A stretch of DNA of 36,462 nucleotides, taken from NCBI GenBank assembly GCA_017396515.1, contig JAFQLV010000049.1, forward strand, positions 1-36,462, read 5' to 3'. Numbering within the stretch: position 1 is the stretch's first letter; every line of letters starts with the position of its first letter. Of the stretch, positions 1 to 36,462 are shown in pieces. The notes below the pieces were generated by a model, which did no database searches, had not been told where the DNA came from, and saw nothing but the letters and a program-made list of their open reading frames with translations. The position numbers and the translations under genes are program-made. Source of the DNA: Clostridia bacterium. Its GTDB lineage: Bacteria > Bacillota > Clostridia > Oscillospirales > Acutalibacteraceae.

Positions 1-1
1 A

Positions 2-295
2 GATTTTTTGCGAGACGGATTTTTGTCATATCAAGGCACAAAACGCAGTAAATCCTGCCGGATTTACGAGTATTTTAACGAAGAGATGGCGAAAATCCGT
101 CCGAAAAAAACGGGTTCGGATTATACTCTTCACCCTAAGGGTGTTGCGTATTTCTGCGGTGCAGGCGCTTATGTCTTCGAGTGCCTTCTGCTGACAGACT
201 GCTTTAAAACAAAGGTACCACACAAGGAGATGTTTATGGTTTATTGTCTTGGCCCACTTTATCTTATTATGGGGCTCGGGTATATATTAAAGTGA
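2..295 (+). CDS. C-terminal part of a hypothetical membrane-associated protein (5' end outside window)
   Basis: The frame is open from the window edge to the TGA ending at 295, so this is probably the tail of a longer gene. A TTG at 8 could serve as a start but has no visible ribosome binding site. The visible part is basic (a Lys/Arg-rich stretch in the first third). It ends in a hydrophobic segment (MFMVYCLGPLYLIMGLGYIL) that would form one membrane helix with only a Lys after it. A strong terminator follows directly. I do not recognise the family and infer no function. Confidence 0.5.
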   Translation, partial: DFLRDGFLSYQGTKRSKSCRIYEYFNEEMAKIRPKKTGSDYTLHPKGVAYFCGAGAYVFECLLLTDCFKTKVPHKEMFMVYCLGPLYLIMGLGYILK

Positions 296-321
296 AAAAA
301 GAGGCTTGAAGCCTCTTTTTT
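295..321. terminator. Bidirectional Rho-independent terminator
   Basis: Arms GAGGCTT (301-307) and AAGCCTC (309-315) are preceded by an A6 run and followed by a T6 run. The hairpin can therefore end the plus-strand partial gene and the converging minus-strand regulator gene, whose stop codon lies in it. Confidence 0.85.
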
Positions 322-547
322 ATATGTCAAAAATTTCTTCGTAGGTTACATTCAGAATCTTTTTTATAAGAATTATTTCGTCGGGGTAAAGGTGTCTTTG
401 CCCCACTTCGATTTTTGCTACGGCACTTCTTGTTATGTCACAGCCCTCTATCTGCAGCTTGGTTGCAAGCAGTTCCTGCGTCATTTTTCTTTTTTCGCGA
501 AGGTTTCTTATGTTTGTTCCTATCTTCTTTTCTATATCAATATTCAT
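320..547 (-). CDS. XRE/Cro-family HTH transcriptional regulator, 75 aa
   Basis: This is a minimal DNA-binding protein consisting of a single Cro/C1-type helix-turn-helix domain. Residues 7-70 follow the XRE pattern: IGTNIRNLREKRKMTQELLA (helices 1-2), then ITRSAVAKIEVGQRHLYPDE (recognition helix and loop), and a short last helix. There is no sensor or dimerisation extension. I chose the ATG at 547 because GAGG stands 7 nt before it; an upstream in-frame start at 580 would have no ribosome binding site and would overlap the operator-like palindrome. Two related TTGCAC..GTGCAA palindromes lie upstream at 561-580 and 619-638, flanking the divergent promoters, so autorepression is likely (inference). 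Its other target could be the divergent M28-like gene. Family assignment is firm; the targets are not known. Confidence 0.85.
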   Translation of the reverse strand: MNIDIEKKIGTNIRNLREKRKMTQELLATKLQIEGCDITRSAVAKIEVGQRHLYPDEIILIKKILNVTYEEIFDI

Positions 548-560
548 CACGGTACCTCGT

Positions 561-580
561 TTGCACTTATTTAAGCACAA
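561..580. promoter_or_regulatory. Operator-like palindrome 1 of the XRE gene
   Basis: TTGCACTTATTTAAGCACAA is an imperfect 20-bp palindrome between the minus-strand -10 (TATAAT, 599-594) and the XRE start codon. It covers the likely transcription start of the regulator gene. It shares its left half (TTGCACTTAT) with the second palindrome at 619-638, which suggests that both bind the same protein, probably the XRE regulator. Confidence 0.5.
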
Positions 581-585
581 TTTTC

Positions 586-614
586 TTGACTTTATTATAG
601 GATAGTGATAGAAT
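586..614 (+). promoter_or_regulatory. Sigma-A-type promoter, rightward, divergent from the XRE gene
   Basis: TTGACT at 586-591, a 17-bp spacer, and TAGAAT at 609-614. The leftward -10 (TATAAT, 599-594) lies inside it, so the two promoters overlap back to back. The palindrome at 619-638 sits at the expected transcription start. Confidence 0.55.
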
Positions 615-618
615 AATT

Positions 619-638
619 TTGCACTTATATAGGTGCAA
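619..638. promoter_or_regulatory. Operator-like palindrome 2
   Basis: TTGCACTTATATAGGTGCAA is a near-perfect palindrome; only one symmetric base pair deviates. It lies just past the rightward -10. Its centre is 58 bp from that of the first palindrome, so a repressor bound at both sites would bracket the divergent promoters. Confidence 0.6.
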
Positions 639-729
639 GAGAATATTGTAGCTTTAATTAATCGCCAACATGCAAAATAATGAGTTAATATTCATTAATT
701 ATCTTTAATTCTTTTTAATTGCGGACTAA

Positions 730-758
730 TTGATTTTTTACGGCACAATGTTTATATT
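730..758 (+). promoter_or_regulatory. Second candidate promoter for the M28-like gene
   Basis: TTGATT (730-735), a 17-bp spacer and TATATT (753-758) stand about 35 bp before the ATG at 793. The 115 bp upstream are very AT-rich and could act as an UP element. If used, this promoter would make the M28-like gene less dependent on the XRE-flanked promoter. Confidence 0.4.
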
Positions 759-792
759 GATTGATGATAATATATATGAAGGGAATGATGAT

Positions 793-2274
793 ATGTCATA
801 TGCAATAACGAGTGAAAAATTACTTCAAGGTGTTGAAAAAATGAATAGCTTCGGTCCGCGTTACACGGGAAGCAAGGCACATAAGAGCTTTATTGAGTCA
901 CTTAAAGCAGAGATAAGAGCTATGGGCTTTGAGGTTTACAGCGACCCCTTTTATTTCAAACGCTGGGAGTGCAAGGAAAGCTCACTTTGCGTTATGGGTG
1001 AAAGCGAGCTTGATATCCCCGTTTCATCGGTGCATCCTTATTCAGGCGTAACCGGTGATGAGGGCATTGAGGCAGAGCTGTGCCGTTTTAAAGGTGTGTC
1101 GGATATCAAAAATGTCAAGGATAAAATAGCCATTTTTGAAATATCAAACATTGATTTTATTCCCAGTGAAATTGCTTTTGACAAGCGTTCCTCGTACCCT
1201 GCCGATGTGGCTATGGAAGCAAAGTATGAGGGCCCGGTTATAACTACCTTTGTCAAGTTTGTTTACGGCTTGCTTGCAAAGGCAGGCAAGGCAAGGGCGG
1301 CAGTTTTTGTGTGGAAAAACCTGCACGATGACTGCGTAAAGGGTCAATATCTGCCCTTTATACTTGAGTATCAGGGCTTGCCTATTCTGTGGGTTAACGA
1401 AACAGACGGAATGACTCTTTTAAAGGCTGCCGACGAACAGAAAAAAGCAAGACTTGTGCTGCGGGCTGAAATTGAAGAACATGCCTATACGGAGTCCTTT
1501 TACTGTGTTAAAAAAGGAAAAAAAGAGGGCGAGTCTGTTATAATCAACACCCACACCGACGGAAATAACTGCGTTGAAGAAAACGGCCCTGTTGCTATAA
1601 TTGAAATGCTGAAGGCACTGAAGGATAAAGACCTTGAGAGGACTCACATATTTGTTTTCACCACGGGACATTTCCGTCTGCCGTCATTTAAGGATATTTC
1701 CACGGGCTCCTTCCAATCGGTTTCGCGTTGGATGGCTATGCACCGCCAGCTGTGGGACGGAAAGCACGGACATCTCAGATGTGTTGCCAACCTGACCCTT
1801 GAGCATTTAGGCTGTAAGGAGTGGCGTACCGTTGAGGGTGAATATAAATATACGGGCAAGCCTGATTTAGAGCTTGTTTACACAGGCAACAAGGTTATGG
1901 ACAAGCTATATATTGACACTGTTAAAGAAAGAGAAACAGTGAGAACAATGACCCTAAGAGGCCATAATATGCTTCATTTCGGTGAGGGACAGAATTTCTT
2001 CACAATGGGAGTGCCGGGCATATGCCTTGTGCCTGCACCGTATTATCTGTGTGCAGAGAGCGAAAGCCACGAAATGGAAAAGTTTGACCCGGAGCTTATG
2101 CGCCAGCAGACACAGACATATATGACTCTTGTGGATAAAATAGAGAAAATGAGTGCAGCACAGCTTGGCAGAAGCGATTGGTATTCCTTCGTTAAAGCTA
2201 AGAGTGTTTCCGGCGGATATGATTTCAGCCTTAAGGGTCTGACAGCAGCTTTAAGCAATAAATTGAAAAAGTAA
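793..2274 (+). CDS. M28-family-like metallopeptidase (PA-type insert), 493 aa
   Basis: Probable cytoplasmic zinc aminopeptidase-like protein; there is no signal peptide. After an N-terminal M28-like start (about 1-60), residues 75-225 look like a protease-associated insert. The catalytic part begins with HTDGNNCVEENGP (254-266), matching the M28 H-x-D and bridging-acid region. Later come LTLEHLG and a C-terminal LHFGEGQNFFTMGVPGICLV, which resemble the M28 metal Asp/Glu and final-His blocks. The usual G-E-E general-base motif is replaced by FVFTTGHF (287-294), so activity may differ from classical aminopeptidases. I chose ATG 793 because GAAGGGA lies 8 nt upstream; the 21-codon upstream extension lacks such a site. 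A stand-alone gene followed by a fresh promoter. Superfamily likely; substrate unknown. Confidence 0.65.
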   Translation: MSYAITSEKLLQGVEKMNSFGPRYTGSKAHKSFIESLKAEIRAMGFEVYSDPFYFKRWECKESSLCVMGESELDIPVSSVHPYSGVTGDEGIEAELCRFKGVSDIKNVKDKIAIFEISNIDFIPSEIAFDKRSSYPADVAMEAKYEGPVITTFVKFVYGLLAKAGKARAAVFVWKNLHDDCVKGQYLPFILEYQGLPILWVNETDGMTLLKAADEQKKARLVLRAEIEEHAYTESFYCVKKGKKEGESVIINTHTDGNNCVEENGPVAIIEMLKALKDKDLERTHIFVFTTGHFRLPSFKDISTGSFQSVSRWMAMHRQLWDGKHGHLRCVANLTLEHLGCKEWRTVEGEYKYTGKPDLELVYTGNKVMDKLYIDTVKERETVRTMTLRGHNMLHFGEGQNFFTMGVPGICLVPAPYYLCAESESHEMEKFDPELMRQQTQTYMTLVDKIEKMSAAQLGRSDWYSFVKAKSVSGGYDFSLKGLTAALSNKLKK

Positions 2275-2296
2275 GTTGATTCAGAAAGCGTTTATA

Positions 2297-2325
2297 TTGA
2301 CAAGCAAGAAAAATAGTAATATAAT
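2297..2325 (+). promoter_or_regulatory. Consensus sigma-A promoter for the LCAT-like hydrolase gene
   Basis: TTGACA (2297-2302), a 17-bp spacer and TATAAT (2320-2325), with the ATG 30 bp further on after AAAGGAAG. Both hexamers are perfect, so strong constitutive expression is expected. Confidence 0.85.
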
Positions 2326-2355
2326 GGAGTAAATAAAATTGAAAGGAAGAACACT

Positions 2356-4038
2356 ATGAAAAAAACTCTTGCTCTTTTATTGGCAATGCTTATGCTTTTA
2401 GGTGCGGCAGCGATACCGGCATTTGCGGCAACCGAAAAACACGAAAAATGCCCCATTATTTTTATTGCAGGCAGCAGTGTTGATATTTGTGACGCTGAAG
2501 GTAATGTAATTTCAACAGGCTTTGATGTGCTCACTGACGATGATGAAGGTGACATGACAAAAGAGGATATTATGGAAAGTGCCATAAACATCCTGCTTCC
2601 CTTTGTTATTGAAGGTCTGCCCAAGGATAAGTGGGATAATTACGGGGAAGCTCTTTATGAGGAGCTTGCTCCTATCTGGGACGACACTCAGCTTGACGGC
2701 GACGGTAACGCAAAATACGGCACAGGCGTATCAAAGGCTGAAGTTGAAAAGTGGGATAAAAACGCAGACAAAAACCACGGCTCAGACGGAAACTTCAAAT
2801 TGAGAGATTATGATTTCCGCTATGACTGGAGACTTTCACCCTATGACCATGTTGACAGACTCCACGAGTACATAAAGAAAATAATCAAATCAACAGGCTG
2901 CAGCCAGGTTGCTCTTGTGGGCAGATGCCTTGGTGGTAATATCATCACTGCTTATCTTGATAAATACGGCAGTGAAAAGCTCGTTAAAAAGGTTGTATAT
3001 GACGAGGTTATGTCCAACGGCTCAGTGGTTATCAACGATTGCTTCAGCGGCAAGATTGCCTTCAGTGACAAGCATGTTCAGGCATATCTTCTTGAAAGCG
3101 AATATTACGGCAAGCAGGGTGAGGGCATTGACCTTATCGGTGTAAGCGACCTTCTGTTAGAGCTTGCTGAGAGACTTTTTGATCTTCTGACACAGACCGG
3201 TGCCACTCAGGGCATTTTTGACGGAGTTTACAGCTTATATGAAAGACTCTATGAGGCATTTATGCCCGCTATGCTGCGTGCAACAGGTATAGGCACATGG
3301 GTAAGCTATTGGTCAAGCCTTTGCGAAGAAGATTTTGACACAGCTCTTGATCTTATTTTCGGCAAGGAGGGCACACAGACCCGTGAAGAAAATGCAGGTC
3401 TTATTGAAAAAATTGAATTTGTCAGAGAACGCATTGTAAAAACACGCACACTTAAAGGTGAAGAGAACCTTTATAAGAGATTTGAAAGCTACGGTGTGGA
3501 AATCGGTATTATTGCCGGCTACGGTCTTGTAAATCCGCCTATTATTGAAAGTGTTGATGAAACAGGTGACGTTGTTGTCGATGTTAAAAACGCATCCTTC
3601 GGTGCAACAGCAGCAGGCGTATTTGATAAGCTTCCTCAGGACTATATTGACAAGCAGATTGCTGCAGGCAAGGGCAAGTACATTTCACCTGACGGCAAGA
3701 TTGATGCTTCCACCTGTATGTTCCCTGCAACAACATGGTTTATCAAAAACAAGCACCATGACACTTATAATCAGATAAGAGATTTATCAGAGTATTTCAC
3801 TCAGTATTCAAATGTAACAGCAGACTCAAACAACAGAAATGTTTCACGCTTCCTTATCGTTGATAAGAATGATATTGATAAAGCTGTGAATATGACTGAG
3901 GATAATATGGCAGACGGCCCGTGGCTTGATGCTGTTGAGCAGGAGCCCACAAAGGAAACAATGCTTGCTGCTCTTATGAGATTCTTCACAACTATATTCA
4001 AGTTCCTCACGGATCTTTTCACAGGTAAGCTGTTTTAA
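2356..4038 (+). CDS. Secreted LCAT-like alpha/beta hydrolase with Cys nucleophile elbow, 560 aa
   Basis: A signal peptide (MKKTLALLLAMLMLLGAAAI then PAFA|A) predicts export. Residues 150-200 resemble lecithin:cholesterol acyltransferase-type lipases: DFRYDWRLSP (153-162), a helix, then VALVGRCLGGN (185-195). The elbow G-R-C-L-G-G has Cys191 where serine is usual. A catalytic His may be in KHHDTYNQI (466-474). The acid is not obvious; the DE pair in VVYDEVMSN is one candidate. Residues 230-440 form a large helical lid-like insert. The C-terminus (MRFFTTIFKFLTDLFTGKLF) is amphipathic and could bind membrane. The substrate may be a lipid or acyl ester. Cys nucleophiles occur in dienelactone hydrolases of the same fold, so the enzyme may be active, or it may be a degenerate relative. 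It is a monocistronic unit with its own promoter and two terminators. Confidence 0.7.
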   Translation: MKKTLALLLAMLMLLGAAAIPAFAATEKHEKCPIIFIAGSSVDICDAEGNVISTGFDVLTDDDEGDMTKEDIMESAINILLPFVIEGLPKDKWDNYGEALYEELAPIWDDTQLDGDGNAKYGTGVSKAEVEKWDKNADKNHGSDGNFKLRDYDFRYDWRLSPYDHVDRLHEYIKKIIKSTGCSQVALVGRCLGGNIITAYLDKYGSEKLVKKVVYDEVMSNGSVVINDCFSGKIAFSDKHVQAYLLESEYYGKQGEGIDLIGVSDLLLELAERLFDLLTQTGATQGIFDGVYSLYERLYEAFMPAMLRATGIGTWVSYWSSLCEEDFDTALDLIFGKEGTQTREENAGLIEKIEFVRERIVKTRTLKGEENLYKRFESYGVEIGIIAGYGLVNPPIIESVDETGDVVVDVKNASFGATAAGVFDKLPQDYIDKQIAAGKGKYISPDGKIDASTCMFPATTWFIKNKHHDTYNQIRDLSEYFTQYSNVTADSNNRNVSRFLIVDKNDIDKAVNMTEDNMADGPWLDAVEQEPTKETMLAALMRFFTTIFKFLTDLFTGKLF

Positions 4039-4052
4039 CAGGTAAAAATATG

Positions 4053-4083
4053 AGGAGCAGACTTTCTCGGAAAGTCTGCTCCT
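4053..4083. terminator. Terminator between convergent genes
   Basis: Perfect 13-bp arms AGGAGCAGACTTT (4053-4065) and AAAGTCTGCTCCT (4071-4083) with a 5-nt loop, then TTATTT. On the minus strand the hairpin is followed by a T-rich stretch, so it may also end the aminotransferase transcript. Confidence 0.85.
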
Positions 4084-4114
4084 TATTTAATGATATATTG
4101 CTGATTCAATATAA

Positions 4115-4149
4115 CAGGCAGTTGCTTTTGCAGCTGCCTGTGATTTTTT
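4115..4149 (+). terminator. Second plus-strand terminator
   Basis: CAGGCAGTTG (4115-4124) pairs with CAGCTGCCTG (4131-4140) with one G-U, followed by TGATTTTTT. It backs up the terminator at 4053 and lies 5 bp from the stop of the converging aminotransferase gene. Confidence 0.7.
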
Positions 4150-4154
4150 AATTA

Positions 4155-5372
4155 TCAGCCCTGTCTGTAGTCCTTGAGGAAGTCGCCAAGGTCACGCATA
4201 GCCTTTGCAATTTTCTCGGGCTCGGGGAGCATAACAATGCGGAAGTGGTCGGGCTTATCCCAGCTGAAGCCTCTGCCGGGAATAATCATAACATTTTTGC
4301 TGTGAAGATAATCCATAGCAAACTGCTGGTCGTCTGTGATGTTGAATTTTTTCACATCAAGTTTGGGGAAAAGGTAGAAGGCGGCACTGTTTTTAACGAA
4401 GGAAATGCCTTCAATTTTTTCAAGCTCACGGCAGGTTGCTTCTCTTTGCTCATAAAGTCTGCCGCCGGGTACAATCATTTCTCTTGTGCTGTCGGGGTCT
4501 GCTAAAGCTGCAGGGATAACAAGCTGCATAAGAGCATTTGCACAAAGACGCATGGCTGAGAGCTGAACGAGACCTGCAATGAAGTCCTTTGCGTTTTCCT
4601 TTGCACCGCTGACAACCATCCAACCGCAACGGAAGCCGCAGATGATATGTGACTTTGAAAGACCGTTCATTGTGCACACAAGAAGGTCGGGGGCGAGAGT
4701 AGCAGTTGAGATGTGCTGGAGATCATCCATAACAAGTCTGTCATAAATTTCATCTGAGAATATAACCAGCTGATGCTCTCTTGCCACCGCTACAAGCTCT
4801 TCGAGTACCTCTTTGGGATAGAGGGCACCTGTGGGGTTGTTGGGGTTAATGATAACGATAGCCTTTGTTTTGGGTGTTATCTTTGACCTGATATCCTTGA
4901 TGTCGGGGTACCAGGCGGACTGCTCGTCACAGATATAGTGAACGGGCTTTGCGCCTGCAATCCAAACGGAGTTGGTCCACAGGGAGTAGTCGGGGGCGGG
5001 AACGAGGATTTCGTCGCCGTAATTGAGCAGGGCTGTAAGAGCCATTGTAACGAGCTCACTGACGCCGTTACCGATGAAAACATCGTCGGGTGTGATGCCT
5101 TCAATGCCCTTGCCCTTGTGATAGTTGCATATAGCCTCTCTTGCGTCGGGCATGCCCTTAAGGTCACAGTAAGCAACAGCCTTGTCGGCATTATTCATAA
5201 GTGCATTGCGCACGCTGTCGGGCATTTTGAAATCGAAGGTGGCAGGGTTGCCTGTGTTAAGACGAAGAACATCAATGCCTTCCCTTCTCATACGCATAGC
5301 TTCAACAAACACGGGGCCTCTTATATCTGAGTGCACGTTTGCAAGCTTGTCTGATCTTAAAATTTCTCTCAT
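4155..5372 (-). CDS. alaA: Alanine aminotransferase, AlaA type, 405 aa
   Basis: Fold-type I PLP aminotransferase, probably glutamate-pyruvate transaminase, cytoplasmic. Length (405 aa) and block order match E. coli AlaA closely. Seen: DIRGPV near the N-terminus, LNTGNPATFDF, GNGVSELV (101-108), VPAPDYSLW, INPNNPTG (175-182), SDEIYD (206-211) with the pyridine-N Asp207, NGLSK with the Schiff-base Lys240, GFRCGW with Arg248 for PLP phosphate, and DHFRIV with the substrate-carboxylate Arg378. An oddity is that the usual S-K-x-x-R block reads S-K-S-H-I here (Ile243), although the main catalytic residues are intact. The start has GGTGAT 5-6 nt upstream. It is monocistronic from a strong promoter. 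It could supply alanine, or feed 2-oxo acids to the ior/paaK locus (inference). Confidence 0.9.
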   Translation of the reverse strand: MREILRSDKLANVHSDIRGPVFVEAMRMRREGIDVLRLNTGNPATFDFKMPDSVRNALMNNADKAVAYCDLKGMPDAREAICNYHKGKGIEGITPDDVFIGNGVSELVTMALTALLNYGDEILVPAPDYSLWTNSVWIAGAKPVHYICDEQSAWYPDIKDIRSKITPKTKAIVIINPNNPTGALYPKEVLEELVAVAREHQLVIFSDEIYDRLVMDDLQHISTATLAPDLLVCTMNGLSKSHIICGFRCGWMVVSGAKENAKDFIAGLVQLSAMRLCANALMQLVIPAALADPDSTREMIVPGGRLYEQREATCRELEKIEGISFVKNSAAFYLFPKLDVKKFNITDDQQFAMDYLHSKNVMIIPGRGFSWDKPDHFRIVMLPEPEKIAKAMRDLGDFLKDYRQG

Positions 5373-5402
5373 ATTATCACCGCTTTAAAGTAGAATAGAA
5401 TA

Positions 5403-5430
5403 ATTATACGACATTTATTTTTAATGTCAA
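5403..5430 (-). promoter_or_regulatory. Promoter of alaA
   Basis: On the minus strand, TTGACA (5430-5425), a 16-bp spacer and TATAAT (5408-5403), 31 bp before the alaA start codon. Both hexamers are perfect. Confidence 0.85.
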
Positions 5431-5451
5431 GATTTAAAGGTAAATAAAAAC

Positions 5452-5478
5452 AAAAAAGGAGCGATTTTTCAGCGCCCC
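5452..5478 (-). terminator. Minus-strand terminator just upstream of the alaA promoter
   Basis: On the minus strand GGGGCG (5478-5473) pairs with CGCTCC (5463-5458, one G-U) around a 9-nt loop, then T6 (5457-5452) and a further T-rich run. The only transcript it could end is one started at the promoter 10 bp upstream (5517-5488), giving an RNA of only about 30-40 nt. Confidence 0.6.
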
Positions 5479-5487
5479 AACATATCC

Positions 5488-5517
5488 ATTATAGCAAAGG
5501 TACCTTGCCAATGTCAA
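5488..5517 (-). promoter_or_regulatory. Perfect-hexamer promoter with a palindromic 18-bp spacer, firing into a terminator
   Basis: Minus strand: TTGACA (5517-5512), an 18-bp spacer and TATAAT (5493-5488). The spacer contains the palindrome GGCAAGGTACCTTTGC (5509-5494), an unusual site for dyad symmetry and one where a MerR-like or repressor protein could bind. The terminator at 5478-5452 follows at once. Confidence 0.55.
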
Positions 5518-5526
5518 CAGTTTTGC

Positions 5527-5538
5527 GGTACTCTGCCG
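5527..5538. repeat. Recurrent 12-mer GGTACTCTGCCG (copy 1 of 5)
   Basis: GGTACTCTGCCG occurs here, at 30040-30051 on the plus strand, and as its complement CGGCAGAGTACC at 21538-21549, 31510-31521 and 35656-35667. Three copies lie in coding sequence (paaK, lacZ, alpha/beta hydrolase), one in this spacer and one in a terminator stem-loop. A one-mismatch copy is at 28256-28267. A given 12-mer is not expected even once in a window this size. Confidence 0.5.
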
Positions 5539-5592
5539 AGATTTCTACCTTATGCATAAAAAGAACATATGTAATTTTGTACAAAAAAGATA

Positions 5593-5626
5593 TTGAAATG
5601 TGGAAAAAATTATGGTATATTATAAT
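5593..5626 (+). promoter_or_regulatory. Promoter of the 5.6-5.9 kb leader RNA
   Basis: TTGAAA (5593-5598), a 17-bp spacer and TATATT (5616-5621), directly overlapping a TATAAT (5621-5626). It starts a transcript that runs through two mini-ORFs to the hairpin at 5821-5873. Confidence 0.55.
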
Positions 5627-5650
5627 CACAGAAAGGGAAAGGTGATACCA

Positions 5651-5662
5651 ATGTACAGGTAA
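5651..5662 (+). CDS. Three-codon mini-ORF (MYR) with a strong ribosome binding site
   Basis: ATG TAC AGG TAA preceded by AAAGGTGAT at a normal spacing. Very short upstream ORFs with good ribosome binding sites occur in antibiotic-responsive attenuators of Firmicutes. Whether it is translated is unknown. Confidence 0.35.
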   Translation: MYR

Positions 5663-5790
5663 AAGCCAAAGTCTTCATTAAAAAATAAAATGCACACAAA
5701 AAATAAAAATGAAAGAATAAAATAAAAAAAGAGTGCAGATAAAAACAAAAAAATGAAGACGGACATTCTGTAGAAAGAGAGGTTGACCAA

Positions 5791-5823
5791 ATGATGTTAG
5801 ATAATAAGACGCAGCAGAGATAA
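5791..5823 (+). CDS. Ten-codon leader peptide MMLDNKTQQR
   Basis: The ORF starts at ATG 5791 (or 5794), with GAGAGG 8 nt upstream. Its TAA is the first triplet of the terminator stem, so a ribosome at the stop would cover the 5' arm and prevent the hairpin. This coupling is the main argument that the peptide is real and regulatory. Confidence 0.45.
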   Translation: MMLDNKTQQR

Positions 5824-5880
5824 CCCCCCGGACCAAAAAAGATGTGTGAAGAAACATCGGTCCTCGGGGGTTATTTCATT
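5821..5880 (+). terminator. Large terminator/attenuator hairpin
   Basis: TAACCCCCCGGACC (5821-5834) pairs with GGTCCTCGGGGGTTA (5859-5873) with one bulge. A GATGT/ACATC stem lies nested in the loop, and TTTCATTTT follows. It is unusually long and GC-rich for this window. Confidence 0.75.
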
Positions 5881-5915
5881 TTAGGAAAGATGTAAGAGGT
5901 AATAGTGAAGAAGTG

Positions 5916-5936
5916 CAGCCACAGGGCTGTTTTTTT
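5916..5936 (+). terminator. Short terminator
   Basis: CAGCC (5916-5920) and GGCTG (5925-5929) are followed by T7. The stem is small but the T run is clear. It may back up the attenuator hairpin and insulate the DUF3267 promoter. Confidence 0.5.
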
Positions 5937-5962
5937 ATTTGTAAAAAATTTGTATGTTTTTA

Positions 5963-5991
5963 TTGCAAGGGGAAACGGACGGTGCTATAAT
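5963..5991 (+). promoter_or_regulatory. Promoter of the DUF3267 gene
   Basis: TTGCAA (5963-5968), a 17-bp spacer and TATAAT (5986-5991). The ATG at 6010 follows after GAGGTGAT. Confidence 0.7.
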
Positions 5992-6009
5992 TTTAACAGA
6001 GGTGATATT

Positions 6010-6594
6010 ATGAAAGCTAAAGAAAAGCTTCCTGAAGGATATAGAGAAATTTTTAGTGTGGATTTGCAGAAAAACAAAAAGACGGCGCTGCTTATTAATG
6101 TTATAGCTATTGTTATTTCGGTTGCTATGGCGGTACCCGCACACTTTTATATTCCTATAAGCACTCTTTTCGATATGGAAAAGGGAATAGGTAATTACAT
6201 CTTAAGATTTGCCGTTATTATGATTTCAATGTTCGCGTATATAATTTTACACGAAGCAGTGCACGGAATAACAATGAAGTGCTACGGTACAAAGAAAATA
6301 AAGTACGGCTTTACAGGGCTTTATGCTTTTGCAGGCAGCGACGACTACTATGATAAAAGTAGCTATATTGTTATTGCTCTGGCTCCCGTTGTTGTGTGGG
6401 GAATTGTTATTGCCGCTGTCAATGCCTTTGTCAGCCCCGAATGGTTCTGGGTTGTATATTTTCTTCAGATAGCCAATATTTCAGGCGCCGCAGGAGATAT
6501 TTATGTCACGACTAAATTTGCCCGCTTCCCGAAAGATATTTTAGTCAGCGACAGCGGAGTCGGAATGACAGTTTATTCAGCTCAGGACAAATAA
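6010..6594 (+). CDS. DUF3267-type membrane zincin-like protein, 194 aa
   Basis: Putative membrane-embedded metallopeptidase. Helix 1 is about residues 25-45 and helix 2 about 63-82. Helix 2 ends in the zinc motif HEAVHG (81-86, H81/E82/H85), as in DUF3267 proteins. Helices 3 and 4 follow at about 118-138 and 145-165, and the block ANISGAAGDIYV (155-166) offers Asp163 as a possible third ligand, in the manner of M50 proteases. The start at 6010 has GAGGTGAT at ideal spacing; an upstream in-frame start at 5905 would precede the promoter. A 36-aa ORF follows 71 bp on and may share the transcript. Function in this family is unknown. The attenuator-like leader upstream could influence it by read-through. 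Confidence 0.75.
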   Translation: MKAKEKLPEGYREIFSVDLQKNKKTALLINVIAIVISVAMAVPAHFYIPISTLFDMEKGIGNYILRFAVIMISMFAYIILHEAVHGITMKCYGTKKIKYGFTGLYAFAGSDDYYDKSSYIVIALAPVVVWGIVIAAVNAFVSPEWFWVVYFLQIANISGAAGDIYVTTKFARFPKDILVSDSGVGMTVYSAQDK

Positions 6595-6665
6595 TTAATG
6601 TGTATTTAATGTCCCTGATATAAAATGTAATTATCGAAATATAAAGAAAAAGGGAGAATGATAAA

Positions 6666-6776
6666 ATGAGAGAAAAACTATCTAAGCTTCCCACAAACAG
6701 TCCCCTTATAAAAAAGCCTTTTGGAGGACTTACGGCAAATATGCTGATTCTTTATCTGATAAAATATTTCGCATAA
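6666..6776 (+). CDS. Small protein, 36 aa, C-terminal hydrophobic segment
   Basis: An ORF of 36 codons starting at ATG 6666, with GGGAGA 9 nt upstream. The N-terminal half is basic (MREKLSKLPTNSPLIKKPFG), and the C-terminal half (LTANMLILYLIKYFA) is hydrophobic, enough for a short membrane helix. It lies between the DUF3267 gene and a shared terminator, so it is probably co-transcribed with that gene. I do not recognise it. It could be a real membrane micropeptide or the remnant of a longer gene; the good ribosome binding site favours translation. Confidence 0.45.
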   Translation: MREKLSKLPTNSPLIKKPFGGLTANMLILYLIKYFA

Positions 6777-6789
6777 TACATAGTAAAAG

Positions 6790-6818
6790 AAGCTCTCAGT
6801 CGGTGTGGCTGAGAGCTT
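6790..6818. terminator. Bidirectional terminator between the small ORF and the MerR operon
   Basis: AAGCTCTCAG (6790-6799) and CTGAGAGCTT (6809-6818), a perfect 10-bp stem with a 9-nt loop. The minus strand continues into TCTTTTAC, so it can end the leftward MerR operon as well. Confidence 0.7.
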
Positions 6819-6823
6819 TGAGT

Positions 6824-8086
6824 TTACCATTCAAGATTTAAATAGCGGGGACTGAATTTTATGCTTTCGTCTGCATTGAAGTCATAGTAGTGGTAAGTAA
6901 CAATATATCTTACAGTGCTTGTTTCGTCATTATAAGCAAATATAGTATAATAATAACGGGTACTCCAATTTTCTTCCTCGGTGTCTTTATAATAGAGACA
7001 TTGCCAATCGCCCTTTGTTTTTGTAGCGGTGATTTCACCCATATCATTGAGATACTTTTTCTTTTCTTTCTCATATATGCTACTACCAAATGAATTATCA
7101 TCAGGTAATTTCCATTCAGCTATGATTTCGTAAAATCCCTCATCGTCAAGAAAATCGGAACGGTAGTGTTTATAGTAATATTTTGTAGTCTTAGGATATG
7201 TGTCGGGCAAATCAAGAAAAATGCTCAGCTCATGGTCTTCTCTGGCGTTGTAGGGAATGCTTTTCGGCATAAAGTCCTTGACATAATCTCCTATACCGTC
7301 GGTTATCATGTAATCTGCAGGGTCGGTAGTTTTTGAATAGAAATCAGGGTACATAAGGGTGATTATTGATGTATAGCCGCAAACCCAAACTAAAAAAGCC
7401 AAGAAAACGCAAATGAAAAATGATCTTGTCCGTCTCTTATGTACACATTCATTTCTTTTTATGTGTTTATACTTATGAATGATATAAATGCTTATGACAA
7501 TGGCAAGGAAATACACCAGGAACTTTAAAAAGGCATAAAGATCAACTCTTAAGGTGGGGTAAAGAAAACCGTAATTAAAATGTGCGCAAAGCATACAGTA
7601 AAGAGCAGCAACTGCTACCAAGGAAAGTGCGATTGCGGCAAGAAATGTAAAAATGAATTTCTCTGCCTTTTCTGCAGGGGTGAGATTTGTGTCCTCTGCC
7701 GGGACAGATTTATCTGCGGTGAAATTGTTGAGAGCATTGCATATTGTGGTAACATCTATTTTTTCTTTTTCTAAAACAAGCTTCAGGCGTTCAACAGTCT
7801 CACTGTCTGACTTAACCTTTTCAGAAAGTTCGCCTATCATATTACTTACTATATCGGGAGCCTTTGTAATGTCTGAAAAAAGCTCTTTTATCTGAGCTAT
7901 TGAAAACCCTGCCTTTCTCAGCGTGGCAATGTTTTTAAGGGTCTCAACATCATCTTGGGTGAAGTCTATATTTTTTCTGCCTGCATAATTTTCATTGCAA
8001 GAGGGCGACACAAGACCGTTTTCAATATATAATCTGATGGCTCTGTCGGTGAGGCTTGTTTCGGTTATAACATCTTTGATTTTCAT
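6824..8086 (-). CDS. Membrane-bound MerR-family regulator, paralog C (last in operon), 420 aa
   Basis: One-component transcription factor. Residues 1-70 form a MerR-type winged HTH (ITETSLTDRAIRLYIENGLV, then the NIDFTQDDVETLKNIATLRK helices). Residues 75-130 are a charged helix like the MerR dimerisation coil. Three predicted membrane helices (about 145-167, 184-204, 222-246) follow the positive-inside rule, leaving residues 247-420 outside. The outside domain starts with SKTTDPADYM, contains KGDWQCLYYKD and IFAYNDET, and ends in Trp. Residues 1-133 match paralog A except G11S, while the outer domain resembles paralog B. AAAGGAGGTAC precedes the start. It is third in the operon, 27 bp after paralog B, and ends at a terminator. 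The ligand is unknown; I know of no characterised relative with this layout. Confidence 0.8.
   Translation of the reverse strand: MKIKDVITETSLTDRAIRLYIENGLVSPSCNENYAGRKNIDFTQDDVETLKNIATLRKAGFSIAQIKELFSDITKAPDIVSNMIGELSEKVKSDSETVERLKLVLEKEKIDVTTICNALNNFTADKSVPAEDTNLTPAEKAEKFIFTFLAAIALSLVAVAALYCMLCAHFNYGFLYPTLRVDLYAFLKFLVYFLAIVISIYIIHKYKHIKRNECVHKRRTRSFFICVFLAFLVWVCGYTSIITLMYPDFYSKTTDPADYMITDGIGDYVKDFMPKSIPYNAREDHELSIFLDLPDTYPKTTKYYYKHYRSDFLDDEGFYEIIAEWKLPDDNSFGSSIYEKEKKKYLNDMGEITATKTKGDWQCLYYKDTEEENWSTRYYYTIFAYNDETSTVRYIVTYHYYDFNADESIKFSPRYLNLEW
7688..8086 (-). repeat. Near-identical 399-bp head block, copy in paralog C
   Basis: Codons 1-133 here and at 10635-10237 (paralog A) are almost identical in DNA, with roughly a dozen mostly silent differences by eye. 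Similarity stops abruptly after the E-D-T codons. Paralog B shares only the first 63 or so codons (9400 to about 9212). The sharp edges and silent changes point to duplication followed by gene conversion. Confidence 0.8.
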
Positions 8087-8113
8087 AAATGTACCTCCTT
8101 TGTTGAGGGTTAT

Positions 8114-9400
8114 TTACCAGTGAAGCTTTAAATAGTGGGGGAGAATCTCATTTGCAGAATCTACAGGATCCTTAATATTTCGGTTGACATAAATAAAACG
8201 CAGTGTTTCTGTTTCATCGTTATAGGCAAATATTCTGTACTGATACCTTTTTGACCAGTTTTTTTCGGAAGAATCATCATAATAAACACATTGCCAATCA
8301 CCTTTGGTTTTAATTGTTACAGATTCGAGTTCGTGAAATCTCATATTAAGATATTCTTCTTTATATTCGTCGTAGTATTTATCAAAATCAGAATTCTTTT
8401 TATATTTATCAAGGAGCTTCCATTCGGTATATATTTCCGTAAATTCATTACCGCCAAAGAATTCATCAAAATATTTATAATAATACTTTGTGCTATCGGG
8501 ATATGTATCGGGAAAATTGAGCAGTAACCAGGGAATGAAGTGATCGTAAGTTGCATAGTCGTGTATTTCTGTGGGGAAAAAGGATGTGATATCCTCTGAT
8601 TGTGCATGCTTGTCAATTACAAGATAATTTTTTGGTGCTGTGGTTTTGGAGCAGGCATCGGGAACGAAAATTGACCATACAGTTAAAAAGAAAAAGGAGA
8701 TTGACAAAAGTGTAGCGACAACTGTGATTGAAATGTTTTTTGCCAGCCGTTTTTTTCTTTTTATCAGCAGTGATTTTTTGCGATAAGTAAGCAACAGATA
8801 TATGCAGCTTAAAACTACAAAAAGAACAATAAAGAGCCTTAGAAAGAAAAGCGAATTTAAAAGTACAGACGGATACATATAATCAAAGTTTGTTTTGCAG
8901 ATAAGCGTAATATAAAGAACACAGCCGAATATATAAATCAGCCCTACTGAAGCTAAAGCAGTGAAAAAGTATTTTTCAAATTTCTCTCCTAATGTGAAAT
9001 TTATATCAGATGTAGGCACAGCTTTTTCCTCTGTCACACTGTTGAGGCTTTCGCATATGACCTCCATTGTAATGTCTTCTTTTACGGCAACAGCTTCTAA
9101 CTTTTCAAGAACAGCCTTATTGCTTTGGATTTCCTGAGAGGTTTTTTCCATAAACGCCTCTAAGGCTTTTCGGCATGGTTCATCACCGAGGCGAATCTGT
9201 TTTATCTCGTTTATTGAAAATCCTGCCTTTCTCAGTGTGGCAATGTTTTTAAGGGTTTCCACATCATCTTGGGTAAAGTCTATATTTTTTCTGCCGGCAT
9301 AGTTTTCACTGCAGGAGGGCGACACAAGACCGTTTTCAATATATAATCTTATGGCTCTGTCGGTGAGGCCTGTTTCGGTTATAACATCTTTGATTTTCAT
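8114..9400 (-). CDS. Membrane-bound MerR-family regulator, paralog B (middle), 428 aa
   Basis: Same architecture as its neighbours. The MerR winged HTH (1-63) is almost identical to paralogs A and C (N31 is Ser here), but the following helix (64-130, from NEIKQIRLGDEPCRKALEAF on) is quite different, so its dimer interface may not match theirs. Membrane helices lie at about 144-168, 183-205 and 223-247. The outer domain (250-428) begins with SKTTAPKNYL, contains KGDWQCVYYDD and IFAYNDET, and ends in LHW; it is clearly related to the outer domain of paralog C. ACAAAGGAGGTACAAAT precedes the ATG. There are 26 bp to paralog A upstream and 27 bp to paralog C downstream, with no promoter in either gap. 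Sensing role inferred from topology. Confidence 0.8.
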   Translation of the reverse strand: MKIKDVITETGLTDRAIRLYIENGLVSPSCSENYAGRKNIDFTQDDVETLKNIATLRKAGFSINEIKQIRLGDEPCRKALEAFMEKTSQEIQSNKAVLEKLEAVAVKEDITMEVICESLNSVTEEKAVPTSDINFTLGEKFEKYFFTALASVGLIYIFGCVLYITLICKTNFDYMYPSVLLNSLFFLRLFIVLFVVLSCIYLLLTYRKKSLLIKRKKRLAKNISITVVATLLSISFFFLTVWSIFVPDACSKTTAPKNYLVIDKHAQSEDITSFFPTEIHDYATYDHFIPWLLLNFPDTYPDSTKYYYKYFDEFFGGNEFTEIYTEWKLLDKYKKNSDFDKYYDEYKEEYLNMRFHELESVTIKTKGDWQCVYYDDSSEKNWSKRYQYRIFAYNDETETLRFIYVNRNIKDPVDSANEILPHYLKLHW

Positions 9401-9426
9401 ATTTGTACCTCCTTTGTCGAGAGTTT

Positions 9427-10635
9427 TTACCAGTCATATGATGAAACAAGGTTATCTTTCCGAGGTGCACCTTTCAGGGAGGTCTGACCGTAATGACATA
9501 TAAAACGAACACATTTATAAAAATCGTTATAGGCAAAAACAGGTGTATAATTTGAAGGTGCATGTTCGTGTTCATCTCTGTAGAACACAATTGACCAGTC
9601 TGCAAATTTCTGGGTTTCAGGTTCTGTTACACTGTCCGTAGGTTTGAATGTTTTATATTGTTTTATAAATTGCTCATAATCCGCATCATTGAGCCAAAGC
9701 TCAAGATATACTATAGTTCGGGGTGGTTCATGGGATATTTTAGGGTCTTTGTAGAAATAACTGTATTCGGCAGATTCATATTCAGGTAAGCTTTCAGGTA
9801 AAAATTCTGCCAAAGCTTCTTCGGCTTTTTTATCGTCAAAAATCATATAGTTATCAATATCGGTTGTTTTTGAAACAATTAATGCTTCTTCTCCGTAAAA
9901 GTGAAGTGCAGGGATCATCATATTTAAACCAACGGAGCATATTAAAAGAATTACAGCTAAAATAACAGAAGTAACGGCTTTTATTTTCTTAGCTTTTTTA
10001 TTTATATATTTTTTACGGTTATAAGAGAAAATGAAATGCAAAGAAAGAGCTATAGGTATTACAGGAATAAGAAGAAAAATAAATGTAAAAGATTCGTATT
10101 TAGGATAAAGATATGTGCTTAAATCTCTGAATTCAGGGGAGAGAAAGCTGATTAAAAAAGGCAGGTTGTAAATAATCATCAATATGCCGAATGCGGGAAA
10201 AGCTATTCGCAAAATACGGTTAACAAGGCTCGGTTCTGTATCCTCTGCCGGGACAGATTTATCTGCGGTGAAATTGTTGAGAGCATTACATATTGTGGTA
10301 ACATCTATTTTTTCTTTTTCTAAAACAAGCTTCAGGCGTTCAACCGTTTCACTGTCTGACTTAACCTTTTCAGAAAGTTCGCCTATCATATTACTTACTA
10401 TATCGGGAGCCTTTGTAATGTCTGAAAAAAGCTCTTTTATCTGAGCAATTGAAAATCCTGCCTTTCTCAGCGTGGCAATGTTTTTGAGGGTCTCAACATC
10501 ATCTTGGGTAAAGTCTATATTTTTTCTGCCTGCATAATTTTCATTGCAAGAGGGCGACACAAGGCCGTTTTCAATATATAATCTTATGGCTCTGTCGGTG
10601 AGGCCTGTTTCGGTTATAACATCTTTGATTTTCAT
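9427..10635 (-). CDS. Membrane-bound MerR-family regulator, paralog A (first in operon), 402 aa
   Basis: First gene of the three-gene operon. Residues 1-70 are the MerR HTH, 75-130 the charged dimerisation helix, and 1-133 match paralog C except for one residue. Membrane helices are at about 141-166, 183-206 and 218-245, with the basic loop NRKKYINKKAKKIK (206-219) inside. The outer domain (250-402) keeps the entry motif SKTTDIDNYM and the core ADWSIVFYRD/FAYND, and ends in DW. Otherwise it has diverged strongly from B and C and lacks their PDTYPxxTKYYYK segment. AAAAGGAGGTAC precedes the start. The promoter at 10699-10669 has the long spacer and internal dyad typical of MerR-controlled promoters, so autoregulation is likely. 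Family firm; signal unknown. Confidence 0.82.
   Translation of the reverse strand: MKIKDVITETGLTDRAIRLYIENGLVSPSCNENYAGRKNIDFTQDDVETLKNIATLRKAGFSIAQIKELFSDITKAPDIVSNMIGELSEKVKSDSETVERLKLVLEKEKIDVTTICNALNNFTADKSVPAEDTEPSLVNRILRIAFPAFGILMIIYNLPFLISFLSPEFRDLSTYLYPKYESFTFIFLLIPVIPIALSLHFIFSYNRKKYINKKAKKIKAVTSVILAVILLICSVGLNMMIPALHFYGEEALIVSKTTDIDNYMIFDDKKAEEALAEFLPESLPEYESAEYSYFYKDPKISHEPPRTIVYLELWLNDADYEQFIKQYKTFKPTDSVTEPETQKFADWSIVFYRDEHEHAPSNYTPVFAYNDFYKCVRFICHYGQTSLKGAPRKDNLVSSYDW
10237..10635 (-). repeat. Near-identical 399-bp head block, copy in paralog A
   Basis: Partner of the block at 7688-8086. Both encode the HTH, the dimerisation helix and the linker, ending at the same codon just before the first membrane helix. 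The swap point is therefore the domain boundary. Confidence 0.8.
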
Positions 10636-10668
10636 GTTTGTACCTCCTTTTGGTGCTTTGGTACACTA

Positions 10669-10699
10669 ATATTACAGTTTTACCCAAGGTTAATGTCAA
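10669..10699 (-). promoter_or_regulatory. MerR-type promoter and operator of the triple-regulator operon
   Basis: Minus strand: TTGACA (10699-10694), a 19-bp spacer and TAATAT (10674-10669). The spacer carries the dyad TTAACC-ttg-GGTAAA (10693-10679). A 19-bp spacer with a central dyad is the hallmark of promoters that MerR proteins activate by DNA distortion. This is the only promoter I see for the three genes. Confidence 0.75.
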
Positions 10700-10816
10700 T
10701 AGATTTCTGAAAATTTGTTTTATATTTTTTTGGCGGCGTAGAATATTGTTTTTCGGGAAATTTAAACCGCGTACAAAAATATTATATATCACATTGAAAG
10801 AACTTCTGTTAACACA

Positions 10817-10845
10817 TTGAAAATGCTTTAGGAATATGATATAAT
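10817..10845 (+). promoter_or_regulatory. Promoter of the cysteine synthase gene
   Basis: TTGAAA (10817-10822), a 17-bp spacer and TATAAT (10840-10845). A second copy of CACATTGAAA at 10790-10799 lies 23 bp upstream. No T-box or S-box structure is evident in the short leader. Confidence 0.75.
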
Positions 10846-10888
10846 ATGCGAGATTTTGTATGATTGGTTTTATTTGGAAGTGATGCAT

Positions 10889-11815
10889 ATGATATGTGAC
10901 AATATTTTAGAGGCTATGGGCAACACGCCTCTTATAAGACTGCGTAATATGACAGGGGAAAACGCTGCAGAAATTCTTGTTAAATTTGAGGGCCTCAATG
11001 TGGGCGGCTCAATAAAAACACGCACTGCCTATAATATGATAACAGATGCCGAAAACAGGGGGCTTATTAATAAAGATACCGTAATTGTTGAGCCTACAAG
11101 CGGAAATCAGGGCATAGGTCTTGCTCTCGTGGGTGCAGTCAAGGGCTATAAGGTGAAAATTATTATGCCTGATTCTGTCAGTGAGGAAAGAAAAAAATTG
11201 GTTGAGCATTACGGTGCACAGGTTATTCTTGTTCACGATGAGGGCAATATAGGTGAGTGTATTGACAGATGTCTCAGGCTTGCAATAAGAATAAGCGAGG
11301 AATATGAAAACCATTTTGTTCCCCATCAGTTTGAAAACCCTGCCAATGCTGAAATTCAGCGCAGCGCAACGGCAAAAGAGATACTTTCTCAGGCAAGCTG
11401 CAGAATTGACGGCTTTTGTGCCGGCATAGGCACAGGCGGCACCATAACGGGTATTGGCGAAACCTTGAAGGAAGCTAATCCTGATATGCTCATATGGGCG
11501 GTGGAGCCCGAAAATGCGGCTATTCTTTCAGGGGGCTCTATCGGTACGCACCTGCAGATGGGCATTGGCGACGGACTTATCCCTGCCATTTTAAATCAGC
11601 AGATATATGATGAAGTATGCGTTGTAAGTGATGAGGAAGCCCTTGAAACGGCAAAGGCTTTAGCTTCAAGAGAAGGCATAATGTGCGGTATCAGCAGCGG
11701 CACAAATGTTGCTGCGGCAATTAAGCTGGCTGAAAAGCTCGGCAAGGGCAAGACAGTTGTTACAATACTTCCCGACACGGCGGAAAGATATTTTTCCACA
11801 CCGCTGTTTGGCTAA
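10889..11815 (+). CDS. cysK: Cysteine synthase (O-acetylserine sulfhydrylase family), 308 aa
   Basis: PLP-dependent beta-family enzyme expected to make cysteine from O-acetylserine and sulfide in the cytoplasm. Seen: LEAMGNTPLIRL (7-18); the PLP lysine in GGSIKTR (Lys43); the substrate loop EPTSGNQGIGLA (68-79, with Gln where most CysK proteins have Thr); the phosphate loop GIGTGGTITGIG (179-190); GISSGTN (267-273); and LPDTAERYFSTPLF at the end. Length is normal. The usual S-[IV]-K-D-R is S-I-K-T-R here, so another amino-acid substrate within the family is possible. I chose ATG 10889 because GGAAGTGAT is 8 nt away; the ATG at 10883 is too close to it. Monocistronic. Confidence 0.85.
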   Translation: MICDNILEAMGNTPLIRLRNMTGENAAEILVKFEGLNVGGSIKTRTAYNMITDAENRGLINKDTVIVEPTSGNQGIGLALVGAVKGYKVKIIMPDSVSEERKKLVEHYGAQVILVHDEGNIGECIDRCLRLAIRISEEYENHFVPHQFENPANAEIQRSATAKEILSQASCRIDGFCAGIGTGGTITGIGETLKEANPDMLIWAVEPENAAILSGGSIGTHLQMGIGDGLIPAILNQQIYDEVCVVSDEEALETAKALASREGIMCGISSGTNVAAAIKLAEKLGKGKTVVTILPDTAERYFSTPLFG

Positions 11816-12056
11816 ATTAAATGCAAAAAGCTGAATGCAAAGTGACCTATCTGTCAAAACAAAAATTTGTTTTGACATCTTTTCTTCCAGAAACGGGCAC
11901 CCTTTTGTCTGCTTTGCAGACATTTCCCCTAACAGGGGAATAACCTTTCAGGGGAGACAAGGCTATGGTAGCACCTGACGGTGCGTTTTATTGCAGAATT
12001 GTGGTTGCGGGAAAATTTTTACCGATAAATAATTTGTAACCGCAGAGGGAGTTGGG
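11816..12056. repeat. Gene-free stretch with several hairpins; possible degraded repeat copy E1
   Basis: Between cysK and the methyltransferase gene (352 bp) there is a terminator, GTCTGC-ttt-GCAGAC near 11910, CCCCT-aac-AGGGG near 11926, and GCACC-tgac-GGTGC near 11980. The stretch ATAACCTTTCAGGG near 11941 resembles ATAACCTGTCAGGG at 28304 in another spacer, and GAATGC near its start recalls the GAATGCG repeats at 16723. It is probably a decayed copy of an interspersed repeat. No coding capacity is apparent beyond a possible 8-codon ORF at 12057. Confidence 0.4.
11852..11883 (+). terminator. Terminator after cysK
   Basis: Perfect 12-bp arms TGTCAAAACAAA (11852-11863) and TTTGTTTTGACA (11866-11877), followed by TCTTTTC. 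AT-rich, but well placed 36 bp after the stop codon. Confidence 0.55.
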
Positions 12057-12083
12057 ATGAGATGCCGGCTCTGTAGATTATAA
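12057..12083 (+). CDS. Possible 8-codon leader ORF (MRCRLCRL)
   Basis: ATG 12057 follows AGAGGGAG at good spacing. The ORF ends 9 bp before the terminator stem at 12092. A weak promoter-like pair lies upstream near 12005-12033. Its order (mini-ORF, terminator, structural gene) repeats the design seen at 5.6-5.9 kb. Low confidence. Confidence 0.25.
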   Translation: MRCRLCRL

Positions 12084-12091
12084 AAGTTTGA

Positions 12092-12131
12092 CGGCAAGCT
12101 TCTTCTATAGGGAGGCTTGCCGATTTTTATT
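12092..12131 (+). terminator. Terminator or attenuator before the methyltransferase operon
   Basis: CGGCAAGC (12092-12099) pairs with GCTTGCCG (12115-12122), extended by three more pairs, then ATTTTTATTT. It overlaps the -35 of the next promoter, so upstream transcription stops exactly where the new unit begins. Confidence 0.7.
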
Positions 12132-12145
12132 TAATGTGATATTAT
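12117..12145 (+). promoter_or_regulatory. Promoter of the four-gene methyltransferase-trmO operon
   Basis: TTGCCG (12117-12122), a 17-bp spacer and TATTAT (12140-12145), with the ATG 23 bp later. The -35 is only a fair match and lies in the terminator's 3' arm. Confidence 0.5.
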
Positions 12146-12167
12146 AGATATATGGCAGGTGAAGAAA

Positions 12168-12818
12168 ATGGAAAGACTCGAAGAAATGTCAGAGTTTTTT
12201 GCGGCAAGACTTTCTGAATATGACGAACATATGCTGTCTTGCGTTGAGGGATGCCGTGAGGGATATATAAAAATGGCAGAGCTTGTGCCGAAAAACGCAA
12301 AAACACTCCTTGACCTTGGCTGCGGAACAGGTCTTGAGCTATATGAAATCTTTAAACGCATACCCGATATGGAAGTGACAGGTGTCGACCTGACGGCGGC
12401 TATGCTGCAAAGGCTCAGGGAAAAATATCCCGACAAGAAGCTCAAGCTTATCTGCGGTGATTATTTTACGGTGCCTTTTGGCAGAGACTTTGACTGTGCC
12501 ATATCTTTTCAGACCATGCACCATTTCAAAAAAGATAAAAAGGCAGAGCTTTATAAAAAGATATATTCTGCGCTTGCTGATAAGGGCGTTTATATTGAAT
12601 GTGACTATATGGTCCTCACTCAGCAGGAAGAAGACCTTTGGTTTGCAGCAAATGACAGAATAAGAAAAGAGCAGGGCATAGGCGATGATGAGTTTTATCA
12701 TTATGACACGCCCTGCACAATTGATAACCAGATTGCACTTTTTAAAGGGGCAGGCTTTAAAGATGTGAAAATGACTTTCAGACAGGAAAACACAACAATG
12801 CTGATTGCGAGGAAATAA
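12168..12818 (+). CDS. Class I SAM-dependent methyltransferase, 216 aa
   Basis: Cytoplasmic methyltransferase of unknown substrate. The Rossmann SAM motif is LLDLGCGTGLEL (47-58), followed by the acidic ribose-binding strand VTGVDLT (70-76), motif III-like LICGDYFTVPF, and DFDCAISFQTMHHF, where the loop after beta-4 ends in the small-molecule-type M-H-H. The C-terminal part carries a lid-like insert ending in NTTMLIARK. It resembles ubiquinone/menaquinone-type or small-molecule O/C-methyltransferases rather than rRNA enzymes. ATG 12168 has GGTGA 5 nt upstream; an in-frame GTG at 12159 is possible. First gene of an operon with a HAD phosphatase 3 bp downstream, a glycerophosphodiesterase-like gene and trmO. 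The operon gives no clear substrate clue. Confidence 0.8.
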   Translation: MERLEEMSEFFAARLSEYDEHMLSCVEGCREGYIKMAELVPKNAKTLLDLGCGTGLELYEIFKRIPDMEVTGVDLTAAMLQRLREKYPDKKLKLICGDYFTVPFGRDFDCAISFQTMHHFKKDKKAELYKKIYSALADKGVYIECDYMVLTQQEEDLWFAANDRIRKEQGIGDDEFYHYDTPCTIDNQIALFKGAGFKDVKMTFRQENTTMLIARK

Positions 12819-12821
12819 ATT

Positions 12822-13460
12822 ATGTATGATACTATACTTTTTGATTTAGACGGCACCTTAACAGACCCGGGTCTTGGAATAACAAACTCTGTTGCTTATG
12901 CTCTCAAGAGGTACGGCATAGAGGTGCAGGACAGAAAGAGCCTTTACTCTTTTATAGGACCGCCTCTCAGTGACTCCTTTATGAAATATTACGGCTTCAG
13001 CGAGGAAAAGGCCATGGAGGCTATAGGCGTTTACCGTGAATATTTCAGAGATAAGGGGCTTTATGAAAACGAAGTTTATGAGGGCATAAGAGAGCTGCTT
13101 GAAAAGATAAAGGACTCAGGCAGAAAAATTGTTCTTGCCACATCTAAGCCTGAGGAATTTTCTGTAAGGATATTGGAGCACTTTGACCTTATGAAATATT
13201 TCGACGTGGTGGCAGGTGCATCAATGGATGAAAAACGCAACAAAAAGGGCGATGTTATAAAGTATGCTATGGAAAAGGGCGGCTTCACAGCCCATAAGGC
13301 AATTATGATAGGCGACAGAGAGCACGATGTTTTAGGCGCAAAGGAAAATGGCCTTCCGTCAATAGGTGTGCTTTACGGTTACGGCAGTGAAGACGAGCTT
13401 AAAGCCGCCGGGGCAGATTATATAGCTGCTGCGGTTGAAGATATTTATGCATTGCTGTGA
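12822..13460 (+). CDS. HAD-superfamily phosphatase, Gph/PpaX-like, 212 aa
   Basis: Mg-dependent phosphatase with catalytic Asp8 and acid/base Asp10 in LFDLDGTLTD (6-15). The helical cap includes FIGPPLSDSF (44-53), typical of phosphoglycolate-phosphatase-like subfamily IA. Motif II is ATSKP (106-110), motif III is the Lys in KKGDVIKYA, and motif IV is MIGDREHDVLGAK (162-174) with Asp165 and Asp169. Length is standard. The ribosome binding site GAGGAA lies in the last codons of the methyltransferase gene, so the two are translationally close. Substrate could be phosphoglycolate, a nucleotide or a sugar phosphate; sequence alone does not decide. Confidence 0.85.
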   Translation: MYDTILFDLDGTLTDPGLGITNSVAYALKRYGIEVQDRKSLYSFIGPPLSDSFMKYYGFSEEKAMEAIGVYREYFRDKGLYENEVYEGIRELLEKIKDSGRKIVLATSKPEEFSVRILEHFDLMKYFDVVAGASMDEKRNKKGDVIKYAMEKGGFTAHKAIMIGDREHDVLGAKENGLPSIGVLYGYGSEDELKAAGADYIAAAVEDIYALL

Positions 13461-13473
13461 GAGGTGAAGGGAT

Positions 13474-14313
13474 ATGAAATTTGACCTTAGAGAAAAAGCA
13501 AAAGAAAATATAATTGTGGTGGCTCACAGAGGTGCCGCAGGGGGGAATATTCCCTGCAATACCCTTGCTTCTTATGAAATTGCACTGAAGCAGGGTGCAG
13601 ATATGCTTGAGGTTGACCTGAGTCTGAGCCTTGACGGTGAGCTGTTTCTCTTTCACCCGGGCATGGAGGTGCCGCATTTAGGTCTGCCTTTACCCTTTGC
13701 TCTGAGGCTTATGCCTTCGTCGGCGGTGAAAAAGCTTCGCTATATAAACGGGGATAACACGGCAACTCAGTTCGGCATAGCTGCCTTTGACGAGTTTCTT
13801 GAGGAGTTTAAGGGCAGATGCTTTATTAATATTGATAAATTCTGGTCGGCACCCGAAAAAATTTACAGAGCTGTTGCGCGCCACGGCATGACAGATCAGG
13901 TGCTCGTAAAAAGCAAATACAGTGAAAAGGTTCTCGGTGTTCTTAAGGAAATTGCACCTGATGTGCCCTATATGCCCATTGTGACAGACACACATCCTCA
14001 CCACGAAAAGCTGCTTGAAAGCGGCATCAACTATGTGGGTGTTGAGTGTTGCTTCTCTTCGGACTCTGCCGAGGTGGCAAGGGAAAGCTTTATTGAAAAA
14101 ATGCATAAGGACAACACTCTCGTGTGGGCTAATTCCATTGTGTTCAGCCATAAAAAGCAGCTTGCAGGCGGCCACAGCGATGACACTGCTCTGACAAAAA
14201 GTGAGGCTGAGGGCTGGGGCTGGCTTGCGGACAGAGGCTTTGATCTGATTCAGACAGACTGGCCGGGTATGCTGACAGATTATCTCAAAAAATCAGGGAA
14301 GTATTACAGATGA
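13474..14313 (+). CDS. Glycerophosphodiester phosphodiesterase-family protein, 279 aa
   Basis: TIM-barrel phosphodiesterase acting on glycerophosphodiesters or lysolipid head groups. The GDPD signature is partly kept: VAHRGAAG (16-23, His18 and Arg19), CNTLASYEIALKQGADMLEVDLS (28-50) with metal ligands Glu46 and Asp48, and DGELFLFHPG (54-63) with His61. Deviations are that the common P-E-N-T is P-C-N-T, HD is HP, and the metal Glu strand reads FINIDKFW. The barrel ends with DLIQTDWPGML, as expected. No signal peptide, so it is intracellular. GAGGTGAAGG precedes the ATG. The stop overlaps the start of trmO (ATGA). It is divergent enough that a related phosphodiester may be the substrate. Confidence 0.75.
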   Translation: MKFDLREKAKENIIVVAHRGAAGGNIPCNTLASYEIALKQGADMLEVDLSLSLDGELFLFHPGMEVPHLGLPLPFALRLMPSSAVKKLRYINGDNTATQFGIAAFDEFLEEFKGRCFINIDKFWSAPEKIYRAVARHGMTDQVLVKSKYSEKVLGVLKEIAPDVPYMPIVTDTHPHHEKLLESGINYVGVECCFSSDSAEVARESFIEKMHKDNTLVWANSIVFSHKKQLAGGHSDDTALTKSEAEGWGWLADRGFDLIQTDWPGMLTDYLKKSGKYYR

Positions 14314-14975
14314 AAGTAATTGCACATATTTACACTGATTTCAAAACTAAATTCGGTCTGCCCAGACAAAGCGGACTTATTGAAGAAATTTCAGGTAAGA
14401 TAGTTTTTGAAAAACAGTACAGAGATGAAAATGCCTTCAGAGGACTTGAGGATTTTTCTCATATATGGCTGCTGTGGGAGTTTTCTCAGAGTAAAAGGGA
14501 AAGCTGGTCACCTACGGTGAGGCCGCCTCTTTTAGGCGGAAATAAGCGCATAGGAGTATTTGCCACACGCTCGCCCTTCAGGCCGAACCCCATAGGTCTT
14601 TCCTGCGTACGCCTTGAGAAAATTGATTTCACAAAGGATGAGGGCCCTGTGCTGTATGTAAAGGGCAGTGACCTTATGAACGGTACCCCTATATATGACA
14701 TCAAGCCCTATCTGCCCTATTGCGACAGCAGACCCGATGCGGTGGGAGGCTTCACTGAAGACTTAGGTGAGAGAAGGCTTAGGGTCGAAATAAGTGAGGA
14801 GCTTCTCGGCAGAGTGCCTGAAAGCAAAAGGCGAGAGCTTTTGCAGGTGCTCGGCGGTGACCCGAGACCCTCATATCAGAGTGACCCTGAGAGAGTCTAC
14901 GGTTTTAGCTTTGCCGATATGGAGGTTAAGTTTAAAGTCAGTGACAGCACTCTGACAGTGACGGAAATTGAATAA
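14310..14975 (+). CDS. trmO: tRNA (t6A37) N6-methyltransferase TrmO, 221 aa
   Basis: SAM-dependent enzyme that methylates N6-threonylcarbamoyladenosine at position 37 of certain tRNAs. It is a TsaA/YaeB-type beta-barrel and differs from Rossmann methyltransferases. Seen: an N-terminal IAHIYTDFKTKFGLPRQSGL block, FRGLEDFSHIWLLWEF (43-58), the signature ATRSPFRPNPIGLS (85-98), and GSDLMNGTPIYDIKPYLPY (119-137), then the C-terminal FSFADMEVKF. Length fits the family. Its ATG overlaps the stop of the phosphodiesterase gene by 4 bp, indicating translational coupling. Last gene of the operon, followed by a terminator. Confidence 0.92.
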   Translation: MKVIAHIYTDFKTKFGLPRQSGLIEEISGKIVFEKQYRDENAFRGLEDFSHIWLLWEFSQSKRESWSPTVRPPLLGGNKRIGVFATRSPFRPNPIGLSCVRLEKIDFTKDEGPVLYVKGSDLMNGTPIYDIKPYLPYCDSRPDAVGGFTEDLGERRLRVEISEELLGRVPESKRRELLQVLGGDPRPSYQSDPERVYGFSFADMEVKFKVSDSTLTVTEIE

Positions 14976-14980
14976 AAATG

Positions 14981-15009
14981 AGCAGGTTTTCGCCTGCTTA
15001 ATTTTTTTT
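14981..15009 (+). terminator. Terminator after trmO
   Basis: AGCAGG (14981-14986) and CCTGCT (14993-14998) with a 6-nt loop, followed by TAATTTTTTTT. Confidence 0.8.
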
Positions 15010-15158
15010 AGAAACTTTTTCACTTTTTTAATTTTTCTAATCATTCTTTAATCTTTGGCGTGTATTATATGGGTGTAACAAGAAAGAGTTACAGACAAAA
15101 AAACAAATAAAATTTTTAATGCAGAGACAACTGCTAAAAACAGAAAGGTGGAAAAATT

Positions 15159-15764
15159 ATGAAAAAGAACTTTAAAAAATTATCATCACTGGCACTCTCA
15201 CTCTTACTTATCTTCTCACTTTCGCTTTCAGCATTTGCCGCTGATGTTTCGGCAGAGCAGGCAAAGGCAATTGCACTTGCCGATGCAGGCTATAAACAAG
15301 CAGATGTAGCTTATATCAGAGCCGGCGTTGATTACGACAACGGCGTTAAGGAATATGATGTAGAATTTCTCGTAAAGAATGCAGATGCTTATCTGGAATA
15401 CGATTATGAAGTAAGAGCAGCAGACGGAAAAATCCTTTCAAAGGACAGAGACGTTGAAAAAATCAATGCTTCCGCAGTAGGCTCAGGCGATATCGGCAAA
15501 GATGCAGCTGTTGAAGCAGCATATGCAGCCTTCGGTTTCAGCGCAGCAGAAGTAAAGCTTATCAAGGTTCAGAAGGACAGAGATGACGGAGTTGTAGTTT
15601 ATGAGGTTGAATATGCAAAGGGCTATGACTGCAAATATTCAGTAGAAGTGCTTGCCGCATCAGGTAAGGTAATCGACAAGGAAAGAGATGTAAGCAGAAA
15701 CTTCTTTGACAAGGTTGAGCTTTTCTTCGAGGTGCTCTTTGCACAGCTTTTCCTCGGCAGATAA
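15159..15764 (+). CDS. Secreted protein with two PepSY domains, 201 aa
   Basis: Exported protein of unknown role. The signal peptide runs to LSAFA|AD (about residue 27-28). PepSY 1 spans about 30-100 (SAEQAKAIALADAG ... EYDVEFL ... YDYEVRAADGKILSKDRD) and PepSY 2 about 112-180 (GKDAAVEAAYAAFG ... VVYEVEYAKG ... YSVEVLAASGKVIDKERD). The repeat of the same pattern suggests internal duplication. The last 20 residues (FFDKVELFFEVLFAQLFLGR) are amphipathic and may anchor it to the membrane face. PepSY domains often inhibit or chaperone secreted peptidases, or sense envelope ligands. AAAGGTGG precedes the start. The 159-bp upstream spacer holds the trmO terminator and an AT-rich leader; I could not place a confident promoter. 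A second PepSY gene follows 70 bp downstream. Confidence 0.82.
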   Translation: MKKNFKKLSSLALSLLLIFSLSLSAFAADVSAEQAKAIALADAGYKQADVAYIRAGVDYDNGVKEYDVEFLVKNADAYLEYDYEVRAADGKILSKDRDVEKINASAVGSGDIGKDAAVEAAYAAFGFSAAEVKLIKVQKDRDDGVVVYEVEYAKGYDCKYSVEVLAASGKVIDKERDVSRNFFDKVELFFEVLFAQLFLGR

Positions 15765-15834
15765 AAACTTAATAACAGAAAAGACAAAATAAGTACAGCA
15801 ACATAATAAACATATAAATAAAGAGGTGATTTAC

Positions 15835-16722
15835 ATGAAAAGAACAAATAAATTATTATCATTAGCACTTATACTGCTGCTTACACTTTCAAGCTTTACC
15901 CTTATGTCTTCGGCAGCACTGAGCAAGGTTACAAACCTTACGGTTTATAACATCGATGACGATGAGATAAATCTCAGGTGGTCAAAGGTTAATTCAGCCG
16001 ACGGTTATCAGGTGTATATCTATAACGAGACAGCGAAGAAATGGACAAAATTAGGCAACACCAAAAGAACAAGCTTTGAGGCTGATGACCTTATGAGCGC
16101 AAAGGTTTATAAATTCAGAGTCAGAGCCTATGATAAAACAGCTTCGGGTTATGTTTATTCACCTTATGTAACAATATCGGCAGCAACGGAGCCTGATGAG
16201 GCAGAGGGCCTTAAGGCGAGTGCAAAGACCAAAACAAGCGTAACTCTCAAATGGAATCCTGTTAAAAGAGCAACAGGCTATCAGGTGTTTATCTACAGCA
16301 CCTCAAAGGGCAAATATGTCAGAAAGACAGCCGTAACAGGAACAACTGCCAAAATCACAGGCAGAAAAGAGGGCACAGCCTATAAATTCAAGGTCAGAGC
16401 CTATTTCAAAGAGGCTGACGGCACAAGCAGATACGGTGAGTTTTCAGATGTGCTCAGTGTAAGAACTTCAGGCACTGCTGCAGCAGCATCCGGCTCAACA
16501 AACAATGACAAGGTTATCGGCACAGCAAAGGCAGGAACAATTGCTCTCGAGCATGCAGGCCTCAGCAAGAGCCAGGTCAGAGGCTATGAATGTAAGCTGG
16601 ACAGAGAAAACGGCATTATGGTCTATGAGGTTGAGTTCGATTACGGCGGCTACGAGTATGAATATGAAGTCAATGCCGCAAGCGGAAAGATAATCTCAAT
16701 CGAAAAGAACAGAGGGGATTGA
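15835..16722 (+). CDS. Secreted FN3-FN3-PepSY protein, 295 aa
   Basis: Exported multidomain protein. The signal peptide is about 1-27 (ending MSSA|AL). Two fibronectin type III domains follow: residues 31-118 (LSKVTNLTVYNIDDDEINLR start, core GYQVYIYN and YKFRVRAYD) and 120-211 (TSVTLKWNPVKRATGYQVFI, then YKFKVRAY). After an Ala/Ser/Thr/Asn linker (212-225) comes a PepSY domain (228-292: AKAGTIALEHAGLSK, MVYEVEFDYGG, YEYEVNAASGKIISIE). ATG 15835 is preceded by GAGGTGAT; an in-frame ATA start at 15826 is not credible. It lies 70 bp after the double-PepSY gene with no terminator between, so the two are likely an operon. The FN3 pair may bind glycan or act as a spacer. Function unknown. Confidence 0.82.
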   Translation: MKRTNKLLSLALILLLTLSSFTLMSSAALSKVTNLTVYNIDDDEINLRWSKVNSADGYQVYIYNETAKKWTKLGNTKRTSFEADDLMSAKVYKFRVRAYDKTASGYVYSPYVTISAATEPDEAEGLKASAKTKTSVTLKWNPVKRATGYQVFIYSTSKGKYVRKTAVTGTTAKITGRKEGTAYKFKVRAYFKEADGTSRYGEFSDVLSVRTSGTAAAASGSTNNDKVIGTAKAGTIALEHAGLSKSQVRGYECKLDRENGIMVYEVEFDYGGYEYEYEVNAASGKIISIEKNRGD

Positions 16723-16947
16723 GAATGCGGAATGCGGAATTGCGATCGACTCATTGCAAGAGGAAAGATACTACCCGCAGAGGTAATAAAGCATCATCCA
16801 ATCCGTAACTGTCAGGCAAAGTATTAAAAGTTAAAAAGAGTATCCGTCTGAACCTTTTTGGAACAGACGGATTTTTATATGTGTTTTTTGTGGGCTTGTT
16901 AGGCGGGCATAGACTCGCCTGTTTATTAAAGCTTTCCCGCAATTCCG
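16723..16947. repeat. MITE-like intergenic repeat E2
   Basis: It starts directly at the stop codon with two GAATGCG heptamers and GAATTGCG. CGGAATTGCG (16735-16744) recurs inverted as CGCAATTCCG (16938-16947), just before the araD stop, so the whole spacer is framed by 10-bp inverted repeats. Internal TACCCGCAGAGG and GTAACTGTCAGG resemble parts of the element at 28225-28320. No ORF. The spacer's terminator lies inside. Confidence 0.5.
16842..16877. terminator. Terminator between convergent PepSY and araD units
   Basis: ATCCGTCTG (16842-16850) and CAGACGGAT (16864-16872) with additional inner pairing, then TTTTTATAT. The minus strand continues ACTCTTTTT, so it is probably bidirectional. Confidence 0.85.
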
Positions 16948-16950
16948 AAT

Positions 16951-17646
16951 TTACTTCTGCCCGTAATAGGCGTTGGGGCCGTGCTTTCTCATATAGTGCT
17001 TATCTAACAGATATTGCTCTATGGGAGTATGGTCGGGATTTATCTGCTCGGCATGGTACGCCATATTGGCAACGGTTTCCATAACCACAGCATTGTGCAC
17101 TGCCGTTTTTGCATCCTTGCCCCAGGCAAAGGGGCCGTGCTTATAGACAATTACACCGGGTACCGCATCGGGGTCAATGCCTTTGTTTCTGAAAGCCTCG
17201 ATGATGACGGTGCCTGTTTCTTTTTCATAGGCTCTTTCAACCTCGGCGGGTGTGAGCTGTCTTGTGCAGGGGATTTCACCGTAAAAATAGTCTGCGTGCG
17301 TGGTGCCGTAAGCGGGGATGGCTCTGCCTGCCTGTGCCCACGAGGTTGCCCATGGGGAGTGAGTATGAATAACACCGCCCACATTCGGGAACGCCTTATA
17401 AATTTCGATGTGAGTAGCCGTGTCTGAGGAAGGGTTGAGTCTGCCTTCCACAACATTGCCCTCAAGGTCAACAACAACCATGTCGTCTGCTGTCATTACG
17501 TCGTACTCAACGCCGCTGGGTTTAATAACAATAAGGCCCTTTTCTCTGTCTATGCCGCTGACATTGCCCCAGGTGAAGGTGACAAGGCCATAGGCGGGCA
17601 GGCTGAGATTAGCCTCAAGGACTTCTTTTTTTAGCTGTTCTAACAT
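16951..17646 (-). CDS. araD: L-ribulose-5-phosphate 4-epimerase, 231 aa
   Basis: Zinc enzyme of the class II aldolase/epimerase family that interconverts L-ribulose-5-phosphate and D-xylulose-5-phosphate. It has the same length as E. coli AraD, with all key residues at matching places: TWGNVSG (25-31), [15 protein letters not shown] (71-79), the metal pair in VIHTHSPW (His94, His96), [14 protein letters not shown] (116-129) with Asp119, YKHGPFAWG with His170, and NAYYGQ at the end with Tyr228. This makes it a bona fide epimerase rather than a fuculose aldolase. The ribosome binding site AAAGGA is in the last codons of the upstream epimerase/dehydratase gene. It is third in an operon with a TarI/IspD-like cytidylyltransferase, not with araA/araB, which is unusual. 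Confidence 0.92.
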
Positions 17647-17651
17647 AGAAT

Positions 17652-18707
17652 CTATCCTTTCTTAAGTTCAAGCTGCTCGCTGACAACATTTTTCAGGCCT
17701 GTAACAAGGTCTGTCTGAGGCTGCCAACCGAGACTTTCCAGCTTTTCGCTTGAAAGCACTGCATTTTCAATAAGAGAGAAGCCCTTTGCTTCTGCATCGG
17801 TGGGCAGGTCAAAAATAACCTTGAGACCCTTTTCGGGATAGGAGTCAACGAGAGTGTGAGCTATGCCTGCAATTGTTGTTATGCAGAGCTTTGAAGCGAT
17901 ATTATATGCGTTGCCGCTTTCGCCGTCAAGAAGCACCGTGAGAAGACCTGTAATGGCATCGGTGACATAGGTGTAAGAGCGAAGCTGTTCACCCTTGCTT
18001 TTCATAACGATATTTTCACCGTCGGCTATGCACTTGGGGAAGACGGCAACAATTTTTGAATCACCCGGCTTCATTCCGGGGCCGAAAATATAGCTGAGTC
18101 TGCCTATTTTGACATTTACACCGTACTCGTCGGCATAGCTTATGCTGAGGGTTTCACAGCCCTTTTTGCTCAAGGGATAGCAGGAACGCACCTTCATTGC
18201 ATCAATTTCGCCGTAGGTGTTTTCGTCAATAGAGTCAATGCCGTGAGTTGTGCCGTAAACCTCAATAGTTGAAACATAAAGGAAGCTTTCAGCGTCCACA
18301 GCCTTAGCGTAATCAAGAAGGTTGAGTGTGCCGTAGAAGTTGGTTTTCATTGTTTCAACGGGATAGAGTGAATATTCCTTAGGTGCAGCATTTGATGCAC
18401 AGTGAATAATATAGTCAGCTCTTTTATCTGTGGGCAAAGGCACACAGACATCCTGCTCTATAAATGAAAGGGAGCCTTCTTTTTCATATTCGCCATAGGC
18501 GGCTCTTGCTCTGTCTGCATTTCTAACAAGGGCAAGAATTTTAACACCAAGGCTGTCAGTTTCGTTTTTTCTCATAAGAGAGTGAATGATAAAGGAGCCT
18601 ATGAAGCCTGTTGCACCTGTTACGAGAACTGTTTTGCCCTGAAGCTTGTGCCATGAAAGCTTTGCAGAGACGATTTTTTCAATGTCAGCTTTAACTGTAT
18701 TTGTCAT
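17652..18707 (-). CDS. NAD-dependent epimerase/dehydratase (extended SDR), 351 aa
   Basis: Extended short-chain dehydrogenase likely acting on a nucleotide sugar. The NAD-binding GATGFIGS is at 31-38, followed by [13 protein letters not shown] (98-109). The catalytic Ser is in [10 protein letters not shown] (Ser146), and Tyr177/Lys181 are in [22 protein letters not shown] and [12 protein letters not shown] fit the UDP-glucuronate decarboxylase/dTDP-glucose dehydratase group. I chose ATG 18707, with GGTGG just upstream at the end of the cytidylyltransferase gene; an in-frame TTG at 18728 would overlap that gene by 20 bp. One base separates the two genes. Neighbours suggest a CDP-linked sugar as substrate (inference). 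Confidence 0.82.
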
Positions 18708-18708
18708 A

Positions 18709-19413
18709 TCAGCCACCGATTGCTCCAACCTTGATATAGGCTTCCATAAGAGCGATGTGCTCTGCTGTTGTTACCTTGAAGTTTGTTTCTTCACCCCACA
18801 CAATGTGAACGCTTTCGCCAAGCTCAACCAAAAGAGTGCAGGTTGCAACGGTGTCTTTAATGCCGCGTTTGACAGCTTCTTCGTGTGCCCAGATGAATTT
18901 TGAAAGGTAAAGTGACTGAGGAGTCTGAGTTCTTGCAATAAGGTTTCTGTCAACTATCTTTTCTGAGCCGATCATATCCTCACTGTAAAGCAGAGCTTCT
19001 GTTGTGGGCACGCAGGTGATAGCTGTGCCGAATTCCTTAACGCCCTCAATGTTGGTGTCTATGATAGCATCTGAAATAAGGGGGCGTACCGCATCGTGGA
19101 TAACGATAATTGAATCCTCGGGATAATTTTCCTTAAGAGCCTGCATACCGTTGCGAAGAGATTCCATGCCTGTGTTGCCGCCGGGCACAATATGCTTGAG
19201 CTTTTTAATGCCGTATTCGTCACACCAGTTTCTGAGCTTATCTTCCCAGCCCTTAAGGCAGACAACGACAACCTCGTCAATGTTTTTATTCTTTTCAAAG
19301 GCTTCAAGAGTGTAAATCATAATAGGCTTGCCAAGCACCTTGATAAACTGCTTGGGTACATTCATCTTCATTCTCTGACCGACACCGCCGGCGATAATTA
19401 AACCGATATTCAT
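18709..19413 (-). CDS. TarI/IspD-family cytidylyltransferase, 234 aa
   Basis: Transfers CMP from CTP to a sugar- or polyol-phosphate. Seen: LIIAGGVGQRMKMNVPKQFI (5-24), the nucleotide loop; LGKPIMIYTLEAF; VIHDAVRPLIS; RTQTPQSLYLSKF; and NFKVTTAEHIALM near the end. IspD (methylerythritol phosphate) and TarI/Abp-type (ribitol or arabinitol phosphate) enzymes share this layout. The A-G-G loop and K-V-T-T ending look more TarI-like. The following epimerase/dehydratase and AraD suggest a pentose- or pentulose-5-phosphate substrate for a surface polymer, but an IspD role cannot be excluded. GGAGG precedes the ATG and a perfect promoter lies upstream. First gene of the operon. Confidence 0.82.
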   Translation of the reverse strand: MNIGLIIAGGVGQRMKMNVPKQFIKVLGKPIMIYTLEAFEKNKNIDEVVVVCLKGWEDKLRNWCDEYGIKKLKHIVPGGNTGMESLRNGMQALKENYPEDSIIVIHDAVRPLISDAIIDTNIEGVKEFGTAITCVPTTEALLYSEDMIGSEKIVDRNLIARTQTPQSLYLSKFIWAHEEAVKRGIKDTVATCTLLVELGESVHIVWGEETNFKVTTAEHIALMEAYIKVGAIGG

Positions 19414-19470
19414 AATATAACCTCCGTTAATTTATTCTGATTTTTAAGCTGTAAAATTCTCCTACACAGC

Positions 19471-19499
19471 ATTATATCAATTATTGCGTTTTATGTCAA
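19471..19499 (-). promoter_or_regulatory. Promoter of the cytidylyltransferase-araD operon
   Basis: Minus strand: TTGACA (19499-19494), a 17-bp spacer and TATAAT (19476-19471). Both hexamers are perfect. The leader of about 50 nt shows no obvious structure. Confidence 0.85.
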
Positions 19500-19534
19500 T
19501 AAAAAGAAGCTTCCCCTGACATAATCAAGGGAAG
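19500..19534 (-). terminator. Terminator after the GH30 gene
   Basis: CTTCCCTTGA (19534-19525) pairs with TCAGGGGAAG (19519-19510) with one G-U and a 5-nt loop. The minus strand continues into CTTCTTTTTA. Confidence 0.75.
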
Positions 19535-19547
19535 TATTGGCTTTGTT

Positions 19548-20981
19548 TTATTCAATTATAAATGTGGTTATGCTGTTTGGCATAAGCTTTGCACAAAGGC
19601 AGTTGCCTCTTGCGGTGAAGGAGTCAACCTCAGCCCAGTGCTCACCCTCAGAGATGCTGCCGCTTGTGCGCACTGTCGTAACCTTTTTGCCCTCAAGGGA
19701 AATGTGCTCGAAAATATAGCTTCGAGCTCTTGTTTTTGCTTTAGGGTTCACGGCAACTATAACGGTTTTGCCTGTTTTTTTGTCAAAGGCGGCTATTGCG
19801 TGGTCGCTGTTCATATGAAGGAGAGTCATGCCCGGTCTTATATAGCGTGAAAACTGACCGAAGGCATAATATTTCTGCGTGAGATAAATTTCCTGCTTGT
19901 CTATATCGGCAAAGGCGCAGCCCCAATATCCCTTTGTTAAATCAGGCATAGCGGGCATATCAAGCCTGCCTCTGCTGTCGGGTACGCGGGAAAGATAGCC
20001 GGCAACAACCTGCCAGATGACCCACGCCGAGGGAGACAGGGTGTTAAGGTCCTCAATGATTTTTTCACTCAGCCATATTGCAGGACCCATTTCACCGTCG
20101 GTTTCTCCGCTTGTGCTGCTCCAGTCTGTTTCACTCATCCAAAGGTTTTTGCCCTTGAGTCTTGCATATTCGCCCACCTTGGGTGTGGCCTTTGAATAGG
20201 TGTGAGTACTGACTCTGCCTACAACCTCCAAGGCTTCATCACTGAGCTTTTTCAGTGCTCTGAGCTGAAGCTTTGTGTTGGTTTCGTCTGTTGCGGTGAC
20301 GGTAATGTCACTCAGGCCTTTATCCTTAAGCGCCTGTGCCGTAGCAGTGATAAGCTGACTCTGCATTTTGCCCGGGGACACATGACAGCCCTCCTGCTTG
20401 GGTGAAAAAGCCTTCCAATAATTTGTGAAGGGCTCATTCATTGCGGCAAGACTTTTGATTTTTATGCCGTGACAGGTCTGTATATTCTCGCAGACCTGGG
20501 CAAGGTACTGTGCAAAGGGCGCTATCTGTGATTGCTTCAGGTTATTTGCAACAGCATTTTTGCTGCCTGAGGTGCAGCCACTGACGGTCATATAATATGG
20601 GGGCGAATTTGAAAAGGCTTCAACGAAAGCGTCCTCGCCTGATGCCTCATAAGCTGCCTTGAGAACGGCAAGCTGGTTTTTGTCTGTGTCAGGATTAAAC
20701 AGGAAGCTGCCGCTTTTTTCATCATATTTCCACCAGCCGGGCATTTCAGAATCGGTTCTTTCTATGTGGCTGTGTGTGGGGTCATCACCGCCGCCGATAT
20801 TATAGCGCATAATATTAAGGCCGAGACCTTCCTTGCTGAAAAACAGCTTAGCCGAGTCTGCTGTCAGCTTCTCAGAGAAGCCCACTCTGTTTGCCCACCA
20901 GCAAAGGCTTGTGCCGAAGCCTTCAAATTTTCCGCTGTTTGTTTTTGAGGCATTGGCGGTTGATATTATAATGTTTTTCAT
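19548..20981 (-). CDS. Glycoside hydrolase family 30, endo-beta-1,6-galactanase-like, 477 aa
   Basis: Retaining glycosidase of clan GH-A. The N-terminus KFEGFGTSLCWWANRVG (18-34) and LNIMRYNIGGGDDP (55-68) match the GH30 group with endo-beta-1,6-galactanases. The acid/base is Glu183 in AAMNEPFTNYW and the nucleophile Glu284 in LWMSETDWS. VSTHTYS (258-264) and the WQVVAGYLSR block also fit, and the last 90 residues form the side beta-domain. There is no signal peptide, so it would act on imported oligosaccharides. ATG 20981 has AGGGTGAC upstream; an in-frame GTG at 20990 overlaps that site. It starts only 53 bp after the ACT gene and behind that gene's terminator, so expression may depend on read-through. 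Galactan specificity is inferred. Confidence 0.82.
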   Translation of the reverse strand: MKNIIISTANASKTNSGKFEGFGTSLCWWANRVGFSEKLTADSAKLFFSKEGLGLNIMRYNIGGGDDPTHSHIERTDSEMPGWWKYDEKSGSFLFNPDTDKNQLAVLKAAYEASGEDAFVEAFSNSPPYYMTVSGCTSGSKNAVANNLKQSQIAPFAQYLAQVCENIQTCHGIKIKSLAAMNEPFTNYWKAFSPKQEGCHVSPGKMQSQLITATAQALKDKGLSDITVTATDETNTKLQLRALKKLSDEALEVVGRVSTHTYSKATPKVGEYARLKGKNLWMSETDWSSTSGETDGEMGPAIWLSEKIIEDLNTLSPSAWVIWQVVAGYLSRVPDSRGRLDMPAMPDLTKGYWGCAFADIDKQEIYLTQKYYAFGQFSRYIRPGMTLLHMNSDHAIAAFDKKTGKTVIVAVNPKAKTRARSYIFEHISLEGKKVTTVRTSGSISEGEHWAEVDSFTARGNCLCAKLMPNSITTFIIE

Positions 20982-20993
20982 ATTTGTCACCCT

Positions 20994-21026
20994 AAAAAAG
21001 GCAAAGGTACGGTGAGTACCCTTGCC
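20994..21026 (-). terminator. Terminator of the ior/paaK operon
   Basis: GGCAAGGGTAC (21026-21016) pairs with GTACCTTTGCC (21010-21000) with one mismatch, then T6 (20999-20994). It sits between the ACT gene and the GH30 ribosome binding site. Confidence 0.75.
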
Positions 21027-21033
21027 AAAAAGA

Positions 21034-21468
21034 TTACATTAAGCTGTGGAAGCCTTCCTCGTCGAGAAGCTCAACACCCTTGTCAAGAAGCACCTTGGCA
21101 GCGGCATCGTTGTCTGCAACACGAAGAATGACATAAGCCCTTTCGCTCTTTCTTGTGATGAAGGCATACATATATTCAACATCGATTTCAGCATCGGCAA
21201 GAATACGCATAGGCCTTGAGAAAGCACCCGGCACATCGTCAATGCCTACAGCAATAACATTGGTTACGGAAACGGTGATGCCTGCCTCTTTAAGGGCTGC
21301 TGCAGATTCATCAGGCTTGTCAACGATGAGACGAAGAATGCCGAAGTCTGTTGTGTCTGCAATTGAAAGCGCTCTGATGTTTGCACCTGCTTTTGCAAGG
21401 GTTTCTGTGATTTCTGCAAGTCTGCCTTTTTTGTTTTCAACGAAAATGGAAATCTGCTTGATAATCAT
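21034..21468 (-). CDS. Tandem ACT-domain protein, 144 aa
   Basis: Small cytoplasmic amino-acid-binding protein made of two ACT domains: residues 1-66 (IKQISIFVENKKGRLAEITE, ANIRALSIADTTDFGILRLI) and 70-144 (VTNVIAVGIDDVPGAFSRPM, VEYMYAFITRKSERAYVILR). There is no catalytic domain. Such proteins are a standard companion of phenylacetate-CoA ligase and indolepyruvate oxidoreductase genes, where they are thought to sense aromatic amino acids or related ligands. AAGGAG precedes the start and 21 bp separate it from the ligase gene. Last gene of the operon, followed by a terminator. Confidence 0.88.
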   Translation of the reverse strand: MIIKQISIFVENKKGRLAEITETLAKAGANIRALSIADTTDFGILRLIVDKPDESAAALKEAGITVSVTNVIAVGIDDVPGAFSRPMRILADAEIDVEYMYAFITRKSERAYVILRVADNDAAAKVLLDKGVELLDEEGFHSLM

Positions 21469-21489
21469 AATATTTTCTCCTTTATGTTA

Positions 21490-22788
21490 TTAAAATTGTC
21501 TGTTATCAATTACTCTTTTTGCTTTGCCTTCGCTTCGCGGCAGAGTACCCGGCTCCATAAGGCGAACCTTGGCGTGTACATTAAGAGTGGACTGAAGAGC
21601 ACTCTCAATCATCTTCTCTGTTGCCTCAAGTGATTTAACAGTGTCAGAGAACATATCGGGCATCATTTCAACCTGAACCTCCATGGTGTCGAGGTTGTTT
21701 TTACGGTCAACAATAATGAGATAGTTGGGGGTCATATTCAGTGAAAGAAGAACATGCTCAACCTGTGAGGGGAAGACATTGATGCCGCGTATAATAAGCA
21801 TATCGTCGCTTCTGCCTCTGGGCTTTGCCATTCTGACAGTTGTTCTGCCGCAGGCACATTTCTCTCGAGTGAGAGCGCAGATATCTCTTGTGCGGTATCT
21901 GATAAGGGGAAGAGCCTCTTTGCCTATGCAGGTGAAAACGAGCTCGCCGTATTCGCCGTCGGGAAGAACCTCAAGGGTATCCGGGTCAATGATTTCGGGA
22001 TAGAAATAGTCTTCACACACGTGCATGCCGTTCTGACATTCACAGTCATATGAAACACCGGGGCCTGCAATTTCTGAAAGACCGTAGATATCATAAGCCT
22101 TGATGTCGAGAAGTCTTTCAATTTCTTTTCTCATTTCATCTGTCCAGGGCTCTGCACCGAATATGCCGGCACGGACCTTGAGTGATTTGGGGTCAATGCC
22201 CATATCGCGGATTGATTCGCCTATAAACATAGCATATGAGGGGGTGCAGCAGATTATATCTGAGCCGAAATCCTGAAGGAGCTGAACCTGACGCTTTGTG
22301 TTACCTGATGAAACAGGCAGGGCAGTTGCACCTAATTTTTCAGCACCGTAGTGAAGTCCTAAGCCGCCGGTGAAAAGGCCATAGCCGTAGGAAACATGAA
22401 TGATATCATCCTTTTTGCCGCCTGCAGCACATATAGCTCTTGCGGCACCGTCTGCCCACACATCAATGTCGTTTTGTGTGTAGCCGACAACGGTGGCCTT
22501 GCCTGTTGTGCCTGAGGAAGCGTGAATACGCACAATATCACTCTGGGGTCTTGCAAAAAGGCCGAAGGGATAGTTGTCACGAAGGTCTGTTTTAACTGTA
22601 AAGGGAAGCTTAGAAATATCGTCAATTGATTTGATATCTTCGGGCTTAAGACCCATTTCATCAAATTTCTGCTTGTAGAAGGGAACGTTGTTATATGCGT
22701 TCTCTACCATTTTGACGAGTTTTTCTGATTGAAGTGCATGAAGATATGTTCTTGAAGCACATTCAATCTCAGGTTTGAAAATTGCCAT
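21490..22788 (-). CDS. paaK: Phenylacetate-CoA ligase, paralog 1, 432 aa
   Basis: Adenylate-forming enzyme converting an arylacetate, ATP and CoA to aryl-CoA, AMP and PPi. Seen: the P-loop-like ASSGTTGKATVVGYT, YGYGLFTGGLGLHYGAEKLG, the adenine-binding YDIYGLSEIAGPG, LIRYRTRDI, a CACGR motif and the C-terminal lid hinge GRSDDMLIIRGINVFPSQVE. Length matches PaaK. I chose ATG 22788 (AAAGGA upstream) over an in-frame TTG at 22797. It lies downstream of iorB, separated by 49 bp containing a CAGGGTAC/GTACCCTG hairpin, and 21 bp before the ACT gene. It is clearly paralogous to the ligase at 25202-26521; the two may prefer different aryl acids (phenyl-, hydroxyphenyl-, indoleacetate). Confidence 0.92.
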   Translation of the reverse strand: MAIFKPEIECASRTYLHALQSEKLVKMVENAYNNVPFYKQKFDEMGLKPEDIKSIDDISKLPFTVKTDLRDNYPFGLFARPQSDIVRIHASSGTTGKATVVGYTQNDIDVWADGAARAICAAGGKKDDIIHVSYGYGLFTGGLGLHYGAEKLGATALPVSSGNTKRQVQLLQDFGSDIICCTPSYAMFIGESIRDMGIDPKSLKVRAGIFGAEPWTDEMRKEIERLLDIKAYDIYGLSEIAGPGVSYDCECQNGMHVCEDYFYPEIIDPDTLEVLPDGEYGELVFTCIGKEALPLIRYRTRDICALTREKCACGRTTVRMAKPRGRSDDMLIIRGINVFPSQVEHVLLSLNMTPNYLIIVDRKNNLDTMEVQVEMMPDMFSDTVKSLEATEKMIESALQSTLNVHAKVRLMEPGTLPRSEGKAKRVIDNRQF

Positions 22789-22813
22789 GGAGATCAATCC
22801 TTTCTTTTATAGA

Positions 22814-22832
22814 CAGGGTACCCCGTACCCTG
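22814..22832. promoter_or_regulatory. Intercistronic hairpin between iorB and paaK
   Basis: CAGGGTAC (22814-22821), CCC loop, GTACCCTG (22825-22832): a perfect 8-bp stem inside the operon, without a T run. It could adjust mRNA stability or ligase translation. It resembles other GGTAC/GTACC stems in the window. Confidence 0.45.
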
Positions 22833-22837
22833 AGGGG

Positions 22838-23413
22838 TCAGTTTGCGTTATATCCAAGCTCAAAGGCTTTAAGATTGACATCAATTGTTTTGGGCGGTAC
22901 TGTGGAGCGTATAATATCCACCCACATTTCTTTTTCAATGCCGAGGAACTGAACAGCGGCACCTAAGAGAACAATATTTGCACATTTGGGTGTGCCTGCC
23001 TCAATTGCAAGGGAAAGTGCGTCAAGGCAAACAAGCTTTATATCCTTTTCGCTGAGCTTTGAAAGTATATTCTCGGGATATTCAGCCTTGCCCATAATAA
23101 CGGGCATAGGGTCAATTCTCTGAGTGCTTGAAATGAGGACACCGCCTTTTTTGAGGTAGGGGAGCCATCTTGCACTTTCAAGCTGCTCGAAGGAAATGAT
23201 AATATCTGCTTCGCCCTTTTCTATAACGGGGGAGTAGACCTTTTCACCGTATCTGACATAGGTGACAACGCTGCCTCCGCGCTGGCTCATGCCGTGAACC
23301 TCGCTGACCTTGACATCGTAGCCTTGCTGGGTGAAGCATTTGCCCATAAGCTTTGAGGCTAAAAGAGTACCCTGACCACCGACACCGACTATGAGAATGT
23401 TTTTAGTTGCCAT
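22838..23413 (-). CDS. iorB: Indolepyruvate:ferredoxin oxidoreductase beta subunit, 191 aa
   Basis: Gamma-type pyruvate-ferredoxin oxidoreductase domain, the small partner of IorA. Seen: ILIVGVGGQGTLLASKLMG (6-24), VKVSEVHGMSQRGGSVVTYV (34-53) and DIIISFEQLESARWLPYLK, all diagnostic for IorB. With IorA it oxidatively decarboxylates aryl pyruvates to aryl acetyl-CoA and reduces ferredoxin, or runs in reverse. Its ATG overlaps the iorA stop by one base (TGATG), typical of tightly coupled subunits. Confidence 0.95.
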   Translation of the reverse strand: MATKNILIVGVGGQGTLLASKLMGKCFTQQGYDVKVSEVHGMSQRGGSVVTYVRYGEKVYSPVIEKGEADIIISFEQLESARWLPYLKKGGVLISSTQRIDPMPVIMGKAEYPENILSKLSEKDIKLVCLDALSLAIEAGTPKCANIVLLGAAVQFLGIEKEMWVDIIRSTVPPKTIDVNLKAFELGYNAN

Positions 23414-25182
23414 CAGTCATTACCTCCTTTTTCAATTGCACCGAATTTGCAGGCTGATGCACACACACCGCAGCCCACACACTGAGTGTTATCAATAACA
23501 GCAAGGCTCTTGCCGTTTTCACGCTTTGTCTGTGAAAGGGCAGGACAGCCCACATTGAGACAAGCCTTGCAGCCGATGCACTTATCGGCATTTATTTTAA
23601 CGGGAGCTGAATGCTTCACTGTTTTAAGCAGTGCACAGGGGCGTCTTGAAATGATAAGTGAGGGCTCTTCCTTGAGAAGCTCTGCCTTGACGGCAGTCTT
23701 TGTGCCTTCAATATCAAAGGGGTCAACCACAACAACATTGCTAAAGCCCACTGCTCTTGCAAGAGCCTCAAGGTTAACGGCAACTGTGGGGTCGCCCTTA
23801 ATGGTGAGACCGTTTGCAGGGTTGTTCTGGTGGCCTGTCATACCGGTTATTGAGTTGTCGAGAACTATAACTGTTGAGAAGCCCTTGTTATAAGCAATAT
23901 CAATAAGACCTGTAATGCCCGAGTGGATAAAGGTGGAGTCACCTATAACGGCAACGCTCTTTTTAGCTTGCTCCTTACCTCTTGCCACATTGAAGCCGTG
24001 AAGACCGCTTATTGATGCACCCATGCATACGCAGGCATCCATCATTGAAAGGGGAGCCTGAGCACCAAGGGTGTAGCAGCCGATGTCACCGCTGACATAA
24101 AGACCCATACCCTTGAGGGCATAGTAAAGACCTCTGTGGGGGCAGCCTGCACAAAGCACGGGAGGACGAAGGGGGATTTCTTCACCGAAAACCTCACATT
24201 CGGCCTTTTCGCCCTTGAGTGCGGCGGCAATTGTTGCCTGAGAAAATTCGCCCAGGTTTGAGAAAAGCTCCTTGCCGGTGACCTTTATGCCAAGCTTAAT
24301 GCAGTGAGTTTCGATAATATCGTCAAGCTCTTCAATAACAATAACCCTGTCAACCTTTGATGCGAAATCTCTGATAAGCTCTGCGGGGAGGGGGTTGACC
24401 ATGCCTAACTTGAGATAGCTTGCCGAATCGCCCATTGCCTCGTGAGCATAGACGAAGGATGTGCCTGCGGCAATAATGCCGATTTCAGTGCTGTTATATT
24501 CTGCTATATTGATGCCCATTTCGACAGCCTCTGTGTCTGCGAACCTTGCCATGTCAAGAAGCCTCTGCTCAAGTCTGACATGAGCACCCTTTGCCATAGC
24601 GGGCATCATAACATTTTTCATAACATCCTTTTTATATTCCTTGACACCAACCTCATTTCTCTCAGAAAGAGGAGCAAGTGAACGCGCGTGAGAAACTCTT
24701 GTTGAAAGGCGAAGCAGGAAGGGTGTGCCGAAGCGCTCTGAAAGCTCATATGCCAAGGATGTAAAGCGTGAACATTCGGCAGAGTCCGAGGGCTCCAGCA
24801 TAGGAGTTTTTGATGCAATTGCGTGGTGGCGTGAATCCTGCTCGTTCTGGCTTGAGTGCATTCCCGGGTCATCTGCAACGGCACAGACCATACCGCCGTT
24901 CACACCGATATAGGATGCGGTGTAAAGGGGGTCTGCGGCAACATTGAGGCCCACATGCTTCATGGCACAGAAGCTTCTTGCACCGCCTGTTGCGGCACCG
25001 AAGGCAACCTCAAAGGCAACCTTTTCATTAGGTGCCCATTCGCTGTATATTTCATTGTATTTTGTTACATGTTCGGTTATTTCGGTACTTGGTGTGCCCG
25101 GGTATGATGAAACGACAGTTACGCCTGCCTCATAAAGACCTCTTGCAACGGCCTCGTTACCGAGCATAAGAGCTTTTTCCAT
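23413..25182 (-). CDS. iorA: Indolepyruvate:ferredoxin oxidoreductase alpha subunit, 589 aa
   Basis: Large TPP- and Fe-S-containing subunit. The N-terminal pyrimidine-binding domain has SSYPGTPSTEI (25-35) and NEKVAFEVAFGAATGGAR (52-69). The middle has CAGCPHRG (344-351), GDIGCYTLGAQAP (366-378) and the TPP motif from GDSTFIHSGI (414-423) to VLDNS (440-444), followed by TGMTGHQNNP (446-455). Two 4Fe-4S clusters at the C-terminus use C535/C538/C541/C546 (first cluster) and C568/C571/C574/C578 (second). Length is typical. AAGGAGAT precedes the ATG, 19 bp after the upstream ligase gene. In anaerobes it converts transaminated aromatic amino acids to aryl acetyl-CoA; the adjacent ligases then link these to free aryl acetates. 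Confidence 0.96.
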   Translation of the reverse strand: MEKALMLGNEAVARGLYEAGVTVVSSYPGTPSTEITEHVTKYNEIYSEWAPNEKVAFEVAFGAATGGARSFCAMKHVGLNVAADPLYTASYIGVNGGMVCAVADDPGMHSSQNEQDSRHHAIASKTPMLEPSDSAECSRFTSLAYELSERFGTPFLLRLSTRVSHARSLAPLSERNEVGVKEYKKDVMKNVMMPAMAKGAHVRLEQRLLDMARFADTEAVEMGINIAEYNSTEIGIIAAGTSFVYAHEAMGDSASYLKLGMVNPLPAELIRDFASKVDRVIVIEELDDIIETHCIKLGIKVTGKELFSNLGEFSQATIAAALKGEKAECEVFGEEIPLRPPVLCAGCPHRGLYYALKGMGLYVSGDIGCYTLGAQAPLSMMDACVCMGASISGLHGFNVARGKEQAKKSVAVIGDSTFIHSGITGLIDIAYNKGFSTVIVLDNSITGMTGHQNNPANGLTIKGDPTVAVNLEALARAVGFSNVVVVDPFDIEGTKTAVKAELLKEEPSLIISRRPCALLKTVKHSAPVKINADKCIGCKACLNVGCPALSQTKRENGKSLAVIDNTQCVGCGVCASACKFGAIEKGGND

Positions 25183-25201
25183 TTTATGTATCTCCTTGAT
25201 T

Positions 25202-26521
25202 TTATTTCTTTCTCAGGTCAAGGACTCTCTGTGCCTTGCCTGTAAAGCGTTCTATAGTTTTAGGCTCAACAAGATTTACCTTGATTTCAATGCCTAAGAT
25301 GTTCTTAATTCTGTCGTGAATATTCTTTCTCAGCTTTTCAAGCTCGCTGTACTTTTCAAGCAGTGTGCCGTCGATAAGCTCAACACGCACCTCGAGAGTA
25401 TCGGCAAAGCCCTCACGGCGAACAACAAGCTGATAGTGGGGGCTGATGGAGTTGATGCCGATAAGGGCACTTTCAACCTGCGAGGGGAAGACATTCACGC
25501 CGCGGATTTTAAGCATATCGTCACTTCTGCCGATGATTTTGTGCATTCTTGCAGTTGTTCTGCCGCACTCACATTTTTCATAGTTGAGCTTTGTGATATC
25601 CTTTGTTCTGTAGCGGAGAATGGGAAGACCTCTTTTGGTGAGGTTGGTGACAACAAGCTCACCCTCACTGCCTTCGGGAAGCACCTCGCCCGTTTTCGGG
25701 TCGATAACCTCGCAAAGGAAGTGGTCCTCGTTGATGTGAAGGCCGTCACGCATAAGACATTCACCGGACATGCCCGGGCCGTTAAGCTCACTCATGCCGT
25801 AGTTATCTGTGCAGAAGAAGCCGCCGCCCCAGCTTTCCTCAATCTGCTTTCTCATTTCAGGTGTGCAGCCCTCACTGCCTAAAAGACCGAGCCTGAGCTT
25901 ATAGCTGTCCATAGGAAATTCGAGACCTCTTTCTCTTGCACTTTCTGCAAGATATAAGCAGTAGGAGGGAGTTGCAACAATTGTGTCGGTGCCGAAATCG
26001 CGCATAAACTTAAGCTGCTTTTCCGTGTTGCCTGATGAGGTGGGCACAACGGTTGCTCCTATTCTTTCAAGACCGTAGTGAAGACCTAAGGCACCTGTGA
26101 ACATACCGAAGCCGAAGCAGATCTGCACAATGCTTTCATCGTTTGCACCTGCGGCATAAACAAGTCTTGCAACCTGCTCGCTCCAGTTTTCAAGATCCTC
26201 TTTTGTGTAAGCCACAACGGTGGGGTTGCCTGTGGTGCCTGAGGAGGCGTGAACGCGTACTATCTTTTTTTGCGGCACTGAGAGCATGCCGAAGGGGTAT
26301 GTATCACGAAGGTCGTCCTTTGTGGTGTAGGGAATATACTGTATATCTGAGAGGGTTTTGATTTTGTCGGCGGTGATGCCGTGCTTTTCAAAACGCTCGT
26401 GATAGAATTTGCTGTTTTTGTCACAGTAGTCAACAAGTGCCTTAAGTCTTTCAAGCTGAAGTGCCTTCAGGTCACTGCGTGACATACATTCCATTTCCGG
26501 GTTCCAAATCTGATGTTTCAT
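25202..26521 (-). CDS. paaK: Phenylacetate-CoA ligase, paralog 2, 439 aa
   Basis: Second arylacetate-CoA ligase and first gene of the ior operon. It has the same motif set as paralog 1: ASSGTTGNPTVVAYT, FGFGMFTGALGLHYGLERIG, NYGMSELNGPG, LRYRTKDI, CECGR and GRSDDMLKIRGVNVFPSQVE. Sequence differs throughout from paralog 1, including around the aryl pocket, so this is an old duplication rather than a recent one. AAAGGA precedes the start codon. Its leader carries a perfect 13-bp palindrome at the expected transcription start (26551-26582). One ligase may serve uptake (arylacetate to amino acid) and the other fermentation in reverse; this is inference. Confidence 0.92.
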   Translation of the reverse strand: MKHQIWNPEMECMSRSDLKALQLERLKALVDYCDKNSKFYHERFEKHGITADKIKTLSDIQYIPYTTKDDLRDTYPFGMLSVPQKKIVRVHASSGTTGNPTVVAYTKEDLENWSEQVARLVYAAGANDESIVQICFGFGMFTGALGLHYGLERIGATVVPTSSGNTEKQLKFMRDFGTDTIVATPSYCLYLAESARERGLEFPMDSYKLRLGLLGSEGCTPEMRKQIEESWGGGFFCTDNYGMSELNGPGMSGECLMRDGLHINEDHFLCEVIDPKTGEVLPEGSEGELVVTNLTKRGLPILRYRTKDITKLNYEKCECGRTTARMHKIIGRSDDMLKIRGVNVFPSQVESALIGINSISPHYQLVVRREGFADTLEVRVELIDGTLLEKYSELEKLRKNIHDRIKNILGIEIKVNLVEPKTIERFTGKAQRVLDLRKK

Positions 26522-26550
26522 TTTTTAGTCCTTTCTGTATCTGTGGAAAC

Positions 26551-26589
26551 ACAGTTAACCTTCCTCAAAGAAGGTTAACTGTTATTATA
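26551..26589 (-). promoter_or_regulatory. -10 element and perfect operator palindrome of the paaK-ior operon
   Basis: TATAAT on the minus strand (26589-26584) has no good -35. Three bases further starts a perfect inverted repeat: ACAGTTAACCTTC (26551-26563) and GAAGGTTAACTGT (26570-26582) with a 6-nt spacer. It covers the transcription start, and no T run follows, so it is more likely an operator (or leader stem-loop) than a terminator. A poor -35 fits activator control. Confidence 0.65.
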
Positions 26590-26634
26590 CAATAGTTGGT
26601 TGAAAAGTTTTTTCTTATTAAGAAATTAAACCTC

Positions 26635-28149
26635 TTAAACTGCTTGTTTAGCATAAAAATCTTCGTTTAAAGCTTCTTTATTTTGAGTTGCTGCACTCAC
26701 TGCAAAGCAAAGCACTATCGATATCATCATTGCAAGGCAGGCAAAGTGGGGACCCATATCCTTAACTGCACCGAAAAGAGGAAGTGAAGCCTCAGGCAGC
26801 AGGAGCTTGCAGACAACGGGAGGCAGTGCTGTGAAAAAGCCGCCGAGCATACCTGCCCAGGCACCTGTTTTATTGAGCTTTTTCCAATAGAGTGAAATCA
26901 TATAAGGTGCAAGGAAGGAGCCTGAAATGATACCCCAGGAGTAGGACATCATATCGAGAATGGGAGTGTTGCTGTTTGCTATGAAATAGGACATAACAAC
27001 AAAAACGGCACACATTATTCTTGTTACCCATGCAGTTCTGACATCATCCATATTTTTTGCAAGCTTTGCCTTTATAAAGTCCATAGTGAGAGTTGATGAA
27101 GCTGTGATGGTAACAGATGCAAGGGTTGAAACGGATGCGGCAATGAGAAGCACAAGGATAATACCTATGAGTACCTCTGAAATATCTGACATTTTAAGCA
27201 TATTGGGAACAAGGTAGTCGGTTTTGCCTGAGCCTGTGCCGGGAATTTCATCAAGTGAATTGAAGAACAGCCTTGCAAGAGAGCCGATAAAGTAGCCGCC
27301 GCCTGCAACAACGAGGCAGAAAAGAGTGGAAATAACGGTGCCTCGTTTAACCTCACGCTCATCCTTGATGCCGTAATATTTATGCACCATCTGAGGAAGA
27401 CCCCATGTGCCGAAGGAGGTCATAAGCACTGTTGCCCACAGACCTATATGGCTTGAAGCGGTGAGCTCAAGCTCCTGAGTTTTTTGGGTGATGGCCTTTA
27501 TGCCTTCACCGAAGCCGCCCACTATATCACTTCTCATAACAGCAATAATAAGCAGTATAACGCCCACTAACATAACGGCACCCTGAATGACATCGGCCTT
27601 AAGGGTTGCACCGTAGCCGCCGAGGATAACAATAATCATGGCAGCAAGGGCAATAACAAGCATGCACACCTGCTCGTTCACACCTAAAAGCACACTGCAG
27701 ACGCTTGTAAGACCCTTGTAAACAGAGGCTGAATAGGGTACAAGGAAAATGAAAATAACAGCAGTGCAGAAGGTTTTCATTGCCTTTGAGCCGAAACGCT
27801 TCTCAAAAAGCTGAGGCATAGATTTTATTTCAAGCCTGCGTGTTATTTCTCTTGTGCGGTTGGCAAGGACGAGCCATGCAAGAAGTGCACCGAAAACAGC
27901 ATTGCCTATACCGGGGAGTATGCCCCATATGCCGTATTTCCAGCCTGTGCCGCCTGCGTAGCCGATGAACATAACTGCTGAGAAGTATGCTGTGCCGTAG
28001 GAGAAGGCTGAGAGCCATGCACCTGCATTTCTGCCGCCGACGGTAAATTCTGTAATGCTTTTTGATTTTTTTGAGTTGAGTATACCCACCGCTAAAATGA
28101 AAACAACATAAACTGCTATGGTAACCCATATAACTGCTTTGTTTTGCAT
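26635..28149 (-). CDS. Sodium:solute symporter (SSS family), 504 aa
   Basis: Polytopic membrane transporter of the PutP/SSS type with about 13 helices. Seen: ITEFTVGGRNAGAWLSAFSYGTAYFSAVMF (33-62), the family's helix 1 signature; GYAGGTGWKYG; an ILGGYGATLKADVIQG region (about 195-210) typical of the fifth/sixth helices; and TLASVTITASSTLTMDF, which contains the Na2-site helix Ser/Thr residues. Length matches PutP. The solute is not evident. Its position upstream of the paaK-ior operon suggests an organic acid or aromatic amino acid, but the two have separate promoters. AGAGGTG precedes the ATG. Confidence 0.88.
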   Translation of the reverse strand: MQNKAVIWVTIAVYVVFILAVGILNSKKSKSITEFTVGGRNAGAWLSAFSYGTAYFSAVMFIGYAGGTGWKYGIWGILPGIGNAVFGALLAWLVLANRTREITRRLEIKSMPQLFEKRFGSKAMKTFCTAVIFIFLVPYSASVYKGLTSVCSVLLGVNEQVCMLVIALAAMIIVILGGYGATLKADVIQGAVMLVGVILLIIAVMRSDIVGGFGEGIKAITQKTQELELTASSHIGLWATVLMTSFGTWGLPQMVHKYYGIKDEREVKRGTVISTLFCLVVAGGGYFIGSLARLFFNSLDEIPGTGSGKTDYLVPNMLKMSDISEVLIGIILVLLIAASVSTLASVTITASSTLTMDFIKAKLAKNMDDVRTAWVTRIMCAVFVVMSYFIANSNTPILDMMSYSWGIISGSFLAPYMISLYWKKLNKTGAWAGMLGGFFTALPPVVCKLLLPEASLPLFGAVKDMGPHFACLAMMISIVLCFAVSAATQNKEALNEDFYAKQAV

Positions 28150-28191
28150 AAATTACACCTCTGTGATTTAAAGTTTTAAAGCGATGAAGAT

Positions 28192-28220
28192 ATAATAGCA
28201 CTTTAAAGCGGTGATGTCAA
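28192..28220 (-). promoter_or_regulatory. Promoter of the symporter gene
   Basis: Minus strand: TTGACA (28220-28215), a 17-bp spacer and TATTAT (28197-28192). The core CGCTTTAAA occurs in the spacer and again in the leader, a possible pair of protein-binding sites. Confidence 0.75.
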
Positions 28221-28224
28221 GAGG

Positions 28225-28320
28225 GAATTATGAATTATGAATTATGAATTGCGGGGGTGCTCTGCCGAGGAGTAGAGCCTCTGCCCGCAGGGGAAAGCTT
28301 TTCATAACCTGTCAGGGTCA
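28225..28320. repeat. MITE-like intergenic repeat E3
   Basis: Three GAATTAT heptamers run into GAATTGCGGG. Then comes a hairpin of GCGGG (28251-28255) with CCCGC (28284-28288) and GCTCT (28259-28263) with AGAGC (28274-28278). GCCCGCAGGGGAAAGC and ATAACCTGTCAGGG follow. The order (heptamer array, GAATTGCG, CCCGCAGRGG, TAACYGTCAGG-like) parallels E2 at 16723. Confidence 0.5.
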
Positions 28321-28327
28321 ACTCATC

Positions 28328-28361
28328 AAAAAAATGACCCTGCAGGGGCTTGCTGCAGGGT
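28328..28361 (-). terminator. Terminator after the DUF4234 gene
   Basis: ACCCTGCAG (28361-28353 on the minus strand) and CTGCAGGGT (28345-28337) with a 7-nt loop, then CATTTTTTT. The stem is perfect. Confidence 0.85.
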
Positions 28362-28367
28362 TTGGTG

Positions 28368-29477
28368 TTAATTTTGCCAAGGGTGATCTTCAAGCACTGT
28401 TTCAGTTTCTTTTTCGTCTGTTGTGTCTACGGGGTATTCGGGTGTTATGCCGTAGCTTTCATCGTAAGAATCGTCATACTTTCTTTTCTTTTTCAGCTTT
28501 TTATTGCCGACAATGCAGTATTCGTTGATTTTATACTGCATATAAACAGTGCCTGCAAAGCCGTCGATAATGCGTATAATGACAGAAAGTGCCCCCATAT
28601 TTCCTTTTTCCTCACCGTGCTTCAGTTCGTTTTCAAGACGGCGTGTCTGTGTATAAGTCCAATATAATGAATAGAAGGGGATGAAGTGCAGCAGCAGTAC
28701 GGCTATGGGATCGTATGTTTTACCGTCATTGCTTATTTTATTTATAGCCTTTGTGGTGCGGTAGGTCCATATGACATTCCATATACCCATAGTGAAAATG
28801 CAAAGCAGAATATGAGAGGGAATGCCTATATATGCTGAGGATAATTGAGCTTCTTCGGTGAAGTAATCGTAGCCGTCTTCACCCTCGTATGAAATGAGAA
28901 TATAAATAAACACTGCCAGTGACAGGTTGACGGCAACAGTGCCTGAGGCTGAGACTGTGAAATCGAACAGGGTGTCAAACAGCGAGCTAAGCAAATTGTC
29001 ATAGGGCATTGTGGTGATGCTGATAACAAGCTGATAGAAAGGAACTATGATGCTTAAAATAACAGCAGCGGTAACCGAAAAGACAGCCAAGCCCTTTTTG
29101 AAAAAGATAATGCTGCAAAGGATAATAAGCAGGCAGGCGATATGCGGAATGTTAATCAGTATATTTACATGGTCACCCTGCAGAAACTCAAGCATATAAA
29201 AAATGCTGTCTGCAATTGAAAGAACAATGCCGGCGATTATAATTTTCGGGTGATTTTTTATAAGACCGATGCCGATTATTAAGCTGACAATAAAGCCTGT
29301 GGCAATGAAAATCAGTTCCGTATAGTCAATATTAAATTCATCTATGGAAATATTTTCAAAAATAGTGATAAGACTGTCAAGTGCAATGCTGATAGCTGAG
29401 TATAGCCATATTACACCTGCCATATATCCCATAAGCCGCGGTGAAATTTCAGAAAAGGAAAGTTTTAATGCTTTCAT
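28368..29477 (-). CDS. Multi-pass membrane protein with DUF4234 domain, 369 aa
   Basis: Integral membrane protein. Helices are predicted near 15-40, 52-72, 78-98, 108-128, 132-155 and 175-197, then a short acidic loop (EGEDGYDYFTEEAQ). The DUF4234 region (about 213-325) follows: YIGIPSHILLCIFTMGIWNV, IWTYRTTKAIN, LLHFIPFYSLYWTYTQTRRL and MQYKINEY. The tail (326-369) is charged, first KKLKKKRK and then acidic. Function of DUF4234 is unknown. AAGGAG precedes the start, and it follows the membrane-anchored hydrolase by 14 bp in one operon. Confidence 0.75.
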   Translation of the reverse strand: MKALKLSFSEISPRLMGYMAGVIWLYSAISIALDSLITIFENISIDEFNIDYTELIFIATGFIVSLIIGIGLIKNHPKIIIAGIVLSIADSIFYMLEFLQGDHVNILINIPHIACLLIILCSIIFFKKGLAVFSVTAAVILSIIVPFYQLVISITTMPYDNLLSSLFDTLFDFTVSASGTVAVNLSLAVFIYILISYEGEDGYDYFTEEAQLSSAYIGIPSHILLCIFTMGIWNVIWTYRTTKAINKISNDGKTYDPIAVLLLHFIPFYSLYWTYTQTRRLENELKHGEEKGNMGALSVIIRIIDGFAGTVYMQYKINEYCIVGNKKLKKKRKYDDSYDESYGITPEYPVDTTDEKETETVLEDHPWQN

Positions 29478-29491
29478 AGTAAGTCTCCTTT

Positions 29492-30328
29492 TTAAGAAAT
29501 AGACTCAAAAAACTCTTTAGCAAGAGTGTAAGCCTGCTTGCCGTTTTGTGAAATATATGATGAATGGTTTGCACCCTTGATAATTGCAATTTTGCTGTGA
29601 GGAATACACTCGTGGATAAAGACAGTGTCTGACAGCCACATAATGTCATATTCACCTGCAACTATATAGGCGGGGCAAGTGATTTTCGAGAGCAAATCCG
29701 CGTTCATCTCAGGCAGTGTCAGCATCATATCGTTGAGCTTATCGGGCTTAACCAGGTTCATAATTTTTACACCGAGAGGGAAATAAGGCTTGAAGGTGTC
29801 GGGGGTGGTGTTGGCACCGCAGGAAATGAAGCCGCCAAGCAAATCGGGATAGGTGTAAGCAACTGTCAGAGCGTTTATGCCGCCATCGCTGTGACCCATA
29901 AGATAGGGCTTTTCAAGACCCATAACCTCAATGAACTCCTTTATATCCTTGACCATAAGGTCATAGGAAATTTCGCCCGGGTCAGAGCTTTCACCGTGGC
30001 ATCGGCTTTCAATTACATATACCTTATAATCATTGGCAAGGTACTCTGCCGCCTCTTTAAGTGAGCTTTTGTCACCGCCGTTGCCGTGAACCAAAATTAG
30101 CGGATAACCCTCATCGCCATAAACTGCATAGTGCATTGACATTTCGCTGAGCTCAACATCACCCTGTGCTGCGCAAGCTGTAACAGGAGCGATATCGGGC
30201 TCGTCGAGGGTGATGAGATTATAATTTTTTGATGCCTGACGCACATAAACCTGCCAAGCACCTGCACCGATTATAACAGACAGGGCAAGACAGCCTGTAA
30301 TTTTAAGAAATTTTTTAGCTTTTTTCAT
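29492..30328 (-). CDS. Membrane-anchored alpha/beta hydrolase, 278 aa
   Basis: Serine hydrolase with an N-terminal signal anchor (basic MKKAKKFLK, then hydrophobic 10-27), so the enzyme faces outside. Oxyanion region ILVHGNGGD (78-86); nucleophile Ser147 in LMGHSDGGIN (143-152); Asp228 in AGEYDIMW; and His255 in GANHSSY: a complete triad. The lid region is short. I chose ATG 30328, with GGGAG 7 nt upstream; the in-frame extension to 30418 crosses the promoter. Likely a carboxylesterase or a similar enzyme of unknown substrate. Co-transcribed with the DUF4234 gene. Confidence 0.85.
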   Translation of the reverse strand: MKKAKKFLKITGCLALSVIIGAGAWQVYVRQASKNYNLITLDEPDIAPVTACAAQGDVELSEMSMHYAVYGDEGYPLILVHGNGGDKSSLKEAAEYLANDYKVYVIESRCHGESSDPGEISYDLMVKDIKEFIEVMGLEKPYLMGHSDGGINALTVAYTYPDLLGGFISCGANTTPDTFKPYFPLGVKIMNLVKPDKLNDMMLTLPEMNADLLSKITCPAYIVAGEYDIMWLSDTVFIHECIPHSKIAIIKGANHSSYISQNGKQAYTLAKEFFESIS

Positions 30329-30349
30329 ATTAACACTCCCTTTTTTTGA

Positions 30350-30378
30350 ATTGTAACACTTTTGTTTTGGGGTGTCAA
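30350..30378 (-). promoter_or_regulatory. Promoter of the hydrolase-DUF4234 operon
   Basis: Minus strand: TTGACA (30378-30373), a 17-bp spacer and TACAAT (30355-30350). Confidence 0.8.
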
Positions 30379-30401
30379 GGAGAGAGGGAATGAATGATGA
30401 A

Positions 30402-30436
30402 ATGATAAAAGCGCCCAACAGGACGCTTTTATCATT
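30402..30436 (-). terminator. Hairpin terminator after lacZ
   Basis: AATGATAAAAGCG (30402-30414 region) and CGCTTTTATCATT pair over about 12-13 bp, directly at the lacZ stop codon. No long T run follows on the minus strand, so efficiency is uncertain. Confidence 0.55.
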
Positions 30437-33400
30437 TATATAACTTCAATTGTAAAGCCGTAGGAATATTTTGTGCCTGCGTGCATGATGTTGGGCTCAC
30501 GAAGGCAAGCCGCACCGGGCATATCGCCGCCTACACCTCTTTGCATAAGGTCAATGCATACTGTTGTGAAGTCCTTATGCTGAAGTGAGTGGATGTGTGT
30601 TGCATCGTCAAGCTCGTTGACTGTGTAGTGGTGGCAGTTTATTGCAAAGGGCTTTTCACCCAGCTGAGTGAATCTCAGGCCCTCACCCTGCTTGTTTTTA
30701 ACTTCCATCATTCTTACATCAATTCTATGGCCGTTTTCCTGAGGTCTCATATAGTGATGCTCCATATCTGTTACGGTCATTTCGTGAATTGCAATTCTTG
30801 CGCCGGTCTGACGGTCGATATAGTTTTCGTGGGGACCCTTGCCGTACCACTTGACATTGTCAAATTCTCTTGCCATTGTAAGCACAGAGCCGAAGCGTAC
30901 CATTTCAACTACAAGAGGTGTACCCTCGTGAGTTACATCTATCTTGCCGTCGGGATAAACGGTGTAGGTCATCTTAACACCCTTCATGCCCATTACGCTG
31001 ACAGCTACTTCGATATAAGCGCTGTGGCTGTAGCGGTGGATAAGGGTAGCCTTGGTTTTAAGCATATTTGTGGCTCTTCTCCAGTGATAGAGAGGATGCA
31101 CGGGAATGAGGGGAGGAACGAAGTTGAGATAGTCAATATCGTTATCTGTAAGAGCTCTGTAATAGTTAGGCTTAAGGGAGCCCTTGAGATATTCCTTGCC
31201 GTCCTTGACCATAGATGTGAGCTGACCGCCGACAAAGGTATAAGCAAAGCCGTCACCTGTAACGGTGAAGTTGTCATTGGTACCCTTTATGTCAACCTTG
31301 CCTTCATAAACGGTTTCTTCTTTTTTGTCTGCAGGCTTGATTATGAACTGATCCCAGCCTTGCTCGTAGCCTGCTTCTGCAAAGCGGCAGGCCTCGCGTC
31401 TTAAGTATGAGAAGGTGATGATAACCTCACCTGCGGGCACTTCGTCTGAGAGATAGGCGAGAGTAATTTCCTTTTCGCTCAGAGGAGCAAGGTCCTCATA
31501 TGCCTCTCTCGGCAGAGTACCCCTTGCAATTGCCTTGCCGTCTTCAGTGATAACATAGGCAATGTCAAACTTTGAAAGGTCAGAGAACATCTGCTTGTTT
31601 TTCAGAAGAAAGATGCCCTTTTCAAGGTCAACTGCCTTAATCTGAATTTCGCAGTAAACCTTTCTCACCTCGTGAATTGAGGGATGCACCTTTCTGTCTG
31701 CGGCAATGATGCCGTTTGCATTGAAGAAGGTGTTGCTGCCCACAATAGCGCAGGTGTTATAGGGAGGCTCGATCCAGGTTTTCTTTTCATTGTAGTCTGT
31801 GCCGTAAAGCCACATATCTTCGCCGTTTTCACCTTTTTTGTGAATAGCCTGATCAACGAAGTCCCAGATATAGCCGCCGCAAAGGTTGTCATACTTTTCA
31901 AAGGCATCCATATATGCCTGGAAGTTACCTAAGGAGTTTTCCATAGCGTGAGCGTATTCACAGAAAACAACGGGCTTTGTGTAAAGCTCCTTGGGAATGG
32001 GCTTGCTGTCTGCAGCAAGGGAGTTTGCAATATTGTCAAAGAGGGTAATTGTAAGAGCCTCTTTGTTGCCTAACTTTTCAACCTGATCCTCTGTGGGATA
32101 CATACGGCTGATAACATCACTCTTTGTGAAGTCAAAGTCACCCTCATAGTGGAACTGTCTTGTGTTGTCAAGTCTGAGAGCAGCCTCCTTCATTCTCAGG
32201 AAGTTGCTTCCGTCACCGGCTTCGTTGCCCAGGCTCCACATAAATACGCAGGCTCTGTTTCTGTCACGAAGAACCATTCTTTCCATACGGTCAACAACAG
32301 CCTGAGTCCACATGGGGTTATCTCCCGGAACATTCTTTCTTCTTACACCGTGAGTTTCAAGGTCGCACTCGTCCATAACATAGAAGCCGTATTCGTCGCA
32401 AAGCTCATAAAATCTCGGGTCGTTGGGGTAGTGGCTGGTACGGATTGAGTTGATGTTATTGCGTTTCATTATATTGAGGTCTTCAATATATCTGTGGTCG
32501 GGCACTGCCCAGCCGAAATCAGGGTCAAAGTCGTGACGGTTGACACCTCTGATAAGCAAAGGCTTGCCGTTGATGAGGATTTTCTCGCCCACAATTTCAA
32601 CCTGCTTGAAGCCTATGCGCACTGCCTTATAGCTGACAACGCCGTCGCAGGTGAGCTTAAAGAGCAATGTGTAGAGATTGGGATTTTCACTTGACCAGAG
32701 AAGCGGTCTTTCAATTCTCTTTTTGAAAACAAGCTTGTTTTCGCCTGCAATTGTTACGATGTCTGTTGTGCCGATATTAACGGGACCGGACACATCTAAA
32801 AGTGTTGCCTCAACCTGAACATGCTTTGCCCCCTCGCTGTAATCCTTAATGAGCATATTTACGGTGAGGTCGGCATCTGTGTAGCTGTTGATAAGCTCAG
32901 TTTTGATATAGAAGTCACGAAGGCAGGTCTTAGGCTCGCTGTAAAGGTAAACCTCACGGTAAATACCGCTGAGGAACCACATATCCTGATCTTCAAGGTA
33001 TGTGCCGTCTGTATAGCGGTAAACCTCGGCTGCAAGAGTGTTTTTGCCCGGACGAAGGAATTTTGTAACATCAAATTCGTGAGGAGTCATTGAACCCTGT
33101 GAATAACCTACATATTCACCGTTGACATAAACGCTCAGACCGGCTTTGCAGGCACCGAAGTAAAGGAAAATTTCTCTGCCGTTCCAATCCTCGGGTACTG
33201 TAAAGGTGGTTCTGTGCATTGCAACCTCCTGACCCTTTATGTCAATTGAGGGGATCTTGCTCTTTTCCACGCAGATGCAGTTGGGGAAGGAGTTTGCATA
33301 GTACCATGGCTTGGTATAATCCTTCTGAAACTGCCATACACCGGGAACGGTGATGTCTTCCCACGAGCTGTCGTCATAGTCGGGGCTTCTGAATTTTTCG

Positions 33401-33576
33401 GGAAGTGAGCCGACGCCTTTATACCAGAAAAACTTCCATGTACCGTTTAATGAAAGCTTATAGGGAGACGCTTCTCTTTTGGCGGCACTGTCAGCCTTGT
33501 CATAGCACAAAGCAAGGTCGTGGCCGTCTTCCTTGTTTTCTTTGATAATTTTCGGGTTTTCCCATATGTACTTCAT
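30436..33576 (-). CDS. lacZ: Beta-galactosidase, GH2, LacZ-type, 1046 aa
   Basis: Retaining glycosidase that splits lactose and other beta-galactosides in the cytoplasm (no signal peptide). Domain order: sugar-binding jelly roll (about 40-215; WEDITVPGVWQ, YRTTF-like HRTTF, GYSQGSMTPHEFDV), Ig-like domain (216-330), TIM barrel (332-620; LIRGVNRHDFDP, SIRTSHYPNDPRFYELCDEY), linker, and C-terminal small-chain domain (QENGHRIDVR). The acid/base is Glu452 in WSLGNEAGDG and the nucleophile Glu540 in VFCEYAHAM. E. coli's HAMGNS is HAMENS here, a common variant position. Length is close to E. coli LacZ. GAAGGGA precedes the ATG. Monocistronic, with no lac-type permease or repressor adjacent. Confidence 0.95.
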   Translation of the reverse strand: MKYIWENPKIIKENKEDGHDLALCYDKADSAAKREASPYKLSLNGTWKFFWYKGVGSLPEKFRSPDYDDSSWEDITVPGVWQFQKDYTKPWYYANSFPNCICVEKSKIPSIDIKGQEVAMHRTTFTVPEDWNGREIFLYFGACKAGLSVYVNGEYVGYSQGSMTPHEFDVTKFLRPGKNTLAAEVYRYTDGTYLEDQDMWFLSGIYREVYLYSEPKTCLRDFYIKTELINSYTDADLTVNMLIKDYSEGAKHVQVEATLLDVSGPVNIGTTDIVTIAGENKLVFKKRIERPLLWSSENPNLYTLLFKLTCDGVVSYKAVRIGFKQVEIVGEKILINGKPLLIRGVNRHDFDPDFGWAVPDHRYIEDLNIMKRNNINSIRTSHYPNDPRFYELCDEYGFYVMDECDLETHGVRRKNVPGDNPMWTQAVVDRMERMVLRDRNRACVFMWSLGNEAGDGSNFLRMKEAALRLDNTRQFHYEGDFDFTKSDVISRMYPTEDQVEKLGNKEALTITLFDNIANSLAADSKPIPKELYTKPVVFCEYAHAMENSLGNFQAYMDAFEKYDNLCGGYIWDFVDQAIHKKGENGEDMWLYGTDYNEKKTWIEPPYNTCAIVGSNTFFNANGIIAADRKVHPSIHEVRKVYCEIQIKAVDLEKGIFLLKNKQMFSDLSKFDIAYVITEDGKAIARGTLPREAYEDLAPLSEKEITLAYLSDEVPAGEVIITFSYLRREACRFAEAGYEQGWDQFIIKPADKKEETVYEGKVDIKGTNDNFTVTGDGFAYTFVGGQLTSMVKDGKEYLKGSLKPNYYRALTDNDIDYLNFVPPLIPVHPLYHWRRATNMLKTKATLIHRYSHSAYIEVAVSVMGMKGVKMTYTVYPDGKIDVTHEGTPLVVEMVRFGSVLTMAREFDNVKWYGKGPHENYIDRQTGARIAIHEMTVTDMEHHYMRPQENGHRIDVRMMEVKNKQGEGLRFTQLGEKPFAINCHHYTVNELDDATHIHSLQHKDFTTVCIDLMQRGVGGDMPGAACLREPNIMHAGTKYSYGFTIEVI

Positions 33577-33627
33577 ATTGCTGTCCCTTCTTTCTTTGTT
33601 ATTGAAAAGCGAAATTATACATTATAT

Positions 33628-33657
33628 ATTGTACTAAACAGTAAGGTCATTTGTCAA
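33628..33657 (-). promoter_or_regulatory. Promoter of lacZ
   Basis: Minus strand: TTGACA (33657-33652), an 18-bp spacer and TACAAT (33633-33628). No clear lac-type operator or cre palindrome was found by eye. Confidence 0.7.
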
Positions 33658-33707
33658 GGGAAAAAGAAAAGTGAAAAAATTGTAATAATTAACCAAGGGA
33701 AATTATA

Positions 33708-33736
33708 TTGACAAAAAATGCCGCCAATTGTAAAAT
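33708..33736 (+). promoter_or_regulatory. Promoter of the 619-aa membrane protein gene
   Basis: TTGACA (33708-33713), a 17-bp spacer and TAAAAT (33731-33736). It is divergent from the lacZ promoter, with about 50 bp between the two -35 elements. Confidence 0.8.
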
Positions 33737-33759
33737 TAAGAAAAAAGGAGGAAGATATT

Positions 33760-35619
33760 ATGGATAATATTCCCGAAAACACAAACGAAATAATAAGTGA
33801 AAACACAAATGAAACTGTAGCTGTTGAGGCTCCCAAGAAAAAAAGCAAGACCCTCTTGCTTATAGGCATTTTTGCGGTGCTGGCACTGATTATTGCCGCA
33901 AGCCTTTTTACGGGCGGAAATAAAGATGCGGATAATGACTATATCATAGCAGAGAACAAAAAGGAAATTTATCTTATTGATGCGGCAAACCCCAATAAGG
34001 AGCCGGTGCTCATTGATGAAATAAAAGGTGACTACGGTGCTGCGGCAGAGTATTTTATCAGCAAGGATAAGACCAAGCTTTTATATGCAAACAAGGTGAG
34101 CGAGGATGAAGAAAGCCTTGACATATACTATGAGCTGTGGCTTTATGATATAGCCACAGGTGAAAAAAGCCGAATAGACGAGGGTGTTTATATGCACTGC
34201 GTAAACGAGGCTTTTGATACAGTTACATATTTCAAGGGCAAAGAGGGCGAGCTGTGGCAGAAAAAGCAGGGCAGTGAGCCGGTGAAGCTTTATGACGAGC
34301 TTATGGATGCATGGGTTTCAGATGACCTGCAGACCATAATCTACACAGACGCAGATAAGAAAACATATGCTGTCAATGCAGGTGCAGAGCCTGTGCTTTT
34401 AGGTGAAAAAATTACAGCTATGGACTACAGCGAAAATGCATTTCTCTTTGCTGAAGGCAAGAAGCTCATAAAATATGAAAACGGCGAAAAGAATATAATC
34501 AGCGAAAAATACAGTGAAACGGCCAATATGGGCTATTACGATTATATGGTGGGCTTGGAAGGCGGCTATTTCCTGACAGAGAAGAAAAAAATTGATGTTG
34601 AGGACTGCTTTGTTGACGATATGGAGCAGAGCGATAAAAGCATCAAGGTTTCGGATATTGAAGCTTATGCAGAAAAGCTTGTAAGAGATGCCCTTCGTCT
34701 TGAGCTTGCCGCATCAAAAGAGTGGGGTCTTGCAGTTTGTGACCTTTACTATTATAACGGTAATGAGGCAGTGCCCGTTTGCGAAAATGTTATTGAAATG
34801 TTAGGCGAAGAAGCCTATTATTCCACTGAGGGCAATGACACTGTTGCTGCATATTTTGTGTTGGGTGAATATGAGCTTCCTGAGCTTGTTATGTCAGAGT
34901 TTTATAAAACCTTTGAAGAGGAATATGCCTCATTGGGTCAGGTTTATTATGATGCACTCAAGCAGCAGAGCTCAGTGGGCTTTGCAAAAGAGGGCAAGCA
35001 TATAGGCACTGCAGAACTTGAAGGTGCAATGAGTTATGTTTATGATGAGGCTAATGCCACCGCATATGTGCTGACTCAGACACTTGGCGACGGCGGAGAG
35101 TTTGATTTCATCGACTCATATTACACCGTTAAGCTTTCAGAGGGCGTTTCTGAGCCTGAGCTTTATGCTGAGGATATCAGCAGTGAAATCACTGAGGTTG
35201 TAGACGGTAAGCTCATTTACGGCAAATATGACGATGCAGATGAATATATGTATATCTATAAGGATAAAGAGCTTATTGCAGAAAGAGTTGCATACACCGA
35301 ATGGCTTGAAGAGGATATACTCTATGTCGGTATAGAGGGTGAAAATGAGGATGTTCCCGGAAAGATTTATTCAGCAGGCAGCTTTACGGAGTATGACGGT
35401 ATTGAAAATTATGATATGACCTTTGCCACTGAAGCAGGCAACATAATCTGCTATAATTACGATGACAGCAAGGGCTCAGCGATCTTTGTGGCCAAGGACG
35501 GCAAGCTTGTTTCTGCCGGGGGAGAGGGCAAATATATTGATGTCTATCTTCCGTATGTCTGGGATAACAGATATGAGCTTTCAAGCCCCTTGTATTTAGG
35601 CAGCTTATTCGGTCCCTGA
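33760..35619 (+). CDS. Membrane-anchored protein with large extracytoplasmic beta-rich domain, 619 aa
   Basis: Unknown family. An acidic Asn/Glu-rich cytoplasmic start (1-24) and a basic PKKKSK are followed by one membrane helix (31-50) and an outside region of about 570 residues. This region is rich in short strands of the kind seen in beta-propellers that report values (YIIAENKKEIYLIDAANPNK, YELWLYDIATGEKSRIDEGV, KTYAVNAGAEPVLLGEKI), so a DUF5050/TolB-like propeller fold is likely. It is strongly acidic and Tyr-rich. ATG 33760 has AAGGAGG at ideal spacing and the promoter overlaps the upstream in-frame ATG at 33718. Monocistronic, with terminator. It could be a sensor or cell-wall-associated scaffold; no catalytic motif is seen. 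Confidence 0.65.
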   Translation: MDNIPENTNEIISENTNETVAVEAPKKKSKTLLLIGIFAVLALIIAASLFTGGNKDADNDYIIAENKKEIYLIDAANPNKEPVLIDEIKGDYGAAAEYFISKDKTKLLYANKVSEDEESLDIYYELWLYDIATGEKSRIDEGVYMHCVNEAFDTVTYFKGKEGELWQKKQGSEPVKLYDELMDAWVSDDLQTIIYTDADKKTYAVNAGAEPVLLGEKITAMDYSENAFLFAEGKKLIKYENGEKNIISEKYSETANMGYYDYMVGLEGGYFLTEKKKIDVEDCFVDDMEQSDKSIKVSDIEAYAEKLVRDALRLELAASKEWGLAVCDLYYYNGNEAVPVCENVIEMLGEEAYYSTEGNDTVAAYFVLGEYELPELVMSEFYKTFEEEYASLGQVYYDALKQQSSVGFAKEGKHIGTAELEGAMSYVYDEANATAYVLTQTLGDGGEFDFIDSYYTVKLSEGVSEPELYAEDISSEITEVVDGKLIYGKYDDADEYMYIYKDKELIAERVAYTEWLEEDILYVGIEGENEDVPGKIYSAGSFTEYDGIENYDMTFATEAGNIICYNYDDSKGSAIFVAKDGKLVSAGGEGKYIDVYLPYVWDNRYELSSPLYLGSLFGP

Positions 35620-35645
35620 TTGTAAACCCAAAATAAAAGATACTG

Positions 35646-35679
35646 TTCCCCGGTACGGCAGAGTACCGGGGAAGCTTTT
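35646..35679 (+). terminator. Strong terminator
   Basis: Perfect 11-bp arms TTCCCCGGTAC (35646-35656) and GTACCGGGGAA (35663-35673) with loop GGCAGA, then GCTTTTA. The 3' half contains one copy of the recurrent 12-mer. Confidence 0.85.
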
Positions 35680-35779
35680 ATATATTGCATATTACACTGT
35701 TAAATGTCATAAAAATTGTATATCAGGTCAAAAATTTTTTATCTTTTTTACAAAATATAAATTTACCAAGGATTTTTTC

Positions 35780-35807
35780 TTGACAAGTTTATTACTATGG
35801 GTATAAA
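35780..35807 (+). promoter_or_regulatory. Promoter of gdhA
   Basis: TTGACA (35780-35785), a 16-bp spacer and TATAAA (35802-35807). The leader of about 70 nt holds a small GCCC-gaaaca-GGGC hairpin just before the AAAAGGAG site. The 265 bp between genes otherwise hold only the terminator and AT-rich DNA. Confidence 0.7.
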
Positions 35808-35833
35808 ATATATTTTATCACTTTAGTGTGTGA

Positions 35834-36462
<629 letters not shown>

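Follow-up and report, generated by a model that had tools for sequence, protein, structure and literature searches.

A tandem operon of predicted transmembrane MerR regulators from a Clostridia bacterium and its likeness to the TipA/AlbA class

MerR proteins are textbook soluble regulators; CueR and GlnR, for example, are soluble and linked to metals or nitrogen. The promoters that MerR proteins control typically have a 19- or 20-bp spacer containing a dyad (PMC10189885). Among the described members, AlbA has been called a self-regulatory 'sponge', whose operator lies in such a 19-bp spacer and is reported nowhere else in its genome (PMC10189885), and the TipA proteins have been called a minimal autoregulated resistance system (PMC7762955). 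Transmembrane transcription regulators are also a known kind, with over a hundred DNA-binding domains among them, and the main text of the survey describing them does not name MerR (PMC10269533).

The window analysed here (36,462 nucleotides) is the whole of one contig (G000:C25) of a 1.88-Mb Clostridia genome that is 72% complete. It contains an operon, C-B-A, whose three products are each predicted to join a MerR head to membrane helices and an outward-facing domain. With a probability of roughly 0.6, we interpret these proteins as self-inducing transmembrane MerR receptors that would act in the manner of TipA/AlbA from a position at the cell surface.

The C-B-A operon and its proteins

The features of the operon are collected in Table 1. 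Each gene has a Shine-Dalgarno-like GGAGG ahead of its ATG and the three proteins share the N-terminus MKIKDVITET(G/S)LTDRAIRLYIENGL. An earlier note on this DNA had described three consecutive membrane-spanning MerR genes in one operon, and this holds, with a single operator upstream of C. The hairpin beyond A (-15.1 kcal/mol, z -5.7; none of 200 shuffles was as good) is not listed in a consensus terminator scan; it would possibly end the C-B-A transcript after A. A 36-aa ORF (6666-6776) was considered as a peptide ligand and rejected, with no convincing relative in the fetched family loci.

Table 1. Features of the C-B-A operon in the window
Feature	Position	Strand	Description
Promoter, putative operator	10669-10699	minus	-35 TTGACA (10694-10699), dyad TTAACCTTGGGTAAA (10679-10693), -10 TAATAT (10669-10674)
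Gene C	9427-10635	minus	402 aa; MerR head, linker region, three predicted membrane helices, outer domain (9430-9885)
Gene B	8114-9400	minus	428 aa; layout as C; outer domain 8117-8662
Gene A	6824-8086	minus	420 aa; layout as C; outer domain 6827-7348
Hairpin, possible terminator	6790-6818	minus	just past the A stop codon; then a short U-rich stretch

All three proteins carry a MerR-type helix-turn-helix head. They match PF13411 (MerR_1) with 46.2 bits (A, scored without its first codon), 48.8 bits (B) and 54.1 bits (C), all above the curated cut-off of 21.6, and they account for three of the four MerR_1 matches in their own 72%-complete genome. Following a stretch that we handled as a linker region (residues 68-135), a hydropathy scan puts three helices at about residues 144-167, 185-204 and 223-242 of A, B and C. 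In 65 aligned family proteins (among the matches listed) even the weakest of the three selected helices has a hydropathy score of 1.73 or more. Lysine and arginine in these 65 proteins average 7.2 in the helix 2-3 loop, 1.6 in the helix 1-2 loop, and 0.4 in the 15 residues past helix 3. The helix 2-3 loop has more of them than the helix 1-2 loop in 63 of the 65, and more than the stretch past helix 3 in all 65.

The positive-inside rule is the basis for reading topology from charge. Together with this bias it predicts that the MerR head is cytoplasmic and that the C-terminal domain faces outward, a prediction made from hydropathy and charge. The MerR head with three positive-inside helices that the earlier note saw in each protein is thus borne out by PF13411, by hydropathy and by charge in the 65 proteins. 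It is extremely improbable that the C-terminal domain is instead cytoplasmic, or that the three hydrophobic stretches do something other than span the membrane. A topology derived from hydropathy and charge leaves some room for this, but the charge bias places the domain outside in 63 to 65 of 65 proteins and family members without a head keep their helices. In addition, two other membrane-linked MerR proteins (L190 and L192) consist of a MerR head, three helices and, at the place of the outer domain, Cys-rich repeats that give only marginal zinc-finger matches in Pfam and are presumably of the kind found in secreted BspA-like proteins. The outer part shows no shortage of cysteine (1.5%, compared with 1.2% in head and linker; 65 proteins), a point that speaks against our reading.

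The outer domains measure 152 aa (C), 174 aa (A) and 182 aa (B) and all end in Trp, in agreement with the 150-180 aa first estimated. The three motifs noted at the same time, SKTT...Y, (G/A)DW...(Y/F)Y.D and FAYND, are present in A, B and C and recur family-wide: Y259, Y305 and N386 (A numbering) are invariant in 63 aligned rows, and the final Trp is found in 64 of 65 family rows. The outer domains of 63 members gave nothing convincing in Pfam (best E 0.0015, for one member) or in NCBIfam (best E 0.013), nor did a profile search among solved structures in the PDB (best E 0.41), and PADLOC gave no match for A, B and C. We also considered the acidity of the outer domain (net charge averaging -16 over 65 proteins) as a clue to the ligand. 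This was rejected, as such acidity is not special in the window: two of its 21 other proteins (2356-4038 and 33718-35619) are at least as acidic per residue.

Distribution and neighbourhood of the family

With C as query, matches were obtained in 21 of 59 genomes (its own included), several in the MerR head only. When 15 outer domains were combined into a profile, 13 of the 34 genus genomes and three of 391 sampled from the class gave matches, and a 63-row profile matched eight of 394 sampled from the order. Ten of the 34 genus genomes carry the fused form, with both head and outer domain, as does additionally G006, where it is cut at a contig end; two further genus genomes (G024 and G033) have headless forms only. 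In a scan of genome contigs we found at least 79 loci, with at least 62 full-length members in 59 of the loci listed, so that the architecture, whose listing across genomes had been suggested at the outset, recurs well outside the window. Three of the 79 listed loci (L096, L125, L132) were dropped because the motif filter yielded no ORF, ORFs of up to 370 aa (17 cases) were counted separately from full-length members, and the 63-row alignments A3 and A4 omit two near-duplicates (L080, L109). Among the matches listed, 56 of 79 have record titles naming ruminant gut samples.

Outer domains without a MerR head occur on three helices in the same genome as C-B-A (on contig C44; E 6.4e-13 with the 63-row profile) and at L048, L049, L053-L055, L057, L165, L167 and L168, and on one helix at L170. 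Two members are truncated (L119, L130), and L155 is a remnant of a family gene behind an intact operator. A mobile origin of the family is not supported: C had no relative among viral contigs and A had none among phages, and the plasmid search returned one record, a MerR match at 33% coverage.

Clustering of the genes around the 59 listed loci gave small groups only, the largest comprising nine loci, and the idea of a conserved neighbour gene as target was therefore rejected. The recurrent neighbours include a same-strand Na+/H+ antiporter-type gene (PF03553; assignment checked in L069 only) after the family gene in seven listed loci, and a nearby gene that we take to be LuxS-like in nine of the 59. 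In the window, the convergent neighbour (5905-6594) matches DUF3267, a putative zincin membrane peptidase (E 6.9e-25), and this would be a candidate if the regulators were activated by proteolytic release of the MerR head. However, no DUF3267-like gene is found among the recurrent neighbours (groups of at least three loci) of the 59 listed loci, and we consider activation of this type very unlikely.

The operator and where it occurs

The sequence ahead of C, TTGACA-TTAACCTTGGGTAAAACTG-TAATAT, is a MerR-type promoter with a dyad, the putative operator, inside its 19-bp spacer; TGTAAT with a 17-bp spacer is an alternative reading of the -10 element in the window. The earlier note had already placed an operator here, and it proves to be conserved in the family. 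A score of at least 16 out of 22 against the consensus is reached by 60 of 63 full-length genes (62 listed family genes plus C), each with the dyad between -35 and -10 that is usual for MerR proteins. All 60 sites begin with TTGAC. In the ACC...GG core, any given letter is conserved in 58 to 60 sites, and TA...T stands at exactly 19 bp in all 60, a position that lies outside the score used to find the sites. The three exceptions each come second in a tandem pair; in the window, A and B likewise have no operator of their own. The number of listed genes reaching score 16 is 58 of 62 when the search extends 30 nt past the start and 59 of 62 when it extends 40 nt, a discrepancy that we put down to L092, whose called start is too early. 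As a control, only seven of 552 other ORFs in the listed loci reach this score (compared with 58 of 62 family genes): a secreted subtilase gene (L134), three divergent neighbours that read the operator backwards (L088, L122, L131), and L062, L064 and L089.

Occurrence of the operator was followed over increasingly wide samples. In the 72%-complete genome itself there is no exact site besides 10669-10699; a search for half-operators with up to two mismatches gave 14 matches there, compared with eight in a reversed control. In 667 kb around family genes, all 58 sites precede family genes. The 34 genus genomes contain 18 sites with at most one mismatch (reversed control, one): 13 before family genes, one before the remnant L155 and four one-mismatch sites elsewhere (L150, L152, L154, L157). 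Exact sites in 46 whole genomes with family members number 44 (reversed control, none), of which 42 are at family genes already fetched, one is at a further family gene (L175) and one (L174) lies ahead of the gene for a secreted peptidase of the papain type, which also has BspA-type LRR and a lectin-like domain. Eight of these 46 genomes have family genes and no exact site; searches for exact matches would miss diverged operators.

With a stricter pattern, the 394 order genomes gave eight sites. Five are before membrane MerR genes: that of the window, L189 (the coordinates of family gene L163), L188, L190 and L192. Two are before MerR-like genes without predicted helices (L193, assigned by eye, and L194, which encodes the protein of L031), and one is before a GH4 gene (L191). 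A further 27 genomes, picked for other membrane MerR genes or earlier matches, gave 18 sites: 16 at MerR heads (one genome being seen twice, and the sites being placed by sequence and coordinates, with not all genes re-translated), one at the same GH4 gene and one before a secreted subtilase with BspA-type LRR (L134) that adjoins a membrane MerR gene. Operators before other genes are therefore three in all, the L174 peptidase, the L134 subtilase and the L191 GH4 gene. Judged by its operators, the family follows self-regulation as the rule, with the two secreted-peptidase genes as notable exceptions.

The main rival to a self-inducing receptor is a sensor with few secreted-protein targets: the proteins would be surface sensors acting mainly on other genes (secreted peptidases, adjacent transporters), and self-regulation would be the usual feedback. 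The operators before the two secreted peptidases point in this direction, as do the antiporter-type and LuxS-like genes at seven and nine of the listed loci. However, extra sites are rare (one of 44 and two of 18, one of the latter being the GH4 gene already seen), the neighbours are unconserved beyond the small groups, and there is no extra exact site in the genome of C-B-A itself. We therefore hold this rival to be possible but less probable. The earlier note had suggested that several external signals are integrated at one operator; understood as integration at the promoters of other genes, this is mostly not what we find, since the operator is nearly always self-regulatory.

The patchy presence of fused genes (10 of 34 genus genomes and the contig-end case), the remnant behind an intact operator and the two truncated members might also describe an orphan family of little present function, in which self-expressed genes come and go. 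We find this highly improbable: the conserved residues of the outer domain and the operator in 60 of 63 genes argue for long-term selection.

Tandem copies, proposed mechanism and comparison with known systems

The three genes are related in a mosaic manner. The DNA of A and C differs at 11 positions in the first 396 nt and then diverges abruptly before helix 1 (identity 97% in the head, 96% in the linker region and 34% in the helices). B matches both closely over about the first 189 nt only, so that only the head is shared (93%). At the protein level the linkers of A and C are 97% identical and that of B is 25-26% identical to either. The nearest relative of the B head is found in C and A; outside the head, it is L065 of another genome. 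Over the four tandem operons, heads are 94-99% identical and outer domains 27-49%; the other three (the pairs L067, L076 and L083) have heads 98-99%, linkers 74-96%, helices 20-31% and outer domains 38-49% identical. Mean identities over all pairs of family members are 66% for the head and 33% for the outer domain (95th percentile 48%), and some tandem outer domains are thus slightly closer than average and others below. The simplest reading of these sequences is recent exchange or duplication of the head among tandem copies, which would preserve recognition of a shared operator in proteins with differing outer domains. The tripling in the window, to which the earlier note drew attention, is not typical, as only three other tandem pairs occur in the 59 listed loci.

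With heads near-identical and outer domains different, several ligands could drive one promoter. Heterodimers of A and C are plausible on account of their 97% identical linker regions; the B linker is too different from theirs to suggest the same. A more elaborate proposal, which we rate as rather doubtful, is that of a modular repertoire of surface receptors, the membrane counterpart of TipA/AlbA. A constant MerR head and self-operator would be combined with interchangeable membrane and outer domains, exchange would keep the heads alike, and any one ligand would raise the whole set, which would capture or neutralise ligands.

In the reading that we prefer, that of self-inducing receptors, the C-B-A operon would encode three paralogous one-component transmembrane regulators, in which a cytoplasmic MerR head is followed by the linker region, three membrane helices and the outward domain. 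As in other MerR proteins, the heads would act as dimers, occupying the one operator within the 19-bp spacer of the C-B-A promoter. A stimulus reaching the outer domain would then switch this promoter by the usual MerR route of promoter distortion. The product of this switch would be almost only more receptor, a self-inducing loop displayed at the cell surface. The outer domain most likely binds an extracellular ligand and would itself be the output (capture or protection). The parts of this proposal differ in strength: a self-regulated transmembrane MerR protein is highly probable, and ligand capture as the purpose is put forward tentatively.

If true, a group of MerR proteins sensing the exterior across the membrane and acting almost exclusively on their own promoter would broaden both the TipA/AlbA and the transmembrane-regulator ideas, and the outer domain, together with its headless relatives, suggests a yet undescribed class of extracellular ligand. 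Since a family locus is mostly one gene behind a short promoter that is easy to recognise, the circuit lends itself to direct tests with a reporter and could possibly serve as a biosensor scaffold.

By sequence, the closest solved structures are CueR (A residues 1-95, E 1.7e-4) and GlnR (A residues 6-72). The likeness is to the head only, and both are without membrane helices or an outer domain. Other membrane-linked MerR proteins from genomes of the Clostridia type (L113-L137, L188, L190, L192) have a similar head and the same self-operator, but their membrane parts differ: some have one helix, some have several helices and no outer domain, and some have outer repeats rich in Cys. Among the matches listed from the same contig scan, all 17 shorter MerR proteins have TTGAC with a -10 element at 19 bp upstream, and 16 of the 17 are predicted to contain one or more hydrophobic segments.

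Like the transmembrane regulators of the ToxR/CadC type, as these are described, the C-B-A proteins are predicted to unite, in a single polypeptide, a DNA-binding head with membrane helices and a domain facing outward. They differ in having a MerR head instead of a winged helix (with no Trans_reg_C match up to E 1) and three helices, whereas 56% of transmembrane regulators are reported to have one (PMC10269533). The earlier note had considered the direct surface-to-promoter signalling of this family to be undescribed. One-protein signalling from membrane to promoter is in fact already known (PMC10269533); for a MerR version with this outer domain, or for membrane MerR proteins in general, we found no description among the matches listed in the open-access PMC literature, which is weak evidence of absence, as most subscription journals lie outside that scope. 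The proteins thus belong, by prediction, to a known kind, and what is new, as far as we found, is the MerR head with this outer domain.

The closest parallel in mode of action is the TipA class (including AlbA and SkgA). As far as the cited accounts describe it, this class has in common with the C-B-A family a MerR head, an operator dyad in the 19-bp spacer of the protein's own promoter, confinement or near-confinement of the operator to its own gene (the L174, L134 and L191 sites being the exceptions here), and a ligand domain that also occurs without the head. In TipA the headless form is a second translation product, whereas here it is a separate gene; an internal start giving such a product was considered and rejected, since residues 100-150 of 65 genes contained just two overlapping candidates, in L123 only. 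TipA and AlbA are also soluble, whereas three membrane helices are predicted here, the outer domain is unrelated to known families, and A, B and C give no TipAS match in Pfam up to E 1. Lacking TipAS and being predicted to lie in the membrane, the C-B-A family would work like TipA/AlbA without being a member of that class.

Genes behind the predicted operator

Two peptidase genes, in different genomes, were the only ones of this kind found behind the predicted MerR-type operator: a subtilase gene at locus L134 and a papain-type gene at locus L174 (G837, contig C35). Both products are secreted and both carry BspA-type leucine-rich repeats. At one site in genome G002 the operator is kept and only the start of the family gene is left.

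At two further loci (L190 and L192) the MerR head and three helices are followed by Cys-rich outer repeats. This outer domain differs from that of the family; the operator is the same.

Neighbours of family and headless genes

A gene that we take to encode a membrane pyrophosphatase lies near family or headless genes in several genomes (L038, on contig C44 of the window's own genome; L155; and L060-L062). A subgroup has an antiporter-type gene, a presumably LuxS-like gene, or both, downstream of the family gene.

Other features of the window

The 36-amino-acid ORF beside the operon has no convincing relative among the fetched loci, and a Pfam search with the acidic protein gave no match.

Coordinates and loci of the features
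Feature	Location	Remarks
Putative zincin membrane peptidase (DUF3267)	5905-6594	Convergent to operon
36-aa ORF	6666-6776	Plus strand; possible ribosome site
Very acidic 633-aa protein	33718-35619	Net charge -71; one hydrophobic helix
Subtilase gene	L134:999-4068	
Family or headless gene (L038)	G000:C44, ~7676-8419	Pyrophosphatase-like gene nearby
Subgroup with Na+/H+ antiporter-type and/or LuxS-like gene	L066-L069, L074, L083, L085, L089, L103	Same strand as family gene
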